Assembly: GCA_030431975.1 (NCBI GenBank)
Contig: JAUIHP010000002.1
Coordinates: 248,001 to 312,000 of the forward strand
Source of the DNA: a bacterium
GTDB taxonomy: Bacteria > Eisenbacteria > RBG-16-71-46 > CAIMUX01
Length of the DNA stretch: 64,000 nucleotides
Direction of reading: 5' to 3'
Shown here in pieces: positions 1 to 64,000 of this stretch. The stretch's first letter is position 1. The number at the start of each line of letters is the position of its first letter. The notes beneath the pieces are model-generated. The model ran no database searches and was not told the origin of the DNA. It saw only the letters and a list, made by a program, of their open reading frames with translations. A program made the translations under genes and the position numbers.

Positions 1-1051
1 TGCCCTTCTCTTCCGGTAGGAACTTGTAGTTCTTCTTGTAGTAGTCGAGGAACTCACCGCTCTTCAGCGGCCGCCACCAGTCCTCGTGAGCCTGATACCA
101 CTCGACCGTCTGTTGGACGCCGGCCTCGAATTCGACTTCCGGCTTCCAGCCCGTCGCCCGGTTGAGCTTCGTCCAATCGACCTGGTAGCGCCGATCGTGT
201 CCCGGACGGTCGACGACCTGCTTGAGCAGCGAGGCCGGCTTACCTGTGTGGTGCAGCAGACGGTCCGCAACCTCGAGGACGTTCTTCTCGGTGTCGGCTC
301 CAATGTTGTAGATCTCACCCTCGACCCCATCGGCCCCGCAGATCGTGAGGATGGCCGCCGCGTGATCGCGTACGTGAATCCAGTCCCGCGTGTTCTTCCC
401 CGATCCGTAGACCGGCAGGGGTTCATCATCGATGGCGTTGGTGATGAAGAGCGGCATCAACTTCTCCGGGTACTGATATGGCCCGTAGTTGTTGCTGCAA
501 CGCGTGACCACGACCGGGATTCCGTAGGTCGCGTAGTAGGAATAGGCCAGCCGGTCTCCCCCGGCCTTCGAGGCGGCGTAGGGGTTGCGCGGCATGAGCG
601 GCGCTTCCTCGGTCGATGCCCCCTCCATGACCTCTCCGTAGACTTCGTCGGTCGAGATCTGGACGAAAAGAGAAACCGGGTGCGCCTTGACCGCTTCAAG
701 GAGTCGGTAGACACCGAAGACGTCTGTAGTGACGAAAGACGCCGGGTCTCCGATGGAACGGTCGACGTGGGTTTCGGCCGCGAAGTTGATGACGAAGTCG
801 AAGCCTTCGGCGATCAACGGAGTGACCAGAGACTCGTCGGAGATGTCCCCCTGAACGAATCGGAAACCGGCTTTGTCCCGAACAGGATCGAGATTTTTCG
901 GATTGCCGGCGTAGGTCAGTTTGTCGAGGACCGTGACCTTGGCCTGAGGATATCGCTCCATGAGCAGGTGCACGAAGTTCGCACCGATGAAGCCCGCCCC
1001 ACCCGTGACGAGATAGCGGCCGGTCTCGACCGGCCGGTTGTGATTGGCCAA
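1..1051 (-). CDS. rmlB: dTDP-glucose 4,6-dehydratase, 3' end beyond window
   Basis: This gene encodes an extended-SDR enzyme that converts dTDP-glucose to dTDP-4-keto-6-deoxyglucose, the second step of dTDP-rhamnose synthesis in the cytoplasm. The translation begins with a Rossmann motif GGAGFIGANF and shows FAAETHVDRS, the STDEVYGE block and an NPYAASKA segment carrying the catalytic Tyr-x3-Lys, then SNNYGPYQYPEKLMP. About 350 residues are visible and the reading frame is still open at base 1, so the C-terminus is missing. I chose the TTG at 1051 because AAAGGA lies 8 nt upstream and it abuts the stop of the rmlC-like gene. An ATG at 1078 is in frame but has no ribosome binding site. It is coupled to the cupin gene upstream, and ugd lies just beyond. 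Confidence 0.93.
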   Translation of the reverse strand, partial: MANHNRPVETGRYLVTGGAGFIGANFVHLLMERYPQAKVTVLDKLTYAGNPKNLDPVRDKAGFRFVQGDISDESLVTPLIAEGFDFVINFAAETHVDRSIGDPASFVTTDVFGVYRLLEAVKAHPVSLFVQISTDEVYGEVMEGASTEEAPLMPRNPYAASKAGGDRLAYSYYATYGIPVVVTRCSNNYGPYQYPEKLMPLFITNAIDDEPLPVYGSGKNTRDWIHVRDHAAAILTICGADGVEGEIYNIGADTEKNVLEVADRLLHHTGKPASLLKQVVDRPGHDRRYQVDWTKLNRATGWKPEVEFEAGVQQTVEWYQAHEDWWRPLKSGEFLDYYKKNYKFLPEEKG

Positions 1052-1052
1052 G

Positions 1053-1508
1053 CTAGCTGTCCTTTCGCGCCCAGTCATAGGGCACATCGTTGTCATGCGG
1101 ATCGACGCGGAACTCGTCCGGGTCATCGTAGCGGTAGTGTTCCGTGGGAATGTTGAGGAGGACTCCGGTCTCGGTCCCGACGCCCTTCATCCCGTGAAGG
1201 ACGTGGGTCGGTATGCGAAGAACGATGGGGTTCTTCTCACCCATGAAGAACTCGTTGACCTCTCCGTGGGTCGGAGACCCCTCGCGTCCATCGTAAAGCA
1301 CGACCTTGACCATGCCCTTGACGACACAGAAGTGATCGACCTGCTTCTTGTGAAAGTGCCAACCCTTGACCACGCCCGGATAAACCGCGGTGATGTAGGC
1401 CTGCCCAAACTTTTCATAGAAGTCGTCGTCGTCACGAAGAATCTCCATGAGATATCCCCGCTCGTCGGGAATGACGTTGAGCTTCTTGATGACGACACCT
1501 TCGATCAC
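1053..1508 (-). CDS. rmlC: dTDP-4-dehydrorhamnose 3,5-epimerase-like cupin
   Basis: This 151-residue single-domain cupin belongs to the RmlC/WxcM sugar-isomerase group that acts on dTDP-4-keto-6-deoxyglucose, the product of the next gene. The motif GWHFHKKQVDHFCVVKGMV gives the His pair and the following strand typical of the family, and IPTHVLHGMKGVG gives the second conserved His. It is shorter than classical RmlC (about 180 residues) and matches the short variants. It may therefore be a 3,5-epimerase or a 3,4-ketoisomerase. I chose the GTG at 1508 because GGGGGAGG sits 6 nt upstream. The longer ATG frame at 1589 would add an arginine-rich, unconserved N-terminus. The stop overlaps the start region of rmlB. 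Confidence 0.82.
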   Translation of the reverse strand: MIEGVVIKKLNVIPDERGYLMEILRDDDDFYEKFGQAYITAVYPGVVKGWHFHKKQVDHFCVVKGMVKVVLYDGREGSPTHGEVNEFFMGEKNPIVLRIPTHVLHGMKGVGTETGVLLNIPTEHYRYDDPDEFRVDPHDNDVPYDWARKDS

Positions 1509-1601
1509 CGCTGCCTCCCCCGTTGTCTTGCCCGCCTTGCGGGTCGCTTCCAAGAGCACAGCTCGCCGGCCGACCGGCCAACGAGCCAAACGCCGGCTGG
1601 T

Positions 1602-2975
1602 CTACTTCTTCTTCTTACGTGCAGGCTTCTTCGCTTCGGAAGAACCGCTGAACCCTTCGTTCATCGCGCGTCCCACGCTTAGGTACTGGAAGCCGGCCGC
1701 ACGCATCTTTTCCGGATCATAGATATTGCGACAGTCGACGACCTTCGGGGACCTGAGCAGCTTCTTGATCTTGTTCATGTCGAGCTGCCGGAACTCATTC
1801 CACTCCGTCGCAATGACGAGTGCGTCCGCTCCCTTGGCCGCAGCGTAGGCGTCCTCGCTGAACTCGACGTTCCGAACTTCCTTGGCCGCCGTCTCCATGG
1901 CGATCGGATCGAAGGCGCGGATGGTAGCGCCCTTGCGCTGCATGCCCTTGATCATCTCGATGGCAACGGAGTCACGAACGTCATCCGTCTGCGGCTTGAA
2001 GGAGAGCCCGAGGACCGCAATCTCTTTGCCTTTGAGATTGCCGACCAGCGACTCGACCTTCTCCTGCATCTTCAGGCGCTGACGCTTGTTCACGTCGATC
2101 GTTGCGCCGACGATCTTGCTCGGAACCCCGATCTTCTTACTAAAGTCAGCCAGGGCCAACGTGTCCTTCGGGAAGCAGGAGCCACCGTATCCCGGACCGG
2201 CGTGGAGGAACTTCGGGCCGATACGTCCGTCCAGTCCCATCCCGCGAGCGACCGTACGGACATTGCCGCCGACGGCTTCGCAGATGTTGGCCATTTCGTT
2301 GATGAAGGAAATCTTGGTGGCAAGAAACGCGTTCGATGCGTACTTGATGAGCTCCGCCGTCTGCACGTTCGTCTTGATCATCGGCGTCTCGGAAAGATAA
2401 AGCGGACGATAGATCTCGGAGAGAATCTGCTCCGCCTTCTTCGACCACGTTCCGATGACTACCCGATCCGGACGCATGAAGTCTTCGACGGCCGAACCCT
2501 CACGGAGAAACTCCGGATTACTGGCAACGTCGAACGGCGTGTTCTTGCCACGCTTCTTCAGGACCTCGGCGATCAGCTTGTGCACCTTCTCTCCGGTCCC
2601 GACCGGGACGGTGCTCTTCTGGACGACGAGTTTGTAGGACGTCATCTGCTCCGCGATGGTACGTGCGGCGCCGAAGACCTGGGAAAGGTCCGCTTCCCCT
2701 CCCTTGCCCGGCGGAGTTCCTACAGCGATGAGGATGGTTCGCGCACCCTTGATCGCCTTCTGCAGGTCCGAGGTAAAGGACAGACGCTTCTCCCGAACGT
2801 TCCGCTCGACGACTTCGCCGAGAGAGAACTCGTAGAAAGGGATCTTCCCGCTACGCAGCGTCTCGATCTTGCTCTCGTCCAGATCGACGCAGGTCACGTG
2901 GTTGCCAAAGTCGGCAAGACCGGCCCCGGTGACGAGACCGACGTATCCCGTTCCCAGGATCGCGATTTTCTCCAT
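1602..2975 (-). CDS. ugd: UDP-glucose 6-dehydrogenase
   Basis: This enzyme oxidises UDP-glucose twice with NAD+ to UDP-glucuronate, a precursor for surface glycans. The protein has 457 residues, which is normal for the family. It starts with the NAD-binding GTGYVGLVTGAGLADFG, has VQKSTVPVGTG, NPEFLREGSAVEDFMRPDRVV, the Lys/Asn block of the central helix (YASNAFLATKISFINE), and the catalytic cysteine in GPGYGGSCFPKDT. The C-terminal UDP-binding domain contains LGLSFKPQTDDVRDS. The last residues are very basic (ARKKKK), an unusual tail. GGAGG lies 5 nt upstream of the ATG. The gene is oriented with rmlC and rmlB, and its upstream side is the palindromic repeat cluster, which separates it from the pyr operon. 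Confidence 0.96.
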   Translation of the reverse strand: MEKIAILGTGYVGLVTGAGLADFGNHVTCVDLDESKIETLRSGKIPFYEFSLGEVVERNVREKRLSFTSDLQKAIKGARTILIAVGTPPGKGGEADLSQVFGAARTIAEQMTSYKLVVQKSTVPVGTGEKVHKLIAEVLKKRGKNTPFDVASNPEFLREGSAVEDFMRPDRVVIGTWSKKAEQILSEIYRPLYLSETPMIKTNVQTAELIKYASNAFLATKISFINEMANICEAVGGNVRTVARGMGLDGRIGPKFLHAGPGYGGSCFPKDTLALADFSKKIGVPSKIVGATIDVNKRQRLKMQEKVESLVGNLKGKEIAVLGLSFKPQTDDVRDSVAIEMIKGMQRKGATIRAFDPIAMETAAKEVRNVEFSEDAYAAAKGADALVIATEWNEFRQLDMNKIKKLLRSPKVVDCRNIYDPEKMRAAGFQYLSVGRAMNEGFSGSSEAKKPARKKKK

Positions 2976-3050
2976 TCCATCCTCCGCTTGGGTCCGACAC
3001 AGAAAGGCGGAATCCTAGGCGCTCGCCGGATCCCGGGTCAACGTTGATGC

Positions 3051-3434
3051 GGAGATGAGCGCCCCGAAGGGGCGCCATCTCCTCCGGAAGGCGAAGCGGC
3101 GCGCCAACGCGCGCCGAATCGCCATCTGCAGGACTTCAAGTGTTTCGCGGCCTGTGGCGCGCGCACTAAGGCAAATCTCTCCCATTCCCACGAACCGGCC
3201 TGGCACACATTCCTCAATCAGCACGCTGGCGATTCGTCGCGCCCCCACGGGGCGCCATCTCCGCATCCATGTAGCCCACCCCACTCCAGCACACCCTCCT
3301 AAACCGCACGCCGGCGATTCGGCGCGCCTACGCGCGCCGCTTCGCCCTCCGGAGGAGATGCGCCCCCACGGGGCGCCATCTCCGCATCCATGTCGCCCTC
3401 CGGAGGAGATGCGCCCCTACGGGGCGCCATCTCC
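3051..3434. repeat. Cluster of palindromic REP-like elements (two types)
   Basis: This region of about 440 bp between ugd and pyrF is built of two hairpin types. Type 1 is a 34-bp unit with outer arms GGCGA/TCGCC, inner arms CGGCGCGC/GCGCGCCG and a 4-nt loop, at 3090-3123 and 3313-3346. Type 2 has arms GGAGAT/ATCTCC outside GCGCCCC/GGGGCGC with a 3-nt loop, at 3051-3082, 3354-3383 and 3405-3434, plus a copy with a truncated left arm at 3240-3262. CCTCCGG-type linkers join the units. The last type 2 copy contains the pyrF stop codon. A further type 1 copy lies at 20967-21000. The structure resembles REP/BIME elements; no transposase is nearby. Confidence 0.8.
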
Positions 3435-3443
3435 GCATCCATG
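3342..3443. repeat. 51-bp tandem duplication inside the REP-like cluster
   Basis: Two adjacent copies of a 51-bp unit (3342-3392 and 3393-3443) each hold the TCGCCCTCCGGAGG linker, a type 2 palindrome and a CCGCATCCATG tail. They differ at the loop (CAC versus TAC) and at the ends. The second copy supplies the last codons and the TAG of pyrF. Confidence 0.75.
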
Positions 3444-4157
3444 CAGCATCCTCGTCACAATTCTCTCCGCTTGGGCTTTGGGTTCATCGGCGCGGGTGAT
3501 GGGGCGGCCGACGACGATCCAGTCGGCTCCGCCGGAGACGGCGCCTTCGGGGGTTCCGACCGAGACCTGGTCTCCGACGTCGCCGTCGGGGAGCCGGATG
3601 CCGGGGCAGACCAGAATCGGGCTGGATCCGTGGGCTGCGCGGAGGGGGGAGGCGGCTTGCACGGGAGCGACCCAACCGTCCAGGCCGGCTTCGACCGCAG
3701 TGCCGGCCAGGGCCACGACGTCGTCCCAGGGACGATCCGGATTGGGCGCCGCCAGGCTGGTCAGGCGGGTCACGCCGATGAGCTGCGGGCGATCCGCTCC
3801 CTGCCCGACTTCGCGAGCGGCGGAAGCACAGGCGGCCAGGGCCTCGGCGCCGGCCGGAGCGTGAACGGTCAGCAGCCCAACGCCCAGGCGGCCGATGCTA
3901 CGCACAGCACCGGCCATGGTGTTGGGAATGTCGTGGAGTTTGAGGTCCAAGAAGACGCGTTTCCCCCGGGCTCGCAGGTCCTGAACGACCTTCGGCCCTT
4001 CCGCGTAGAACAGTTCCATCCCGATCTTGTACCAGGTAACGGCATCCCCCAGATCGTCGACCAGCCGAAACGCCTCTTCGCGGGTAGGAAAGTCCAAGGC
4101 TACGATCAGCCTTTCGCGGGGCCCGGCCGGGCGCATTGGCGCTTCATTCGTCTCCAT
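3417..4157 (-). CDS. pyrF: Orotidine 5'-phosphate decarboxylase
   Basis: This enzyme converts OMP to UMP, the last step of UMP synthesis. The 246-residue protein is the short bacterial type. It shows LIVALDFPTREEAF at the first strand, a substrate lysine in TWYKIGMELFY, the catalytic Lys-Asp array in DLKLHDIPNT, and VGRPITRADEPKAQA near the end, which binds the phosphate. The ATG at 4157 has GGGAGGG about 8 nt upstream. The open frame extends to 4223 without support. The final residues GCGDGAP and the TAG are encoded inside a palindromic repeat copy (3405-3434), so the native 3' end appears to have been replaced or extended by the element. It is the last gene of the pyr operon, 120 bp after pyrD. 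Confidence 0.95.
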   Translation of the reverse strand: METNEAPMRPAGPRERLIVALDFPTREEAFRLVDDLGDAVTWYKIGMELFYAEGPKVVQDLRARGKRVFLDLKLHDIPNTMAGAVRSIGRLGVGLLTVHAPAGAEALAACASAAREVGQGADRPQLIGVTRLTSLAAPNPDRPWDDVVALAGTAVEAGLDGWVAPVQAASPLRAAHGSSPILVCPGIRLPDGDVGDQVSVGTPEGAVSGGADWIVVGRPITRADEPKAQAERIVTRMLHGCGDGAP

Positions 4158-4277
4158 GGACAATTCCCTCCCTGTTGAGTCTGTATTCTGAATCTGGATT
4201 TCTGCCCGGGCTTCCCGTCCCATCGCTCCAGCTGCGCGACCCAGCCGGACCGAATGCCGTACCCAGGCCTCTCGACG

Positions 4278-5204
4278 CTATTGCGGGGGCTGGTAGGTAC
4301 CGATCAAGGACTCGATTCCGGGCAGGCCTTCGCGTGACAGAAACTCCTCGATCCCCTGACGGATCCGGCGAGCCGCATCCGGGATGCGAAACGAGACGGT
4401 TCCGACCTGGACGGCTCGGGCTCCAACAACCAGGAACTGCAGCGCATCTTCCGCCGTCGCAATCCCTCCGCAGCCGACCACGGGCGCTCCCGTCACCCTG
4501 ACCGTTTCCCAGACCTTGGCGAGGGCCAGAGGCCGAATGGCCGGTCCGCTCAGCCCGCCCGTTCCTCCGGGCAGATGCGGCTGGCGGGTCCTCGGGTCGA
4601 CCGACATGCCGACGAACGTGTTGACCGCCGTCAGGGCTTCGGCCCCGGCGTCCCGACAAACGCGCCCGACCTCTCCGATGTGGCTGACATTTGGGCTGAG
4701 CTTGGCCCACAAAGGAACGGTCGCGACGTCCCGGACCGCCCGAATGACCGCAGCCGCCGAGTCGGGACGCTGGCAGAATTCGATGCCGCCCTCTTTGACG
4801 TTGGGACAGGAGACGTTGATCTCGAGCGCTGCAATTCCGGGAACGTCCCGAAGGTGCTCCGCAGCCTGGACGAAGTCTTCCGGCGCCTTTCCACCGATCG
4901 ACGCGACGATGGGAACCCCGAGTTCGCGTAGTTTGGGCAGCTTCTCGTCACGAAAGCGCTGGACTCCGACATTCTGGAGCCCGATCGAGTTCAGCAGTCC
5001 GGCCGGAGTTTCGTGAAGGCGGATGGGTGCATTCCCGCGGCGCGGTTCGATGGTCAGAGTTTTGGTAACAATTCCGCCGAGCTCCCGGGCCCCGGTCAGC
5101 TCCGGTGATTCGGTACCGTAACCGAAGGTCCCCGAAGCGACGAGGATGGGGGTCGGAAAGGTCAGGGATCCGACCTTTACGGACAGGTCGGGACGCTCGC
5201 TCAT
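4278..5204 (-). CDS. pyrD: Dihydroorotate dehydrogenase B, catalytic subunit
   Basis: This FMN protein oxidises dihydroorotate to orotate and forms a heterotetramer with PyrK. The 308 residues fit class 1B. Visible features are LVASGTFGYGTESPEL, TPAGLLNSIGLQN, the active-site cysteine in NVSCPNVKEGG, AKLSPNV, NTFVGMSVD and the FMN phosphate site VGCGGIATAEDALQFLVVGA. The ATG overlaps the end of pyrK by 4 nt (ATGA), indicating translational coupling and matched subunit supply. The genes pyrE and carAB are not in the window. Confidence 0.96.
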   Translation of the reverse strand: MSERPDLSVKVGSLTFPTPILVASGTFGYGTESPELTGARELGGIVTKTLTIEPRRGNAPIRLHETPAGLLNSIGLQNVGVQRFRDEKLPKLRELGVPIVASIGGKAPEDFVQAAEHLRDVPGIAALEINVSCPNVKEGGIEFCQRPDSAAAVIRAVRDVATVPLWAKLSPNVSHIGEVGRVCRDAGAEALTAVNTFVGMSVDPRTRQPHLPGGTGGLSGPAIRPLALAKVWETVRVTGAPVVGCGGIATAEDALQFLVVGARAVQVGTVSFRIPDAARRIRQGIEEFLSREGLPGIESLIGTYQPPQ

Positions 5205-6043
5205 TCTTTCACCCCTTCCCAGTCCACCCGATGGCCTTCGAAGACCGGGCCCTCGACGCAGGCGAACCGGTAGTGTCCAAACTCATCGGACTCCTCTCCC
5301 TCGGCGGCGTGAACGGGCACAGCGCACCCGGCACAGATGCCGAACCCGCACCCGAAAATCGTCTCCAACGAGACCTGGCATGGAAAACCGTGTTCTCCCG
5401 CCCAGTCGGAGAGCGCGTGAAGCATCGGATTCGGTCCGCAGGAGTAAAGCGCGTTCTCCTCCGGACGCAGCTCGCCGCGTCCACGGAGCTGTTCCAGGAG
5501 CTGAATGACATTGCCGTGAAAACCGACACTCCCATCGTCGGTGGCAATCGTGACCGGGTAGGGCACCTCCTCGAGTTCGTAGAGTTGGGCCGAACCGCGG
5601 GCGCCGAAAATCAGGATGCCGTCCTCGTAGTTGGGCGCCAGCCCATCTGCCAGCGCGATCATCGGCGCGACACCGCGCCCACCACCGATCAACACAGGAC
5701 GACGACCGGGAACCGGCCGGAAACCGTGTCCGAGTGGTCCGATCACATCCAACATCTCTCCGGGCCGCCGACGGGTCAGCGCTTCGGTTCCGGGTCCGAT
5801 GGCGCCGTACACCAGGTGCAGTTCCATCCCCAGGTCGCCGAGCCGGGATCGGGCAATCGAGAAAGGACGCTTGAGTATGAACGGATTCGCCGGAAGGCAT
5901 TCCACCTGGACGAACTGGCCCGGTTCCGGGGGCCCCCACTCGGCAGGGAGTCTCAGGACCAACTCATGGATCTCGGGATTGAGGCGACGATTGCTGACGA
6001 CACGTGCGGGGGCGGATTGGGGAACCGAGGTCACTCCTGTCAC
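5201..6043 (-). CDS. pyrK: Dihydroorotate dehydrogenase B, electron-transfer subunit
   Basis: PyrK carries FAD and a 2Fe-2S cluster and passes electrons from PyrD to NAD+. The 280-residue protein has the flavin site KRPFSIA, a GGGRGVAPM loop for the pyrophosphate of NAD(H), the CGPNPMLHAL block, and a C-terminal cluster motif LETIFGCGFGICAGCAVPV followed by a distant cysteine in YRFACVEGPVF, giving the four ligands. It is coupled on both sides: its ATG overlaps the stop of the TPR lipoprotein by 4 nt and its stop overlaps pyrD by 4 nt. The partner genes confirm the class 1B system. Confidence 0.95.
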   Translation of the reverse strand: MTGVTSVPQSAPARVVSNRRLNPEIHELVLRLPAEWGPPEPGQFVQVECLPANPFILKRPFSIARSRLGDLGMELHLVYGAIGPGTEALTRRRPGEMLDVIGPLGHGFRPVPGRRPVLIGGGRGVAPMIALADGLAPNYEDGILIFGARGSAQLYELEEVPYPVTIATDDGSVGFHGNVIQLLEQLRGRGELRPEENALYSCGPNPMLHALSDWAGEHGFPCQVSLETIFGCGFGICAGCAVPVHAAEGEESDEFGHYRFACVEGPVFEGHRVDWEGVKE

Positions 6044-7896
6044 TCCTCCTCATCCGGATCCGGAGTGGGATCCGCTTCCATGGTGTCCGGCACCGACTCA
6101 GGGGCGATGCCAAGCGAATCGATTTCCACGAACCGGGGAGTACGTCCGCGCGGGCCGGGAAGCGGGAGTTTCGACGTCGGGGCGTCGGGTGACGGAGTTC
6201 CCGCCGACGAATCCGCTCCGACGGGAAGCGGCGTTCCCATCGAGTCAGACAGTGTCGGGATACCGAGCGAATCCGACAATACGGAGATACCGAGTGAATC
6301 CGACAGGACGGAGATTCCGAGCGAGTCGTCCACAGCGTGGCCCGGCGGGTTCGGTCCGAGACCGAATCGATTCCTGCCCGGCTGGGTCGAAGCCTCACCC
6401 TCTTCGGACGAGAGGACGCCGTCCCCGTTCGTTCCCTCCCCGACTTCCGGCTCCGGCTCGGGTTCCGGTTCCGGCTCGACGAGCAGAGCCGACAGTCCGG
6501 AGGTGTCCTCGTCTGCGGCGTAGAGAAAGTCGATGGCGGACCGGGCTTGCGACGAGGCCGGGTACTCATTCACGACCTCGCGAAAGAGATCGAACCCGAC
6601 GATGTCGTCGAGGCTGTCTTCCTCCACATGGATCCAGGCCAGCGCGTACGCGGCCCTGGCGGCGTTCTCCGTGTCCGGAAAGTCATTCCGAACCTTGGTG
6701 TACTGTGCCAGCGCGGCCGCAACGTCCCGCTGCGAGTAGTAGTACAGCTCGGCAATCTTGAGTCCGGCTTCCGCCCTCTTCTCCTCGCCGGAATTCTCGG
6801 TCTCCGAACCGGCTTCCTTCGCCAACGAACGAAATTTCTTCAGATTGGTCAGACGGGTTCGCGCGAGGTCGCGGAAGGTAGAACGTGAGCTGGTCTTGGC
6901 AGCTTCCTCGTACGCCGTCTCTGCAGCGTCGAGAGAGTCGAGGTAGGTCTCGTAGGTGTACCCGATCTGGTACTGGGCCTCGGATGCCGAACCCGACCCG
7001 GGATCCAACTCGACGATGTCGCGCAGGATTTCGACGGCTCGCTCGTGTTGCTGCAGGCGGTTGTGGGCCTGGGCCATTCCGAGCCGGACACGCGACGGGT
7101 ACTCGTTGCGTTGCCTTCGATCCGCCGTCGCCTCCTCCTTCGGAAGCTGGCGTTCCAGTCGCTCAATGGCTTCGCCGGAACGACCGAGCCGAATCAACGA
7201 CTGCGCCATCTGGATCTGCGACGTTTCGTAACGCTCCTGGACTTTGGTCTGGTCTGCCAATTCACGGAAGGCGTAGAGCGCACTGTCATAGATGCCCTCC
7301 TCGAAGTAGAGCCGACCGATCTCGAGCAGTCCCTCCTCCCCTCGTTCCGATTCGGGAAAGGTGTCGACGAGTTCGCGATACCCCTGAATGGCCCGGCCGC
7401 GCTCGCCCTGCTTCTCTGCACTGGCCGCTCTCGTATAGAAGATGTCGGCCTTTTCCTCCATCTCGGGGTCCTCGGCCAACGCACTCTCGAAGGCGTCGTT
7501 CATTTCCTCGTAGAGCCCGCGCTCGTGGAAGGACAAGCCCCGAAGAAAGTGGGCCTGGGGCACGAAGTCGGAGTCCGGAAAGTTTTCCAGAAGTCCGTCC
7601 AGTGTGATGAGGGAACTGTCGTAGGCCGCTTTCCCGTAGTACGACGCGCCCATGAGATAGATGGCGTCGTCTGTCCAGCGACTACCGGCGTGGAAGTTCA
7701 GGACCTTCTTACACTGCAGGATGGAGTCGTCATAGCGTTTGACCGCTTCTGGAGGAACGAGGTCGGTCTCAGACGCCTCACGGAGCGTTTCGGCCTGCGC
7801 GAAGTGCTTCTTGGCGAAGTAGAACGTGTTGTAGTACGCACAGGCAGACGTCGTGCCCACAAGGAAAAGGGCAAGCATCCAGGCTGTGTGTCGCAA
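6040..7896 (-). CDS. TPR lipoprotein embedded in the pyr operon
   Basis: This protein of about 618 residues has a lipoprotein signal (FLVGTTSAC, Cys at about 19) and many tetratricopeptide-type helices over residues 30-480, which suggests a periplasmic or outer-membrane scaffold. The mature N-terminus AYYNTFYFAKKHF is a motif I associate with TPR lipoproteins of FCB-type bacteria. The C-terminal third is low complexity: an (EP) tract followed by four copies of a 9-residue unit (DSLGISVLS type) and a Pro/Ser-rich stretch. The start is uncertain. TTG at 7896 gives a good signal peptide; ATG at 7878 is possible; the open frame reaches 8061 but overlaps pyrC'. It overlaps pyrK by 4 nt. It has no evident link to pyrimidine synthesis and its function is unknown. 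Confidence 0.8.
   Translation of the reverse strand: MRHTAWMLALFLVGTTSACAYYNTFYFAKKHFAQAETLREASETDLVPPEAVKRYDDSILQCKKVLNFHAGSRWTDDAIYLMGASYYGKAAYDSSLITLDGLLENFPDSDFVPQAHFLRGLSFHERGLYEEMNDAFESALAEDPEMEEKADIFYTRAASAEKQGERGRAIQGYRELVDTFPESERGEEGLLEIGRLYFEEGIYDSALYAFRELADQTKVQERYETSQIQMAQSLIRLGRSGEAIERLERQLPKEEATADRRQRNEYPSRVRLGMAQAHNRLQQHERAVEILRDIVELDPGSGSASEAQYQIGYTYETYLDSLDAAETAYEEAAKTSSRSTFRDLARTRLTNLKKFRSLAKEAGSETENSGEEKRAEAGLKIAELYYYSQRDVAAALAQYTKVRNDFPDTENAARAAYALAWIHVEEDSLDDIVGFDLFREVVNEYPASSQARSAIDFLYAADEDTSGLSALLVEPEPEPEPEPEVGEGTNGDGVLSSEEGEASTQPGRNRFGLGPNPPGHAVDDSLGISVLSDSLGISVLSDSLGIPTLSDSMGTPLPVGADSSAGTPSPDAPTSKLPLPGPRGRTPRFVEIDSLGIAPESVPDTMEADPTPDPDEEE
6220..6327. repeat. 27-bp tandem repeat inside the TPR lipoprotein gene
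   Basis: Four consecutive 27-bp units (6301-6327, 6274-6300, 6247-6273 and a diverged 6220-6246) encode the 9-residue unit DSLGISVLS and variants. Units one and two are identical in protein but differ at third codon positions, so the array is not very recent. Confidence 0.8.
6445..6480. repeat. Degenerate hexanucleotide tract encoding (EP)n
   Basis: Six successive hexamers of the form TTCCGG/CTCCGG/CTCGGG on the plus strand encode alternating Glu-Pro in the TPR lipoprotein. It is one of several in-frame hexamer tracts in this window. Confidence 0.7.
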
Positions 7897-7925
7897 TCGC
7901 AGCCACGATCCGCTTTCGCTCTGAT

Positions 7926-9281
7926 TCAGCGCAGGTCCTCCCCCATGGTGAGCGCCGTGGGATCCGGCGTTCCGGTCGCCTGTCTCGTGTCGAAGGTCAG
8001 GCGTCCGCCCGCCACTGTCAACCTCGTACGCACCGGAAGTTCCGTCCCGACGAACGGACAATTGGACGCCAAAGACTTGAACTCCGAAGCGACGATTTTT
8101 CTCCGTGCTCGCAGGTCGAGAACGGTGAAATCCGCCACTTCACTCCGGGCTACTTTCGACTCGGGCAGCCGCAGGACGCCGCGGGGACGGCAGGTGTAGA
8201 GCTCGAGAAAGCGCCTGAGGTCCATGCCCTCCTCGATGACCATGGCCTGGTACCCGGCCGAGAACGAGGTTTCCAGACCGGTAACCCCGAAAGGCGCACG
8301 GTCGAACTCGACATCGGTCACCACTTGGGAGTGCGGATGGTGATTCGAAGCGATGACGTCGATCGTCCCGTCCAGAAGCCCCGCGCGCAGGGCGGCGCGA
8401 TCATCGGCGGACCGGAGGGGAGGGTTCGTCTTGAACCGGGTGTCGTACCCTCGAACCGCCTCGTCGGTGAAGACGAGGTGATGCGGGCTCACCTCGGCCG
8501 TCACCGGCAACCCACGAATCTTGGCCCGTCGAACCAACTCGACGCCCCGGGCTGTTGAAAGATGCTGGACGTGCAGGCGGCAACCGGTGTGTGCGGCCAA
8601 CGAAAGGCTGCGAGCGATGTGGATTTCCTCCGCCGGGGCGGGAATCCCGCGTAGTCCCAGCGTCGTCGAGAGGAATCCTTCGTGCATGACGCCCCGGCCG
8701 CGGAGACCGCGCTCGTCGCAGTGGACGAAGACCGGCAGGTCGCACATGCGCGCGTACTCCATGCCGCGCCGCATGACGTCATTGGACTCCGTCGCGCCCC
8801 CGATATCCGAAACCGCAACCGCTCCCCCGTCGGCCAGTTCCCACATCTCGGTCAGCTGCTTTCCCTCGTCGTTGCGAGTCAGCGCACCGACCGGATGAAC
8901 TCGGGTGCCGCAGGCGGCGCGCGCACGATCCCGGATGAGGTCGGTAACGGCTCGACTGTCGTTCGGGGTCGGCGTATTCGGCATCGACGCGATCCCGGTG
9001 AACCCGCCGGCCGCCGCAGCCAGAGCGGCCGTCTCGATCGTCTCTGTATCTTCAGCACCGGGCTCACCCAGGTTCGCACTCAGGTCCAGAAGCCCCGGGA
9101 CGACCGTGTGTCCCTCCAGGTCGAGAACCGGCACGTTCTCGGCATGGACTTCAGAACCGATCTCCGTGATCAGTCCGCGCTCGACCCGTATGCAAACCGG
9201 TCCGCTGGGCCCGTCGACCAGGGGATCGACGATTTCGACTCCGCGAAGAATGAGTTCCAGTCCCCGATTCGACTCGTTCAC
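7926..9281 (-). CDS. pyrC: Dihydroorotase-like protein lacking key active-site residues (PyrC')
   Basis: This 451-residue member of the class I dihydroorotase/amidohydrolase family follows pyrB. The fold markers are present: VVPGLLDL, TIETAALAAAAGGFTGIASMPNT, HVQHLSTARG and EVSPHHL. The metal motif normally reading DxHxHxRE is here D66-L-S-A-N-L-G-E, so both zinc-binding histidines and the arginine are gone. The usual catalytic Asp in the DHAPH segment is Asn (IASNHHPHS). I checked both sites on the DNA. Such proteins are known as non-catalytic PyrC' partners that hold aspartate carbamoyltransferase in an active complex, as in Pseudomonas. I infer the same here. Start: GTG at 9281 with AAAGGAGGG upstream; the frame runs to 9614 inside pyrB, which I reject. 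Confidence 0.9.
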   Translation of the reverse strand: MNESNRGLELILRGVEIVDPLVDGPSGPVCIRVERGLITEIGSEVHAENVPVLDLEGHTVVPGLLDLSANLGEPGAEDTETIETAALAAAAGGFTGIASMPNTPTPNDSRAVTDLIRDRARAACGTRVHPVGALTRNDEGKQLTEMWELADGGAVAVSDIGGATESNDVMRRGMEYARMCDLPVFVHCDERGLRGRGVMHEGFLSTTLGLRGIPAPAEEIHIARSLSLAAHTGCRLHVQHLSTARGVELVRRAKIRGLPVTAEVSPHHLVFTDEAVRGYDTRFKTNPPLRSADDRAALRAGLLDGTIDVIASNHHPHSQVVTDVEFDRAPFGVTGLETSFSAGYQAMVIEEGMDLRRFLELYTCRPRGVLRLPESKVARSEVADFTVLDLRARRKIVASEFKSLASNCPFVGTELPVRTRLTVAGGRLTFDTRQATGTPDPTALTMGEDLR

Positions 9282-9307
9282 ATACCCTCCTTTCGCCAGG
9301 CGTCCGG

Positions 9308-10276
9308 CTACGCGCCGGGTAGAGCCGCCGCCATCTCGATTCCGTTGGCCCGCCAGGTCAGAAAGCAAACCGCCATTCGTACGGCCACTCCGTTTGCGAC
9401 CTGCTCGAGGATGACCGACTCCGGTCCGTCCGCTACCGCCGCCTCCATCTCCACACCACGGTTGATGGGTCCCGGGTGCATCACGAGGAGGTTCGGGTTC
9501 TTCACGATGTGGCGGCGTTCCAATCCAAAGGTTCTCGCGTACTCGCGAATCGACGGAAGGAACCCGCTCTCCATCCGCTCGAGCTGCAACCGGAGAACGA
9601 CGACGACATCGCACGCCTCCAGCGCTTCGTCGAGAAGATGCGTCACGCGAACACCCATGCGCTCGATTTCACGGGGCATCAGGGTCTGAGGGCCGACGAG
9701 CGTGATGTCCGCGTCGAACTTTTTCAAACCCCAGATATTGGAACGTGCGACGCGACTGTGGGCCACGTCTCCGACGATGGCGACGCGAAGACCGTCCAAC
9801 TTACCCTTGTGCGCACGCATCGTGTAGATGTCGAGAAGTCCCTGCGTCGGATGCTCATGGAAACCGTCTCCGGCGTTGATGACGCAGGCATCGACATGTT
9901 CCGCGACGTAGTGCGGCGCCCCGGACGCGCCGTGCCGAAGAACGACCATGTCGACGGCCATCGCTTCGATGTTCCGGATCGTGTCCTTCAACGTCTCACC
10001 TTTGGAGACGCTGGAACCGCTGGCAGAGAAGTTGATGACGTCTCCGGAAAGACGCTTCTCGGCAAGCTCGAAACTCAGCCGCGTGCGGGTCGACGGTTCA
10101 AAGAAGGCATTGCAGATTGTGACACCGCGCAGACTGGGAACCTTCTTGACCTGTCGCCCGATGACCTCGCGAAACGACTTTGCCGTATCGAGGATGTTCT
10201 CGACTTCCTCGCGGGAAAGCTCTTCGAGTCCGAGAAGGTGCTTCCGGCGAAAGGCGCCGTCCGAGGTATCCGTCAC
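9308..10276 (-). CDS. pyrB: Aspartate carbamoyltransferase catalytic chain
   Basis: PyrB condenses carbamoyl phosphate and aspartate to carbamoyl aspartate. The 322-residue protein shows the carbamoyl-phosphate site [13 protein letters not shown], the mobile loop [12 protein letters not shown], the [11 protein letters not shown] block, [10 protein letters not shown], and GPINRGVEM near the end. No regulatory chain (pyrI) is visible. The immediately following gene is a non-catalytic dihydroorotase homologue, which is the known arrangement for the PyrB/PyrC' holoenzyme. The start overlaps the pyrR stop by 4 nt. Confidence 0.96.
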
Positions 10277-10845
10277 TCGGTGACCTCCCGCGGAATGTTG
10301 CCGTCGAGTTCGTCGATACGAATGCCGTCTTCGTCGTCGATCTCTTTGAGATGGACGTGAATGACCTCACGGCGTGACGTAGGGACGTTCTTCCCGACGT
10401 AGTCGGCGCGAATGGGAAGTTCACGGTGACCGCGATCGACGAGGACCGCGAGTTGGATCGCCCGCGGCCGGCCGAAGTCCATCAGCGCATCCAGCGCCGC
10501 CCGGACTGTCCGCCCGGTGAAAAGGACGTCATCGACGAGGACGACGATCTTGTTCTCGAGATCGTGCGAGATCTCCGTCGTCCGCGCCACCGGCTGCTGC
10601 GCCACTTTCTGCAGATCGTCCCGGTAGAAGGTGATGTCGAGGATGCCGAGCGGCACCTCCGCGTCTTCGAAGCGGCGAATGTTGTCCTGAATGCGCTCCG
10701 CCAAAGGGACACCGCGGCGCCGGATCCCGACCAGGACCAGGTCTTCCGTCCCCCGATTCCGTTCCACGATCTCGTGGGAGATGCGCGCGACCGCACGACG
10801 CATCTCGTCGGCGTTGACGATGAAAGCCTTCTGCTTGAGGTTCAT
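10273..10845 (-). CDS. pyrR: PyrR: pyr operon regulator / uracil phosphoribosyltransferase
   Basis: PyrR is a PRPP-binding protein with uracil phosphoribosyltransferase activity that, in several phyla, binds pyr mRNA to attenuate transcription or translation when UMP is high. The protein shows [14 protein letters not shown], the PRPP loop [21 protein letters not shown] and [12 protein letters not shown]. It heads the pyr operon, fitting a regulatory role. I prefer the ATG at 10845 (190 residues), 9 nt after GGAGG. The upstream ATG at 10854 sits directly on that Shine-Dalgarno sequence. Its stop overlaps pyrB by 4 nt. Confidence 0.94.
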
Positions 10846-11212
10846 GAGATTCATCCTCCGGCAAGTTCGTGACCGGTCCCCCGTAGTCGGATTTCCACAC
10901 TACGAGTGGACGGATGGAAACGTCGTGGTTCAGTTGGAACTCGGACACGGACGTGTCGAGGCATGCATCCTCTCCTTCCTGATCTCGCGGGATCAAGTTA
11001 AAGGCGGATTTGTGGGCGAAGCGGAGTCGGGGCAACCCGGCTCGAGGACGCTTCGACGGGAGTCACTTCTCGGATCTCCCGACGCGTTCGCGGGAATCTA
11101 GCAACCCAGGACACGGGAGCGCCAGCGGAATCGGCCGCCGATCCGGAAAGCCCGGCGCAACTCAGCCCAATAGAGCGCTCCGGTCGAACAGCTGACGGCC
11201 GCTGTCACGACT
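10846..11212. other. pyr operon leader region, no gene seen
   Basis: This 367-bp gap lies upstream of pyrR and must contain the pyr promoter. I see two small inverted repeats: GACACG/CGTGTC around 10943-10957 and CGTAGT/ACTACG around 10881-10904, the second close to the pyrR ribosome binding site. I could not recognise a PyrR-binding loop, an intrinsic attenuator or a confident promoter. Frames in this region look like shadows. Confidence 0.4.
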
Positions 11213-11785
11213 TCAGTAGACCTCAAGGGCTCCGATCGAAGACCGAACGGCCGGATCCAGGCGCTCCGCCATGTCTTCCGGAATCAGATAATCGATCTGC
11301 ACCCGGCGGCCCGCCGGCGTCACGAAGACCAGCCGGTCGTTGGTCCACCCGGCGCCCTCGATCCGCAGCTTACGGACCGGGAGGTCGCCCAGCGTTATTT
11401 CCTTGTCCTTGACCGCGAAGTTGCCCGCCTTCTCTCTGGCCGCCGCCAGATAGCCGTCCCACCAGGCTTCGTCGATCGGGCCCATACCGTCATTGGGGAA
11501 CTCACCGACAAAGATCCGCGCCTGCGTCGACGGAATGGCGAAGAGCATCCTGGGGACGGTGAAATAGAGCCCGTCGGAACCCTCGGCATTGGCCAGGGCG
11601 CCCCGCGCCTCTTCGAGAAAGGAACGCCCCGCCGCCTGGAACCCGGCGGGAGGATGGAATCTCAGACCCAGTGTCTCGTCCCGCTCAAACGGGGCGAGCA
11701 TGGCCGGATCGACCTCGAAGGTCTCCTCCTGGGAGCAGGACGTCGTGAGCAGGACAAGAAACAGCATGGCGAGGAACGTACGCAT
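11213..11785 (-). CDS. Predicted lipoprotein, unknown function
   Basis: The 190-residue protein starts with a lipoprotein signal (hydrophobic run FLAMLFLVLL, then TTSC, Cys at about 17). The mature part begins SQEETFEVDPAML and has no domain I recognise. It contains segments such as GLRFHPPAGFQAAG, RKLRIEGAGWTNDRLVFVTP and RRVQIDYLIPEDM, which look like a compact beta-rich domain of the kind seen in small cell-envelope lipoproteins. It lies 12 bp after recO in the same direction and may be co-transcribed with it. Only the cell-envelope location is supported. Confidence 0.78.
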   Translation of the reverse strand: MRTFLAMLFLVLLTTSCSQEETFEVDPAMLAPFERDETLGLRFHPPAGFQAAGRSFLEEARGALANAEGSDGLYFTVPRMLFAIPSTQARIFVGEFPNDGMGPIDEAWWDGYLAAAREKAGNFAVKDKEITLGDLPVRKLRIEGAGWTNDRLVFVTPAGRRVQIDYLIPEDMAERLDPAVRSSIGALEVY

Positions 11786-11797
11786 GTCGGCAGGATC

Positions 11798-12721
11798 CTA
11801 TGAAGTCGAAGGAGGGGTCAAGGTCCCAGAGGACTCGATCGAGCGGAGCCCGCGATAGCGCTCCACGTGGTAGCGCAGGAAGTCTTCAACGACGCGCTCC
11901 AAAGCTCCGGACCAGCGCCGGAGGCTGTCGCCGTTGTCCGCGGGCCGGATGGCCGGATCTCGTCGGACGTAGGCCTCAGTCACCTCTCCCACGCGTGCCC
12001 CGGCATCCGGCTCGCCACCTGATTCGGCGGTTGCCGCGTCCAGGGTGGCGGCGGTCGGAAGCTCCCGGGGCGTCACCATCGAACGCACGCGCAGAAGCGC
12101 CCGTACCGTCATCGGCTGGCCGAACTCCCCCGAACCGGCACAGTTTCCGCAAAGAGCGCCCCCTTCCGCAGGCCGAAAGAGCCAGACCCGGCTCGCGGTC
12201 TCCGTAGTGAGGGCCGCTTCGTCCAGCGAGGTACCGCAGTGGAGGCAGGCGTCGAGCAGCGGGGCATAGCCGAGCAGACTTGCGGCGCGAAGTTGGAACG
12301 CGCGAAACAACTCTCCCGCCTCTCCCAAACCGACGCGGGACATTCGGGAGAGCGCCCGGCAGGCCGTCAGGTAGAGCGAGTCGGAGGGTTCCTCCTCGAG
12401 CACCATCCGGTCCAGAAACTCGAGCAGGCCGCATCCGTACTGAAAACGATCGCCACGCAAAAGGACGCCGCGGTACTCCTCGATGACGTCCCCACTTTTC
12501 ACCATCTGCAGGTTGCGCCCGGAACGGAAGTAGACGACGAACTCTGACCGGGTGAAGAGCTCCAGGCTGGCGCCGAGAGGACTCTTCGGCTCTCGCACAC
12601 CCTTTCCGATGACGGAGATCTTGCCCAGCTCCCGGGTCAGGAGGGTCGCCACCCGGCTGGTGTCCCCGTACCGAAGGTTGCGGAGCACCAACCCTTCCGT
12701 CCGAACGATGCGCGAACTCAT
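11798..12721 (-). CDS. recO: DNA repair protein RecO
   Basis: RecO loads RecA on gapped DNA together with RecR. The 307-residue protein opens with an OB fold (RTEGLVLRNLRYGDTSRVATLLT, GVREPKSPLG). A helical domain follows and then a zinc finger built from CLHCG and GGALCGNCA. It is about 60 residues longer than many RecO proteins because of an acidic/Ala-rich stretch near the C-terminus. The start ATG overlaps the stop of the CorC-like gene by 4 nt, placing it at the end of the ybeY-CBS-corC-recO operon. Confidence 0.92.
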   Translation of the reverse strand: MSSRIVRTEGLVLRNLRYGDTSRVATLLTRELGKISVIGKGVREPKSPLGASLELFTRSEFVVYFRSGRNLQMVKSGDVIEEYRGVLLRGDRFQYGCGLLEFLDRMVLEEEPSDSLYLTACRALSRMSRVGLGEAGELFRAFQLRAASLLGYAPLLDACLHCGTSLDEAALTTETASRVWLFRPAEGGALCGNCAGSGEFGQPMTVRALLRVRSMVTPRELPTAATLDAATAESGGEPDAGARVGEVTEAYVRRDPAIRPADNGDSLRRWSGALERVVEDFLRYHVERYRGLRSIESSGTLTPPSTS

Positions 12722-13881
12722 CGCGTCGCCAGCTCGGCATCCGCGGTCGTTGGGGCAAGCTGCGGGACGGTAACCCGCAGAGACAGGATCCGCCGGTCCG
12801 TCGCCTTCTCGACTTCGAGCATGGACTTCGTCAGCGCCACCTCGTCGCCGACCTGCGGGATGCGTCCCGCTTTCTCCAGGAAGAGGCCGGCCACGGTCTC
12901 GTATTCTCCTTCGGGAAGGAAGTTTTCCCCGAGCTCGGCGATGTCCTCGAATTCATTGAATTCTTCGACTTTGCAAACGCCGTCGACCATGTAGACCCCG
13001 GCAGAAAGCCGGCGGATTCGCTTCCGAACGATGTCGTGTTCTCCCGCCAGATCGCCGATGAGGACCTCGACCAGGTCTTCCATCGTGACGAGGCCGGCAT
13101 GGCTGCCGAACTCGTCGACCACCAAACCGGAGTGCATCTTCGAGTCGGCCAACTGTTCCAGGACGGCGACTCCGGGCAGGGTCTCCGGGAAGAGCGGCGC
13201 TGTCTGCGCCAGCTCGCGAATCGGTCGATCCAACGCATCCGGCCGGGAGAGGTCGACCATCCGCACCATGCCGAGGATCTTGTCCACGTCCTCGTCGAAA
13301 ACGGGGTAGTGCGAGTGGCGATAGTGCCGGATCCGAGGTAACGCTTCGCGCGGCGTAAGGTCGCCGGCAAGCGCGACGACCTGGGAACGAGGCACCATCA
13401 CTTCCTCGAGAGTCAGATCGTCGAGATCGCGGGCCGACTCCAGGAGAGAGTCCGGACTCGTGGGCTCCGCGCCGTTGTTGGACGTCCGGTTCTCCGCAGG
13501 TTTGTGCAGACGCGCGTCCACTGCCTCGTAGGCCAGCAACGTCCAAAGTGCGAGTCCCCGAACCGGCGCCAGAAACCAGGTCCACCGGCGAGGAAACGGC
13601 TGGTTGCGGCCCCAGGTTCGTGCCCCCCCCACCAGAACCGAGCCGATCGCCGCGACAAGGGCCGCCCCGAGGACGATCTGGCCCGGGTTCAACGACCGAA
13701 GCCCGAACATCGCGGCCAGACTGAGAGACGCCCCCGCCAGGTAGAGCCAGAACCCCACCTGGAGTTGGAGGCCGCGCTGAAGACGAAGTCGCCGAGCTTC
13801 CGCGGGCACGGCGGCTTCCCACACCAGAAGCCACAGAATCCAACTGGAAAGCAGCAGCCCCAGGACCGGAAGGAGGCTCAC
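12718..13881 (-). CDS. CorC/HlyC-type CBS-domain membrane protein
   Basis: This 387-residue protein resembles the CNNM/CorC family linked to Mg2+ and heavy-metal homeostasis. The N-terminal 120 residues contain about four hydrophobic segments, corresponding to but not closely matching the DUF21 domain. A CBS pair follows (EVMVPRSQVVAL at about 155; HSGLVVDEFGSHAGLVTMED at about 250), then a CorC_HlyC domain (SAGVYMVDGVCKVEEFNE). GLVTMEDLVEVLIGDLAGEHD is the classical family signature. It overlaps the adjacent CBS gene and recO by 4 nt each. Ion specificity cannot be read from the sequence. Confidence 0.86.
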   Translation of the reverse strand: MSLLPVLGLLLSSWILWLLVWEAAVPAEARRLRLQRGLQLQVGFWLYLAGASLSLAAMFGLRSLNPGQIVLGAALVAAIGSVLVGGARTWGRNQPFPRRWTWFLAPVRGLALWTLLAYEAVDARLHKPAENRTSNNGAEPTSPDSLLESARDLDDLTLEEVMVPRSQVVALAGDLTPREALPRIRHYRHSHYPVFDEDVDKILGMVRMVDLSRPDALDRPIRELAQTAPLFPETLPGVAVLEQLADSKMHSGLVVDEFGSHAGLVTMEDLVEVLIGDLAGEHDIVRKRIRRLSAGVYMVDGVCKVEEFNEFEDIAELGENFLPEGEYETVAGLFLEKAGRIPQVGDEVALTKSMLEVEKATDRRILSLRVTVPQLAPTTADAELATR

Positions 13882-14669
13882 GGCGTCTCCTCCCTGCTAG
13901 CAGCGCTTTCCCGTGAGGCCAGGAATCGGAAGACATCGGACAGTGTCACCACGCCAAGGGTGCGGCCCCGAACGTCGGCCACCGCACCGATGGTGACCCG
14001 GTTGCGCCGAAACTCCTCGACGAGTCGCCGGGTCGACAGTCGACGAGGGACGCGGAGCAGACGGCGAAGGTGACGGCGCACAGGCTCACTCGCTCCCCCC
14101 TCCAGCGCCAACGGGGTCAGATCCTTCGCATGGGCGATCCCCAGGATCCGGTCGAGGGAGCCCTCGACGATCACGACCCGGGTCCTCCCCGACTCGCGCA
14201 TCGAATCGAGAACCTCACCGGCCGTCGCGCCGCCACCGGCCACGATCACATCGTCCCGCGCCGTCATCAACGTTTGGACGTCGGTATCCTCGAGGCTGAG
14301 TGCGCGACGCAGGAGCGCGGTCGCGTCTTCGGACAACGGAGTCGTCCCGGAGGGCGTCGGGCCGACGTCCTCTTCATCCTCGCCTTCGGCTTCCGGCGAA
14401 TCCGGGGTCGAGCGTCGTCGAAGCAACAGCGCCAGCTCGGTCCAGATCGCGCCGGCCACGAGGACTCCGAAGAAGGGGCCCAGCTGCAGACTCCCACTCT
14501 CCCCGGACGGGCGGCTCACCCAAACGGCCAGCACCACCCAGGGCAGGGCGCAGAGAGGAAGGAGAATCGCGTTGGGCCAGCCCATGGCCCACCATCCCCG
14601 CGGTCGGAGCCGTCTCACGACGAACGGAAGCAACAGCCCCGTCGCCATGAGGATCCAAAACGCGCTCAA
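13878..14669 (-). CDS. CBS-domain membrane protein, short CorC-like paralogue
   Basis: The 263-residue protein has three to four hydrophobic segments in the first 85 residues, an acidic linker (EAEGEDEEDVGP) and a CBS pair (DVQTLMTARDDVIVA; GVVTLSDVFRFLAS). It lacks the C-terminal CorC_HlyC domain of its neighbour, so it looks like a shortened partner. The tandem pair, with 4-nt overlaps, suggests the two membrane proteins assemble together, as CNNM-type proteins dimerise through CBS modules. That is inference. It also overlaps ybeY by 4 nt. Confidence 0.8.
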   Translation of the reverse strand: MSAFWILMATGLLLPFVVRRLRPRGWWAMGWPNAILLPLCALPWVVLAVWVSRPSGESGSLQLGPFFGVLVAGAIWTELALLLRRRSTPDSPEAEGEDEEDVGPTPSGTTPLSEDATALLRRALSLEDTDVQTLMTARDDVIVAGGGATAGEVLDSMRESGRTRVVIVEGSLDRILGIAHAKDLTPLALEGGASEPVRRHLRRLLRVPRRLSTRRLVEEFRRNRVTIGAVADVRGRTLGVVTLSDVFRFLASRESAASREETP

Positions 14670-15187
14670 GATTCCCGCCTTTCCATCAGTTCGACCTCAA
14701 ACCCGCGACGCCGACACCTTAGCCGCAAGTCCCGCTCCCTCGGCTCCATACGGGCCCGGTCCGCAGCCTCGATGTGATCGTATCCGAGAACGTGAAGAAC
14801 CCCGTGGACGACCAGCCGTAGCAACTCCCGCCCATAGGGTACACCCTGTTCGTCGGCTTGACGTGCGCACTGTGGAAGCGAGATGGCGATCTCTCCCAGC
14901 ATCGGAGGTTCCCCGTCCGGAATCGGCGGCGCCGCGTCCACAGAATCCGAATCGGAATCTGTGTCAGAAAAAGAGAGGACGTCCGTCGTTCGGTCCTTCC
15001 CACGGAACTCCCGATTGAGACGGCGCATCTGGCGGTCACCACAAAGGAGAACCCCAAGGACCGCACCCGGCGGAGCCTTCTCGGCTTCGAGGCATGCGGC
15101 CACGATTTCCCGGAGTCGTGCCCGATGAATGCGAAAACCCCGATGGGTTCCGCGGATCGGGACGTACTCGGGGAGGCGCCAGTTCAC
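14666..15187 (-). CDS. ybeY: Endoribonuclease YbeY (16S rRNA maturation)
   Basis: YbeY is a zinc RNase for 16S rRNA 3' maturation and ribosome quality control. The metal site HGVLHVLGYDH (H-x3-H-x5-H) is intact, as is the TDVLSF segment. Between TDVLSF and LGEIAIS the protein carries an extra acidic insertion of Asp-Ser dipeptides followed by a Pro-rich stretch, encoded by consecutive GAATCN hexamers on the plus strand (14943-14960). The GTG at 15187 has GGAGGG 6 nt upstream; another in-frame GTG lies at 15202. It lies just after phoH, the usual neighbour of ybeY. Confidence 0.93.
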   Translation of the reverse strand: MNWRLPEYVPIRGTHRGFRIHRARLREIVAACLEAEKAPPGAVLGVLLCGDRQMRRLNREFRGKDRTTDVLSFSDTDSDSDSVDAAPPIPDGEPPMLGEIAISLPQCARQADEQGVPYGRELLRLVVHGVLHVLGYDHIEAADRARMEPRERDLRLRCRRRGFEVELMERRES

Positions 15188-15329
15188 CCCTGAGCCCTCC
15201 ACGGGGGGCCGTGTCGAAGTCGGAAGGTCGATCGAAAGGGAGATCGGGGTGATCCCGGCTCACCGAGTTGGCCGCGACCCGGGTTGCCATCACCGCCTCG
15301 CGAGGAAACGACGCAACGATGGCGCGGTC

Positions 15330-16403
15330 TCAAGAGTCGTCGGACTCCGGTCCCGATGGTTCGTCGTCGTTCCAGCTCGGCACGCTTCGGACGCGGGGCG
15401 CAGCGGGCGTACCCAGGTCTTCGGCGGACGCAGGGCCGGTCCGGGGACGGGACTCCTGGTCGAAAGCCCGAATGATCTCACGGACGAGCCGGTGCCGGAC
15501 GACGTCCCCGTCATTGAAATAGACGAAGCGGATTTCTTCGACTCGCCGAAGAATCGATTGGATCCGAACCAGACCGGAGTCTGCCGGATCGTCGAGATCG
15601 ATCTGCGTGACGTCGCCGGTGACCGCCGCTTTCGAGTTCGGGCCAAGGCGGGTCAGGAACATCTTCATCTGTGTCAGCGTGGCGTTCTGCGCTTCGTCCA
15701 GAATGACGAAAGCGTTGGCCAGCGTCCGGCCCCGCATATAGGCCAGGGGCACGACTTCGATCACACCAAGCTGGAGGAAACGCTGCAGCTTCTCCAGGGA
15801 GATCATGTCGTTGAGAGCGTCATACAAAGGCCGCAGGTAGGGATCGACCTTGTCCTGAAGGTCACCCGGAAGATATCCCAGCCGCTCGCCCGCTTCGACG
15901 GCAGGACGGGCCAGGACGATCTTGTCGACTCGCTTCTCCTTGAGCATGCGGACAGCGATCGCCACGGCGAGGTACGTCTTCCCCGTTCCGGCCGGACCGA
16001 TTCCGAAGACGACGTCCCGTGTCAGCAATGCCTCGACGTACCGCGCCTGGGTGACCGTTCGAACTTTGATGACCTTCTTGTCACCGAGAAGGACGACGCC
16101 GTCGCGGGAAGGGAGAGCGGAATCCTCGTCGTCGGCCGCGGCGGAGGCGGAAAAGAAGTACTCCAGGTCTTCCTTGGTGATCGGACGACCTCGTCGGGCC
16201 CGGTCCATCAGGACTTCGATCATCTTGACCGCGCCGGCGACGGCCGGCTCCGGACCCTGGACGGAAAGTTCACCGCGACGACTACTGATGCGAACGTCCC
16301 AGTGATCTTCGATCGCCCGCAGGTTCGAGTCTGCCTGCCCAAAAAGAGGAAGAGGGTCGATCCCCTCGAGAGGTAAGACGACACGGTGCTCGGACAGACT
16401 CAT
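15330..16403 (-). CDS. phoH: PhoH-family ATPase/RNA helicase-like protein
   Basis: PhoH proteins (YbeZ type) are cytoplasmic P-loop ATPases that work with YbeY in rRNA processing. The 357-residue protein has an N-terminal KH-like domain (about 1-90), Walker A GPAGTGKTYLAVA, the block KIVLARPAVEAGERLGYLPGD, and Walker B VILDEAQNATLTQMKMFLTR followed by VTGDVTQIDL. The C-terminus ends in an acidic/Pro-rich tail. It is followed by ybeY after 142 bp. The 7TM-HD gene often found between these two in other bacteria is absent. Confidence 0.94.
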   Translation of the reverse strand: MSLSEHRVVLPLEGIDPLPLFGQADSNLRAIEDHWDVRISSRRGELSVQGPEPAVAGAVKMIEVLMDRARRGRPITKEDLEYFFSASAAADDEDSALPSRDGVVLLGDKKVIKVRTVTQARYVEALLTRDVVFGIGPAGTGKTYLAVAIAVRMLKEKRVDKIVLARPAVEAGERLGYLPGDLQDKVDPYLRPLYDALNDMISLEKLQRFLQLGVIEVVPLAYMRGRTLANAFVILDEAQNATLTQMKMFLTRLGPNSKAAVTGDVTQIDLDDPADSGLVRIQSILRRVEEIRFVYFNDGDVVRHRLVREIIRAFDQESRPRTGPASAEDLGTPAAPRVRSVPSWNDDEPSGPESDDS

Positions 16404-16490
16404 AGGCTTTGTCTTGTCGACTCCCGGGCGGCGCCCGCAGTTGCTGGTCCCAGCAGGCTGGAGAAATCTCGGCAGCCCGCTAGTCGAGGT

Positions 16491-17009
16491 TCATCGGGGA
16501 ATCTTGAGTGCGGCGCCGGCCTTCAGCGGTGCGTCCTCCGCGCCGATCTTCGCCTTGTTCGCTTCGTAGATGTCCTTCCACTTCAGCGCGTCCCCGTAGA
16601 GCAGTTTCGCAATCTGGCGGAGGGTATCCCCTTCTTTGACTTTGTATTCCGTCAATGACTTCCGTCGCAGCCTGAGCTCACGAAGCTCAGAATTGACCTC
16701 GCGGATCTCCGAGGAGAGTTCGATCGTCTGCGTCCGGAGGGTGTCCCCCATCGTGGCCAGTGTGTCGAGGCGGGCCGTGAAGTCCGCAGTTTCCTTCCGC
16801 AGGTCCGCCAGGTACGCGTTGAGCTCGTTGCAATAGGCATCCCGGGCGCCCTTGGAGAGATTCATGATCTCTTCGTTGGAGTAGAACTGGCCCTCACGTG
16901 GGTTCCGATCGAGATCTTCGGAACCGCCGGCACAAGCGACGACGACGAGGATCAGAGGAAACAGGAACGCCACCGAGGTCAGGACTTTGCGTGCGGAAAA
17001 CGTTGGCAT
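16491..17009 (-). CDS. LysM-domain lipoprotein with coiled coil
   Basis: The 172-residue protein has a lipoprotein signal (FLFPLILVVVAC, Cys at about 26) and a long helical, probably coiled-coil region (residues 55-120, rich in Leu/Glu/Arg with TLATMGDTLRTQTIE). It ends in a LysM peptidoglycan-binding domain (YKVKEGDTLRQIAKLLYGD ... KAGAALKIPR). I infer a lipid-anchored protein that reaches the cell wall. I prefer ATG 17009, with GGAGGG 9 nt upstream, over the TTG/ATG just before it. It follows the other small lipoprotein gene with overlapping signals, so the two probably act together. Confidence 0.84.
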   Translation of the reverse strand: MPTFSARKVLTSVAFLFPLILVVVACAGGSEDLDRNPREGQFYSNEEIMNLSKGARDAYCNELNAYLADLRKETADFTARLDTLATMGDTLRTQTIELSSEIREVNSELRELRLRRKSLTEYKVKEGDTLRQIAKLLYGDALKWKDIYEANKAKIGAEDAPLKAGAALKIPR

Positions 17010-17014
17010 CGTCA

Positions 17015-17278
17015 TCAACCCTCCTCGCCGAGCAGGGCTTTGAGTTCATCCCGTTCTTCAACCAAACGCTCGAGCCGTCCGCGGGAAACGTCCAGATTGT
17101 TGAGGGACCGCGTCACCTCTTCCATCTTCTGATCATAGGCGTCCTTGGCCTGATCCCGCTTCGACTCGGCCAGCTCGATCTGGGCCGGAATGGTCATGCA
17201 CGGACGCACGGCACTGGTACACCCGGATCCTGCAACCAGGATCGCTGCGGCCGCGAACCACAAGTCCTTCTTCTTCAA
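17015..17278 (-). CDS. Small coiled-coil lipoprotein
   Basis: The 87-residue protein begins LKKKDLWFAAAAILVAGSGC, a clear lipoprotein signal, followed by TSAVRPCMTIPAQIELAESK and a charged heptad-like helix to the end (KMEEVTRSLNNLDVSRG...). I chose the TTG at 17278, with GGGAGGA upstream; a longer frame starts at 17317. Its small size and helical nature recall Lpp-like or periplasmic linker proteins, but no family is recognised. It is translationally linked to the LysM lipoprotein. Confidence 0.72.
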   Translation of the reverse strand: MKKKDLWFAAAAILVAGSGCTSAVRPCMTIPAQIELAESKRDQAKDAYDQKMEEVTRSLNNLDVSRGRLERLVEERDELKALLGEEG

Positions 17279-17389
17279 CAGTCGTCCTCCCTCTCTTCGC
17301 ACGGCCTCGAACCGCACTTTCGCGGTCCTCCCCGTGTCCAGTCCCGGCCTACTGAAGCCCGGATCCCGCGAAGTCTAGCATAGCACCCG

Positions 17390-18169
17390 CTAGGAGAAAC
17401 GGACCTCCGTGACAACGTAGGTCCCGCCGGACTGATCGTCCCGGGTGATCGTGATCAGACCCTTCTCCGCAGCATCCTCCAGCAATGCACTGAAGGTACG
17501 ATAGCCGAAGGCGCCCTCGTTGAAACTCGGACGCTTCCGCTTGATCGTATCCTTGATGGCAGAACTCCAAAGGATGTCCCGATTCTCCCGAAGAAGAGCC
17601 TCGATGGCGTCGAGCAACAGCTCGAAAGCCTCGTCCTGCTTCGACGCCTTCTTCGTTCCTCGACCGGAGCGCTTCCTCGACGTCTTCCGCTCCGGAATCA
17701 GTTCTTCGTAGTACAGAAACTCGTCGCAGTTCTCGGAAAGCAGTTTCGAGGTCGATCCGCTGAGTCCGATTCCGATGACGCTCTTGTTGTTTTCCTTGAG
17801 CTTGGAAACCAAGGGTGAAAAGTCGCTGTCCCCGGAGAAGATCACGAAGGTATCGAGGTGATCCTTCGTGTAGCAAAGATCGAGCGCGTCGACGACCAGC
17901 CGCACGTCCGCCGAGTTCTTGCCGGCCTGGCTCCGCTTGGGTATCTCGATCAACTCGATGGCCGACTCATGGAGATCCTCGCGGAACTCCGAGTATCGCG
18001 TCCAATCGGCGTAGGCCCTTTTGACGATGATCCGTCCTTTTTCCAGAAGGCGGCTCAGGACGATATCGATCTTGAATTCCTTCTTCTTGTTGCCTTTGAG
18101 ACCCAGAGCGATGTTCTCGAAGTCTGCGAAGAGCGCAATTCGGGCTTCAGACTGGGGTTTTGAGTTCAT
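17390..18169 (-). CDS. NYN-domain (LabA/PIN-like) protein
   Basis: The 259-residue protein has an N-terminal NYN domain, a PIN-like RNase fold. IALFADFENIALG carries the first acidic residue, then come NSADVRLVVDALDL and VIFSGDSDFSPLVSKLKE with the conserved aspartates, and IGIGLSGSTSKLLSENCDEF. A basic linker (KTSRKRSGRGTKK) leads to a C-terminal winged-helix-like domain (about 180-259, SFNEGAFGYRTFSALLEDAAEKG) typical of OST-HTH/LOTUS RNA-binding modules. I infer an RNA-processing role. The gene starts 4 nt inside the end of aspS, an overlap linking it to tRNA charging. Confidence 0.87.
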   Translation of the reverse strand: MNSKPQSEARIALFADFENIALGLKGNKKKEFKIDIVLSRLLEKGRIIVKRAYADWTRYSEFREDLHESAIELIEIPKRSQAGKNSADVRLVVDALDLCYTKDHLDTFVIFSGDSDFSPLVSKLKENNKSVIGIGLSGSTSKLLSENCDEFLYYEELIPERKTSRKRSGRGTKKASKQDEAFELLLDAIEALLRENRDILWSSAIKDTIKRKRPSFNEGAFGYRTFSALLEDAAEKGLITITRDDQSGGTYVVTEVRFS

Positions 18170-19992
18170 GCGTTCTGGTCCGCCTCTGCCTTGGGAAGCT
18201 CTCTACGAATGTGAAGCTCGGTCAGTTCGTTGTCCTCCAGCGCGGACGGCGCGCCGTCCATAAGGGAGGATGCCGAAGTCGTCTTCGGAAACGCGATGGT
18301 GTCGCGCAGGGAACTGCGGCGTCCCATCAGCATGATGATCCGGTCGAGCCCCAGCGCGATCCCGCCGTGCGGCGGCGCCCCGTACTGGAACGCTTTGAGA
18401 AGAAACCCGAACTTCTTCTCCGCTTCTTCGTCGGTCACTCCGATGACGCGCATGATCGCTTCCTGGATATCGCGGCGGTGGATTCGGACCGAACCGGAAC
18501 CGAGTTCAATGCCGTTCAGCACGAGGTCATAGAGCTGCCCCCGCACACGTTTCGGATCGGACTCGAGATACTCGATGTCCTCATCCATCGGCATCGTGAA
18601 CATGTGGTGGGCAGGGGTCATCTGTCCCGTGTCCGGGTCTTCCTCGAAGATCGGGAATTCATTGACCCAGAGGAAACGCCACGGCAAAGCCGCGTCCGGG
18701 TTTTCGGCGAGCCAGTCGTTGCCGATCCTGGAACGTAGCGCCCCCATGCTGCGCCAAGCCGTCGTCTGACGGTCGGCAACCATCGCCAAAAGGTCCCCGT
18801 CCTCCGCTCCCGTGGCGCGGATCAGTTTCTGCTGAGTCTCTTCATTCAGGAACTTGGCAATGCCCGTGTCGAGTTTGCCGTCCGCTACCTTGGCCCGGGC
18901 CAGACCCTTCGCACCGTACCTCTTGACCAGCGCTTCGAGTTCGTCCTGCTGCTTGCGACTGAGAGCGGCCCCTCCGGGAATGCGCATCCCGTGAACGACG
19001 CCGCCGCCGGTGACCGTGTCATCAAAGACTTTGAACCCGGATCCGGTGACGGCCTCCGAGAGGTCGACGAGTTCGAAGTCGAAGCGCAGGTCCGGCTTGT
19101 CCGAACCAAAACGGTTCATGGCGTCCGCATACTGCATTCGCGGAAACGGCGTCTCGAGATCGATATCGAACTCTTTCTTCCAAACCGAGGAGATCAGTCC
19201 TTCGATGATGCGGAAAACATCCTCTTCCCCGACGAAGCTCATCTCCAGGTCGATCTGGGTGTGTTCGGGCTGGCGGTCTGCGCGAAGGTCCTCGTCCCTC
19301 AGGCAGCGGGCCAACTGGTAGTAGCGATCCATCCCCGAGACCATGAGGATCTGCTTGTAGAGCTGCGGCGACTGCGGCAGCGCGTAGAAGTCCCCTGGGT
19401 GGACGCGGCTCGGCACAACGTAATCGCGCGCACCTTCCGGAGTCGGTCGCACCAGCATCGGAGTCTCGATCTCCCAGAAACCCTCCCCGTTGAGGAAGGT
19501 ACGGATGGCCAGAGAGACCCGGTGCCGCAGACCCATCATTTCGCTGAGCCAGGGACGGCGCAGATCGAGAAAGCGGTACTCGAGCCGCAGGTCTTCCCCG
19601 ACCGAGTCCGCCTCGTCGAGAACGAAGGGCGGCGTCTTCGAATCGTTGAGTATCCGCAGTGACGTGGCGGCGACTTCGATTGCGCCGGTCGCGAGCTTGT
19701 CGTTGACCATCTCGTCCGGCCGCGCATCGACTCGGCCGTCGATCCCAATGACAAACTCGCTGCGCAGTGTTCTTGCGCGCTCGGCCAGCTCGGCTTCGGC
19801 TCCACCCTCCGCCGGATGAAAGACGACCTGAGTCAGACCATGCCGGTCTCGTAAGTCGATGAAGAGAACTCCGCCGTGGTCCCGAGTCCGGTAGACCCAG
19901 CCGGCCAGATGTACTGTTTCCCCGACGTTGTCGCGGCCGAGTTCGCCGCAGGTATGCGATCGTCGCCACTCTGCCAGATGGTCGAGCTTCAC
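18166..19992 (-). CDS. aspS: Aspartyl-tRNA synthetase
   Basis: This class II synthetase charges tRNA with aspartate. The 608-residue protein is the bacterial type. It has an N-terminal OB fold (GWVYRTRDHGGVLFIDLRDR), motif 2 CLRDEDLRADRQPEHTQID, a GAD insertion domain (about 300-420) and motif 3 GGIALGLDRIIMLM, followed by RDTIAFPKT. Some such enzymes also charge tRNA-Asn; I cannot decide this here. It overlaps the NYN gene by 4 nt downstream. Confidence 0.97.
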   Translation of the reverse strand: MKLDHLAEWRRSHTCGELGRDNVGETVHLAGWVYRTRDHGGVLFIDLRDRHGLTQVVFHPAEGGAEAELAERARTLRSEFVIGIDGRVDARPDEMVNDKLATGAIEVAATSLRILNDSKTPPFVLDEADSVGEDLRLEYRFLDLRRPWLSEMMGLRHRVSLAIRTFLNGEGFWEIETPMLVRPTPEGARDYVVPSRVHPGDFYALPQSPQLYKQILMVSGMDRYYQLARCLRDEDLRADRQPEHTQIDLEMSFVGEEDVFRIIEGLISSVWKKEFDIDLETPFPRMQYADAMNRFGSDKPDLRFDFELVDLSEAVTGSGFKVFDDTVTGGGVVHGMRIPGGAALSRKQQDELEALVKRYGAKGLARAKVADGKLDTGIAKFLNEETQQKLIRATGAEDGDLLAMVADRQTTAWRSMGALRSRIGNDWLAENPDAALPWRFLWVNEFPIFEEDPDTGQMTPAHHMFTMPMDEDIEYLESDPKRVRGQLYDLVLNGIELGSGSVRIHRRDIQEAIMRVIGVTDEEAEKKFGFLLKAFQYGAPPHGGIALGLDRIIMLMGRRSSLRDTIAFPKTTSASSLMDGAPSALEDNELTELHIRRELPKAEADQNA

Positions 19993-20040
19993 TTTGTCCC
20001 CCTTCGACTCGGCGATTCACCGGGCCCCGGGTTGGTATGT

Positions 20041-20433
20041 TCAGGAATTCTGCCTGCGGGCCAATCCGGGAACTCTCGATTCCCATCGGGCACCCACGAA
20101 GGTGCCGAAACTACCTCCACAGACATCCGCCAGCCAATCACCGACGCTCGAGGTTCGGCCGGGTATCCGACTCTGCAGAGTTTCGTCGCCCAGTCCGAGA
20201 AGGGCGATCATTCCGATCGTTCCCCACGCGGCCTCGGCGCGACGGCCACCGCTCATCCTCAGGGCCCGGTAGAGGAGCCAGCCCAAGGCGGCATATTCAC
20301 CGAAATGTGCGACCTTGTCCAGATGAGGGATATCCAGAGCGGGCAGCCCACCCCCGGGACGCGAGGACAGGAAAAGCACGGTTGCTTCGAACAGCAGGAC
20401 GGGAAGCCAGGCCCGCAGGAACCGCCCGATCAT
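20041..20433 (-). CDS. VanZ-family membrane protein
   Basis: The 130-residue protein has about four hydrophobic helices and the VanZ-like signature: LDKVAHFGEYAALGWLLYRAL and DETLQSRIPGRTSSVGDWLADVCGG, with conserved His, Glu and Asp residues. VanZ-type proteins confer low-level teicoplanin resistance in Enterococcus, but most homologues are uncharacterised envelope proteins. It starts 2 bp after the PTS-IIA-like gene ends, so the two probably share a transcript. Confidence 0.84.
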   Translation of the reverse strand: MIGRFLRAWLPVLLFEATVLFLSSRPGGGLPALDIPHLDKVAHFGEYAALGWLLYRALRMSGGRRAEAAWGTIGMIALLGLGDETLQSRIPGRTSSVGDWLADVCGGSFGTFVGARWESRVPGLARRQNS

Positions 20434-20435
20434 TC

Positions 20436-20897
20436 TCAGAGTCGGGCCTCGACGTTGCGGATGGCCGTGAGCGCCGACTCCGGTTCCTCGACCCCGAGCA
20501 GGTCCTGGTGCAGGTCTTCAGAGCAGAGGACTCGCGAAATCCGGGCCAGGACCCGAATGAATCCTCCCCGGGCGGCCGGGCCGGTCACGAGGAAGACGAG
20601 ACGAACCGGCTGGTCGTCGACGGACTCGTAGTCGAGCGGCTCGCGCAGCCGAAGCAGACAGACGGAAAGATCTGGCGCGGCCGGACACTGCGCGTGGGGT
20701 ACAGCCACCCCCCGACCGATCCCGGTGCTCATCACCTCTTCACGGTCGACCAACGCCTGTCGAATCTTCGGAATGTCCTCGACCCGGCCGGCGGCCGCCA
20801 GGCAATCGATCCCCTGGTCGAAGAGCTGTTCCTTGCTCTTCGCATCAACATCGAGGCGTATCAGCTCGGGGCGTATGAGATCAGAAAGGAGAATCAT
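20436..20897 (-). CDS. PTS EIIA (PtsN/fructose type) domain protein
   Basis: The 153-residue protein is a single PTS EIIA type-2 domain. The phosphorylatable His lies in TGIGRGVAVPHAQ, and the C-terminal part reads VFLVTGPAARGGFIRVLARISRVL. In proteobacteria the nitrogen PTS protein PtsN regulates potassium and envelope functions. No EI, HPr or permease gene is in this window. I chose the ATG at 20897 (MILLSDLIRPE); the frame runs upstream to 21116 through a palindromic repeat, which I reject as coding. Confidence 0.84.
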   Translation of the reverse strand: MILLSDLIRPELIRLDVDAKSKEQLFDQGIDCLAAAGRVEDIPKIRQALVDREEVMSTGIGRGVAVPHAQCPAAPDLSVCLLRLREPLDYESVDDQPVRLVFLVTGPAARGGFIRVLARISRVLCSEDLHQDLLGVEEPESALTAIRNVEARL

Positions 20898-20966
20898 CGA
20901 GAAGAATCCCCGGCACACTCTACAAGGGTGCGGAACGGCGCAGCGGAGCGGCACGTTCCTCCGGAG

Positions 20967-21000
20967 GGCGAAAGTGGCGCGCTGGGCGCGCCATTTCGCC
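20967..21000. repeat. Isolated type 1 REP-like palindrome
   Basis: This 34-bp unit has outer arms GGCGAAA/TTTCGCC and inner arms GGCGCGC/GCGCGCC. It has the same length and plan as the copies at 3090-3123 and 3313-3346, and it is preceded by the same CCTCCGGAGG linker. It lies between the sigma54 activator gene and the PTS-IIA gene. Confidence 0.75.
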
Positions 21001-21021
21001 AAGCGTGCTACTCCAGACAAG

Positions 21022-21048
21022 AAAGTGGGTCGACCTTTCGATCGACCC
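21022..21048 (-). terminator. Probable terminator after the sigma54 activator gene
   Basis: GGGTCGA/TCGACCC arms with an 8-nt loop are followed, on the minus strand, by a CTTTCTTG stretch. It lies about 100 bp past the stop of the activator gene. The T-tract is interrupted, so strength is uncertain. Confidence 0.45.
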
Positions 21049-21149
21049 GAAACAGGGGGCATGCTAGCAAACCGCAACCGACTGTCAAGTTTGCCCGACC
21101 CGGACCTGTCACCCACACCGACGGTCGTCCGACGGTGGGTTGTTCGTGA

Positions 21150-24100
21150 CTAGGCGCGTCGGGTTCGACGACGGTCGAGGTCGTAGCGCTCCAACTTTCC
21201 TTTCAGGCCTTTTCGCGAAAGACCGAGTTCGGCCGCGGCCCGGCTCTTGTTCCAGCGGTGCCGGCGCAGAGACTCGAGCAGCATCTCTTTCTCCAAAGAC
21301 TCGAGACGCTCCTTGAGGACCAGGCTGTGGCTCGTGTTCAAGTCCTCCATCGTCACCGTCGGAGGAAGATCTTCTGCCGAAAGTACGGCTCCATCCTCGA
21401 CCAGGGTCACGGCCCGCCGGACGGCCTTCTCCAACTCACGAACGTTTCCGGGCCAGTCGTGGGACCGGATCGCGGAATGGAAGGTCTCGGAGACTCCGCC
21501 CAGGTTCTTGCCGGCCTCGTCCGCGAAGCGTTCGATGAAGCACTCCGTCAGCAGAGGGACATCCGAAGGACGATCCCGTAGAGCCGGGATCTGAATCGCG
21601 ATGTCATTGAGGCGGTAGTAGAGGTCCTTGATGAACTTCCCGTCCTCGACTTCGGTGCGAAGGTCGGGACAGCTCGTGGCGCAAACGACACGTACGTCAA
21701 GGGGACGGTAACCGGTGTCACCGACCGCGCGGATCTCGCCGGAATCCAGCAAGTGCAGGAACCGACGCTGCACGGCCAACCCGGCTTTGTCGATTTCGTC
21801 GAGGAAGATCGTCCCGCCGTTCGCTTCTTCGAGGAGCCCGAGGCGATCCTGCGTCGCACCCGTAAACGCACCCTTGCGATGCCCGAAGAGTTCACTCTCG
21901 AGCAGGGTATCCGGAAGCGCCGCGCAATCTACGGTCACGAAGGCCCGGTCGCGCCGGTCGCTGACCCGATGAATGGCCTGTGCGACCAGCTTCTTCCCGG
22001 TCCCGGTCTCACCCTGCAAGAGGACCGTGAGATTGCTTCCGGCGACCCGACGAACGAGCGACAGGATGGAAAGCATCTGGGGGTCCTGCGTGATGATGTC
22101 CGCGACATAGAGACCGTTGCGGATCTGCTCCATCTCCGGAATCTCGGCCATGTCCGCGCCCGGCGCTTCGATCGGAACGGACCGGGCGACGACGGCGGAA
22201 AGAACGGTCGCGTAGTCGAGGTCGGTCTTGGAATACCGACGGGGCTCACCCTCTCTCCGCTCCAGGTAGAGCAGGTGGGACCGGTTGTGGATACGAACCG
22301 GGATGGCGAGCACGCCGGCGCGCTCTCCCTCGACCAACGTCTCGAAAACCCGCGGCTGCCTTGGGTCTTCGATGCCAAGAGTGGTCGCGTCGATGGTCCG
22401 GCGTCCACCCAGGCGTCCCATCGAAAGCGAAGTCAGCAACTCGAGCGGTGCGTCATCCGACACTCCGACTTGAGCAAGGAACGCTCCGTGCGCACCCAGC
22501 GCTTCCGCCAAGAGGACGACCGAGGCTCGCAGCATCTCCGAGACCTGAGCGTCCCACGCGAAGATTTCTTCGAGACGAACCAGGACCCGGCCACCATCGA
22601 TTCCCGTCTCGTTCTCGCGAAGCAGGTGGCTTTCCAGCCGTCCGGCCAATCCGTCGACGAAGTCCTGAAGGTCCGGTGAGGAAACCGAGACACGGTCTCG
22701 CACGGTCTCCAGACGCGAGGCCGCCTCGACCGTTCGCCCCTTCTCGACGAGGCAATCGATGAGACGGATCTCGACGCGGTCGGCAAGAAGATTGAGCCCG
22801 ACTCTCTGGTAGAGCTCCTTGGCGGTTTCATAGTGGGAGAACGCCTTGTCGGCGTCGCCGGAACGACGGGCCGAAAGCGCGGCGTGTTCGTGTAGGCGAG
22901 CCTCCCGAGGACGTTCCCCGCGGTCGCCGGAACAACGAATCTGGTCGTTGAACAGAGACTGGGCTTCAGAGCCATTCCCCTGCGCCAGCAGCAAACGCAT
23001 CTGCAGGGTACTTGTCCGGTTCTTCTGTTCGCGGTCGGAGTCGCAGGTCGAAACGGCTTCCAAAGCGACATCGGCTTCGTCGAGTGAATCTTCGACCAGG
23101 GCCACCTCAGCCTGCAGAAGCAGGACCTCGACAACCAGGTCTCCCGTCGGGGAAACCATCTCGGCTTCTCGACGCAACCCTGCGATGCGGCCACGGATCG
23201 TCTCGCATCGACCCTCGAAGAGATCGAGCCGAGCCTCTTCCAGGCCGAGAAGGACGACATCCCTGGGACCCGCAGCATCGTCGAGGTGCTTCCGGCATTC
23301 GGTGAGACGCTTCCGCGCCAGGCTCACTTCCCCGGTTTCCCGCGCCCACCGAAGCAGGTTGAGACGGGCGCGGAAGGCACGCCCCGAGTCGCCCAACTCC
23401 AGTGCTCTGGCCAGTCCGCGCTCCAGATGATCGAGGGCCTCGTTGAAGCGGCCGACCTTCATCAGAACGATGGCCAGGTTTTGATTGAAGGCGCTTTGAT
23501 CCTGGTACTCACCCTCGGTCGCCACCAAGTAGTACGCAGCCTGGTAGTGCTCCAGCGCGCGGTCCCACTCGCAGCCGGACTTGTAGACGTGGCCGAGGTT
23601 GTTGTACGCAAAGGCGAGACTGGTCACATCACCGACGGACCGGAAGTGCTCGAGAGCGGAACGGAAATGGGTGCGAGCCAGGTCGATCTCACCGGAACGA
23701 GCCGCGACGGCCCCGAGAATGTTCTCAGCCGTACCCGCGTCGGCGCTGCGACCCTTTCCGAAGTGGCGGAGTGCGGTCAGCCCGGACTCCTGCGCCTGCG
23801 GCAGTTTCCCGGCGACGAGGTAGGCGTTGCCGATTTCGTTGTAGCAGCGCCCGGCCTCATTCCGGTCTTCATCCGAGAGGAGTTCCGGATCATCGAGATC
23901 GCCCAACACGGGCTCGAGCAGAGCGATGACTTCGGTGTGCCGGCCAAGCCTCGACTGGCAGTAGGCCACCCTCCGGGAGAGCGGCAGTTGCAGTTCCGCC
24001 GGCGCCCGATGCCACACGGCAAGATATGTGGCCAGGGCCTGTGAAAAGTCTCCGACCCGGCTGTAGAGATCGCCGGCGTCCAAACGAGCCTGGACAGAAG

Positions 24101-24155
24101 CTCGAGTCCCATCCGAGACGGGAGTTCCATCCGAATCAATACGAATGTGGTCCAT
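21150..24155 (-). CDS. TPR-GAF-sigma54 activator (bacterial enhancer-binding protein)
   Basis: The 1001-residue regulator has N-terminal TPR repeats (about 15-480), a GAF-like domain (about 530-690), an AAA+ sigma54 activator domain and a Fis-type helix-turn-helix at the end ([17 protein letters not shown]). The AAA+ part has Walker [13 protein letters not shown], the sigma54-contacting loop [13 protein letters not shown], Walker [13 protein letters not shown] and the sensor/arginine-finger region [18 protein letters not shown]. It has no receiver domain, so TPR-bound partners or a GAF ligand probably control it. Start: ATG 24155 with GGGGGAAGG upstream; the frame extends to 24263. The target promoters are not known; I found no convincing -24/-12 element nearby. 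Confidence 0.93.
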
Positions 24156-24220
24156 CGCCTTCCCCCTTGTTCGGGGCGGGAGCGTGAGCCCCCTCCCCTC
24201 AGGCGTTTCTTGGTGCCGAG

Positions 24221-24541
24221 TTAGAACGAGCCTCGAACTTTGTCGAGGAGCCGTTCCAACCAAGAGGGAAAGTCCGTGTCCCCTTGATCCTTTTCGATTT
24301 GAGCGTCGATGCCAGGGAACGCAGGTCCCTGTCCCGGACGTGCCCGAATGAGGATCTCGTCCGCATCACCGCCTTCACCACCATCCCCCGGAGGAGGACC
24401 GTCGCCGGTTCCGCCGTTGGGCTTGTAGTTCGGATCGGGATCACTATCGAGGGGGGCCGAGCTGGCGCTGGCCGCGAGGATAAACGAAAGGACCAAGGCC
24501 GCGAGGACCCTAGAGAGTCTTTGCTGCATGCGACGGTTCAT
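24221..24541 (-). CDS. Small secreted protein, Gly/Asp-rich
   Basis: The 106-residue protein has a basic N-terminus and a signal peptide ([18 protein letters not shown]). A Gly/Pro/Asp-rich segment ([19 protein letters not shown]) follows, and an amphipathic C-terminal end ([17 protein letters not shown]). AGGAGG lies 9 nt before the ATG. It stands directly upstream of the sigma54 activator gene in the same direction and divergent from the GGDEF gene. I recognise no family; it could be a signal-related exported peptide, but that is a guess from context only. Confidence 0.7.
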
Positions 24542-24597
24542 AAATGTCGCCTCCTGACCGGACCGTGTACATGGATCCGCAACCCCGGATATTACTG

Positions 24598-24627
24598 ATA
24601 CTAATCGGCAACTTCGCCGTTCGTCAA
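24598..24627 (-). promoter_or_regulatory. Candidate sigma70 promoter for the small secreted protein
   Basis: On the minus strand, -35 TTGACG (24622-24627) and -10 TAGTAT (24598-24603) are separated by 18 bp. The expected start is about 50 nt before the ATG at 24541. It may also drive the activator gene. Confidence 0.45.
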
Positions 24628-24673
24628 GAGTTCCGACTCGGCGGGCTAAAGGTTGTTCGATCCGGTTGTGACG

Positions 24674-24694
24674 GGATATCGCGCATTGATATCC
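24674..24694. promoter_or_regulatory. Inverted repeat, possible operator between divergent genes
   Basis: GGATATC and GATATCC form a perfect 7-bp inverted repeat with a 7-bp spacer, in the 218-bp gap between the small secreted protein and the GGDEF gene. The size and symmetry suit a dimeric regulator. No binding protein is implied by sequence alone. Confidence 0.4.
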
Positions 24695-24759
24695 TTTCAG
24701 GTATCGATGGCCGACAAATCGCAACCTAGCAGCCCATAACGAAACCACAGGTCCGACCC

Positions 24760-26178
24760 TTGGCCCCTAACTCCCTTACCGGACGAGAGTTCCTCGAGCG
24801 TATCCTCACGTCCGACCTTCGAAGCGACGAGCGAAACCGGATCCAGGAGGTCCTCGACGGACGACTGGGCGACCCTGAACGGGTGGTTCCTGAGGTCATT
24901 CGCGGCCTCATCCGCCGGGGATGCTGGCGCCTCGCGGACGAACCGGCGGACTCTCCCGGGTTTCTCGTCGTCGAGGACAGGGACCGGAAGGAGCGTTACC
25001 GGATCCGGCGTGCGTTCCTCGATGACGTGGGCGCCGAGACGGGCGACGACGCAGGTGCCGCCGACCCGATCGCCGCTCCGAACGACACTTCGATTGACGC
25101 TCCGGGCGACGTGCGGGGCGACGTAACCACAACCGTGCGGGGCGACGTGCCCGTAGCCGTGCAGGGCGACGTGCCGAAAGATGTTCCGAACGACGCCCCG
25201 AGCCGACCGCAGCCCGTTCCGCTGCCGTCCGGCACACCGCGACTCGATCCTCTCATCGAACCGCTCCTCGCCCTTCCCGGTCAGCTAGTCAGCTATGACC
25301 GCATTCTCGGCCCGAAGGAAGTCATCACCCGGCTGGAGGCATTCTTCGTCGAGCATGTGCCATGTGCGGCCGCAGACTTTCATCCACTGGAGCTTCCAGG
25401 GTCGAATGGGTTTGACTCCCCCAAACCGAACGGTCTCCCTCTGTCGGTCGGGGAAATGCGGGAACTGGCCCTCCACCGCGAACACATGCTCGAATGGCAC
25501 GACGGAGCGCATCACCTTCTGATCGGAATGGGCGACGACCTGGCCGGTTGGAGCGGGTGCCTTCTGCTGACCTCGAATGAGTCGATCGAGGAGCCCCGGC
25601 GAGCGATCATCCTGTCCGCGGTGCACCACTTCTCCCGACTCATCTCGACGGTCATCCGTCTTCAGGGTTTGATCTTTTACGACTTTCTCACCGGGATCTA
25701 CAACCGCTCGTACTACGAGGACCAGATCGACCGGGAAATCCAGATGGCGCGACGTCGCAAGGAGTCGATGGCGCTTCTGCTCGTCGATATCGATTCCTTC
25801 AAGGCCTTCAACACGCGTTTCGGATACGAAGGCGGCGACCGCGTTCTCGCGACCACCGCCATGATCCTGAAGTCCGCGCTTCGCGGCACCGACACCCTGG
25901 CTCGTTATGGCGGAGAAGAATTCGTCATCATCCTGGCGCCGCCTGTTTCACCGGAGGAAGCCTCGATGATCGCCGAACGTCTGCGGAAAACCGTGGCCGA
26001 CGAGCTCTACGTCATCCCCGATCTCGAAGGCCGCTCGGTCGAGACCCGGGTGACCGTGTCGATGGGCGGCGCCCTTTATCCGAAAGCGGGCGAGACACCG
26101 CACGCCCTTTGGACCGTCGCAAACCGCGAGGTTCTGCGCGCCAAGGAAGCCGGCAAGAACCGCGTCTCCTTCGGATAG
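24760..26178 (+). CDS. GGDEF-domain diguanylate cyclase
   Basis: The 472-residue protein ends in an intact GGDEF domain (RYGGEEFVIIL, at about residue 383) expected to make cyclic-di-GMP. An RGTD just ahead of it matches the RxxD inhibitory I-site. The middle part (about 170-300) looks like a degenerate GAF-type sensor. Between residues 105 and 145 there is a repetitive GDV-rich linker (GDVRGDVTTTVRGDVPVAV), another low-complexity expansion. The start is TTG at 24760; no strong ribosome binding site is visible and the exact start is uncertain. A strong terminator follows directly. Confidence 0.92.
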   Translation: MAPNSLTGREFLERILTSDLRSDERNRIQEVLDGRLGDPERVVPEVIRGLIRRGCWRLADEPADSPGFLVVEDRDRKERYRIRRAFLDDVGAETGDDAGAADPIAAPNDTSIDAPGDVRGDVTTTVRGDVPVAVQGDVPKDVPNDAPSRPQPVPLPSGTPRLDPLIEPLLALPGQLVSYDRILGPKEVITRLEAFFVEHVPCAAADFHPLELPGSNGFDSPKPNGLPLSVGEMRELALHREHMLEWHDGAHHLLIGMGDDLAGWSGCLLLTSNESIEEPRRAIILSAVHHFSRLISTVIRLQGLIFYDFLTGIYNRSYYEDQIDREIQMARRRKESMALLLVDIDSFKAFNTRFGYEGGDRVLATTAMILKSALRGTDTLARYGGEEFVIILAPPVSPEEASMIAERLRKTVADELYVIPDLEGRSVETRVTVSMGGALYPKAGETPHALWTVANREVLRAKEAGKNRVSFG

Positions 26179-26226
26179 GTTGTGGCCTGTAGATTGCTGG
26201 TCACCAATCCTCAGGCCACAACTTTT
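26179..26226 (+). terminator. Intrinsic terminator after the GGDEF gene
   Basis: An 11-bp perfect stem (GTTGTGGCCTG/CAGGCCACAAC) begins right at the stop codon. Its interior pairs further (GATTG.../CCAATC), and TTTT follows. It separates the gene from the convergent C25 protease gene. Confidence 0.8.
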
Positions 26227-26245
26227 CGGATAAGGGGCCCGCTCG

Positions 26246-29200
26246 TTAGCGGATGCGGGCCGCTCGTTCGATTCGGTCGATCTTTTCCCCGCCCAGTGTT
26301 TCGACGACAAGCTTGTAGAAGTAGACGCCGTTCCCGACCTGATCGCCTTCGCGATCGAGACCGTCCCAAACAATGACGTTCTCACCGGCGCGGGTACTTC
26401 CGTCCCCTTCCCAGACGCGCCGACCGCGTAGGGAATAGACGGTGACCTTGGCACTTCGAACCGGCCCATCGAGCGTGTAGTAGAACTCTGTCTCCTGCGC
26501 GAACGGGTTCGGAAAGTTGTAGAGCGAGAGAAGAGAGACGTCTCCCCCATCATTGGCGCCGACCAAGGAGACGGTCCGTATCGTCGGCGAGCCGGATCGT
26601 CCACGGACGCGGACGCCGACCTCGAAGTCGCCGGCCGACGCAACACTCAACTCCCCGGTCAAAGTCCAGACCCAATCTGTCGTGGCTCCCTGAGTCGCCG
26701 GCTCCGCATCGGCCGCGATGGAAACACCGCCCGCGAGAAGCTCGATATCGGAGGCTTCGAGACGGACCGGTGACTCGATCGTCGCGCGAATCTGATCGTC
26801 CTTCTGAACGAAGCCTCCGGCCTTCAACGGTACGAACGCTCCGTTCTCGAAACGTTCCAAGCCGACGTGAAGCGACACCGGGAAGTTGAGGACACGGGCA
26901 CGACCGGCACGGTCGCCGGCACGAATGACGATCTCGTAGTCCGAGGTCGGTACGTCCAGGACCGGCTGATAGGTGAGAACGGCGTTGCGGTCGGACAGGC
27001 TCGAGTCCGGCAACAGCGGGAACTCGACCTGGTACTCGCTCGGATCGACGACAGATCCGTCCCGTTCCACGGTGATGTTCTCGATCCAAACCTCGTCCCG
27101 GAGGGTGACCCGGATCTCCGCTTGGTCGGAATCGTCCAGGGAGCGCAGGACGTCATCCTCCCACGTAGCTCCGTTGACCTCGACGAGGTCGGCCCTGGGA
27201 GGTGCGGCGTCCACGACCATGGACGGATCCCCGAGCAGTACGTAGGTATGCGTCTGAGCCTTTCGCGTGTCCGAGAAGCCGTCCATGAGCACCTGGAATT
27301 TGCCACCGTCGACAAGATCGCCCAGCAACCACCTCGAGTGTCCGTCCGGATAATCGTCGGATCCGGCTCCATCGGTGGGCGTGTTGATGAACCAGGATCG
27401 TGCGAGCCCGAGTTGCAGTAGGTCGTTCGAGCCCAGCCACTCGTAGGCGGTCGAAGCGACGGCGGCGACGGCTCCGGCCCCTTCCGGCTGGATCATCATT
27501 CGTTCCGAGATGCAGTCCCCCTGTCGACTGTCGGACTCACCGAAGTTCTCGAACTCCGCCATGTGACAACCGAACCCGAAGAACATGAACGGCTTCTCCA
27601 CATTCGACAACCGATCGGCATCTCGACGACCCGTGAACGGCTGGTCCTGCCACATCAACTCGTGCGCGGCCAACGACCGGTTGGCGTGGCTGTTGAACAT
27701 GACGAAGAGATGGCCCCGGCTCATCTTGTTCCAGAGCTGTTCGTGGAACGGGTACTCCAACAGGAGATAGTCCACCTGTGCGGCCGAGTCGATCGCGTCG
27801 GTATTGAGCGGCCAGATGTTGCCGGCGCCGTCCCGAGTGCAGATCTGGTTGTCGCACTCGGGGACCGGATCGACGGGAATACATCGGTCAAGGCACGCCA
27901 CAGAGTCGAGGTACTCCGCAACATAGAAGCTGTCGATCCCGAAATCGTGGAACCCGGCCTCTTCATGGATGATCTTCGTGGCCTCTCGCCCGGCGTAGCG
28001 GAAGATCGACTCACTGTTCCTGGGGTTGTCGCGGTTGGAGTCGCCGCGGAAACGGTAATCGTCCGCGAAGCTGATGCGACTCGAGAACTCATCGTCACAG
28101 ACGAAGAGACCCCGATTGCGCCAAGCGTCATTGTCTCTGAAGTTCTCGTACGAAATGATCTTTTGAACGAGGATGTCGAGTTCGTCGGTGCTACCGACGG
28201 GAAGCCTTCCCAGATGTAGGTCGGGAAAGAAGTCCAGGACCTCGCCCTCTCCGGTCAGGTTGTCGGCGAACCACGGATCCGAACCCACCAGCTCGGAGCC
28301 CTGCGTCGAGAACGCGTGACTGAGAATCATCTGTGTCGGAACGAAGTTCGGACCGCTGCTGTCGAGCACATTGGCAAAGTCTTCACTCGCGTCGCCGACG
28401 AGCACCACAAACGACGGGGGCGCGGTCGACGTGCGGAAAAGATGGCGCAGGTAGGTACGAATTGCGGTGGGCCAGCCTCGCCCGCCACCGAACTGATCGA
28501 ACACGTCCTGAACCGAAACCAACTCGACGTCCCAACCTTGCGACTCCCGGTGCTGAACCCAAGGCGCCATCCCGTCGAGAAAGGTCGGGTGGGCAATGGC
28601 AATGATTTCAGGATCACCTGTAACCGTACGCAAGTCCGTTTCAAAGGCGGGCTCCACCCGGAGCGGCCGTTTCACACTCGCACCCTCGACGGCAATGAAC
28701 GTGCGCTCGACAGCGGAGTCCCCCAGATCGAACTGCACCTGCGCCTCGCTCGGGTTCCGTCCGCTGATCTGGGAGGGGTCGATGTCGAATCGGACCGTCG
28801 CGTTCGGGTCGGTCACATCGAACAAAAGGATGTCCTGTCCGGAGAACTGCGAGAGCACGTACTGCTGCGGGCCGGTGAGATCGTCCGTATCGAACCGAAG
28901 CGTATTCCCGAGCGCCCGCGTCGCTCTCTGATAGTCCCAGACCAGGTAGTCGATGGCCGCGCCATAGCGCGTGTTCGGCATCAACATGTGAAGCACATTG
29001 TTCGCGTCCGCCAACTCGACGCCGGAAAGAGTTTCCATCGGCGCGTCGAAGACGAAGGCCTGCTTCACCGGCACCGTAAACATGGGTAGTTCGGTCAGGT
29101 TGTCGGTGGAGGCGCCAATCCGCAAAGTCACGTCCGCCGGAAGCCGTGTAGGAGTTACGACGACACCCTGCGCTCCGCAGGTGAATGCATCGAGGGAGAC

Positions 29201-30550
29201 GAAGCCGGGAAGATCGAAGTTGATGACGTGCTCCCGGCCTTCCGTGGCCGGATTCTGCCCGACCCAGTAGAAGTGATCGCTTTGGATGTTGAGGATTCCC
29301 TGCTCGAGTGGGCCGCTCGATTCGATGGAGGTCCGGGAGTCCATGTAGAGGCCGTCACCCTCTTGCCGCTCGGTCCAATCACAGGTCGGAACTGTCGAGA
29401 GATCGTTGCGTCCAAGAGATGACGACTCCTCGGCCATTCGAGCTCCGCCTTCGTCATCGAGAAACAGGAAGTAGCTGTGGCCCCGACCGTATCGACGGTC
29501 CCGGGCCGGAAGGTCGAGCCGGTCCCAGATAGTTTGGCCGTAGAAAAGGACTTCATCACCTTCCCCGAAGAGTCCGTCATCTTCGTAGTCGCGGATCCAG
29601 ATCGGGACCGGTTGCGCGTCCGTCTCCCCGGTGTCCGGATCATGGAATCGTTCCTCGAGGACCAGCTCGTCGACGGGGACCTGGCCGAAGTCCCAGCCTT
29701 CTTCTTCGAGTTCTTCGTAGGAAATGCCGTAGATGTCGGTCGACTCCACATCGAGCCGGAACGCAGTCCCCGTACCTCCGCCCCGTCGAAGGGCCTGGGT
29801 GGAGGTCTGCGGGGGAAGTCTCAGAAAGTCCTGGGCCTGGTCCCAGTTGGCAACCACGCTGGAGTATCGGGCGTCCCAAAGGTCGGAACGACGGGGGCGC
29901 TCGGTGCGCGCGGCACTCCGGAGAGCCGGCGGCGTCCGGAAGTGAAGTCGAATCTCGATGGATTCCAGAATCTCGACTCCGCCTCGGGAGGGGATCCACC
30001 GGGCCCCGTTGACCCGGACCGGGCGCATGGGGAGATGGCGCAGGCGAACCTGGGGTTCGACGGTGGCCCATCCCTCGGGCGGGAACACGGAAGCATAGAG
30101 TTCCGCGTCGCGGGTGAAGTCCTCTTCGTATTCCGGAAGCTCGGAATCGACAGCATCCTTGAACGTTCGCGCCGGGGCCGCCAGCGGTATGGCGCCCGGA
30201 ACGAAGCGGGTCTTCAGACCGACGATTTCGAGTTCTACCTGAACTCCGTCCGGCACACCGAGATAAACGGTTCTTTCGGGGGTCGCGGGGGCGCCCACGA
30301 CATCGCTGCTTCCCCAGCCTACGATCTCGATCTCGACCTCACTCCGACCTGGTACCGCGTCGATCCGCGGATCGGGGACCTCGAGCTCGAAAGTGGCCCC
30401 GTCGGTGTCACTGCTGACCAGAGTCACTTCGGCCGAGGCTGGGGGGGCGCCGAGAAGCCACAAGACAGCCGTAAGGATCGTCAACGCCTCCGACGGGCAC
30501 GCCCGTCCAAGCGTCATCCGGCGCTTCGAAAGTACTAACCAAGCGTTCAT
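26246..30550 (-). CDS. Secreted C25 (gingipain-type) cysteine protease with FlgD-like C-terminus
   Basis: The 1434-residue exported protein (signal peptide ending about ASA, residue 40) has an N-terminal propeptide/beta region and a peptidase C25 domain from about 640. The catalytic pair is present as His in FNSHANRS (about 953) and Cys in FFGFGCHMAEF (about 993). Ig-like segments follow, and a C-terminal FlgD-like domain beginning NFPNPFAQETEFYYT with GVYFYKLVVE at the end. Such ends are used for cell-surface sorting in FCB bacteria (type IX secretion), and PorU, the T9SS sortase, is itself a C25 protein. Whether this one is a sortase or a secreted protease cannot be decided. Start: ATG 30550. 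Confidence 0.9.
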   Translation of the reverse strand: MNAWLVLSKRRMTLGRACPSEALTILTAVLWLLGAPPASAEVTLVSSDTDGATFELEVPDPRIDAVPGRSEVEIEIVGWGSSDVVGAPATPERTVYLGVPDGVQVELEIVGLKTRFVPGAIPLAAPARTFKDAVDSELPEYEEDFTRDAELYASVFPPEGWATVEPQVRLRHLPMRPVRVNGARWIPSRGGVEILESIEIRLHFRTPPALRSAARTERPRRSDLWDARYSSVVANWDQAQDFLRLPPQTSTQALRRGGGTGTAFRLDVESTDIYGISYEELEEEGWDFGQVPVDELVLEERFHDPDTGETDAQPVPIWIRDYEDDGLFGEGDEVLFYGQTIWDRLDLPARDRRYGRGHSYFLFLDDEGGARMAEESSSLGRNDLSTVPTCDWTERQEGDGLYMDSRTSIESSGPLEQGILNIQSDHFYWVGQNPATEGREHVINFDLPGFVSLDAFTCGAQGVVVTPTRLPADVTLRIGASTDNLTELPMFTVPVKQAFVFDAPMETLSGVELADANNVLHMLMPNTRYGAAIDYLVWDYQRATRALGNTLRFDTDDLTGPQQYVLSQFSGQDILLFDVTDPNATVRFDIDPSQISGRNPSEAQVQFDLGDSAVERTFIAVEGASVKRPLRVEPAFETDLRTVTGDPEIIAIAHPTFLDGMAPWVQHRESQGWDVELVSVQDVFDQFGGGRGWPTAIRTYLRHLFRTSTAPPSFVVLVGDASEDFANVLDSSGPNFVPTQMILSHAFSTQGSELVGSDPWFADNLTGEGEVLDFFPDLHLGRLPVGSTDELDILVQKIISYENFRDNDAWRNRGLFVCDDEFSSRISFADDYRFRGDSNRDNPRNSESIFRYAGREATKIIHEEAGFHDFGIDSFYVAEYLDSVACLDRCIPVDPVPECDNQICTRDGAGNIWPLNTDAIDSAAQVDYLLLEYPFHEQLWNKMSRGHLFVMFNSHANRSLAAHELMWQDQPFTGRRDADRLSNVEKPFMFFGFGCHMAEFENFGESDSRQGDCISERMMIQPEGAGAVAAVASTAYEWLGSNDLLQLGLARSWFINTPTDGAGSDDYPDGHSRWLLGDLVDGGKFQVLMDGFSDTRKAQTHTYVLLGDPSMVVDAAPPRADLVEVNGATWEDDVLRSLDDSDQAEIRVTLRDEVWIENITVERDGSVVDPSEYQVEFPLLPDSSLSDRNAVLTYQPVLDVPTSDYEIVIRAGDRAGRARVLNFPVSLHVGLERFENGAFVPLKAGGFVQKDDQIRATIESPVRLEASDIELLAGGVSIAADAEPATQGATTDWVWTLTGELSVASAGDFEVGVRVRGRSGSPTIRTVSLVGANDGGDVSLLSLYNFPNPFAQETEFYYTLDGPVRSAKVTVYSLRGRRVWEGDGSTRAGENVIVWDGLDREGDQVGNGVYFYKLVVETLGGEKIDRIERAARIR

Positions 30551-30704
30551 TCATCGCTCCATGGGAGACCGAATCAGGCAAGTTTCATCTCGGATGAGGT
30601 GCGGAACTGGTGCCGAGGGTGTCACCTGCTCTCCGAGATTGTCAAGGTGGGGCGCCCTGTGGCCGTCATACACCTTAGGTTCTTGTGTGTTCCGGTCCAG
30701 AAAC

Positions 30705-30733
30705 TTGGACCGCTGTCCTGTCTGTGCTAGCGT
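30705..30733 (+). promoter_or_regulatory. Weak candidate promoter for ubiA-like gene
   Basis: -35 TTGGAC (30705-30710), a 17-bp spacer and -10 TAGCGT (30728-30733) stand 28 bp before the ATG. The -10 box matches the consensus at three positions only. Confidence 0.3.
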
Positions 30734-30760
30734 TGACGCTTCGCTTTTCCGGAAAGCCAT

Positions 30761-31684
30761 ATGATCCAACGACTACCGCTCTACTGGGAATTTACTCGAC
30801 CGTTCACGCTGATTGCGCCGGCATTGGGCATGCTGTCCGGCGGCCTGACGGCCCTGGGCGCCGGCGAACCCGTCACCGTCACTCCATACCGGATTCTCGA
30901 CATCATCCTTGGGACTCTGATGGCGGCCGTCCTCAACGGCGCGTCCAACGCCATCAACCAGATCTACGATCTGGACGTCGATCGTGTGAACAAGCCCGGT
31001 CGTCCGATTCCCTCCGGTCGAATGTCGATTCGGGAAGCCGGCTGGGTCACGCTGGTCCTGTATCTGATCGCCCTGGGACTGGCCCTCGCCGTCAATCTGG
31101 AATGCTTCCTCATCGCCTCGGCAGCCGCGTTCCTGACCGTCATCTACTCCGTGCCCCCGATCCGGACCAAGGCCAACGCCATTCTGGCCAATCTGACCAT
31201 CGCGATCCCCCGAGGCGTCCTGCTCAAGGTCGCCGGTTGGTCCTCTGCGCGCAGCATTCTCGAAGCGGACGGCGAGGCCTGGTACATCGGAATGATCTTC
31301 GGGCTCTTCCTCCTTGGGGCCTCGACGACCAAGGACTTCGCCGACATGAAGGGAGACGAGGCCGGAGGCTGCATCACCCTTCCGATCAAGTACGGTCCGA
31401 CGAAGGCGGCCTGGATGATCTCCCCCTTCTTCGTCTTCCCGTTTCTCCTCATTCCGCTTGGCGCCTTCCAGGGATGGCTGACCGGAGTCCCGTGGATGCT
31501 CTACGCCGTCGGATTCGGGCTCGCAGCCTGGGGCGCCTACACGGTCAGCCTCATCCTCCGGGATCCAGAAGAGTTGGCCCGCACGGAGAACCACGTCTCC
31601 TGGAGACACATGTACCTGATGATGTTTGCGGCTCAGATCGCGTTCATGGCCTCGTACCTGGCCAAGTATCTGGGTTGGGCCTGA
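30761..31684 (+). CDS. UbiA-family prenyltransferase
   Basis: This 307-residue, polytopic (about 8-9 helices) membrane enzyme transfers a prenyl chain to an acceptor. Both Asp-rich motifs are present: NAINQIYDLDVDRVNKPGRP and a second acidic site in STTKDFADMKGDEAGG. The family covers quinone, haem O, chlorophyll and archaeal-type ether-lipid synthesis. Overall similarity is to the geranylgeranylglyceryl-phosphate/chlorophyll-synthase branch rather than to MenA, but the substrate is not certain. The next gene encodes a second membrane protein 1 bp after the stop, suggesting a joint function. Confidence 0.87.
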   Translation: MIQRLPLYWEFTRPFTLIAPALGMLSGGLTALGAGEPVTVTPYRILDIILGTLMAAVLNGASNAINQIYDLDVDRVNKPGRPIPSGRMSIREAGWVTLVLYLIALGLALAVNLECFLIASAAAFLTVIYSVPPIRTKANAILANLTIAIPRGVLLKVAGWSSARSILEADGEAWYIGMIFGLFLLGASTTKDFADMKGDEAGGCITLPIKYGPTKAAWMISPFFVFPFLLIPLGAFQGWLTGVPWMLYAVGFGLAAWGAYTVSLILRDPEELARTENHVSWRHMYLMMFAAQIAFMASYLAKYLGWA

Positions 31685-31685
31685 C

Positions 31686-32411
31686 GTGGAGGGGCCGCGC
31701 GCATACGGTTTCCTGGCCGTCGCAGCGATTCTGAGTACCAGCCTCGTCCTGGTCGGAAACACCTGGCTCGTTCCCGTGGTCCAGGCCGGCGCAGCCTACT
31801 TCGTTCTCTACAAAGACCTCGAGCGGGCGGACCTGGGGGCGGCGGTCCGCCATATGCTCTTCTGGGCTCTCATCGTCTCGGTCATGACCGTTCAGATCTC
31901 GATCCGTGCCCATGACACTGCGGCGGCCACGATTTTTAACGGCGAACCGTACCGGGAAGAGATGTTCACCTACATCGAGACCGGCGTCGGCGCGGAAGGA
32001 AGTCCTCGACAGTTCATTCCGCAGCACATCACCCACTACGGAATCACACTCGTCCTCTCGCTGATCACCGGCGGGGCAGGCGGACTTTTTCTGGGGACGA
32101 TGTTGCTGGACTACATGAACTACTACGTCGGTTCGCTCATCCTCATGGGGGCCGAGCCGCAGATGGGAAGCCTGATCGGGTGGCCGGTCTGGTCGATGGT
32201 CCGCGTGGCCGGATTCATCTGCGGAGCCATCGCCATGGCCTACGTCTTCTTCGGACGAATCCTGAAGAGGGTGGAATGGAACGGCCGCGCCTTCGGCCGG
32301 CTCATGGCATCCAGCTTTGCCCTCTTCCTTCTCGACATCGTTCTGAAGTGGCTGCTGGCCCCGACCTGGCGAGGCTGGCTGCAGACAGCGCTGAACGGCG
32401 GCGGAGCGTAG
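31686..32411 (+). CDS. Polytopic membrane protein, unknown
   Basis: The 241-residue protein has about six hydrophobic helices, with a polar central region (TIFNGEPYREEMFTYIETG, QHITHYGITLVLS) that includes two His and several acidic residues. I recognise no family. I chose the GTG at 31686, directly after the ubiA-like stop; the frame extends upstream to 31626 inside that gene. Tight spacing suggests co-translation with the prenyltransferase, so it may serve the same lipid or quinone pathway. This is inference. Confidence 0.7.
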   Translation: MEGPRAYGFLAVAAILSTSLVLVGNTWLVPVVQAGAAYFVLYKDLERADLGAAVRHMLFWALIVSVMTVQISIRAHDTAAATIFNGEPYREEMFTYIETGVGAEGSPRQFIPQHITHYGITLVLSLITGGAGGLFLGTMLLDYMNYYVGSLILMGAEPQMGSLIGWPVWSMVRVAGFICGAIAMAYVFFGRILKRVEWNGRAFGRLMASSFALFLLDIVLKWLLAPTWRGWLQTALNGGGA

Positions 32412-32465
32412 TCCGGACGACTCACGACGGTCAGCTGCTTTGGCGACCCTCCTGAATCGTCAGGT

Positions 32466-34187
32466 CTACATCTTCGATTCGAGCTCTCTCAGCGCCGCCG
32501 CGTCGATCGTGACCGGATGACGTTCCCGGGCCGCGTCCATCTCTTCCTTCTTCTTTCGATCTGCGATTTGGTCGACGAGTTCGACTTGGATGTCGAGCTG
32601 GACATCTTCAAACGGGTCGACAAGAGCCGGAATGACCTCGAGGACTTTGGCCACGGTGTAGGTGCCCCCAACGTCGATGGGCTCGGAAACCTCGCCTTCT
32701 TCCATACCGAAGATGACGTCCTCCAAGGGTCCCGTCTGCCGCACCATGGGCGGTGTCGCGTCCTGGCCGCGGAAGTTGTCCGCAGGCTCGAAGGCGTCCC
32801 GAACTTCTTCAAAGTCGGCGCCATCCTTCATCATCTCGGAGGCTTCCTTCGCTGCGCGCCAGCTGGCCAGATTGACGACGAAGAAACGGCGGGCTTCCGG
32901 ACTGGTGTAGTCCTCGATGTTCTTCTCGTACTCGGCCCGAATCACATCTTCGTCAGGAATGTTGGGAGTCCGCAGAACGTTGCGAATGTACTGGCGACCC
33001 CGAATTTCCCGAAGTCGGGCACTCACGTCCCAAAGCACGACCGGCGCTTCATTCAGGTTTCGACGGTAGGCTTCCGCCTGCTCCAGTCGCTCGAGCACGA
33101 TGTCGTGCACGAGTTCCTCGACGTCGGAACTCTGAGCGAACGTCGGCCAGGTCGGAGTCGGAATCGTCATCAGTTGGTCGAAAACGAGAAGCGGTCCCAC
33201 TTCGCTGTCGGAATAGGTAGCGACGACCCGCGAGGTGTCCGCCGGAAGGACCGGCATGCCGGTCCACGGGAGACCGCCCCGGGAGTACAAAATGCCGTCC
33301 CGCTCCTCGGTCGTTTCCGCGTCGATGACGTCGGCGCCGCGAACCGCACCCTGCGTCTTTTCGCGCATATGGACGGTGAGCCAGGCCACCTCGGCGGGAT
33401 TGAGCTTGAATCCGGATTCGTCGAGCAGCCGCTTGTGGTACGCCTGAGTCGTCTCCACAACCTGCCGCTGCTGGATCCCGAGGGCGAGTGCATCCCGTTC
33501 CTGTTCGAGGGTTCCGCGACTGTGGTTTTGATCCACCTCGACGCACTGGTACAGAGACGCGTAACCACCCATGGAAAGCGGCTCGGAGATCTCGCCCGCC
33601 TCCAGTCGGAAGACCGCGTCCCGCTCGTGGGGCGGCAAGTCGGTGTAGACGATCCAACCGAGGTCGCCGCCCGTTTCCTTTGTCCGGTCGTCGAGAGACT
33701 GGGTCATGGCGATCCGGTCAAAAAGCCCTCCCTCCCGGATCGCGCGCCGAATCTGGTGGGCTTCGGCCACGGACGGCAGAACCATCCGCCTGAGATGTCG
33801 TCGGGTCGAAAGAAGGTCATAGCCGCGCTTGAGCTCGGCCTCGGAAACCTCGTAGGCCGGGCCGATTTCCAGGTCGCGCAGGTGCTCGACCATCCGCCGT
33901 TCACGGAAATCGTCGAAACGATCCTGGCGAGCCGGCTCCAGCTCCTTCTCCGTCTCGAGGAAGAGCTTCTCCAGGATGAGCTGGTCCGCCATTTCCTTGG
34001 CGAACTTTTCGAAACCGGCATAGTCCGGGGCCAGCGTCGTGTCGGAACGGGCCGAGGACTCGAAGAGATGAAGAAACTCGTCCGAGTTCATCGTTCGGTC
34101 GCCCACCGTCAGAACCGGACCCGATGTGCTGCCCGCACACCCCACCACAAAAAGACCGGCCACGGCCGCTCTGAGCGGAAACTTCAT
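32466..34187 (-). CDS. Parvulin-type (PpiC/SurA-like) peptidyl-prolyl isomerase lipoprotein
   Basis: The 573-residue protein has a lipoprotein signal (AAVAGLFVVGCAGS, Cys at about 17). It contains two parvulin-like regions, one around 130-240 (GGLFDRIAMTQSLDD, GGDLGWIVYTDLPPHERDAVF) and one near 440-540 (GADFEEVRDAF, FGMEEGEVSEPIDVGGTYTVAKV). It probably assists folding of exported outer-membrane or surface proteins. ATG 34187 with AGAGGAA upstream fits the signal; the frame reaches 34247. It is convergent with the membrane gene before it and divergent from the glycan locus. Confidence 0.87.
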   Translation of the reverse strand: MKFPLRAAVAGLFVVGCAGSTSGPVLTVGDRTMNSDEFLHLFESSARSDTTLAPDYAGFEKFAKEMADQLILEKLFLETEKELEPARQDRFDDFRERRMVEHLRDLEIGPAYEVSEAELKRGYDLLSTRRHLRRMVLPSVAEAHQIRRAIREGGLFDRIAMTQSLDDRTKETGGDLGWIVYTDLPPHERDAVFRLEAGEISEPLSMGGYASLYQCVEVDQNHSRGTLEQERDALALGIQQRQVVETTQAYHKRLLDESGFKLNPAEVAWLTVHMREKTQGAVRGADVIDAETTEERDGILYSRGGLPWTGMPVLPADTSRVVATYSDSEVGPLLVFDQLMTIPTPTWPTFAQSSDVEELVHDIVLERLEQAEAYRRNLNEAPVVLWDVSARLREIRGRQYIRNVLRTPNIPDEDVIRAEYEKNIEDYTSPEARRFFVVNLASWRAAKEASEMMKDGADFEEVRDAFEPADNFRGQDATPPMVRQTGPLEDVIFGMEEGEVSEPIDVGGTYTVAKVLEVIPALVDPFEDVQLDIQVELVDQIADRKKKEEMDAARERHPVTIDAAALRELESKM

Positions 34188-34392
34188 GGTTCCTCTTCCT
34201 CCCCCTATCGGCTCCAGGGCCGCCCCGTGGTACGCTTCCGTTGCCAAGCCTTCAGCATACCGAAGCAGAGGAGCGGGTCAAGGAACCGTCCGTTTCAGCC
34301 GTAAGTCATTGCAGGCGGGATCCTAAGCCGAAGGTTGGGGTATTGTCCCCCATCTGTGGCCCCCGAACCCCAGTCTCGAGGAAATCGTTCGA

Positions 34393-35303
<911 letters not shown>

Positions 35304-35307
<4 letters not shown>

Positions 35308-36326
35308 GTCGCGCGACGGATCCACGCTCGGATGAGACGGAAGAGGCCTTTCGCGGGCGCAAGGTCCTGATCACCGGAGGGCTCGGCTTCATCGGGTCGA
35401 ACCTGGCCAAGCGCCTGGTCGATCTGGAGGCGAAGGTCACGGTCGTCGACTCGCTGAACCCGAACTACGGCGGCAACCTCGAGAATATCCGCGGTTTCGA
35501 CGATCGCCTTCACGTCAACATCGCGGACGTTCGGGATCCCCACTCGATGAAGATCCTGGTGCAGGACCAGGACTTTCTTTTCAACCTGGCCGGACAGGTC
35601 AGCCACATCGATTCGATGGAGGATCCGTTTACGGATCTGGACATCAACTGTCGCGCGCAACTTTCCATTCTCGAAGCCTGCCGACAGAACAATCCGGAGA
35701 TCCGGATCGTCTTCGCGGGAACCCGGCAGCAGTACGGCCGACCCGACTATCTCCCCGTTGACGAGAATCACCTCAGCCGTCCGGTCGACGTCAACGGCAT
35801 CAACAAGATGGCCGGCGAGTGGTACCACATCCTCTACAACAACACGTATGACATCCGTACGACATCGCTGCGGCTGACCAACACCTACGGTCCGCGCATG
35901 CTGCTCAAGCATTCGCGCCAGGGATTCATTCCGTGGTTCACGCGGTTGGCTCTGGAGGGGAAAGAGATTCAGATCTTCGGAGACGGAGAACAGAAGCGGG
36001 ACATGAACTACGTCGACGATGTCGTCGACGCGCTGCTCCTGGTCGCACCGAAACCGGAGACCTATGGCGAGATCTACAACCTCGGCCACACCGAAGTGAT
36101 TCGGCTCCGCGACTTCACGGAGACTTTGGTTCGACTGGCGGGCCAGGGCAGCTATCGTCTCGTTCCGTTCCCGCCCGAGAGCAAGCGCATCGACATCGGC
36201 GACTACTACGGCAGCTTCGAGCGGATACGGAACGCCATCGGATGGGTTCCCAAGTTCGACCTCGAGGAAGGGCTGTCCCGAACGCTCGACTACTACCGTG
36301 ACCGTTTCGAGGCCTACGCCCAATGA
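35304..36326 (+). CDS. Extended-SDR NDP-sugar epimerase/dehydratase with Asn in place of catalytic Tyr
   Basis: The 340-residue NAD-dependent sugar-nucleotide enzyme has the Rossmann motif VLITGGLGFIGSNLAKRL, NLAGQVSHIDSM, FAGTRQQYGRPDYLP and RLTNTYGPRM. In the usual Tyr-x3-Lys pair the lysine (K168) is present but the tyrosine position is Asn164 (PVDVNGINKMAGEWYH), checked on the DNA. The surrounding sequence is otherwise well conserved, so this may be a subfamily trait rather than decay. It sits between the lipid-sugar synthase and the aminotransferase, so it probably makes the keto-sugar or epimerised sugar for this locus. Confidence 0.86.
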
Positions 36327-36351
36327 TCTTTATCCGTGAGGCATTGCGATC

Positions 36352-37521
36352 GTGATCCCCGTTTGCGATCTGTCTGCGCAAGTGGCGCAGCACCGGGCCG
36401 AGTTGGATGCGGCCATCGCCCGCGTGCTGGACAGCGGATGGTTTGTGCTCGGCCGCGAGTGCGCGGAGTTCGAAACAGAGTTCGCGGCTTGGATCGCACG
36501 CGCCGGAGAGGAAGCCGACCGTCCGGAAAAAGGTCCATCGGAAGTCCACTGCGTCGGCGTCGCTTCGGGGACGGACGCCATTCATCTCGCTCTGCGGGCC
36601 GTGGGGATCAAAGCCGGAGACAAGGTCCTGACCGCTCCCAACTCGGCTGTCCCAACCGCGTGCGGAATCATCGAGGCGGGCGCTGTCCCGTGTTTCGCCG
36701 ACGTGGATCCGGAATACGGACTGCTCGACCCCGCGTCGATGGCGGAAGAACTGGACACTTCCGTGCGAGCCATTGTCGTCGTCCAACTCTACGGTCGCTC
36801 CGCGCCGATGGACCGGGTTCGGGAACTTGGACGTAAGTGGGGCATTCCCGTGATCGAAGACGCCGCCCAGGCCCACGGCGCCACCTGGAACGGCGAGCCT
36901 GTCGGTACGATGGGCCAAGCTTCCTGCTTCAGTTTTTACCCGAGCAAGAACCTGGGCGCACTCGGCGACGGAGGAGCGGTCACGACGACCGATCCGGAGA
37001 TCGCCGAACGACTGCGCCGACTTCGCAACTACGGACAACGCAACCGCTACGAGCACGTCGAACTCGGATTCAACAGCCGCCTCGACGAGATGCAGGCGGC
37101 CATCCTTCGGGCCAAGCTGCCGCATCTGTCGAATTGGAACGAGCGGCGAAGAGCGATCGCCTCCCGGTACCGCCAAGCATTGACCTCGCTGCCCGTCGAA
37201 TTCGCTTCCGATCCCGAGAGTGTGCGCTCCGTCGAGCATCTATTCGTCGTACGAGTGGCCCGGCGCGACCGCTTTCGGGACGAACTGGAAGCACTTGGTG
37301 TGGGCACCCAGATTCACTACCCGATTCCGATTCATCTGCAGGAAGCTTTTGCCAGTCTCGGACACGGGACGGGCCGCTTTCCCGTCGCCGAAAAACGATC
37401 GACGCAAATCGCCAGTCTGCCGCTTTATCCGGAGATGACGGACGATCAGGTCGAGCAGGTCATCGAGGCGGTGACGAAGGTTCTGGCAGGAGAGCCCCAC
37501 CCGGACGAGGAGTCAGCATGA
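36352..37521 (+). CDS. DegT/DnrJ/EryC1 (ArnB-like) sugar aminotransferase
   Basis: The 389-residue PLP enzyme adds an amino group to a keto-sugar nucleotide. It shows VGVASGTDAIHLALRAVGI, EDAAQAHGATWNG (Asp that binds the pyridine ring) and the PLP lysine in CFSFYPSKNLGALGDGGAV, then the conserved RNYGQRNRYEH. It matches the length of ArnB/QdtB-type enzymes. The start is GTG at 36352 after TGAGG. Its stop overlaps the SMR-type gene (ATGA), so the aminosugar step is coupled to the membrane transporter. The substrate is unknown. Confidence 0.93.
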   Translation: MIPVCDLSAQVAQHRAELDAAIARVLDSGWFVLGRECAEFETEFAAWIARAGEEADRPEKGPSEVHCVGVASGTDAIHLALRAVGIKAGDKVLTAPNSAVPTACGIIEAGAVPCFADVDPEYGLLDPASMAEELDTSVRAIVVVQLYGRSAPMDRVRELGRKWGIPVIEDAAQAHGATWNGEPVGTMGQASCFSFYPSKNLGALGDGGAVTTTDPEIAERLRRLRNYGQRNRYEHVELGFNSRLDEMQAAILRAKLPHLSNWNERRRAIASRYRQALTSLPVEFASDPESVRSVEHLFVVRVARRDRFRDELEALGVGTQIHYPIPIHLQEAFASLGHGTGRFPVAEKRSTQIASLPLYPEMTDDQVEQVIEAVTKVLAGEPHPDEESA

Positions 37522-37877
37522 TTGCCTTCATCAGCGTCGCCATTGCCGTTTGTTTTTCGGTCACGGGCGAGCTTCTGCTCAAGGCGGGGATGAACGACGT
37601 CGGCGTGCTTTCTCTGCACAACTTCTTCAGCGTCGTCGGCCGTATGATGACTCATCCGAAAATCCTTATCGGCTTCGGCAGCATCGGCGTCGGCGCCGTC
37701 TTCTGGTTGGCGGCTCTCAGTCGGGCCGACCTTTCCTGGGCCTACCCGATGCTCTCCCTGGGCTACATCCTCGTCCTTCTCTTTTCTTCGATCTTTCTCC
37801 ACGAGTCGGTCGGTTTGACGCGATGGATCGGTGTTCTCATCATCGTCGTTGGAGTCATTCTCGTCTCTCGTTCCTGA
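37518..37877 (+). CDS. Four-helix SMR/ArnE-like membrane protein
   Basis: The 119-residue protein has four hydrophobic helices and is in the size range of small multidrug resistance proteins and of ArnE/ArnF, the flippase halves that move undecaprenyl-phosphate-aminoarabinose. The pattern MIAFISVAIAV, GELLLKAGMND, DLSWAYPMLSLGYILVLL and GLTRWIGVLIIVVGVILVS fits this family. A Glu near position 18 in helix 1 could be the coupling residue. GAGGAG lies just before the ATG. The context between an aminotransferase and a GT-C enzyme favours a lipid-linked sugar flippase over drug efflux. Only one gene of this type is present, so it may act as a homodimer. Confidence 0.85.
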   Translation: MIAFISVAIAVCFSVTGELLLKAGMNDVGVLSLHNFFSVVGRMMTHPKILIGFGSIGVGAVFWLAALSRADLSWAYPMLSLGYILVLLFSSIFLHESVGLTRWIGVLIIVVGVILVSRS

Positions 37878-37889
37878 TCGAGCCGGAAG

Positions 37890-38654
37890 ATGGAAGCGCA
37901 GGAATACGCCACCCTCAGACGTCTCGAGGACCACTTCTGGTGGTACCGCGGCCTCCACGCCATCGTTCTCGATCGCGTCTTTCGTTTCGGTCGGCCCGAC
38001 GGACAGGCGCAGGTCCTGGACGCCGGTTGCGGCACCGGAGGCATGCTGCGTCGCCTTCGGAGTCGCCTTCCCGAGGCCGCAATGATGGGGATCGACTTCA
38101 GCCCGCACGCTCTCGCCCACGCCCACGTTACGGAGCCGACGACCCGGCTCTGTCGGGGCAGCGTCGAAGCCGTTCCGGCTGCGAGCGATCGCTTTGACCT
38201 CGTCGTCTCCCTGGACGTGCTCTATCACGCAGGGGTAACCAGCGACGCCGGAGCCGTTCGGGAGCTGGCAAGAACACTGCGACCCGGCGGGTGCCTCGTT
38301 CTCAACCTGCCGGCGTTCGAAGCCCTCCGCTCTTCACACGATCGCGCGATCCACACCGCCCGGCGCTATCGCCGTAGTGGTGTCGAGGAACTGCTTCGCC
38401 AGGCCGGCCTGGAGCCGGTGCGCGTCGACTACTGGAACGGATTCCTCTTTCCCGCCCTCGCCGCCGTCCGCTGGCTGCGCCGGAAAGACGTGGAGAAGGA
38501 CGGACCTCCTCCTGAGAGCGACGTCCGTCCCCTTCCGGGCCCCATCAACGCCACGCTCACCGCGGCTCTCGCCGTCGAGCGATTCTGGCTACGGTTCGGT
38601 CGGCTCCCGTTCGGGCTCAGCGTGCTTGCCGTGGGCAGGAAGCCGCAGCCATGA
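37890..38654 (+). CDS. Class I SAM-dependent methyltransferase
   Basis: The 254-residue protein has the SAM-binding motif I VLDAGCGTGGMLRRL, motif II AMMGIDFSPHAL and FDLVVSLDVLYH, typical of small-molecule methyltransferases. The N-terminal EHFWWYRGLH-like segment (RLEDHFWWYRGL) is common among methyltransferases of glycan loci. It may methylate the sugar or the carrier. The stop overlaps the GT-C gene by 4 nt. Confidence 0.9.
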   Translation: MEAQEYATLRRLEDHFWWYRGLHAIVLDRVFRFGRPDGQAQVLDAGCGTGGMLRRLRSRLPEAAMMGIDFSPHALAHAHVTEPTTRLCRGSVEAVPAASDRFDLVVSLDVLYHAGVTSDAGAVRELARTLRPGGCLVLNLPAFEALRSSHDRAIHTARRYRRSGVEELLRQAGLEPVRVDYWNGFLFPALAAVRWLRRKDVEKDGPPPESDVRPLPGPINATLTAALAVERFWLRFGRLPFGLSVLAVGRKPQP

Positions 38655-40480
38655 GCTTCTCCTCGAGGACATCGTTTCTGTGGTTGGCGGCGGGCCTGGT
38701 CCTGGCCGTCGTTCTTCGAATCGGTCCGGCTCGCGAAGCCGGGCTGTGGGTCGACGAAGCCTACACCGTCCTGACCTCGAGCCTTCCCTGGTCCGACCTC
38801 ATGGCGCAGTTGAAAGCGGACGACGCTCCACCGCTCTACTACGTCCTACAGAAGCTCATCCTCGGTGCATTCGGCTCGTCCGAACTGGCGGCGCGAGCAT
38901 TGTCGCTCGCCTCGTCGGTCGGCACGCTGATCCTCGGATGGCACTGGTTCCGCGGGACCGTTCCGCGCGCTCTTCCCTACTTCGTCCTGGCCTGGTCCAC
39001 ATCGACGCTTTCCATCTTCTATGCGCAACAGGCGCGGAGTTACGCGTGGATCCACTTCCTGATCCTCGTCGCGATGTTTGTGTGGTCACGGATCGTTGCG
39101 CGCGGCGCAACGCCCGGCGTGGGTGGAAGGACTTCGAACGGAAATGCAGACTCATCAGGACCGAAGTCGGGATCGGGATCGGGATCGGGATCGGGATCGG
39201 GATCGTACCGTCCTTCGCTTCTGGTCGCTCTCGGCCTTGTCCTGCTCGCGCTTCTCTACACCCATAACCTGTCCGTCTGGATGGTCGCGGCCTTTACTTT
39301 GCTTGCGTTGATTCGTCTCCGGCCGGGCAAGGCGGCGGGAACGCTGCTCGCTGTTGTCGTCGTGGGATCCATCCCGTGGCTGCTTCAGGTTCTCAGTCAA
39401 CTTGGAGTCCACCGGGAATTGAATGCCTGGATGGGCGGCTGGTGGGAGACGCGGCCGACCGCATTGGGGCCGCTCTACTCTTTCGGGGTCTTCAGCAACG
39501 GTACGGCTCCCTGGGTCCGTCCTCCCGTGCCGCTGCCCGGGATGGAAACGAATTGGCAGCTCGCCGCCATTCTCGTGTGGGCAGCGGTCGCCGCAGGGCT
39601 TCTCAGCTCGCTTCGCCAACTCCGGCAAACCAAAGTGAATCGCGTTGACGAGGGCGACGCCGACAACGGCAACGCAGCCGAGGACGGCGGGAGGGAACCT
39701 CTCATCGTTCGCACCTCCTGGATCCTCGTCCTGGCCGCATTCGCCGGGCTCGCCCTGACCTACTGGATCTCCGGACCCGCCTACGTACTCGGGCGTACCG
39801 ATACCTTCGCCTTTCTCCCCTTCGTCGTCCTTCTGGCCGTCGGCTGGTCCAGTCTTCCCAAGCGACTGGGCTGGGTCTGCCTCGCCATCTGGGTCCTGAC
39901 CGGTCTTGTGACCGTGACGCGTCCTTCGACCAACCCGAAGGGATCCGACCGCGCCGTGGCCGAATGGCTGGCGGAGCACCTGGGGGACGGCGAGCCGGTG
40001 GTCGTTCCCGCCCTCGGACGCCCCAGCCTGGAGTACTATGCCCGCAGGCAGGGCTGGTGGGATGAGAGCGGCGGAGTGCAGGCCTTTCCGATGCTGTTGG
40101 ACGAGAACCCCGCAGCGGTCTTCCCCACTCCGCTCGAGAGCCTCTCGGAGTACGAAAGCGAGGCCAAGCAGCTGCGGGCCACGTGGGAATCCGCGAGCCT
40201 GAGGTCGGTGTACATCGTCGCCATTCCCGCGGCCGAGGCCGAAGCATCGCCTCCGCCTCCTCGGGCATCACTCGAGGTCCATGCAGGAGAAACGTTGACC
40301 GCGAACGACCTACGCTACCCAATGAGTGTTCTGGTCTATACCCTCGTGGGTCTCGAGCCGGTGAAACTGGAGGCGCGCTACCTTCAGGACTGGGTCGGCG
40401 GACAGCGAGCGCTGCTCTCCATTCCCCGCGAGTCCTGGATCGACCCCGAAGAGCTGAGGAAAATCGAAACGTCCCCATGA
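38651..40480 (+). CDS. GT-C glycosyltransferase, ArnT/PMT (GT39/GT83)-like
   Basis: The 609-residue polytopic protein (about 10 or more helices) carries the family hallmarks near the N-terminus: LWVDEAYTVL (first extracytoplasmic loop Asp-Glu), DDAPPLYYVLQKL and YAQQARSYAWIHFL. GT39/GT83 enzymes use polyprenyl-phosphate sugars to glycosylate lipid A or proteins outside the membrane. After helix 5 a loop contains (GS)6 and an Asn/Asp-rich segment. A soluble C-terminal domain follows (about 430-609). Together with the GT2 synthase and SMR protein this gives an Arn-like pathway. The acceptor (lipid A, S-layer, secreted protein) is unknown. Confidence 0.87.
   Translation: MSFSSRTSFLWLAAGLVLAVVLRIGPAREAGLWVDEAYTVLTSSLPWSDLMAQLKADDAPPLYYVLQKLILGAFGSSELAARALSLASSVGTLILGWHWFRGTVPRALPYFVLAWSTSTLSIFYAQQARSYAWIHFLILVAMFVWSRIVARGATPGVGGRTSNGNADSSGPKSGSGSGSGSGSGSYRPSLLVALGLVLLALLYTHNLSVWMVAAFTLLALIRLRPGKAAGTLLAVVVVGSIPWLLQVLSQLGVHRELNAWMGGWWETRPTALGPLYSFGVFSNGTAPWVRPPVPLPGMETNWQLAAILVWAAVAAGLLSSLRQLRQTKVNRVDEGDADNGNAAEDGGREPLIVRTSWILVLAAFAGLALTYWISGPAYVLGRTDTFAFLPFVVLLAVGWSSLPKRLGWVCLAIWVLTGLVTVTRPSTNPKGSDRAVAEWLAEHLGDGEPVVVPALGRPSLEYYARRQGWWDESGGVQAFPMLLDENPAAVFPTPLESLSEYESEAKQLRATWESASLRSVYIVAIPAAEAEASPPPPRASLEVHAGETLTANDLRYPMSVLVYTLVGLEPVKLEARYLQDWVGGQRALLSIPRESWIDPEELRKIETSP
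39169..39204. repeat. Hexanucleotide tract (GGGATC)6 in the GT-C gene
   Basis: Six perfect copies encode Gly-Ser pairs in a loop between membrane helices. Together with the (GGCTCG)5 tract 4 kb upstream it shows that the same dipeptide arose from two different hexamers. Confidence 0.9.
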
Positions 40481-40493
40481 CCGAGTCCGTCCG

Positions 40494-42524
40494 ATGAACA
40501 ACCGCTGGCTCTACCTCGTCGTGGCCCTGCTTGCCGTGCTCCCGTTTCTGTCCGCCTGGGACAACGGCTTCGTCTTCGATGACCGTGGACTGATCGTCGA
40601 GCATCCTGCCGTGTGGGCGGACGGTCCCGGACCGGCCTGGAACAGTCGCTACTGGCCGGACTCGAAGGACGCCGGTCTGTACCGCCCGCTGACCACGGTT
40701 TCCTTTTGGCTGAACGCGAATCTCGCCGGAGAGAATCCGCGGCCATTCATCCTGACCAACCTCTTCCTTCACCTTTGCGTTTCGCTTCTCGTCCTTTCCC
40801 TGCTTCGGGCTCTCTTCCCTCGAGCCGCGCGGACCTCGGCGGCGACCGCGATCCTGTTCGCCGTACATCCACTTCACAGCGAAGCCGTCATTGGCATCGT
40901 GGGACGGGCCGAACTTCTGGCCGCTTTGGGAGCCGTTGGAGCCTACCGCCTGGGACTGGAGTTCCTTCGAGGGCGCGGAGCGCCCTGGGGCATCGCATCC
41001 GCCGCGGTACTCTTCGTCGGCCTGTGCGGCAAAGAAAGCGCGGTCGGAATCTTCTCCGTGCTGCTTTTCCATTTGTGGTCGGTCCGTTCCCGTGGCGCGT
41101 CCGACGATGTCAGGACCGTGTTCGGCCTCGGCGGATTCTGGTTTGCAGCACTGAGCGTCTTTCTGCTCCTGCGCATCAACATCCTGGGCTCGCTCTTCGG
41201 ACTGGGACACGTCACCCGTATGGACAACCCGCTTTTCGAAGCCGGAACCATCGAGCGAATCGGAACCGCGCTCTACATCCAGCTCGTCGCTTTGGGCCAA
41301 CTGGTCTGGCCAGCGAGCTTGAGTCCCGACTACAGCTACCCGCAGATCGTGCCAACGCCTGCCCTCCAGGCATGGGGATGGGCGTTCCTCGCGGCGCTCC
41401 TGGCGGCGTTCTTCCTGGCCGTTCGCGGAAAGCAGTCACGGCTGCTCTGGGGCCTGGTCTTCGCCACTGGGACCGGACTTCTGACCTCCAACGTTCCCTT
41501 CCCCATTGGGACCGTCTACGGCGAGCGACTGCAGTACCTCCCGTCCCTCGGCTCAATCTGGGTCCTGGTCGCGGGCACGGCCTGGCTCTTTCGAAACCGC
41601 CCGGTCCCGGCGGCCCTCCCCCTCGCAGTCACCATCCTCCTCGCAGCTGCGCTCGGCGCCCGGAGTTTTGCCAAGGGTCCGGACTGGAAGTCCGATCTGA
41701 CGCTTTTCGGCAACGCCGTCGAAGCCGTCCCGAACTCGACGAAGGCCTGGACCAATCTTTCTCTGGCCCGCAGCAAGGCCAACCTTTTCGAGGAGGGGAT
41801 GGTGGCCGCAGAACGCGCCCTCGCGTTGGACCCGGACTACGTGGCGGCTCAACAGGCGAAGGCGTCCATCCTCAATCAGACCGGTGAACCGGAGGCCGCC
41901 ATGGCCATTCTGGAACCTCACCGGCAGATGCCGGGGCGGCGCGGAATCACCGCTTTGCTCGAGCTGGGCAACGCGCACCTTCTGCTGCAAGACGGCAGGG
42001 CCGCCGAGGCCGAGTTCCGGACGGTGATGGACCGCGTTTCCGATCGTCCCGGCCCGCCCGACGAACGTTGGATGGTCGGGATGGCCTCCGCGTTCGCTCT
42101 GCAGGGACGTTGGTCGGAATCGCGCGAGTATTGGCAGAAGGCCGTTTCGGTCAAGCCGGGCGAGCTTCGGTTCCGACAGCGTCTGGCCTACGTGCTTTGG
42201 CAGGATGGCGACCTGGACCAAGCCGAAGCGGAGTATCGGAGGCTGCTCGCTGCGTTGCCCGACGACGGCGCGACCATGAACGAGCTCGCCTGGTTCCTGG
42301 CCCAGACCGGAGAGGGTGAAACTCTGGACGAGGCGCTGCGGCTGGCTGAGCAGGCATTTCAGCGACTCCAGGACGCCAACAGCGCCGATACCTGGTTGGT
42401 GGCCCGGATCCGAGCCCGAGGGTGCGATGACGCCCGAAGTTGGCTCGATGAGTGGCGCGAACGCCTCGGCAGTGAGATATTCGGGGATCTGGAAAAGAAG
42501 TGGACCGACGAGTGCGGCTCGTAA
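40494..42524 (+). CDS. TMTC-like GT-C O-mannosyltransferase with TPR tail
   Basis: The 676-residue protein has about 10 helices and then TPR repeats from about residue 400. It shows the pattern I know from eukaryotic TMTC1-4 O-mannosyltransferases: DNGFVFDDRGLIV (acidic pair), the YRPLTTVSFWLN segment, FAVHPLHSEAVIGIVGRAE at about 122-140 and CGKESAVGIFSVL at about 180. TMTC proteins transfer mannose from dolichyl-phosphate-mannose to protein Ser/Thr. Here the GT2 enzyme would provide the lipid-linked sugar. The TPR part (DPDYVAAQQAKASILNQTGEP) may hold the acceptor. It starts 13 bp after the GT39-like gene. Confidence 0.87.
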   Translation: MNNRWLYLVVALLAVLPFLSAWDNGFVFDDRGLIVEHPAVWADGPGPAWNSRYWPDSKDAGLYRPLTTVSFWLNANLAGENPRPFILTNLFLHLCVSLLVLSLLRALFPRAARTSAATAILFAVHPLHSEAVIGIVGRAELLAALGAVGAYRLGLEFLRGRGAPWGIASAAVLFVGLCGKESAVGIFSVLLFHLWSVRSRGASDDVRTVFGLGGFWFAALSVFLLLRINILGSLFGLGHVTRMDNPLFEAGTIERIGTALYIQLVALGQLVWPASLSPDYSYPQIVPTPALQAWGWAFLAALLAAFFLAVRGKQSRLLWGLVFATGTGLLTSNVPFPIGTVYGERLQYLPSLGSIWVLVAGTAWLFRNRPVPAALPLAVTILLAAALGARSFAKGPDWKSDLTLFGNAVEAVPNSTKAWTNLSLARSKANLFEEGMVAAERALALDPDYVAAQQAKASILNQTGEPEAAMAILEPHRQMPGRRGITALLELGNAHLLLQDGRAAEAEFRTVMDRVSDRPGPPDERWMVGMASAFALQGRWSESREYWQKAVSVKPGELRFRQRLAYVLWQDGDLDQAEAEYRRLLAALPDDGATMNELAWFLAQTGEGETLDEALRLAEQAFQRLQDANSADTWLVARIRARGCDDARSWLDEWRERLGSEIFGDLEKKWTDECGS

Positions 42525-42546
42525 CAGCGGGACGGAGGAGGAAGCG

Positions 42547-44901
42547 GTGAACGCAAAGCGCAGGCGCGCACAGAAGAACGGGGCACGGATCTCCCCCGTC
42601 GTCGGAATCGGGGCTCTTGTCGTCATCGCACTCCGAGTCTTTCTGGCCTTGGCTCTCCAGTCGGACGCCCCCCAGATCACGCCGCCCGTTCTGGAGGACG
42701 CGACCTACTTCGCCGAGGTCCAGTCCGAGTCGGCCATCGGCCGCGGACCGGATCTGCTGCCGCGTGGATCGGCCTTCTATCCGCGAATCTCCGCATCGAT
42801 CCCGGGGGTCGCCAGCGGTGAGTTCGGCACGCTCGGTATCGTCCAGTCCGTTCTCGACGGGTTGGCCGTGCTGATCCTGGGAGCTTGGGCGTCCCGACGT
42901 TGGGGCACAGCCGCCGCCCTGGTCGGCATGGCGATCTACGCATTGGACCCGCTGGGCGCGTTCTTCGCGGCCCGGTTGACTCCCCTTTCCTGGACGCTTC
43001 CTCTCTTTGCCCTGGCTCTCGTTTTCTGGAACGGACCCGTCGGAAGTCTTCGAGCGGGCCCGGGAGGCGCAGCCATTTTCGGACTGTTCTGCGCACTAGG
43101 CTTTGCCTTCAGCCCCCTGCTCTTCACTGTCGTGGCCTTCCTCGGCTTCTACGAGCGTGGAGCCAACGGACCGGATGACGGCTTCGAAGGCGCGACATCC
43201 GAAGCCGGCGGGACGGAAACGGGCTCCAAGTCGGGTGCGTCGGGCACGTCGGCGCCGTCGGGAGCATCGGCGCCATCGGCGGCGAGTGCCGGCCGGTGGG
43301 TCGGCGCAGCCCTTACCCTGGTTCCTCTGGTCGCCGCGGCAGCCCTCATCATTCTGAGCAACTCCGGGAAGGCCCAGGGAGGCCCGACCCTCTCATGGGG
43401 CTCCGGGCTGTCCGTCTACCAGTCGACCAACCCAGCCACCGGAGGCACGGCTCGCCAACTCGAAGCCCCATCCTGGGGCAGCGACCTTTCCGTACAGACC
43501 GATGTCTGGGAATCGCTGGCTCGGGAAGGCACCCGTTACGACGTCTACACCTACTACTTCTCCCGAGGTCTGCAGCGGATCGTGGAGAAGCCCGTCGAGA
43601 CGATTGGAGTGATCCTCGTCAAGGCCGCCGCCACTCTCGGTGCCACTCCCCTTCCGGACAATGGGCCAAGCCCCGTTTTCGCATTCGACCGGGGCCCTTC
43701 GTTTCTCGTCTACGGAAACTGGTCCTTTGCTCTCCTTTTGGGACTGGGGCTGGCCGGGCTCTTCGCCGCGTCGCCCTCCCCCGAGCGACACCGACTTCGC
43801 TGGGGACTGATCGCCGTTGCCGCCGCCTGCCTCCTTGGTCCGACGTCCGCCGCTGCCCGGCAGCCCGGCCTGCTGGTTCTCGCCATCCTGGCCGGTTCCG
43901 CACTGGCGCAACCCAAGAGCCTGCTCCGCCCGTTGCCACTGGGACTCCTCGTCGCCGGTCTTGCCGGTTCCGTGCTCCTGGCCCAAGTGTCGCCGACGTC
44001 GAGCCTGACCAATCCGTCCGAGGATCTTCGCCTCGAGGCGACCCTGTCTTCCCGCGAGGGAGACGCTCGCGGCGCCGTCCGCAATCTCGAGGAGGCCGTT
44101 CGGGCCGACGCCGAAAACCTGGAGGCCCGAGCCTCACTTGCCCGGCTCTATCAAGGGGAAGGATCCATCGAGCGTGCCACACAGGAGCTGGAGACGGCGT
44201 ACGCCGCCGACTCCACGCACGCCGCGACCCTTCTCGCCCTCTCCAACCTGGAGCAGGCCAAGGGCAATGCGGACCGCGCGCTGCGGATGATGTCCCGACT
44301 GGTCAACTCGCGACCGAACAATCCGCTCTACCTGAATGAACTGGGACGCATGCTGCTGCAAAGCGGCCGATGGGACATCTCAAAGAACTTCTTCATCCGC
44401 GCCCTCGAGATCAAACCCGACTATTCCGTGGCCCAGCAGAATCTCGCATTGGCGACGGACATCGAAATGCGGACGGAGCGGAACATCTATCCGTCCGACA
44501 TGAGAATCGCTTCGGATGACCCGGTGAAGGATCTCTTCGGGGAAGCCATGAACGCAATGTTGTCCGAAGACTTCGCCACTGCGGACAGTCTGCTCGCAGA
44601 AGCAGAACGGGCCAAGCCCGACAATGTCGTTCCACTCTGGATGCGTGCCGGCTACTACGATCGCGTGGGAGACACGGAGGGCGCTATCCGAACGTTGCGT
44701 CGGTGCAACGAACTCGCGCCGTGCCGGCCTGCGGTCGTCGAACAGCTGGCCTCACAGCTGTTGCGAGTAGGACGTCGGGATGAGGCCATCCGGGTACTCG
44801 ACGAATGCGAAGAGAGTCCTGCGGAGCCGGACTTCAAGGGAGTGTATTCGCAGATCAAAGAGAACCTGTTGAACCCGCAGGCGCCGCCGACAGCTCCGTA
44901 G
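42547..44901 (+). CDS. Polytopic membrane protein with TPR domain, GT-C-like
   Basis: The 784-residue protein has about 10 helices (residues 20-480) followed by TPR repeats (about 495-780, such as ASLARLYQGEGSIERATQELE). The first extracytoplasmic loop contains acidic residues (LEDATYFAEVQSESA) and a long segment, as in GT-C enzymes. A Gly/Ala/Ser/Pro low-complexity loop lies at about 225-250. It probably pairs with the preceding TMTC-like protein, but its catalytic residues are less clear. GTG 42547 with GGAGGAGG 6 nt upstream is the start. The frame extends upstream to 42316 inside the previous gene. Confidence 0.8.
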   Translation: MNAKRRRAQKNGARISPVVGIGALVVIALRVFLALALQSDAPQITPPVLEDATYFAEVQSESAIGRGPDLLPRGSAFYPRISASIPGVASGEFGTLGIVQSVLDGLAVLILGAWASRRWGTAAALVGMAIYALDPLGAFFAARLTPLSWTLPLFALALVFWNGPVGSLRAGPGGAAIFGLFCALGFAFSPLLFTVVAFLGFYERGANGPDDGFEGATSEAGGTETGSKSGASGTSAPSGASAPSAASAGRWVGAALTLVPLVAAAALIILSNSGKAQGGPTLSWGSGLSVYQSTNPATGGTARQLEAPSWGSDLSVQTDVWESLAREGTRYDVYTYYFSRGLQRIVEKPVETIGVILVKAAATLGATPLPDNGPSPVFAFDRGPSFLVYGNWSFALLLGLGLAGLFAASPSPERHRLRWGLIAVAAACLLGPTSAAARQPGLLVLAILAGSALAQPKSLLRPLPLGLLVAGLAGSVLLAQVSPTSSLTNPSEDLRLEATLSSREGDARGAVRNLEEAVRADAENLEARASLARLYQGEGSIERATQELETAYAADSTHAATLLALSNLEQAKGNADRALRMMSRLVNSRPNNPLYLNELGRMLLQSGRWDISKNFFIRALEIKPDYSVAQQNLALATDIEMRTERNIYPSDMRIASDDPVKDLFGEAMNAMLSEDFATADSLLAEAERAKPDNVVPLWMRAGYYDRVGDTEGAIRTLRRCNELAPCRPAVVEQLASQLLRVGRRDEAIRVLDECEESPAEPDFKGVYSQIKENLLNPQAPPTAP

Positions 44902-44990
44902 CCCTAACTTAACTATTCACGAGGGTCTACTACAGGATCTACTGCAGTGACGACCTTCATGTATAGATCGGGCCAGGATCTTCGGCGGCC

Positions 44991-46622
44991 TCATTGGCCG
45001 ATGTACGGCACGTTTCGAATCTGCTCTTCTTCTTCCTTGGTGAGACGTCGGTCTTCGCTGGCGATGAAGCCACCCATCTTCACTTCTTGCTGAGAGAGAA
45101 ATGCAGGAGTCACCGCACCAGTCATGACATCCCCGTCCAAGTCTTCCGGGACGGTCTGGTCCATCACGTACAGACAGGTCGGTACGATGTCGAGCAAAGA
45201 GTAGATTTCGGAAGCCGGTCGGGATCCCACGGCGGCACCCGGCCCGCGCAGCATGAAGACTCCGTTGAGAAGATGCCAACCCGACAGCGAACTCTGCGGA
45301 TCTCCAAACACCGGCATTTGGAAGTCATCTTCAACGTCACCCAAACTGACGAACCAGCCGCGCTTCGTTTGCACGGTCAGGTTGGGCGCCTTTTCAAGTT
45401 CGCTTCCCGCAAAGATCGAACTTCGTTCATAGACCGCCTGGATCGGATCCTCTCCCGTCTCCGGATCCTGGAGTCGCTCGAGGACGTCTTTGATCTTGGC
45501 TTGCAGCCTCTTTGCGCTCTCTGGTGAACGTTTTGCCTGCGAGTCCATGAGCTTCTGCCGAATGTAGATTCGGGACGCGTCGGAGCGATCGAGAGAGAAA
45601 ACGTCGAAGGCTTCCTCTTCGGTGAAGCCGTAGTCCGGATCACGGAGCAGGTTCCCCAAGCGAACTTCCCGATGGATGGGTCCAAACCCGTGGTCGGAGA
45701 GCACGAGGATCCAAGCGTCCTCCGGAATGATCTGAAGGAATCGACCCAGGAGTGCGTCACATCGCGTCCATACCTGTTCGATAGCATCACCGTATCTGCG
45801 GGCATCGGCCTCGTTGTAGTCCGGATGCTCCGGATCACTGAACTTCCAATACAAATGTTGGACACGGTCGGTCTGAGTGAAAACAACCCAGAAGAGATCC
45901 CAACGTTCTTCAGCAAAGAGTTTCTCCGCGAGCTCGAATCGCCTTTCCTGCACGAGCAGCAATGAGTCCAGTACGGTTTGTTCTTCCCCCGTTGGAAGCT
46001 TCATCTCCATGCGATCTCGCAGGTACCCCATGGCCTCGACGTCTTTCTGACGTTCCCGCGGATAGACAAAGTTGAAGTCATCGACGTGAGGAAAGCCCGC
46101 GACCATGACGCCGTCGACCTCGTCGGGCGGATCGGTCATGGGAACGTTGACGACGCAGGTGCGAAGCCCCTTCCCCTTCAGGTAATTCCAAATCGGTTCG
46201 GAGCGGCGGCTGTTCGCCGTCTCGGACACGATCGATGTCTCACCGGAAAGCTTCTTTTGGAAGTCATAGATCGCGTGACGGCCCGGGTTGACTCCGGTCA
46301 CGGCCGTCGTCCAGGCGGGCGGGGAAAGCGTCGGAAGGATCGAGTTCAGAGTCCCGTAGGACGAGGCATCGCGAAGAGCTTTGAGGTTTGGAAGCTTGCC
46401 CGCTTCGAGCCAAGGGTCCAGCACCTCCCAAGTCGCACCGTCGAGTCCGATGACGACCAGCTGCGGTCCCGGACCACCGCCGCACGAAAGGACACCCAGG
46501 GAAGTTGCCACGGCGAACAGTCCCAGGAACAGCAGCGCGCGGGCTTTCGTCAGCAGAAGTCTTCCCCTTTTCGCCAACCGGCTGGACTCCGACCCTTCAC
46601 ACCCCGGCCGAGACTCCATCAT
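44991..46622 (-). CDS. Alkaline-phosphatase-superfamily (type I phosphodiesterase) lipoprotein
   Basis: The 543-residue protein has a long signal with a lipobox (LGVLSC, Cys at about 47), then LVVIGLDGATWEVLDPWL (first metal Asp) and the nucleophile region TLSPPAWTTAVTGVNPGRH with a catalytic Thr. Other metal ligands are in FTQTDRVQHLYWKF and VLSDHGFGPIHREV. Homologues in glycan loci are often annotated as nucleotide pyrophosphatases or phosphodiesterases. The gene converges on the glycan operon and may edit or transfer phospho-groups on the same product. This role is inferred from position only. Two start ATGs in a row (46622, 46619) follow GGAGGGAG. Confidence 0.87.
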   Translation of the reverse strand: MMESRPGCEGSESSRLAKRGRLLLTKARALLFLGLFAVATSLGVLSCGGGPGPQLVVIGLDGATWEVLDPWLEAGKLPNLKALRDASSYGTLNSILPTLSPPAWTTAVTGVNPGRHAIYDFQKKLSGETSIVSETANSRRSEPIWNYLKGKGLRTCVVNVPMTDPPDEVDGVMVAGFPHVDDFNFVYPRERQKDVEAMGYLRDRMEMKLPTGEEQTVLDSLLLVQERRFELAEKLFAEERWDLFWVVFTQTDRVQHLYWKFSDPEHPDYNEADARRYGDAIEQVWTRCDALLGRFLQIIPEDAWILVLSDHGFGPIHREVRLGNLLRDPDYGFTEEEAFDVFSLDRSDASRIYIRQKLMDSQAKRSPESAKRLQAKIKDVLERLQDPETGEDPIQAVYERSSIFAGSELEKAPNLTVQTKRGWFVSLGDVEDDFQMPVFGDPQSSLSGWHLLNGVFMLRGPGAAVGSRPASEIYSLLDIVPTCLYVMDQTVPEDLDGDVMTGAVTPAFLSQQEVKMGGFIASEDRRLTKEEEEQIRNVPYIGQ

Positions 46623-46697
46623 CCCTCTCTCCCTCCGTCTCTCTCGGCTCGCACGGATACGAACCGCACACGCCGCCGAAAGTTCAGCCCCAAACGA

Positions 46698-46726
46698 AGA
46701 ACGGGCGACACGAAGCCGCCCGTTCT
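46698..46726 (-). terminator. Hairpin after the first secreted paralogue
   Basis: A 10-bp perfect stem (AGAACGGGCG/CGCCCGTTCT) with a 9-nt loop lies 40 bp past the stop. On the minus strand it is followed by TCGTTTG, a poor T-tract. Confidence 0.6.
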
Positions 46727-46764
46727 CCTAAACAAACCTTGCTCTAGCGTGGTTCCCGCTCGAG

Positions 46765-47502
46765 CTAATCCTCGCGGCCGAAGAGTGCCTTGACCTCACC
46801 CCAGCTGGTCTCGATCGTAGGGGTCGCCGGCACGTACGGGTCAAAACCGGTCGCACCGTTGAGACCCAGCGTCCCGTACTCTTCAATGTCATCCAGAACC
46901 GCAGGAACGGAGTCGTCGGCGAACTTACCACCCTGCGTCGGGTGGGCGATCAGCTCCACCTCAAGCGGCCCGTAGTAAGAATATGCGGCGATCCAATACA
47001 CGGACGTGGCCTGTGTGGTCTTTGCTGAACTCCAGGTAACGGCCGTCCCGGAGAACGGCGTGTCCGGCCAGCTCGGCTCGTCGAGCTGGAAGTCACCGCA
47101 GCCACCGTGGGAAACGATAGTGAGGTCATTCCCGGACCAGCTCATTCCGAAGGTCACACCGGTCAGGCGCGGCTCCGCCATGTCCTGGGAGTTATTCGGG
47201 AGGAAGGCAGCGATCACCCATCCGACCGCAGGAGCGATACCGAGGCCCGACGTCGGGTTGATGTTGAGGAGTGAGGCTTGGCATTGGTCCTCGTACTCAT
47301 AGCCACCACCGTTGTCGGTGTAGTCAAAGTCCACCGGGCAGTCGAGCCCGCTCGGCATGCAGTAAGGCTCGTCGTCCGACGTGTAAATCACAGAGTCATC
47401 TGTGTGGAAGGTCAGGAATCCCCGAACGTTCGGCCCTGCATCGGCTATCCCTGCGGTACCCACCAAAAGGCTGGCGCAGACGATCCAACTAGCAACTTTC
47501 AT
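46765..47502 (-). CDS. Secreted protein, paralogue 1 of a local family
   Basis: The 245-residue exported protein has signal VCASLLVGTAGIADA. The mature start AGPNVRG matches the AGPN start of paralogues 2 and 3. The core has the family blocks LTGVTFGMSWSGNDLTIV, GGCGDFQLDEPSWPDTPFSGTAVTWS, TSVYWIAAYSYYG and HPTQGGKFADDSVPAVLDDI. It lacks the CC repeats of the others and ends PTIETSWGEVKALFGRED, so it keeps the shared Ser-Trp-Gly tail with three extra residues. GAGGAGG lies 10 nt before ATG 47502. The family is unknown to me; the function is not inferred beyond export. Confidence 0.82.
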   Translation of the reverse strand: MKVASWIVCASLLVGTAGIADAGPNVRGFLTFHTDDSVIYTSDDEPYCMPSGLDCPVDFDYTDNGGGYEYEDQCQASLLNINPTSGLGIAPAVGWVIAAFLPNNSQDMAEPRLTGVTFGMSWSGNDLTIVSHGGCGDFQLDEPSWPDTPFSGTAVTWSSAKTTQATSVYWIAAYSYYGPLEVELIAHPTQGGKFADDSVPAVLDDIEEYGTLGLNGATGFDPYVPATPTIETSWGEVKALFGRED

Positions 47503-47560
47503 CGATCTCAAACCTCCTCGGAGACATGACGTGTCCGCGGGCATTCCCTGCGGTATCCAA

Positions 47561-47682
47561 AATCCCTATTTTTAACCACCGCTGCCAGAGAAACCCCGCG
47601 GCAGACAGAATCGGGCAGTGGCGCGAACCTTCCGGGAAAAGTAGCTCGCCCGACCGGCGGGGCGCAAGCATAAATAGGGATT
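47561..47682. promoter_or_regulatory. Long-spaced 11-bp inverted repeat upstream of secreted paralogue 1
   Basis: AATCCCTATTT (47561-47571) and AAATAGGGATT (47672-47682) are perfect inverted copies separated by 100 bp. They lie in the 210-bp leader between the terminator of paralogue 2 and the start of paralogue 1. Possible roles are a regulator-binding pair that loops DNA or an RNA structure. They are AT-rich against a GC-rich background. Confidence 0.45.
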
Positions 47683-47714
47683 GTGGAGGGAACTAGCGGG
47701 ATCCGAACGGGCCA

Positions 47715-47748
47715 AAGAAAACGGGGCGTCCCAGTTGGAACGCCCCGT
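47715..47748 (-). terminator. Intrinsic terminator after secreted paralogue 2
   Basis: The stem ACGGGGCG/CGCCCCGT extends outward to about 11 bp with one mismatch. A 6-nt loop and a TTTTCTTT run on the minus strand complete it. It is 52 bp past the stop of paralogue 2. Confidence 0.8.
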
Positions 47749-47800
47749 CCACGGAAGGGGGACTCGAGGAACCTGGAAAGGTTCCTCCCGTGGCCGTCAA

Positions 47801-48685
47801 CTAGCGGTAGATGCCCTTGATCTCGCCCCAGCTGGACTCGATCGTGGGAACGACACAGGGGTCGCCGTCACAACTCGTGTCGTCACCGAGGTAGTCGCCG
47901 CCGGCATCCAGACATTCAGACTCGGTCCGAATCGAGCAGGCGGCGTCGATGCAGCAGGCTCCGGTGGCTGGCTGAGGGCAGTCCGCAGTGTCACAGTCCG
48001 TGCCGGATCCCTGGAAATCCCCGCCGGCGCCGCTGCACTCCGCTTCGAGGAGAATCTGGCAGGAGCCGTCAGCAAAGCAGCATGCACCCGGCAGATCGTC
48101 GTCCTGCGGACAGGGAACGTTGCCGTCCGTGCTGAATCCGAACGAACCCAAGGCCGAGATCGGATCGAGGTTGGATGGGACGTCATCGTCTGCGAAGTTC
48201 GCGCCCTGCCCCGGGTGCGCCACCAAGTCGAAGGAGTTGGCGTTGCCGTAGTAATTGTAGGCCGCGAACCAGTAGACGTCGGTAAGCGAGCTCTCCTGGG
48301 CAACGGAGTAGGTAACGGCCGTCCCTTCGTTCGGGGCGGGCCATCCGCCGGTGGCCAACTCGAAGTCACCGCACGAACCCCAGCTCTGGAAGAAGATCTC
48401 CGAGTCGTTGTAGGCGACACCGAAAGTGACTCCGGCCAGGCGCGGACTGGCGGCCCCGGAGAACGCGGCCAGAACGTTGAGAACGGCCGTATCGGAGTTG
48501 TCGTACCGCCCGATTGCCGCGTCGCAGCTGTCGAGAGCATGCGAGCCGCAGTAGGTATCCTCATCGAAGGTGAAGACCACGCCGTCGCTGAGTGCGACGA
48601 TCAGAGTTCCATTGGCATTGGGGCCCGCCATTGCAGTACCGGAAACGCAGGCCAGGGCAGCGGCCACCAGTAGAGTTTGCTTCAT
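47801..48685 (-). CDS. Secreted protein, paralogue 2, with cysteine repeats
   Basis: The 294-residue protein has signal LLVAAALACVSGTAMA and mature start GPNANGTLIV. The core includes VVFTFDEDTYCG, IGRYDNSDTAVLNVLAAF, GVTFGVAYNDSE, GSCGDFELATGGWP and VYWFAAYNYYGNAN. Two cysteine modules follow (GACCFADGSCQ...EC...FQGSGTDC and GACCIDAACS...EC...YLGDDTSC), then the tail PTIESSWGEIKGIYR. The module resembles Cys-rich repeats I have seen in exported proteins of planctomycete-like bacteria. Protein identity with paralogue 3 is high across the core. Its own promoter and terminator flank the gene. Confidence 0.85.
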   Translation of the reverse strand: MKQTLLVAAALACVSGTAMAGPNANGTLIVALSDGVVFTFDEDTYCGSHALDSCDAAIGRYDNSDTAVLNVLAAFSGAASPRLAGVTFGVAYNDSEIFFQSWGSCGDFELATGGWPAPNEGTAVTYSVAQESSLTDVYWFAAYNYYGNANSFDLVAHPGQGANFADDDVPSNLDPISALGSFGFSTDGNVPCPQDDDLPGACCFADGSCQILLEAECSGAGGDFQGSGTDCDTADCPQPATGACCIDAACSIRTESECLDAGGDYLGDDTSCDGDPCVVPTIESSWGEIKGIYR

Positions 48686-48792
48686 CGCTGGGTAATCCTC
48701 CCGTGGAGACGGATCTTTCAAGTCCGCGCCAGAGAACAACTTGGGGCCTGACGCGTCCGGTCGATCACCACGATCGAACCGAGAACGACTTC

Positions 48793-48822
48793 ATCGTATC
48801 CAAGATATCGGAGAAACGTCAA
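48793..48822 (-). promoter_or_regulatory. Candidate sigma70 promoter for secreted paralogue 2
   Basis: -35 TTGACG (48817-48822), an 18-bp spacer and -10 TACGAT (48793-48798) on the minus strand, about 100 nt before the ATG at 48685. Confidence 0.5.
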
Positions 48823-48868
48823 CGTTTATTTACGCTATGGCATCGAACGAAGACACCCCGTGCGCGAC

Positions 48869-48907
48869 AAAAACGGACGAAGGCCGGACCCAGAGGATCC
48901 GGCCTTC
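48869..48907 (-). terminator. Intrinsic terminator after secreted paralogue 3
   Basis: A 10-bp perfect stem (GAAGGCCGGA/TCCGGCCTTC, 48879-48907) with a 9-nt loop is followed by CGTCCG then TTTTT on the minus strand. It lies 32 bp past the stop of paralogue 3. Confidence 0.75.
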
Positions 48908-48939
48908 ATTCCTACGAACGAACTATCGCGAAGCTAGGC

Positions 48940-49803
48940 TTAGCGGTAGATGCCCTTGACAGCACCCCAGCTCGTCTCGACGGTCGGAACGACGTCACAA
49001 GGATTCGGATCACAACCGGTGTCGTCACCCTGGTAACCCTCGTCACCACACTCCATCCGCGTACGGATGGTGCAGTTGCCTTCGTCGTCGCAGCAAGCGC
49101 CGGTCGGAGGCGGAGGACACGGGTTCGGATCACAGTTGGTGTCCGGACCCTGGAAGTCACCCTGGCAGTCAGCCTCAGGGACGACCGTACAGGAACCGTC
49201 CATGAAGCAGCATGCGCCCGGAGCGTCACCCTGCGGACACGGAACGTTGCCATCCGTCGCGAAACCGAACGAACCGAGAGCTGCGATCGCATCGAGCTCG
49301 GACGGAACGCTGTCGTCAGCGAAGTTGGCACCCTGAGACGGGTGAGGGATCAGGTCAAACGTATTGGCGTTGCCGTAGTAGTTGTACGCGGCGAACCAGT
49401 AAACGTCGACCAGGCTAGCTTCCTGAGCGGCGGAGAAGGTAACAGCGGTACCCTCACCCGAACCCGGCCAGCCGCCGGTTCCGAGCTCGAAGTCACCACA
49501 GGCACCCCAAGCAGCCAGGAAAACCTCAGCGTCATTGTAGGCAACACCGAAGGTGACACCAGCAAGACGCGACGTACCCGGGAAAGCGGCAAGAACGTTG
49601 ATCACGGCAGTGTCGGTGTTGTCATAACGACCGATAGCCGTGCCACAGTCCGTGGCGCCCGCACCGCAGTACGTCTCTTCATCGAACGTAAACACAACCC
49701 CGTCAGCCAGGGTAGCCACAAGGGTACCACCAGCATTCGGGCCGGCAATTGCAGTACCGCCCATAACGGCGACAGCTGCTGCAGCCAGAAGCACTTTCTT
49801 CAT
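48940..49803 (-). CDS. Secreted protein, paralogue 3, with cysteine repeats
   Basis: The 287-residue protein has signal KKVLLAAAAVAVMGGTAIA and mature start GPNAGGTLVATL. It is the closest relative of paralogue 2: VVFTFDEETYCG, IGRYDNTDTAVINVLAAF, AGVTFGVAYNDAEV, GACGDFELGTGGWPGSGEG and VYWFAAYNYYGNANTFDL. Two cysteine modules (GACCFMDGSC..., GACCDDEGNC...) precede the tail PTVETSWGAVKGIYR. AAGGAGG lies before ATG 49803. The open frame extends upstream to 49956 through an unusual Gly-rich (CCACC repeat) stretch that I consider non-coding. The role is unknown; surface structure or adhesion is possible. Confidence 0.85.
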   Translation of the reverse strand: MKKVLLAAAAVAVMGGTAIAGPNAGGTLVATLADGVVFTFDEETYCGAGATDCGTAIGRYDNTDTAVINVLAAFPGTSRLAGVTFGVAYNDAEVFLAAWGACGDFELGTGGWPGSGEGTAVTFSAAQEASLVDVYWFAAYNYYGNANTFDLIPHPSQGANFADDSVPSELDAIAALGSFGFATDGNVPCPQGDAPGACCFMDGSCTVVPEADCQGDFQGPDTNCDPNPCPPPPTGACCDDEGNCTIRTRMECGDEGYQGDDTGCDPNPCDVVPTVETSWGAVKGIYR

Positions 49804-50016
49804 TTGCTTCGAACCTCCTTGACTTCTGTCAAGCGTAGCTGTGAACAGATCAGTCATTGAATCACCTCTATAGTGATTCCCACCACCGCCACCACCCCAG
49901 TTTTGAGGATTTACTAGATTAAGGTTGGAGGCTGAAACGAACTCTTCTTCACACACAGTTTAGTGGAATCATCGAAACGAATCCACCACGGTAACAAAAT
50001 TCCGAACAGGCGTTCC

Positions 50017-50595
50017 TTACGGAGTGCAGCTGTTCGGATTGACGAACGTCGGCGAAAAGATGATGAGGTCGGAAAGGTCCGTCGCGCCGGTGTTGTCATA
50101 GTCATGACAGTCCGACGTGGCGGAACCCAGGAACTCGTTCGAGAAGTCGACGAGATCCGACAGGTTGATGACGAGGTCACCAGCACCACCATCATAGTCC
50201 GGGCTCTTGACATTGTCGAAAGACCGGATGGTAACACCATTCGCCTTGATCAGCCCGGAAAGGGCCGTGTTGTGGGAGCAGCCACCACCACCGAGGGTGA
50301 TCACCACTTCGCCAGCCGCGTCCGTGGTTCCCGTCAGGACGGTAGCACCACAGAGGATGTTGCTGGACGAAACAATGACTTCCACACCGGCAGAAGCGAT
50401 CGGACTGTTCGAACCGTTCCGGACCGTGATCGTATTGATCGAAGCCGGGACCGGGGTCGGATCCAGCGGAGCCAGAACCAAACCATTGAGCGCGTCCGCC
50501 GGCTGAGCTTCGCAGTTGGCCGAAACCGGCACATCAGCGAGAGCAGCCGTGCTGCAAAGTGCGAGTCCCATGAGCGAGAACAGCACTTTTTTCAT
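50017..50595 (-). CDS. Secreted protein with C-terminal dockerin-like repeats
   Basis: The 192-residue exported protein (signal KKVLFSLMGLALCSTAALA) has a beta-rich middle (ITVRNGSNSPIASAGVEVIVS...) resembling an Ig-like or carboxypeptidase-regulatory fold. At its end are two repeats of dockerin type: GDLVINLSDLVDFSNEF and DYDNTGATDLSDLIIFSPTF. The second has the D-x-D-N-x-G pattern of a calcium loop. Such modules in these phyla often act in surface or multi-protein assembly, not only in cellulosomes. GGGAGG precedes the ATG. It is not part of the SWG-tail family but sits among its members. A near-consensus promoter lies upstream. Confidence 0.8.
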   Translation of the reverse strand: MKKVLFSLMGLALCSTAALADVPVSANCEAQPADALNGLVLAPLDPTPVPASINTITVRNGSNSPIASAGVEVIVSSSNILCGATVLTGTTDAAGEVVITLGGGGCSHNTALSGLIKANGVTIRSFDNVKSPDYDGGAGDLVINLSDLVDFSNEFLGSATSDCHDYDNTGATDLSDLIIFSPTFVNPNSCTP

Positions 50596-50905
50596 CGAGT
50601 CTGACCTCCCAGAAATGGGTGATTATCTTGATGCGAATATCCAGAAGGTTTCCCGTATGTCTATTCGCGATGTCGTACCGGCAGCGAACGTCCCCGCAGG
50701 GACGGCCCCTGAGGCACACAATTCCACCGCCAGCTTGCACGATTGCCATTATATCAGCAAAGATCCTGTTCTTCAAAGGGACAAAATGGCAAGGATTTGG
50801 GGAAATCGGATGTGGCGACACCGGGATCCGGAAGGCCCGGGAGAAGTGGTAGGTCCGACGGAAAGCGATGCGGCGCACCCGGATATGGGCGCGCCGCAAT
50901 CGGAT
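50596..50905. other. 310-bp leader and intergenic region, no gene
   Basis: It holds the promoter at 50748-50776, a roughly 145-nt leader with a small hairpin (CGTCCC/GGGACG arms, 50689-50704), and a region before the tRNA in which I see nothing else. Confidence 0.5.
50748..50776 (-). promoter_or_regulatory. Strong sigma70 promoter for the dockerin-like gene
   Basis: -35 TTGAAG (50771-50776), a 17-bp spacer and a perfect -10 TATAAT (50748-50753) on the minus strand. It is the best promoter match I found in the window. Confidence 0.7.
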
Positions 50906-50979
50906 TGGGCGAAACAGGATTCGAACCTGTGACCCCCTGCTTGTAAGGCAGGTGCTCTAACCAGCTGAGCTACTCGCCC
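50906..50979 (-). tRNA. tRNA-Val (anticodon TAC)
   Basis: The 74-nt cloverleaf is complete: acceptor stem GGGCGAG paired with UUCGCCC, D-arm GCUC/GAGC, anticodon stem CCUGC/GCAGG with loop CUUACAA, a 5-nt variable region and T-arm ACAGG/CCUGU with loop UUCGAAU. The discriminator is A and CCA is not encoded. Anticodon UAC reads GUA/GUG valine codons. Confidence 0.97.
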
Positions 50980-50995
50980 TCGTCAAAACAGTTTG

Positions 50996-51298
50996 TCATC
51001 TTTCTTCCCGGGAGGACACCTCCGCCTCTTCCTCAGCATGTTCGACCCGCTTTGCGTCGGACGACTTGGCGATCAGGGCCCACGGGATCAGCCCGAGGTA
51101 CCCGGCAACGAGGAGGATCGGAGCAAGAGTGATCTCTCCCCCGGCGAGGAGGAGAAACCCAGCTACGATGCAGCCCAGCCCCGCCCCTACCAGGATCCAA
51201 TTCTTGCGGCCGAAGTCGAGGCTCTGAAAACGGACCCCTTCCGAGGTGGCAGCCGCTCGTGCTCTCTTCGCCTGTCGTTTTGGGCTGGGTCCGGCCAT
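50996..51298 (-). CDS. Small two-helix membrane protein, DUF3098-like
   Basis: The 100-residue protein has a basic N-terminus (SPKRQAKRARAA), then DFGRKNWILVGAGLGCIVAGFLLLAGGE (helix 1), LAPILLVAGYLGLIPWALI (helix 2) and a charged C-terminal tail (RVEHAEEEAEVSSREER). The pattern recalls the DUF3098 proteins of Bacteroidetes; I cannot confirm it. ATG 51298 has GGAG 8 nt upstream. It begins just after larE ends and stops just before the tRNA. Confidence 0.7.
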   Translation of the reverse strand: MAGPSPKRQAKRARAAATSEGVRFQSLDFGRKNWILVGAGLGCIVAGFLLLAGGEITLAPILLVAGYLGLIPWALIAKSSDAKRVEHAEEEAEVSSREER

Positions 51299-51303
51299 TA
51301 AGG

Positions 51304-52170
51304 CTACTCCGCGTCTCCGGTGGTGGGTCGGTCCCGATTCGGATCTCCCGAAGGACGGTACCCGCGCAAATCCAACGTCACTTCCTTGTACCCGGCCGCA
51401 GCCACGGTGTCCACCACTGGCTCCCGAACCTGCAGGATTCGTTCGATCCACTCCGGAGCCACCTCGACTCGGGCCAACTCCCCATGATCTCGCACCCGCA
51501 CATCCGGAAACCCCAGGCGACGGAGCCCGTCCTCGGCTCGTTCGATACGACGGAGGGCCGATTCCGTGATCGCCGTCCCAGTCGGTACCCGGGAGCTCAG
51601 GCACGGACTCCCGGCAAGCTCTGCGGTGGAGAGTCCCCAGTAACGGCTGACGGCTCGAATCTCGGACTTCCTCCAGCCGAGTTCAAAGAGCGGAGACCGG
51701 ACGCCGAGGTCACGCGCCGCCTGCCGACCCGGGCGCCAGTCCCCAACGTCGGACGCCTGTGTACCGTCCACCAACGTCATGCCGTCCCCCGCCTTCTTCA
51801 GGAAGGCCTGATACAGGACGCTCTTGCAGTGAAAACAGCGGTCGGGGCCGTTGGCCCGGTATCCCGGGTTCTCCAACTCCCGAGTCGGAATCTCCTCGAG
51901 GGTCACACCCAGCTGCCGGGCGATGCCCCGTGCCCGACGTAGTGATTCCGCACTCAGGGCCGGAGAGACTGCGATCCATGCGTGGACCTCTCCCCCGTTC
52001 GGGATCGCCCGTCGGGCAAAGACCGCCGCTGCCAAGAGAAAGCTGCTGTCGACCCCGCCGGAACAGGCAACGGCGAGGGGCAGCATCCCGGCGAGTGCGT
52101 TCCTCAAGGCTTCGATCTTCTGCGCCGGCACGCCGCAACCAACCGAGGACCGCTGGACTTCAGCGGTCAC
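51304..52170 (-). CDS. larE: LarE-like ATP-dependent sulfur transferase
   Basis: LarE is a PP-loop enzyme that activates and sulfurates the nickel-pincer nucleotide precursor, giving up its own cysteine sulfur. The 288-residue protein shows the PP-loop VACSGGVDSSFLLAA, GPDRCFHCKSVLY, VDGTQASDVGDWRPGRQA, and the sacrificial-type cysteine in AGSPCLSSRVPTG (at about 190). Its usual partners larB and larC, and larA, are not in this window, so it is an orphan here. It starts GTG at 52170, overlapping the stop of secreted paralogue 4 by 3 nt. Confidence 0.9.
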   Translation of the reverse strand: MTAEVQRSSVGCGVPAQKIEALRNALAGMLPLAVACSGGVDSSFLLAAAVFARRAIPNGGEVHAWIAVSPALSAESLRRARGIARQLGVTLEEIPTRELENPGYRANGPDRCFHCKSVLYQAFLKKAGDGMTLVDGTQASDVGDWRPGRQAARDLGVRSPLFELGWRKSEIRAVSRYWGLSTAELAGSPCLSSRVPTGTAITESALRRIERAEDGLRRLGFPDVRVRDHGELARVEVAPEWIERILQVREPVVDTVAAAGYKEVTLDLRGYRPSGDPNRDRPTTGDAE

Positions 52171-53126
52171 TTCGAGGAATCCCGGTCGGCGCACACATCG
52201 GGAGTGCAGGTCACTCCTTCGCCCAGGAACTCGCCGACGGCGGAGTAGCACTGGGCCCGGGTCAGAACCTCGCACCCTTCGGCGACACAGCACGCGCCCG
52301 GTGTTTCGGCGGTGCAGACGCCCGGATCGCAGACGCCCTCGCCAAGGAAGAGTCCGGCGTAGTGGGCGCATTCGAACTCCGTCAGGAGGAGGCATTCGTC
52401 AAGACAGCAAACCCCGCGCTTTACGTCCTGACCCACCTCGGGAACGTGACCTTGCTCGTTACCGAAACCGATTCGGCCGAAGCCCACGACCGGTTCCAGA
52501 TGCGGTTTGGCGTCGAAGTTTCCCACTCGTGCCGCCTGCCTCGGTATGGGGTGCGGCTCGACGGCGAAGTACCCGTCCTCCTTCGACGACAAGACGAACC
52601 AGGCAATGGGAGCCGGGCTCTCTTCGTAGCGGGGACGGAACGAAAGGGCGATACCCGCACCGGAGGCGGGATACTCCGGTGTCGGAATGACGACTCCGTT
52701 TCCGTGGCAGTAACCCCACCCTTTCAGTTCGACGGTCTCGCTGTACTCGATTCCGAAGGTCGCACCGGCCAAGTCCATCGGCTCGCCGTCGGGAAGGACG
52801 GCATACAAGACGAAGATCCGGGGAACCCCGTCGGCCTCGAAACTCACTTCGTAGTCACCGGCGGTCGGACGCGGGAAAGTCAGGCAGTCCCCGACGAGGG
52901 TGCCCTCGGGAAGTTCGCTCGCGTAGGAAAGGACGTAGGCAACGCCCTCGTGGGTGGGTCCGCCAAACTGCGTCTGGGCGAAACTCGACGACGGGATCGT
53001 CAACGCGAGAGCCAGCATCACCGCCGCCGCGCTGAGCACGAATGCCCTACCCGAGCGGAGTTCGCATGCCCGGACGAACCGCAACGATGCCGTTGCCGCA
53101 GGATGACGAGTGAACGGACGGTTCAT
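52167..53126 (-). CDS. Secreted protein, diverged paralogue 4, with cysteine repeats
   Basis: The 319-residue protein has a long signal (AFVLSAAAVMLALALTIPSSSFAQ, cleavage near 55). The core retains family blocks in diverged form: DLAGATFGIEYSETVEL, GWGYCHGNGVVI and the HPIPRQAARVGNFDAKPHLEPVVGFGRIGF segment that corresponds to HP.QG..FADD...L..I..LGSFGF. Two cysteine modules follow (GVCCLDECLLLTEFEC, GACCVAEGCEVLTRAQC). Unlike the others it lacks the SWG tail and ends CADRDSSK. ATG 53126 is preceded by AGGGGAG. It is coupled to larE, probably by chance. Confidence 0.8.
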   Translation of the reverse strand: MNRPFTRHPAATASLRFVRACELRSGRAFVLSAAAVMLALALTIPSSSFAQTQFGGPTHEGVAYVLSYASELPEGTLVGDCLTFPRPTAGDYEVSFEADGVPRIFVLYAVLPDGEPMDLAGATFGIEYSETVELKGWGYCHGNGVVIPTPEYPASGAGIALSFRPRYEESPAPIAWFVLSSKEDGYFAVEPHPIPRQAARVGNFDAKPHLEPVVGFGRIGFGNEQGHVPEVGQDVKRGVCCLDECLLLTEFECAHYAGLFLGEGVCDPGVCTAETPGACCVAEGCEVLTRAQCYSAVGEFLGEGVTCTPDVCADRDSSK

Positions 53127-53203
53127 GGGAGACGCTCCCCTTTCGCGGTGCCCTCGAACCCAAACGACGATGGCGGCAAACGTAAAAACCCGAAGCCACG
53201 ACA

Positions 53204-54214
53204 CTAGTTTCGCCCTTTGCGCACTTCACGTTTTGCACGATTGTGCTGAGCCAAAGTCTTGGAGAATACATGAGTTCCGTCGCCGCGAGCGACGAAGAAG
53301 AGTTCCTCGACCCCGGATAGTGGATTGACAGCCGCCCACAGAGCCGCTCGCCCAGGGGCGCAGATTGGCCCAGGAGGGATACCAGGATACTTGTAGGTGT
53401 TGTACGGCGAGTCGATCTCCAGATCCCGGTAAAGAAGGCGGCCCGGGGGACGCCCCAGAGCAAAGAGCACCGTGGGGTCGGACTCGAGCTTCATTCCCCG
53501 ATCGATCCGATTCCAAAAAACGGCTGAGATCCGCCTCCGTTCTTCCGGGACGGCCGCCTCAGCCTCGATCACGGACGCGAGAGCCCACAGCCGACTGCGG
53601 TCCAGACCGCGGGCCTCGGCCTCGACACGAAGGGAATCCTCCCAGAGCCGAACGCCGGGCTCGATGATCTGTTGCAAGGTGCGAGAGGGTTCCTGACCGA
53701 TTGGGACGCGATAGCTCTCGGGCAGAAACCACCCTTCGAGACCCGGGCCGGGAACGCCTTGCTGTTTCAGCCACGCGTCGTCTTTGGCCAAAGCTTCGAA
53801 CGGTTCCAACGGTTGCTGCGACCGCTCGGCGAGCAGAGGCAGGATCTGGTGGAGCCGCCGGCCTTCGGGAATCGTCACGAGGACGTCCTCGATTTCCCCG
53901 GACGACAAGCGACGCAGCAGTTCCTCCACGGTCTCGCCCGGTCGCGGTGCATAGAAACCCGGGAAGACCCGCCGGTCCCAACCCTGGAATCGCGCTTCGA
54001 GACGGGCGTGGAGCGCGTTGGGAATCCAACCTTCGGCCTCGAGCCGGCGGGCGACGGAGCTGAATCCCTCTCCGCTTCGGATTTCGAAGAGTTCCTCTCC
54101 GGACGCGACCGAAACCTCGGTGTGCAGAAAACGTTCCCGGGCAAACCAGGCTCCGGCGACTGCGAAGACGGCGACACCGATGAGGAAAAGAAAAAAGAGA
54201 AAGACACGACGCAT
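53204..54214 (-). CDS. mltG: Endolytic murein transglycosylase MltG
   Basis: MltG cuts nascent glycan strands and limits their length. The 336-residue protein has an N-terminal membrane anchor (FLFFLFLIGVAVFAVAGAWF), a LysM-like subdomain (EIRSGEGFSSVARRLEAEG) and the catalytic region VIEAEAAVPEERRRISAVFWNRI with the catalytic Glu, then LESDPTVLFALG and the C-terminal NPLSGVEELFFVARGDGTH-type strand. It ends at 53204, 77 bp before the next gene, and begins 8 bp after ruvX. Confidence 0.95.
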   Translation of the reverse strand: MRRVFLFFLFLIGVAVFAVAGAWFARERFLHTEVSVASGEELFEIRSGEGFSSVARRLEAEGWIPNALHARLEARFQGWDRRVFPGFYAPRPGETVEELLRRLSSGEIEDVLVTIPEGRRLHQILPLLAERSQQPLEPFEALAKDDAWLKQQGVPGPGLEGWFLPESYRVPIGQEPSRTLQQIIEPGVRLWEDSLRVEAEARGLDRSRLWALASVIEAEAAVPEERRRISAVFWNRIDRGMKLESDPTVLFALGRPPGRLLYRDLEIDSPYNTYKYPGIPPGPICAPGRAALWAAVNPLSGVEELFFVARGDGTHVFSKTLAQHNRAKREVRKGRN

Positions 54215-54222
54215 ATGTTTGT

Positions 54223-54798
54223 TCAGTCCTGTCGGCCCAGGTCCGGGGTCATTTGCCGTTGCCAGCGTTCGTAGGCTTGGGTTTCAAATGGACAACCGGC
54301 CTCCAGGAATTCCTGAAGCAAAACCTCTGCCGCCAGACGGTCGACAGCTCCTTTGTCCATTCGCACTTTCTTCGGCGCGACTCTGAGTCGCTCCTCTGCT
54401 TCGCGGCTGGTCATCGTTTCATCCCACAAAGCCACCGGGAGTCCGAGATTCTGATCGAGCCACTTCGCGAGAGCAAAGATCTCGAGCACAAACGGAGATG
54501 GGACCGGGGACGTTGTTGGGATCGAGTTCGAAGTCGCCGAAATGGGCGTCGACGGGGCCGAGGTGGAAGTCGGAATCGGGTTCGAACTCGCAATGCCGTC
54601 TGCCGAGTGTTGCGCGTCGGGCACGGGAATCCCGATGACGACACCGGTGACTTCCCGGTCCTGGGCGACCTGCTGGACATGGCGACGCAGAGATTTCCCC
54701 ACTCCACTCACAAACGTGGGAATACCGGTGGCAAGGACGCGACCGACATCAGAGCAGGCCAGGCCCGTCCGTACCGAGCCGTAGTCCAAAGCCAACAC
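54223..54798 (-). CDS. ruvX: Putative Holliday junction resolvase / pre-16S rRNA nuclease RuvX
   Basis: The 191-residue RNase H-like nuclease has MLALDYGSVRTGLACSD (first catalytic Asp), the second strand VTGVVIGIPVPDAQ, LWDETMTSREAEERL (with Glu) and MDKGAVDRLAAEVLLQEFLEAG (last Asp). It is about 50 residues longer than typical YqgF (about 140) because of a Ser/Thr/Pro-rich insert after GIPVPD (about residues 70-105), unlike any conserved part. The GTG/TTG start is preceded by AGGACC. The operon continues to mltG. Confidence 0.9.
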   Translation of the reverse strand: MLALDYGSVRTGLACSDVGRVLATGIPTFVSGVGKSLRRHVQQVAQDREVTGVVIGIPVPDAQHSADGIASSNPIPTSTSAPSTPISATSNSIPTTSPVPSPFVLEIFALAKWLDQNLGLPVALWDETMTSREAEERLRVAPKKVRMDKGAVDRLAAEVLLQEFLEAGCPFETQAYERWQRQMTPDLGRQD

Positions 54799-54841
54799 AG
54801 GTCCTGTCGTCGCTTCGATGGGAGACTTCGAGACCAGAGGC

Positions 54842-55306
54842 TCAGGCCTCCGCTTCCGCCTCGGTTGACCGGGACTTGGTCATGCGGACGAGGGTTCCCT
54901 TCCCCATCCGGATGTCGAAGTCGACCGAATCCATCATGGCCCGCATGATGAAAATTCCGCGGCCGCGGCTCTTGAGGATTCCTTCCGGTCCGGTGGGATC
55001 CAGAGCCATCGCCTGGTCGATGTCGAAGCCTTCCCCCGCATCGTTGACCTCCACGACCAATTCGTCTTCGCCGAGCACGAATCGAAAGTGAACGGGAACT
55101 CCCGGGTTCTGCTCATGAGCGTGCTGAACTGCGTTGCTCGCCGCTTCGATGACGGAGTTGGCAATGGCGTCCACGTCGGCCTGTTCGAAGTCCATCTCAG
55201 AACAAATGGATTGCACGAGGCCGTCAAGCACGACGAGCAGTTCGAGACGGCTCGGCATGCTGAACTCGATGACCCGGTCCTGGGGATAGTCACGCGGACT
55301 CGACAT
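54842..55306 (-). CDS. Anti-sigma factor kinase (RsbW/SpoIIAB-like ATPase)
   Basis: The 154-residue GHKL-type ATPase carries an N-box ANSVIEAASNAVQHAHEQNP and a G1 box VVEVNDAGEGFDIDQ with RGRGIFIMRAMMDSV (G2-like). RsbW-type kinases bind a sigma factor or phosphorylate their STAS antagonist. That antagonist is encoded 8 bp upstream, giving a partner-switching pair. No cognate sigma factor or PP2C phosphatase gene is in the window. The last six residues alternate Glu/Ala (TEAEAEA), a hexamer tract. Confidence 0.92.
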   Translation of the reverse strand: MSSPRDYPQDRVIEFSMPSRLELLVVLDGLVQSICSEMDFEQADVDAIANSVIEAASNAVQHAHEQNPGVPVHFRFVLGEDELVVEVNDAGEGFDIDQAMALDPTGPEGILKSRGRGIFIMRAMMDSVDFDIRMGKGTLVRMTKSRSTEAEAEA

Positions 55307-55314
55307 GGGGACGA

Positions 55315-55680
55315 TCAGCTCTTCTGACCTTCGGACGTTTCCCCTTCGAAGCTGGCGAGAGCTTCGTCTTCTTTATCGAATACCTGGAATACGGTATTCA
55401 GGCGCGTCACCATGAAGATGGAATCGATCCGGCTGGAGATTCGCATCAGCTTCACCTTGCCACCGTTCTGCGTGGCCGTGATGTGCGCGGACATGAGGAT
55501 GCCCAGCCCCGTCGAGTTGACCCAGGAGACGTCCTTGAGATCGATGAGGATGTTCCGGTAGCCCTGGTTGAGAGCGGAGAGAATGGTCTCCCGTACCGCA
55601 TCCGCATCCGGACCACCCATGAGCTGTCCGGACAGCCGAACTACGTAGACGTCACCGATGGCTTCCTGCTTGATCTTCAT
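55315..55680 (-). CDS. STAS-domain anti-sigma factor antagonist
   Basis: The 121-residue single STAS domain has DLKDVSWVNSTGLGILMSAH, in which NSTGLG gives the phosphorylatable Ser of SpoIIAA/RsbV. This fits a partner-switch with the kinase encoded next to it. ATG 55680 overlaps the rluD stop by 4 nt, so it is coupled. GAGAGGGG lies about 9 nt upstream. Its effect on transcription is inferred from family. Confidence 0.93.
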   Translation of the reverse strand: MKIKQEAIGDVYVVRLSGQLMGGPDADAVRETILSALNQGYRNILIDLKDVSWVNSTGLGILMSAHITATQNGGKVKLMRISSRIDSIFMVTRLNTVFQVFDKEDEALASFEGETSEGQKS

Positions 55681-56663
55681 ACCGACATTCCCCTCTCCGT
55701 GAGGCGTAACAATACTTCGTCCATATCCTGCGGAACGGGGGCCTCGAACCGGACCCGCTGATCGTCCTCCGGGCGACTGAAGGAAAGATGATAGGCATGA
55801 AGGGCTTGTCGATTCAACCGACGCGCCCACCGGTTGTAGAAAGGGCGGTCCGCCTCCGTGACCCTCTCCAGCCAGAATGCGTCCCTTCCGTAGGTCGGGT
55901 CCGCAAAAATCGGGTGTCCGATGTGCTTCATGTGGACCCGAATCTGGTGGGTCCGCCCAGTCTCCAGGGTCACTTCGAGCAGAGAAAGATGCTCGAAACG
56001 ACCAATGACCCGCCAGGATGTCGCCGCCGGGCGCCCACTGCGACGAACCACCATCCGTGTCCGGTCCTGGGTGCTTCGGCCAATCGGAGCGTCGATCCGC
56101 CCGGCCTCCGCCGTGGGCTCTCCCCAAACGAGAGCGATGTATCGCCGCGAGGCCGTCCGCTCTCGAATCTGACTCCCAAGCGAAAGGAAGGCCCCCGGAG
56201 TCCGGGCCACGACGAGAAGCCCGGAAGTCAGGCGGTCGAGACGGTGCACGATCCCAGGGCGGTTGGGCGGACCGGGAGCCTGCCAATCCTTGTACCTGTG
56301 AAGGAGACCGTGGACGAGCGTGTCGCGCTGGGGCCCCGAACCCGGATGGACTTGCAAGCCGGACGGTTTGTCCACGACCACCCACTCATCCGACTCCCCC
56401 ACCACGCCGAAATCGACGGGTACGGGAACGAGGTCGGGAATGGTGAGATTCGGAAGTCGAACCGTGACCGTCTGACCCTGCGTGACGGTGTGCCTTGCCG
56501 GGAGCGTCTCACCGTCGACATGAACACGGCCGGCCTTGATCCAGGACTGCACCTGAGAACGGGAGACGTCGTCCAGCTGCTCGGTCAGCCAGCGATCGAG
56601 CCTTTCGCCGGCTTCCGTCGGAGCCACGGCAAAGACCTTTTCCTGTTCCGGGCTCTCACTCAT
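55677..56663 (-). CDS. rluD: RluD-type 23S rRNA pseudouridine synthase
   Basis: The 328-residue protein has an N-terminal S4 domain (ERLDRWLTEQLDDVSRSQVQSWI), the catalytic Asp in GIVHRLDRLTSGLLVVART, VWGEPTAEAGRIDAPIGR and HQIRVHMKHIGHPIFADPTYG. These belong to RluA/RluC/RluD. Which pseudouridine sites it modifies is not certain. ATG 56663 is chosen over an extended frame to 56852 that overlaps lspA. Confidence 0.93.
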   Translation of the reverse strand: MSESPEQEKVFAVAPTEAGERLDRWLTEQLDDVSRSQVQSWIKAGRVHVDGETLPARHTVTQGQTVTVRLPNLTIPDLVPVPVDFGVVGESDEWVVVDKPSGLQVHPGSGPQRDTLVHGLLHRYKDWQAPGPPNRPGIVHRLDRLTSGLLVVARTPGAFLSLGSQIRERTASRRYIALVWGEPTAEAGRIDAPIGRSTQDRTRMVVRRSGRPAATSWRVIGRFEHLSLLEVTLETGRTHQIRVHMKHIGHPIFADPTYGRDAFWLERVTEADRPFYNRWARRLNRQALHAYHLSFSRPEDDQRVRFEAPVPQDMDEVLLRLTERGMSV

Positions 56664-56676
56664 CACAGCCCTCAGT

Positions 56677-57201
56677 CTAGTCGGCCGGCAACGAACGGCC
56701 GGACTCCGATACGGAATTCGGTCCGTTTTCCGAATCCGAAGTCTCTTCGGGAGAACCTTCGCGAAGCATTTGCAAAGCAAGAAGCACGACTCCGACGGAG
56801 ATGCCGGAGTCCGCAATGTTGAAATACGGCCAACGATTGTCGCCAATCCCAATGTTGATGAAGTCGATGACCTTGCCCAACCAAAGGCGGTCGATCAGGT
56901 TTCCGATGGCGCCGCCCAGAATCAGACCAAGGGCAATCAGGGTCCACGGTCGCTGGTAACGGGGAGAGCGGGCGAGCCCGAACAAGACGAACACCGACAG
57001 AATGGAAACCGCAACGAAGACCCAACGGTTTCCTTCGAAGAGGCCGAAGGCCGCGCCGTAATTGTGAATGTAGGTCCAGTGGAACCAGTCACCGAAAACG
57101 GGAATGGACTGATACAGGTCCATGTTGCGATACACGATCTGCTTCGTGATGATGTCGCAGATGAGGACGAAGGCCGCAACCGGGAAGAAGAGTCGCATCA
57201 T
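56677..57201 (-). CDS. lspA: Lipoprotein signal peptidase (signal peptidase II)
   Basis: The 174-residue four-helix enzyme cleaves prolipoproteins. The family signatures GGAIGNLIDRLWLGKVIDFI and FNIADSGISVGVVLL contain the two catalytic Asp residues (IDR ... NIAD). Its presence agrees with the many lipobox proteins in this window. It ends 13 bp before rluD. Confidence 0.95.
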   Translation of the reverse strand: MMRLFFPVAAFVLICDIITKQIVYRNMDLYQSIPVFGDWFHWTYIHNYGAAFGLFEGNRWVFVAVSILSVFVLFGLARSPRYQRPWTLIALGLILGGAIGNLIDRLWLGKVIDFINIGIGDNRWPYFNIADSGISVGVVLLALQMLREGSPEETSDSENGPNSVSESGRSLPAD

Positions 57202-57219
57202 GGTCCGGTTCCCCGTTCT

Positions 57220-58095
57220 TTAGTTCGAACCCGGCGACGAGTCCGAATCGGATGAGGAAACTCTCGTGGTGTCCTTGTAGGACGAGACCAGACGGACGAG
57301 AAGTCGAGTCATCTTCGGGGCCGCCTTGGCAGCGTGCGCCAGAATCTTCGGAATGTCGACCGGTTCCAATGCGTCCGGAAGTCCCATGTCGGTAATCGCT
57401 GCCAGGGCACAAACCTTCATTCCACCGTGGACGGCGACGAGGTTTTCGGGGACGAGCGACATGCCGACGACGTCGCCACCGATCCAGCGCAGAAAGCGGT
57501 ACTCGGCCCGCGTCTCCAAGTTGGGTCCGGCCACCGCAACGAAGACCCCTTTGCGCAGCGTGATCTGCTCTTCGAGAGCGAGGCGCTCCACCCGCTCTGC
57601 CATCTCCAGATCGTAAGGTTCGGACATGTCCGGGAAGCGCGGCCCGAGACTGTCGTCATTCGGGCCGATGAGCGGGTTGTCACCCATCAGATTGATATGG
57701 TCGGTCGTGAGAAAGAGGTCTCCCGGTTTCTGTCCGGGATCCATTCCGCCGACGGCATTCGTAAGGACGAGCCGCTCCACTCCCAGGCCGCGCAGTACGC
57801 GGATGGGAAAGGTCACCTCCTCCATGGAATAGCCTTCGTAATAGTGAACGCGTCCGCTCATGACGACCAGCGGATGGCCGGCGAGCAAACCGCATTCGAG
57901 AACCCCCGCGTGGCTCTCCGCCGTCGAGGTCGGAAAGTGGGGAATCTCGCCGTAGGGGATCCGAGCCTGCACGTCCATTTCCTCGGACACAGCGCCGAGG
58001 CCGGTTCCGAGAACGAAGCCGAACTCCGGAGTCTCGCTCCAACGGCTGCGGATGAATGCGCAAGCCTCGTCGATGCGCTCCTTGAGTTCTGACAC
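57220..58095 (-). CDS. Purine nucleoside phosphorylase (PNP-I family)
   Basis: This enzyme cleaves purine nucleosides with phosphate. The 291-residue protein shows FVLGTGLGAVSEEM, MSGRVHYYEGYSMEEVTFPIRV, TNAVGGMDPGQKPGDLFLTTDH, LETRAEYRFLRWIGGDVVGMS and AITDMGLP, typical of trimeric PNP. The C-terminus has an extra Ser/Asp-rich tail. The start is GTG 58095 with AAGGTGAT upstream. A longer frame to 58251 includes imperfect repeats and is not convincing. It lies between divIVA and lspA. Confidence 0.92.
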   Translation of the reverse strand: MSELKERIDEACAFIRSRWSETPEFGFVLGTGLGAVSEEMDVQARIPYGEIPHFPTSTAESHAGVLECGLLAGHPLVVMSGRVHYYEGYSMEEVTFPIRVLRGLGVERLVLTNAVGGMDPGQKPGDLFLTTDHINLMGDNPLIGPNDDSLGPRFPDMSEPYDLEMAERVERLALEEQITLRKGVFVAVAGPNLETRAEYRFLRWIGGDVVGMSLVPENLVAVHGGMKVCALAAITDMGLPDALEPVDIPKILAHAAKAAPKMTRLLVRLVSSYKDTTRVSSSDSDSSPGSN

Positions 58096-58113
58096 TTCGC
58101 GATCACCTTCTGT

Positions 58114-58158
58114 TTGACTACGAACAAGCTGGCTATGAACGACCTGGCTATGAACAGC
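58114..58158. repeat. Imperfect 15-bp direct repeats upstream of PNP
   Basis: Units CTGGCTATGAACGAC (58129-58143) and CTGGCTATGAACAGC (58144-58158) follow a diverged unit (GACTACGAACAAG). They lie between divIVA and the PNP start. Confidence 0.5.
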
Positions 58159-58253
58159 GAGGCCGGGCTTCCGCAGCTCCACGAGAAGTCCCGGCCCTAT
58201 TCGTCTTTTCGTATCGACCGAACCCTGGGGCGGCTCGACCCATACATTCACTC

Positions 58254-59192
58254 CTAGCGATCCAGATCGCTCTCCCGACTGGCGTCGACCTGGAAGAATC
58301 CTTCCCGTCGTTCCTGCACTTCGAAGAAGGCATCCGCGTCACCGCCGGCCGAATCCTCGGTCGGCGCCGATCGAAACGCTTCCTGCTCTTCAAACGGAAG
58401 TCCGTTGTCGTTCCAGTCCTCCGCAGCAAAAGATTCACCGATGCGCTCGGTCAGATCCGGATCCGGCCCTGCAGAAAAGGTTCCGTGATCGACCATGCTG
58501 AAGGACCCCACGGAAGATGGAAGATCGAGATCCTCGTGCTGCTCGTGACCGTGCACGTCATCTCGGTCGTCGACGGAAACGGTGTCGACGCGCGATCCGA
58601 CGGCCGCGGATGCATTTCGCCCCATTGCGGACTGGGCAACCATACCCTCGATCGATCCGAACCCGGCTGAACTCGCCTGGTCGCGTGCGCCCGCCCGGAT
58701 GAGCGCGTCATGGGCGTCGTCCTCGATTGCGTCGATTTCGGAAACCTGATTCTCGTGCTCGGACAGGATACTGAGCTGTCCCTCGAGCATCGTCCGGAAC
58801 CGACGGACGTAGGTTTCCTTCTTGCTGCGAAGCGTCTCGACCTCGTTGACCAGCCGCTGCAGGCGTTCACGCGAGTCTTCCAGAATGCGCTCCGCGCGTG
58901 CATTGGCATCCTGAATGATACGGGCGGCCTCACGATCCGAAGCTTCCTTCGACTCGCTGGCAATCCGCTCCGCGGTAACAAGAGAGTTCCGCAGGCTCTT
59001 TTCCAAGTCGCGGTACTCTTCCAGTCTTTCTTCCTGATAACTGAGCTTCTCAGCCATCATGGCATTGTCCTGCACGACGCGCTCGAACTCCGACGCAACG
59101 AGTTCGAGAAACATCCGCACCTCTTCCGGATCGACCCCACGCAAAGTGCGTTTGAAGGTCTGCTTCCGGATGTCCAACGGGGAGAGCTGCAT
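58254..59192 (-). CDS. DivIVA-domain coiled-coil protein
   Basis: The 312-residue protein starts with the DivIVA lipid-binding segment MQLSPLDIRKQTFKRTLRG and VDPEEVRMFLELVASEFERV. A coiled coil follows (about 35-160), then a Ser/Asp-rich, low-complexity tail with many His/Asp/Glu. DivIVA proteins mark negative membrane curvature at poles or septa and recruit partners for division or growth. The GGAGGTG Shine-Dalgarno sequence lies just before ATG 59192. Confidence 0.9.
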   Translation of the reverse strand: MQLSPLDIRKQTFKRTLRGVDPEEVRMFLELVASEFERVVQDNAMMAEKLSYQEERLEEYRDLEKSLRNSLVTAERIASESKEASDREAARIIQDANARAERILEDSRERLQRLVNEVETLRSKKETYVRRFRTMLEGQLSILSEHENQVSEIDAIEDDAHDALIRAGARDQASSAGFGSIEGMVAQSAMGRNASAAVGSRVDTVSVDDRDDVHGHEQHEDLDLPSSVGSFSMVDHGTFSAGPDPDLTERIGESFAAEDWNDNGLPFEEQEAFRSAPTEDSAGGDADAFFEVQERREGFFQVDASRESDLDR

Positions 59193-59342
59193 GCGACACC
59201 TCCGGTGTGTTTCCTGGCTTCCCCTGCCCTTAAGCTCCGGACCTCTTCGGCTCTTCAAGAGATCCCCCAGCGGAGCTCCCCGAGGCAGTCTCATGGCACC
59301 CGGCCTCGGGTTTCCAGGCGCCAGAGTTCCCCGAGGCTGGGA

Positions 59343-59371
59343 ACAGTACAAACAGACCCGAATCGGCGCAA
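59343..59371 (-). promoter_or_regulatory. Candidate promoter for divIVA
   Basis: -35 TTGCGC (59366-59371), a 17-bp spacer and -10 TACTGT (59343-59348) on the minus strand, about 150 nt before the ATG. Both boxes are weak matches. It is in the 320-bp divergent region 59193-59512. Confidence 0.35.
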
Positions 59372-59461
59372 ATAGTTTTCCGCCTATATCTTCGGAAAAT
59401 CAGATCACCCCGCTTCCGGGGACTTTGACGTGTGTCGCGGGTGTTTCCCTCATTTGGATCC

Positions 59462-59490
59462 TTGTGATCACGACTTCTTGTCTGTACACT
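59462..59490 (+). promoter_or_regulatory. Candidate promoter for the metalloprotease gene
   Basis: -35 TTGTGA (59462-59467), a 17-bp spacer and -10 TACACT (59485-59490). This leaves a leader of about 16 nt to ATG 59513, or about 46 nt to the alternative GTG 59543. Confidence 0.45.
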
Positions 59491-59512
59491 ATTCCGTAAG
59501 CATTCCTCGAAG

Positions 59513-61969
59513 ATGCGGCCCGGGCACCCAGATCGGTGTCACGTGCTTCCAAACTCCGTCAAACGTTGGATCGGACCTTCTCTGGCCGTGGGTGTCTTCG
59601 TACTCGCGGCCCTGGTTGCACGCACCCCTTCCCACGAACCGGCCGACGTGCAGGAAGACCGGCCCCTCTCGGACTGGTTCGAAGAGACCGGACTCGACTG
59701 GCAAGTCGTGGTCGACATCGAATCCCCCGTCGGCCGGCATCAACGCTTCCGCCCCTTCCACGGCGATGTCGAGTTCCGAGGTGTGGACGTGCGCCAGATG
59801 GAACGCGTCACCGGTCATTCCGGGGAGACCTGGATGCTCCCCCACCGTGCGAACGCCATCGTCGGAGTCCGCGGTCAGACCATCGAGGTCGAAGATCGCG
59901 TGGAGTTCCGTCCGTTCGCCGACTGGGCCCGGCTTCAGCGTGAAGCCATCCGCTTTGAAGGCCTGACCGACTTTGACGCCCTCACGAGCGCTCTCGACGG
60001 GGCCAGGCGCGTGATCCGGGTCAGTCGGTCGGGCCACACCTTTCACGTCGAAGGCACGTGGAACCCGGCTCTATCCCGCGGGGAGAAGCCGAACCCGTCC
60101 GGGAATGCGGCCTCATCCAACGCCGGTCAGGCTCTTCGGTCCCAGGTGGCGCACCTCCTCTCGACCCATCCGACACTGAATGAGATCGATGCGCCCGTCC
60201 CCATCTCCATTCGCTTCGAAGCCGAGTCCGGAGTCGGGGTCGAAATCGAAGACCTACGCCGTCACGCTCAGGGCCGCGCGCTGATCTTCGATCCAAACCC
60301 GGTTGCGGAGAGCGGGAATCCAACCCTGCGGGACGGCGACCCCGTCGAGAGCTACCGAGTGTGGCGGGATCTCGAGAGATTGAGAAACGACGGCACTCTC
60401 CGAGGAGAGTGGGTCGAGGCCTACACGGATGTTCCTCCCCTTGCCCTGGAACCGTTTCGTGAGTTCGTCTACCGCTCGACCGATCCGCGTTTCGAGCAGG
60501 CAATGGCCTACTACCATGGCGACCGTTCCTTCCAACGACTCCCCGACCTCGGCTTCACCGGCGTGATGGACGGGCCGCGATCTCTGCGTGTTCACGGAAG
60601 CCGCCTCGACAACTCCTGGTATTCGCCCGTCACTCGCCAGATCGTTTTCGGAAGCGGTGGCGTCGACGATGCCGAAGATGCCGACATCATCCTTCACGAA
60701 ACAGGACACGCCATCCATGACGCTCTCGTTCCGGGCTTCGGTTCCGGTGATACGCGTGCCATTAGCGAAGGGTTCTCCGACTACTGGGCCGCGTCCCTGA
60801 CCGGACACGCCTGCGTCGGAGACTGGGATGCGACGACCTACGGCCCTCCCTGCCTGCGCCGCGCCGACGAGGACATGCGCTTCCCGAATTCCCTCATCGG
60901 AAACGCTCACAAGGACGGAAGACTCTGGAGTTCGATTCTTTGGGAAGCGCGCAAAGTGTTGGGCCCGGAGACCGCAGATGTACTTGCTCTGACCGCATTC
61001 TTTCATCAGTCGACGGACTCGAGTTGGGAAGAAGCCGCGATGGGACTGCTGCAGGCAGCCTACCGCCTGGGCGTCGGCGAAGACGTCGAGCCGATTCTGG
61101 TCTGGCGCGGCTTTCTCGCACAGGAGATCTCTCTCGACCTCGCTCCCACCGATACGCTGCGCGTCGACCTCGCCGGCGTCGTGCAATGCGTGGGTCATCC
61201 GGTGGAGCGACTGCGTTTGACGGGCGAAGGCGTCTTCCAGTTCGAGGCTCCCAACCAACGTTCGTCTTCACTGTCGCCGTGGATCGTTCCGTTGGCTCCG
61301 GCAGAAGTCTCGGAGGATCTGCGTCTGGGCGGAGAGTGGATGCTGACCGGATCCCGCCTCGACGTGGAACTCGTCTGGTCGAAGGGCCCCGCGAAACTAA
61401 GAGCGGCGATGGAATGGGAAACGGACACCGGGGTTCTGGAGTGGACGATCCTGGAAGTCAGTCATCCGGAAGCCTTGGACCCGGCTTGGAGCGGCGGCGG
61501 ACTTCAGGCGGTGGGACCGTTCGAGTTCGTCGATTGGAACGCGGAGGAACTTGCCTGGACCGGAACCCGTGGTTTTGAAGGAACTCATGATCACGAAAGC
61601 CTCTTTCGCGCTGGTGAGCGCTTCCGTCTGGAATCCACCGAGGACGGGCAACTGCGACTGACTCGAATTGCCTCGGGCCGACATCTCCCCGGCCGGGGCG
61701 CATTCATCGTCGCCCAACCCAATCCTTTCCGGGGACAGACGGAGATCACGGTCTTTTCCGCGGAGCCCTGGACTGCTGGCCTGAACATCTTCGACGCTGG
61801 CGGTCGCCGCGTCTTTCACCTGGATCGCAGGAACCTGCCTCGGGGAGTTTCAAGCTGGTTTTGGGATGGACGGGATGCCGACGGTCTTGCCCTTCCTGCC
61901 GGAAAGTACTTCGCACGAACGCGGTCCGGGCAGGAAGAAGCGACCACGCCTCTCACTTTGATCCGCTAG
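59513..61969 (+). CDS. Secreted gluzincin metalloprotease with FlgD-like C-terminus
   Basis: The 818-residue exported protein has a signal peptide (WIGPSLAVGVFVLAALVA) and a propeptide-like N-terminal third. The zinc protease motif IILHETGHAIHD (HExxH) lies at about residue 396, with the third ligand Glu in ISEGFSDYWAAS as in M4/M36-type gluzincins. A beta-rich part follows, and a C-terminal domain starting AQPNPFRGQTEITVF and ending with a GKYFARTRSG strand. This domain is like that of the C25 protein at 26.2 kb. The start could be ATG 59513 or GTG 59543. The exact peptidase family is unknown to me. Confidence 0.88.
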   Translation: MRPGHPDRCHVLPNSVKRWIGPSLAVGVFVLAALVARTPSHEPADVQEDRPLSDWFEETGLDWQVVVDIESPVGRHQRFRPFHGDVEFRGVDVRQMERVTGHSGETWMLPHRANAIVGVRGQTIEVEDRVEFRPFADWARLQREAIRFEGLTDFDALTSALDGARRVIRVSRSGHTFHVEGTWNPALSRGEKPNPSGNAASSNAGQALRSQVAHLLSTHPTLNEIDAPVPISIRFEAESGVGVEIEDLRRHAQGRALIFDPNPVAESGNPTLRDGDPVESYRVWRDLERLRNDGTLRGEWVEAYTDVPPLALEPFREFVYRSTDPRFEQAMAYYHGDRSFQRLPDLGFTGVMDGPRSLRVHGSRLDNSWYSPVTRQIVFGSGGVDDAEDADIILHETGHAIHDALVPGFGSGDTRAISEGFSDYWAASLTGHACVGDWDATTYGPPCLRRADEDMRFPNSLIGNAHKDGRLWSSILWEARKVLGPETADVLALTAFFHQSTDSSWEEAAMGLLQAAYRLGVGEDVEPILVWRGFLAQEISLDLAPTDTLRVDLAGVVQCVGHPVERLRLTGEGVFQFEAPNQRSSSLSPWIVPLAPAEVSEDLRLGGEWMLTGSRLDVELVWSKGPAKLRAAMEWETDTGVLEWTILEVSHPEALDPAWSGGGLQAVGPFEFVDWNAEELAWTGTRGFEGTHDHESLFRAGERFRLESTEDGQLRLTRIASGRHLPGRGAFIVAQPNPFRGQTEITVFSAEPWTAGLNIFDAGGRRVFHLDRRNLPRGVSSWFWDGRDADGLALPAGKYFARTRSGQEEATTPLTLIR

Positions 61970-61974
61970 AGCAG

Positions 61975-62496
61975 TTATTCCGGCTCCGTCACCCACGGTA
62001 GGAGCGGCCCCTCGAGCGCGATGCGCAGGGCCAGGGCGTCCACGGTGGTGAGGTTCCGAGACTCAGAATCGACGACCAGAAACTCGCGACGAAGTTGGCT
62101 CCACGAGATCCAGCGGTGCTCCCCGGCCTCGGCCGTTTCCATGGTTTCCGCAGCAGTATCCGAAACCCGGCCGGCGAAGTACTGACCGTGGATCGGAGCC
62201 GATTTTCCAGCGACCTCCACGGTCACGAGCGGAATCAGAAGCCGCGCTTCTCCTCCGAAGCGGTCGGTCTCCGTTGTCGTCGGTTGGCCGAGCCACGTTA
62301 CCAATGGGATTCCGGTCTCTTCGCGGACTTCTCGTTCCAGCGCCTGCAGAAGGCCCTCTCCCCTCTCGATCCGGCCGCCCGGCAATTCCCAGAAGCCCGA
62401 GTAGAGGTCCCCCGGTTTGGTTCGTCTCTGAATGAGTAGACGTCCGGTCTCGGAAAGAAGAACGGCTTTGGCAAAGGGGATCGCAACTTCGGCCAC
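61975..62496 (-). CDS. Nudix hydrolase (MutT-like)
   Basis: The 173-residue protein contains a complete Nudix box, G-x5-E-x7-REVREETGI, within GFWELPGGRIERGE and onward. It probably hydrolyses a nucleoside diphosphate derivative such as oxidised dNTP or dinucleotide. GTG 62496 lies 8 bp after the lipoprotein stop with GAGG upstream. The open frame reaches 62670 inside the lipoprotein gene, which I reject. It is convergent with the metalloprotease, with a 5-bp gap. Confidence 0.86.
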   Translation of the reverse strand: MAEVAIPFAKAVLLSETGRLLIQRRTKPGDLYSGFWELPGGRIERGEGLLQALEREVREETGIPLVTWLGQPTTTETDRFGGEARLLIPLVTVEVAGKSAPIHGQYFAGRVSDTAAETMETAEAGEHRWISWSQLRREFLVVDSESRNLTTVDALALRIALEGPLLPWVTEPE

Positions 62497-62504
62497 GGCG
62501 AGCC

Positions 62505-63647
62505 TCAAAAACGCGGGTAGTCGGGAATCGTTTGGTAAGCCCATCGCAACCAGATAATCCGGCGCGGGGCAAATCCCGTGATGTTCGTAACCTGAAACTT
62601 GCCGTAGTGACCGTCCGGAGTTCGGATGGCAAACACTTCCAGCTCTTCGAACGTGGATTCGGAAACCCATCCCGTCTTGATGTCAGTGCTGGAGATTTCC
62701 CAATCGAACCCCAGGGACTTGATGACGACGGGACGTTCCAACCACTCGTCGTCGAACTCGGAAAGATGCGACACACTCCGGAGGATGAGAGGACTTTCCC
62801 GGTCGTTCGTGGAGCGATCGAGGATCAGATCGCGCAGCTCCTTTCGATCGTCATTGGCCGGGTCAAAGACTTCGACCCTCCCGCGGGAAATGTCAAAAGC
62901 AACCGGAGCTCCGCTTGCGATCTCGAGAAACTGGCTGAGATTCCCTTCCGGACGCGGAGACATGTCGATCTCCATACCCATCGGCGTCTGTTCGAACGTG
63001 CTGCCGTACTCGCGAACGCCGCGGACGTGGAAGAAGTACTTGCGGCCGATCTCCAGATCGAGAAAACGAATGGCTCTGCGTGTGATGGGCGCCGGCGTGA
63101 TCCGGTACGGAGCGAGCTGGTCTTCGGGAATGCCGGCCAAGCTCTTTTCTGCCGCGTAGACGAGATACCCCTGCCAGTGTTCGATCTTCTCGTCGATAGA
63201 TGGAAGCCACTCGACGTCGGCTTGATTCGAAAACGCCACCGACCACAGGCTCTCCGGCGGATCGGGAAGCACCATCTCGGAAACGACAGAGGCAAAGACG
63301 GTGTCCTGGAAGTCGGTCACGCGTACCGTCAGCGTGTCCATCCCCTTGAGTTCAGGAGTCCGCCAAACTACGCGCGGGCCGGACCGACCATTGGGAAAGG
63401 TTCCACGGGTCGTTGACCACAGATAAGCCAAACCATCGCCGTCCGGATCCTCCGCAAGTGCCTGGACACCGACGTTCTCCGAGGCGTGGATCTTCTCATC
63501 GATGAAGTCGATCAGGGCGATGTTTGGGGACTGGTTCCCGATGTCCTCGGGTTGGGACCCTCCACCACCACTGCCGCAACCGCAGAGGACGAGGAAGAAC
63601 CCGAGAATGGAAAAACCAGAGGCGAGTCCGGGCGCGATCCGAAACAT
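62505..63647 (-). CDS. Lipoprotein with Ig/PKD-like and FN3-like parts
   Basis: The 380-residue protein has a lipoprotein signal (SILGFFLVLCGC, Cys at about 23) and a Gly/Ser linker. A PKD/cadherin-like segment follows (NQSPNIALIDFIDE, VQALAEDPDGDGLAYLWS), then an FN3-like domain (LWSVAFSNQADVEWLPSIDEKI, KYFFHVRGVREYG) and a C-terminal part with WRAPRRIIWLRWAY-type strands (TGFAPRRIIWLRWAYQT). No enzyme motif is visible. It is probably a surface-exposed or outer-membrane lipoprotein. ATG 63647 follows GGGAG. Confidence 0.83.
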   Translation of the reverse strand: MFRIAPGLASGFSILGFFLVLCGCGSGGGGSQPEDIGNQSPNIALIDFIDEKIHASENVGVQALAEDPDGDGLAYLWSTTRGTFPNGRSGPRVVWRTPELKGMDTLTVRVTDFQDTVFASVVSEMVLPDPPESLWSVAFSNQADVEWLPSIDEKIEHWQGYLVYAAEKSLAGIPEDQLAPYRITPAPITRRAIRFLDLEIGRKYFFHVRGVREYGSTFEQTPMGMEIDMSPRPEGNLSQFLEIASGAPVAFDISRGRVEVFDPANDDRKELRDLILDRSTNDRESPLILRSVSHLSEFDDEWLERPVVIKSLGFDWEISSTDIKTGWVSESTFEELEVFAIRTPDGHYGKFQVTNITGFAPRRIIWLRWAYQTIPDYPRF

Positions 63648-63793
63648 ACACAACTCCCAGTCACCCCGGCGGGTCGAAAGCTGACCTTGGCTGGATAGTA
63701 CCCCGACTTCCGGCTCGTTGTTGGATTTTCCGCGGTCCAGGAACCACTGTCGTCAGATTCGCCACCGCTGTCGACCTTCATGAATCGTTCCGG

Positions 63794-64000
63794 CTAGAGC
63801 TGACGTTGGTCGAGGGAGCGTACCGCGGCTACGAGTTCCTGGGGCGAGTGAACGACACAGTCCGGATTGTCTTCGTCCGCACTCGGCGGCAAGGCCGATG
63901 CCGATGCCTTCTTCTGACTGGCCCGGTAGGCACGTGAGAAGTCGTCGACAAGCTCCCAGCCCTTGTCATCCGGATCGACCCGGAACCAGATCGTCCGGAG
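63794..64000 (-). CDS. 3' end of an unidentified gene, truncated by window edge
   Basis: An open frame on the minus strand from base 64000 to a TAG at 63794-63796 gives 68 C-terminal residues, including IWFRVDPDDKGWELVDDFSRAYRAS, a Lys/Ala/Ser segment and DQRQL at the end. Codon use fits the neighbours. No domain can be named from this piece; the gene is in the same direction as the lipoprotein that follows. Confidence 0.6.
   Translation of the reverse strand, partial: LRTIWFRVDPDDKGWELVDDFSRAYRASQKKASASALPPSADEDNPDCVVHSPQELVAAVRSLDQRQL

Follow-up and report, generated by a model that had tools for sequence, protein, structure and literature searches.

The window analyzed here is a stretch of 64,000 nucleotides from a bacterium of the Eisenbacteria (assembly GCA_030431975.1, contig JAUIHP010000002.1, positions 248,001 to 312,000 of the forward strand). 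Four open reading frames encoding paralogous proteins are found on its minus strand, at the positions given in the original prediction, and the blocks of the common core described there are visible in an alignment of the four products. The start codons listed in Table 1 were chosen to yield signal peptides, and an N-terminal signal peptide is accordingly present on all four proteins. The identities to paralogue 3 amount to 72, 42 and 28%, the highest value belonging to paralogue 2, with paralogues 1 and 4 being more distant. Two Cys-rich modules had been attributed to three of the proteins and were located in paralogues 2, 3 and 4, in the form GACCxxDGxC...C...GDxTxCxPxPC and twice per protein. 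The Ser-Trp-Gly tail, equally ascribed to three members, is exact (SWGx[IV]KxxYR) in paralogues 2 and 3 only. In the variant tail of paralogue 1, SWGEVKALFGRED, the Arg is displaced and followed by four further residues. Paralogue 4 terminates with CADRDSSK, and no remnant of the tail was detected downstream of it when every frame was checked.

Table 1. Features of the paralogue cluster, in coordinates of the window
Feature	Position	Strand	Basis or remark
Paralogue 1: signal peptide and core, no Cys modules, variant tail	46765..47502	-	ORF; start MKVASW
Variant tail SWGEVKALFGRED, paralogue 1	46768..46806	-	
Paralogue 2: signal peptide, core, two Cys modules, tail	47801..48685	-	ORF
First GACC Cys module, paralogue 2	47978..48088	-	
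Second GACC Cys module, paralogue 2	47855..47962	-	
Tail SWGEIKGIYR, paralogue 2, abutting the stop	47804..47833	-	Pattern match
Paralogue 3: signal peptide, core, two Cys modules, tail	48940..49803	-	ORF; AlphaFold model
First GACC Cys module, paralogue 3	49117..49218	-	
Second GACC Cys module, paralogue 3	48997..49101	-	
Tail SWGAVKGIYR, paralogue 3, abutting the stop	48943..48972	-	Pattern match
Paralogue 4: divergent core, two Cys modules, no tail	52167..53126	-	ORF; core profile E 8.6e-22
First Cys module and beginning of the second, paralogue 4	52272..52415	-	

The description of this family as four-membered proved too low. A profile search of the source genome retrieved about a dozen further members outside the window, on other contigs, bringing the total to at least 15; the core is therefore an expanded family. 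As anticipated, it could not be assigned to a named family: the core of the four paralogues matched none in Pfam, NCBIfam or PHROGs, and its profile found nothing below E 0.13 among the PDB sequences. The AlphaFold model of paralogue 3 is a beta-sandwich (pLDDT 78.7, pTM 0.61) for which Foldseek ranked cohesins at the top (E 1e-4, about 10% identity), the best of them reaching TM-scores by target of 0.53-0.64. The predicted fold may thus resemble the cohesin-type (jelly-roll) beta-sandwich. The likeness is restricted to the fold of the core, whereas the low identity, the lack of a sequence-family match and the extra GACC modules set the proteins apart, and no cohesin function is implied. One relative of the core (L146) carries a subtilase domain and, where the tail would stand, a FlgD/PorU-like end, the latter match being weak (E 0.013).

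The tail and the proteins that carry it

The DNA pattern TGGGGNNNNNTNAARNNNNNNTWYMGNTRR, which encodes W-G-x-[hydrophobic]-K-x-x-[YF]-R-stop, was used to search for further tails, and the reversed pattern served as a control. The 6.19 Mb source genome contains 25 matches to the former and none to the latter and, when read in frame, the 25 matches are the C-termini of diverse exported proteins. Omission of the adjacent stop adds 16 occurrences of the motif, 14 of which are tails standing 1-20 residues before the stop, with endings such as R-TELSGS, R-GAPAR, R-E and R-PLKR. One of the remaining two is internal to a lipoprotein-like protein (L200, where 221 residues follow) and the other is doubtful. 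At least 39 proteins of the source genome therefore carry the tail, and the 14 extended cases rule out a requirement for the exact C-terminus. Looser variants (LYQ, AFAKP, LFAPKKETTKE) exist as well. Summed over 47 Eisenbacteria genomes, 672 matches were obtained against 0 with the reversed pattern; in the genome and in the phylum alike, the abundance of the tail is far beyond chance.

The position profile of the tails reads [TVS]-P-[VT]-E-x-[ST]-[ST]-W-G-x-[IVL]-K-[AS]-[LM]-[YF]-R and can be shortened to a ten-residue consensus, Ser/Thr-Trp-Gly-x-Ile-Lys-x-x-Tyr-Arg. The invariance of W, G, K and R is imposed by the search pattern; no condition was set by the first pattern on the upstream P, E and S/T or on the A/S and L/M positions. 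All Gly codons are used in the tails, as are several codons for Arg, Tyr/Phe and Ile/Val/Leu, and this diversification shows selection on the peptide. A transmembrane-like stretch within the last 60 residues was found in 0 of 200 tail proteins, which excludes the tail as a leftover of a transmembrane anchor. In two structural models, the tail lies outside the folded body at a pLDDT below about 50, as would be expected for a free peptide. A low-confidence helix is predicted in the tail of paralogue 3. Only 15 of 208 tails exceeded the 90th percentile of their own shuffles in amphipathicity, which is not clearly above shuffled tails; given this result and the low model confidence, a clear amphipathic helix was not relied upon.

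The set of tail-bearing sequences comprises 213 ORFs, about 171-172 of them complete. Once the signal peptide and the tail are removed, they fall into about 67 clusters, i.e. unrelated families. The check laid down beforehand, namely whether the tail occurs on unrelated exported proteins, was thus met, and the tail is not confined to the core family. Signal peptides, assigned by a strict heuristic, are present on 156 of 171 tail proteins versus 98 of 329 background genes (p = 9e-43), and lipoprotein-like proteins are found among the tagged ones. The domains preceding the tail include LTD, NHL, beta-helix, PPC, CHRD, nidogen-like (NIDO), PKD and P_proprotein, types that are typical of the surface. 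In one protein (L054), residues 26-194 of 217 are assigned to choice-of-anchor V at 93 bits, above a cut-off of 42, and the tail follows directly. Choice-of-anchor domains were so named by NCBI because their homologues bear differing anchors at that place. Many of the tail genes are paralogues of one another or belong to tandem arrays.

Distribution and genomic context

The tail is present in 44 of the 47 Eisenbacteria genomes, with up to 41 copies per genome, and in 76 of 78 Krumholzibacteriota genomes, with up to 51 copies. Among the matches listed in a scan of public genomes, most belong to Candidatus Eisenbacteria, the others including Krumholzibacteriia, Latescibacterota, some entries labelled Gemmatimonadota, KSB1 and Hymenobacter. 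In Bacteroidota, 62 of 247 genomes match versus 8 with the reversed pattern, almost always with one copy. Eighteen of 20 loci fetched from this phylum encode a small protein with a signal peptide and an FnIII-like domain, ending in TWGSIKAMFR, TWGMIKEMFR or similar, and the remaining two are chance frames. Identity among these single-copy orthologues is 79% over the last 11 residues and 28% over the body. The control phylum stayed at chance level, with 3 matches in 148 other genomes versus 4 for the reversed pattern. Planctomycetota were rejected as a host: the three matches of one genome (G059) share a single contig of 3.5 kb and the phylum is otherwise at chance, so that contamination is likely. 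In a sparse family of the same class (f7), no variant tail was found among the exported proteins encoded in 301 kb of one genome (G022); divergence of the tail was discarded on these grounds, and it seems to be absent there rather than altered.

No candidate partner emerged from the gene neighborhoods. When ORFs were clustered in the surroundings of 172 early loci and of 20 tandem-array loci, no conserved non-tail neighbor appeared. The only recurrent ones, in the 20 Bacteroidota loci, were maf (11 loci) and an RdgB-like gene in Hymenobacter, and a dedicated sorting enzyme adjacent to the tail genes was consequently dismissed. Neither a receptor nor a processing enzyme for the tail was found. 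The known type IX components are nevertheless widespread: SprA is encoded in 46 of the 47 Eisenbacteria genomes (495 bits in the source genome, cut-off 200) and PorV in all 47, with 15 copies in the source genome, which also encodes at least 97 type A C-terminal domains (CTDs). As genomes with no or few tails still encode SprA and PorV, no known machinery tracks the tail.

Comparison with known systems and rival explanations

The original prediction had suggested a sorting, anchoring or assembly signal, to be refuted by a tail restricted to this family or by a core matching a well-described domain. Neither was encountered, and the suggestion is supported, its function being inferred from distribution and context. 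What is observed directly is the genome-wide use of the tail, its near-C-terminal position, the signal peptides and unrelated domains of its carriers, its conservation across phyla and the lack of a transmembrane anchor. Because unrelated exported proteins without an anchor of their own bear, at one position, a peptide conserved across phyla, the tail is probably a short C-terminal sorting or anchoring tag, for which the working name WG-CTERM is used. No Pfam or NCBIfam library model describing it was found, and six sample tail strings appeared in no paper of the open-access literature, to which the search was limited; within the same literature, no paper treats Eisenbacteria together with type IX secretion. 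According to the proposed mechanism, tagged proteins would cross the inner membrane through the Sec pathway by means of their N-terminal signal peptides, some of them being lipoprotein-like, and the short tag would remain a free peptide beyond the folded domain. A dedicated receptor in the envelope would then recognize the tag and either deliver the protein to the outer surface or retain it there; both the recognition and the surface destination are inferred. Points against a sorting tag are the missing partner gene, the lack of any known machinery that tracks it, the internal motif of L200, the heuristic nature of the signal peptide assignments and the absence of any experiment.

The sortase-type systems (PEP-CTERM/exosortase, GlyGly-CTERM/rhombosortase, MYXO-CTERM/myxosortase and LPXTG/sortase) share with WG-CTERM a short C-terminal motif, near-universal signal peptides, many unrelated targets per genome and a choice-of-anchor domain in front. 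The tripartite signals LPXTG, PEP-CTERM and GlyGly-CTERM, composed of a motif, a transmembrane helix and a basic cluster, require that helix (PMC3237569). The tag has none, in contrast to all four systems, and its signature is WGxxKxx[YF]R instead of PEP, GG, Cys or LPXTG; without the helix, an intramembrane sorting enzyme is unlikely. The CTDs of type IX secretion (TIGR04183 for type A, TIGR04131 for type B) are likewise C-terminal signals on Sec-exported proteins of varied domain content, occurring by dozens per genome, in the same group of phyla and alongside SprA and PorV. They are, however, Ig-like and about 70-100 residues long, whereas the tag has about 10-16 residues, no fold and no model match. 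When NCBIfam models were compared to 62 tagged representatives, none matched more than two members and TIGR04183 matched none, among the families listed (the best 25 of 30). On sequence criteria, the tag is thus not a type IX CTD, although SprA, PorV and many such CTDs are present.

A link to type IX secretion could still take the form of a new minimal signal, with a PorV/PorP-like shuttle, possibly one of the PorV paralogues, collecting the tagged proteins at SprA; this dependence on SprA and PorV is inferred and appears unlikely. The near-universal presence of both components, the many PorV copies of the source genome and the occurrence of the tag almost only in relatives of Bacteroidota are compatible with it. 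Flavobacterium employs separate shuttles for type A and type B signals (PMC12618676), so that an additional signal with a shuttle of its own is conceivable. Against this, SprA and PorV persist in genomes with 0 tags, the tag does not form an Ig-like CTD, and none of the tag genes was observed beside a shuttle gene. The tag might instead be a non-covalent docking peptide for assembly at the surface or in the periplasm (on a scaffold, S-layer, peptidoglycan or LPS) and have no role in transport, a tentative reading that cannot be set aside. Its aromatic, hydrophobic and basic composition would suit such a role, as would the free position in both models, the dispensable C-terminal carboxylate and the presence of the tag on lipoprotein-like proteins that are already attached to a membrane. 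No candidate scaffold was found, however, and the amphipathicity test gave it no clear backing. Both proposals are more specific versions of the sorting-tag reading, and their probabilities overlap with that assigned to it.

Two further explanations deny the tail any address function. A role in translation or folding (a stall during termination, or shielding against C-terminal proteases) could account for its position next to the stop and for the enrichment of TAG stops among the tail genes of the source genome (20 of 25 versus 105 of 334, p = 2e-6). Stop usage depends on the genome, however, TAA being the commonest in G005; the motif can be trailed by up to 20 residues, and a folding role leaves the restriction to exported proteins unexplained. 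This explanation is very improbable. Even less credence can be given to a hitch-hiking homologous segment, derived from duplicated gene ends and devoid of any function of its own: the paralogous or tandem arrangement of many tail genes and their shared TAG stops would fit, but it is already contradicted by the conservation of the tail in several phyla with diversified codons and by single-copy Bacteroidota orthologues in which the tail is better conserved than the body.

The sorting-tag reading can be extended to a separate and so far undescribed sorting system of the Eisenbacteria-Krumholzibacteriota-Latescibacterota-Bacteroidota group, with a receptor of its own that reads a short free peptide once Sec has exported the protein, and corresponding neither to an intramembrane sortase nor to classical type IX secretion. 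This extension is a serious possibility, held at somewhat less than even confidence. C-terminal tags have opened up whole systems in the past, namely sortase, exosortase, rhombosortase, myxosortase and type IX secretion. A compact tag present in hundreds of proteins from several poorly known phyla would mark part of their surface proteome. Its W, G, K and R residues offer a defined handle for finding the machinery, and, thanks to its single-copy version, the tag can be tested in culturable Bacteroidota such as Hymenobacter.

Type IX secretion components and C-terminal signals

The Eisenbacteria encode a full SprA-type translocon of the type IX secretion system, identified in the genome under study, where the gene adjoins those for an M28-like peptidase, NusA and IF2. 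A large exported protein of the window ends in an FlgD-like domain which is close to the type A C-terminal domains (CTDs) of type IX substrates, with a score below the cut-off. This end represents a second class of C-terminal signal within the window, the type A match being sub-threshold.

Features and their coordinates (window positions unless a locus is named)
Feature	Position	Strand	Remark
Full SprA-type type IX translocon	L211:6762-13592 (G000:C49, own genome)		495 bits
Large exported protein, FlgD-like C-terminal domain	59513-61969	+	
Small exported protein	50017-50595	-	between paralogues 3 and 4
GACC Cys modules	47855-48088		
GACC Cys modules	48997-49218		
GACC Cys modules	52272-52415		

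Occurrence and context of the WG tail

Genes carrying an exact WG tail (the C-terminal motif of the exported proteins) terminate with TAG in 20 of 25 cases in the own genome, compared with contig C10, where 105 of 334 genes use this stop codon (p = 2e-6). A genome labelled Planctomycetota (G059) has just three genes with the tail, all on a single contig (C390, locus L101), which is likely a mis-binned Eisenbacteria contig. Two lipoprotein-like proteins display an internal copy of the motif followed by a further domain (L089, AAWSDIKSLFR; L200, STWGYIKAVFR), as if a tailed gene had been fused with its neighbor. In 11 Bacteroidota loci (among L180-L192, L069, L174 and L175) maf is found near the single-copy gene combining FnIII and the WG tail, and an RdgB-like gene is located near this gene in Hymenobacter; both neighbors are housecleaning NTP pyrophosphatases.

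Neighbor and Cys modules of the core family

The C-terminus of the small exported protein resembles, by eye, two dockerin-like EF-hand repeats; no match to the Pfam dockerin was obtained. It adjoins paralogues whose modeled core is predicted to resemble a cohesin. The GACC Cys module, of about 35 residues with six cysteines, matches no named domain. It is present both with and without the core, and long arrays occur in many exported proteins of the own genome and its relatives (L007, L011, L020, L021, L024, L064 and L199).
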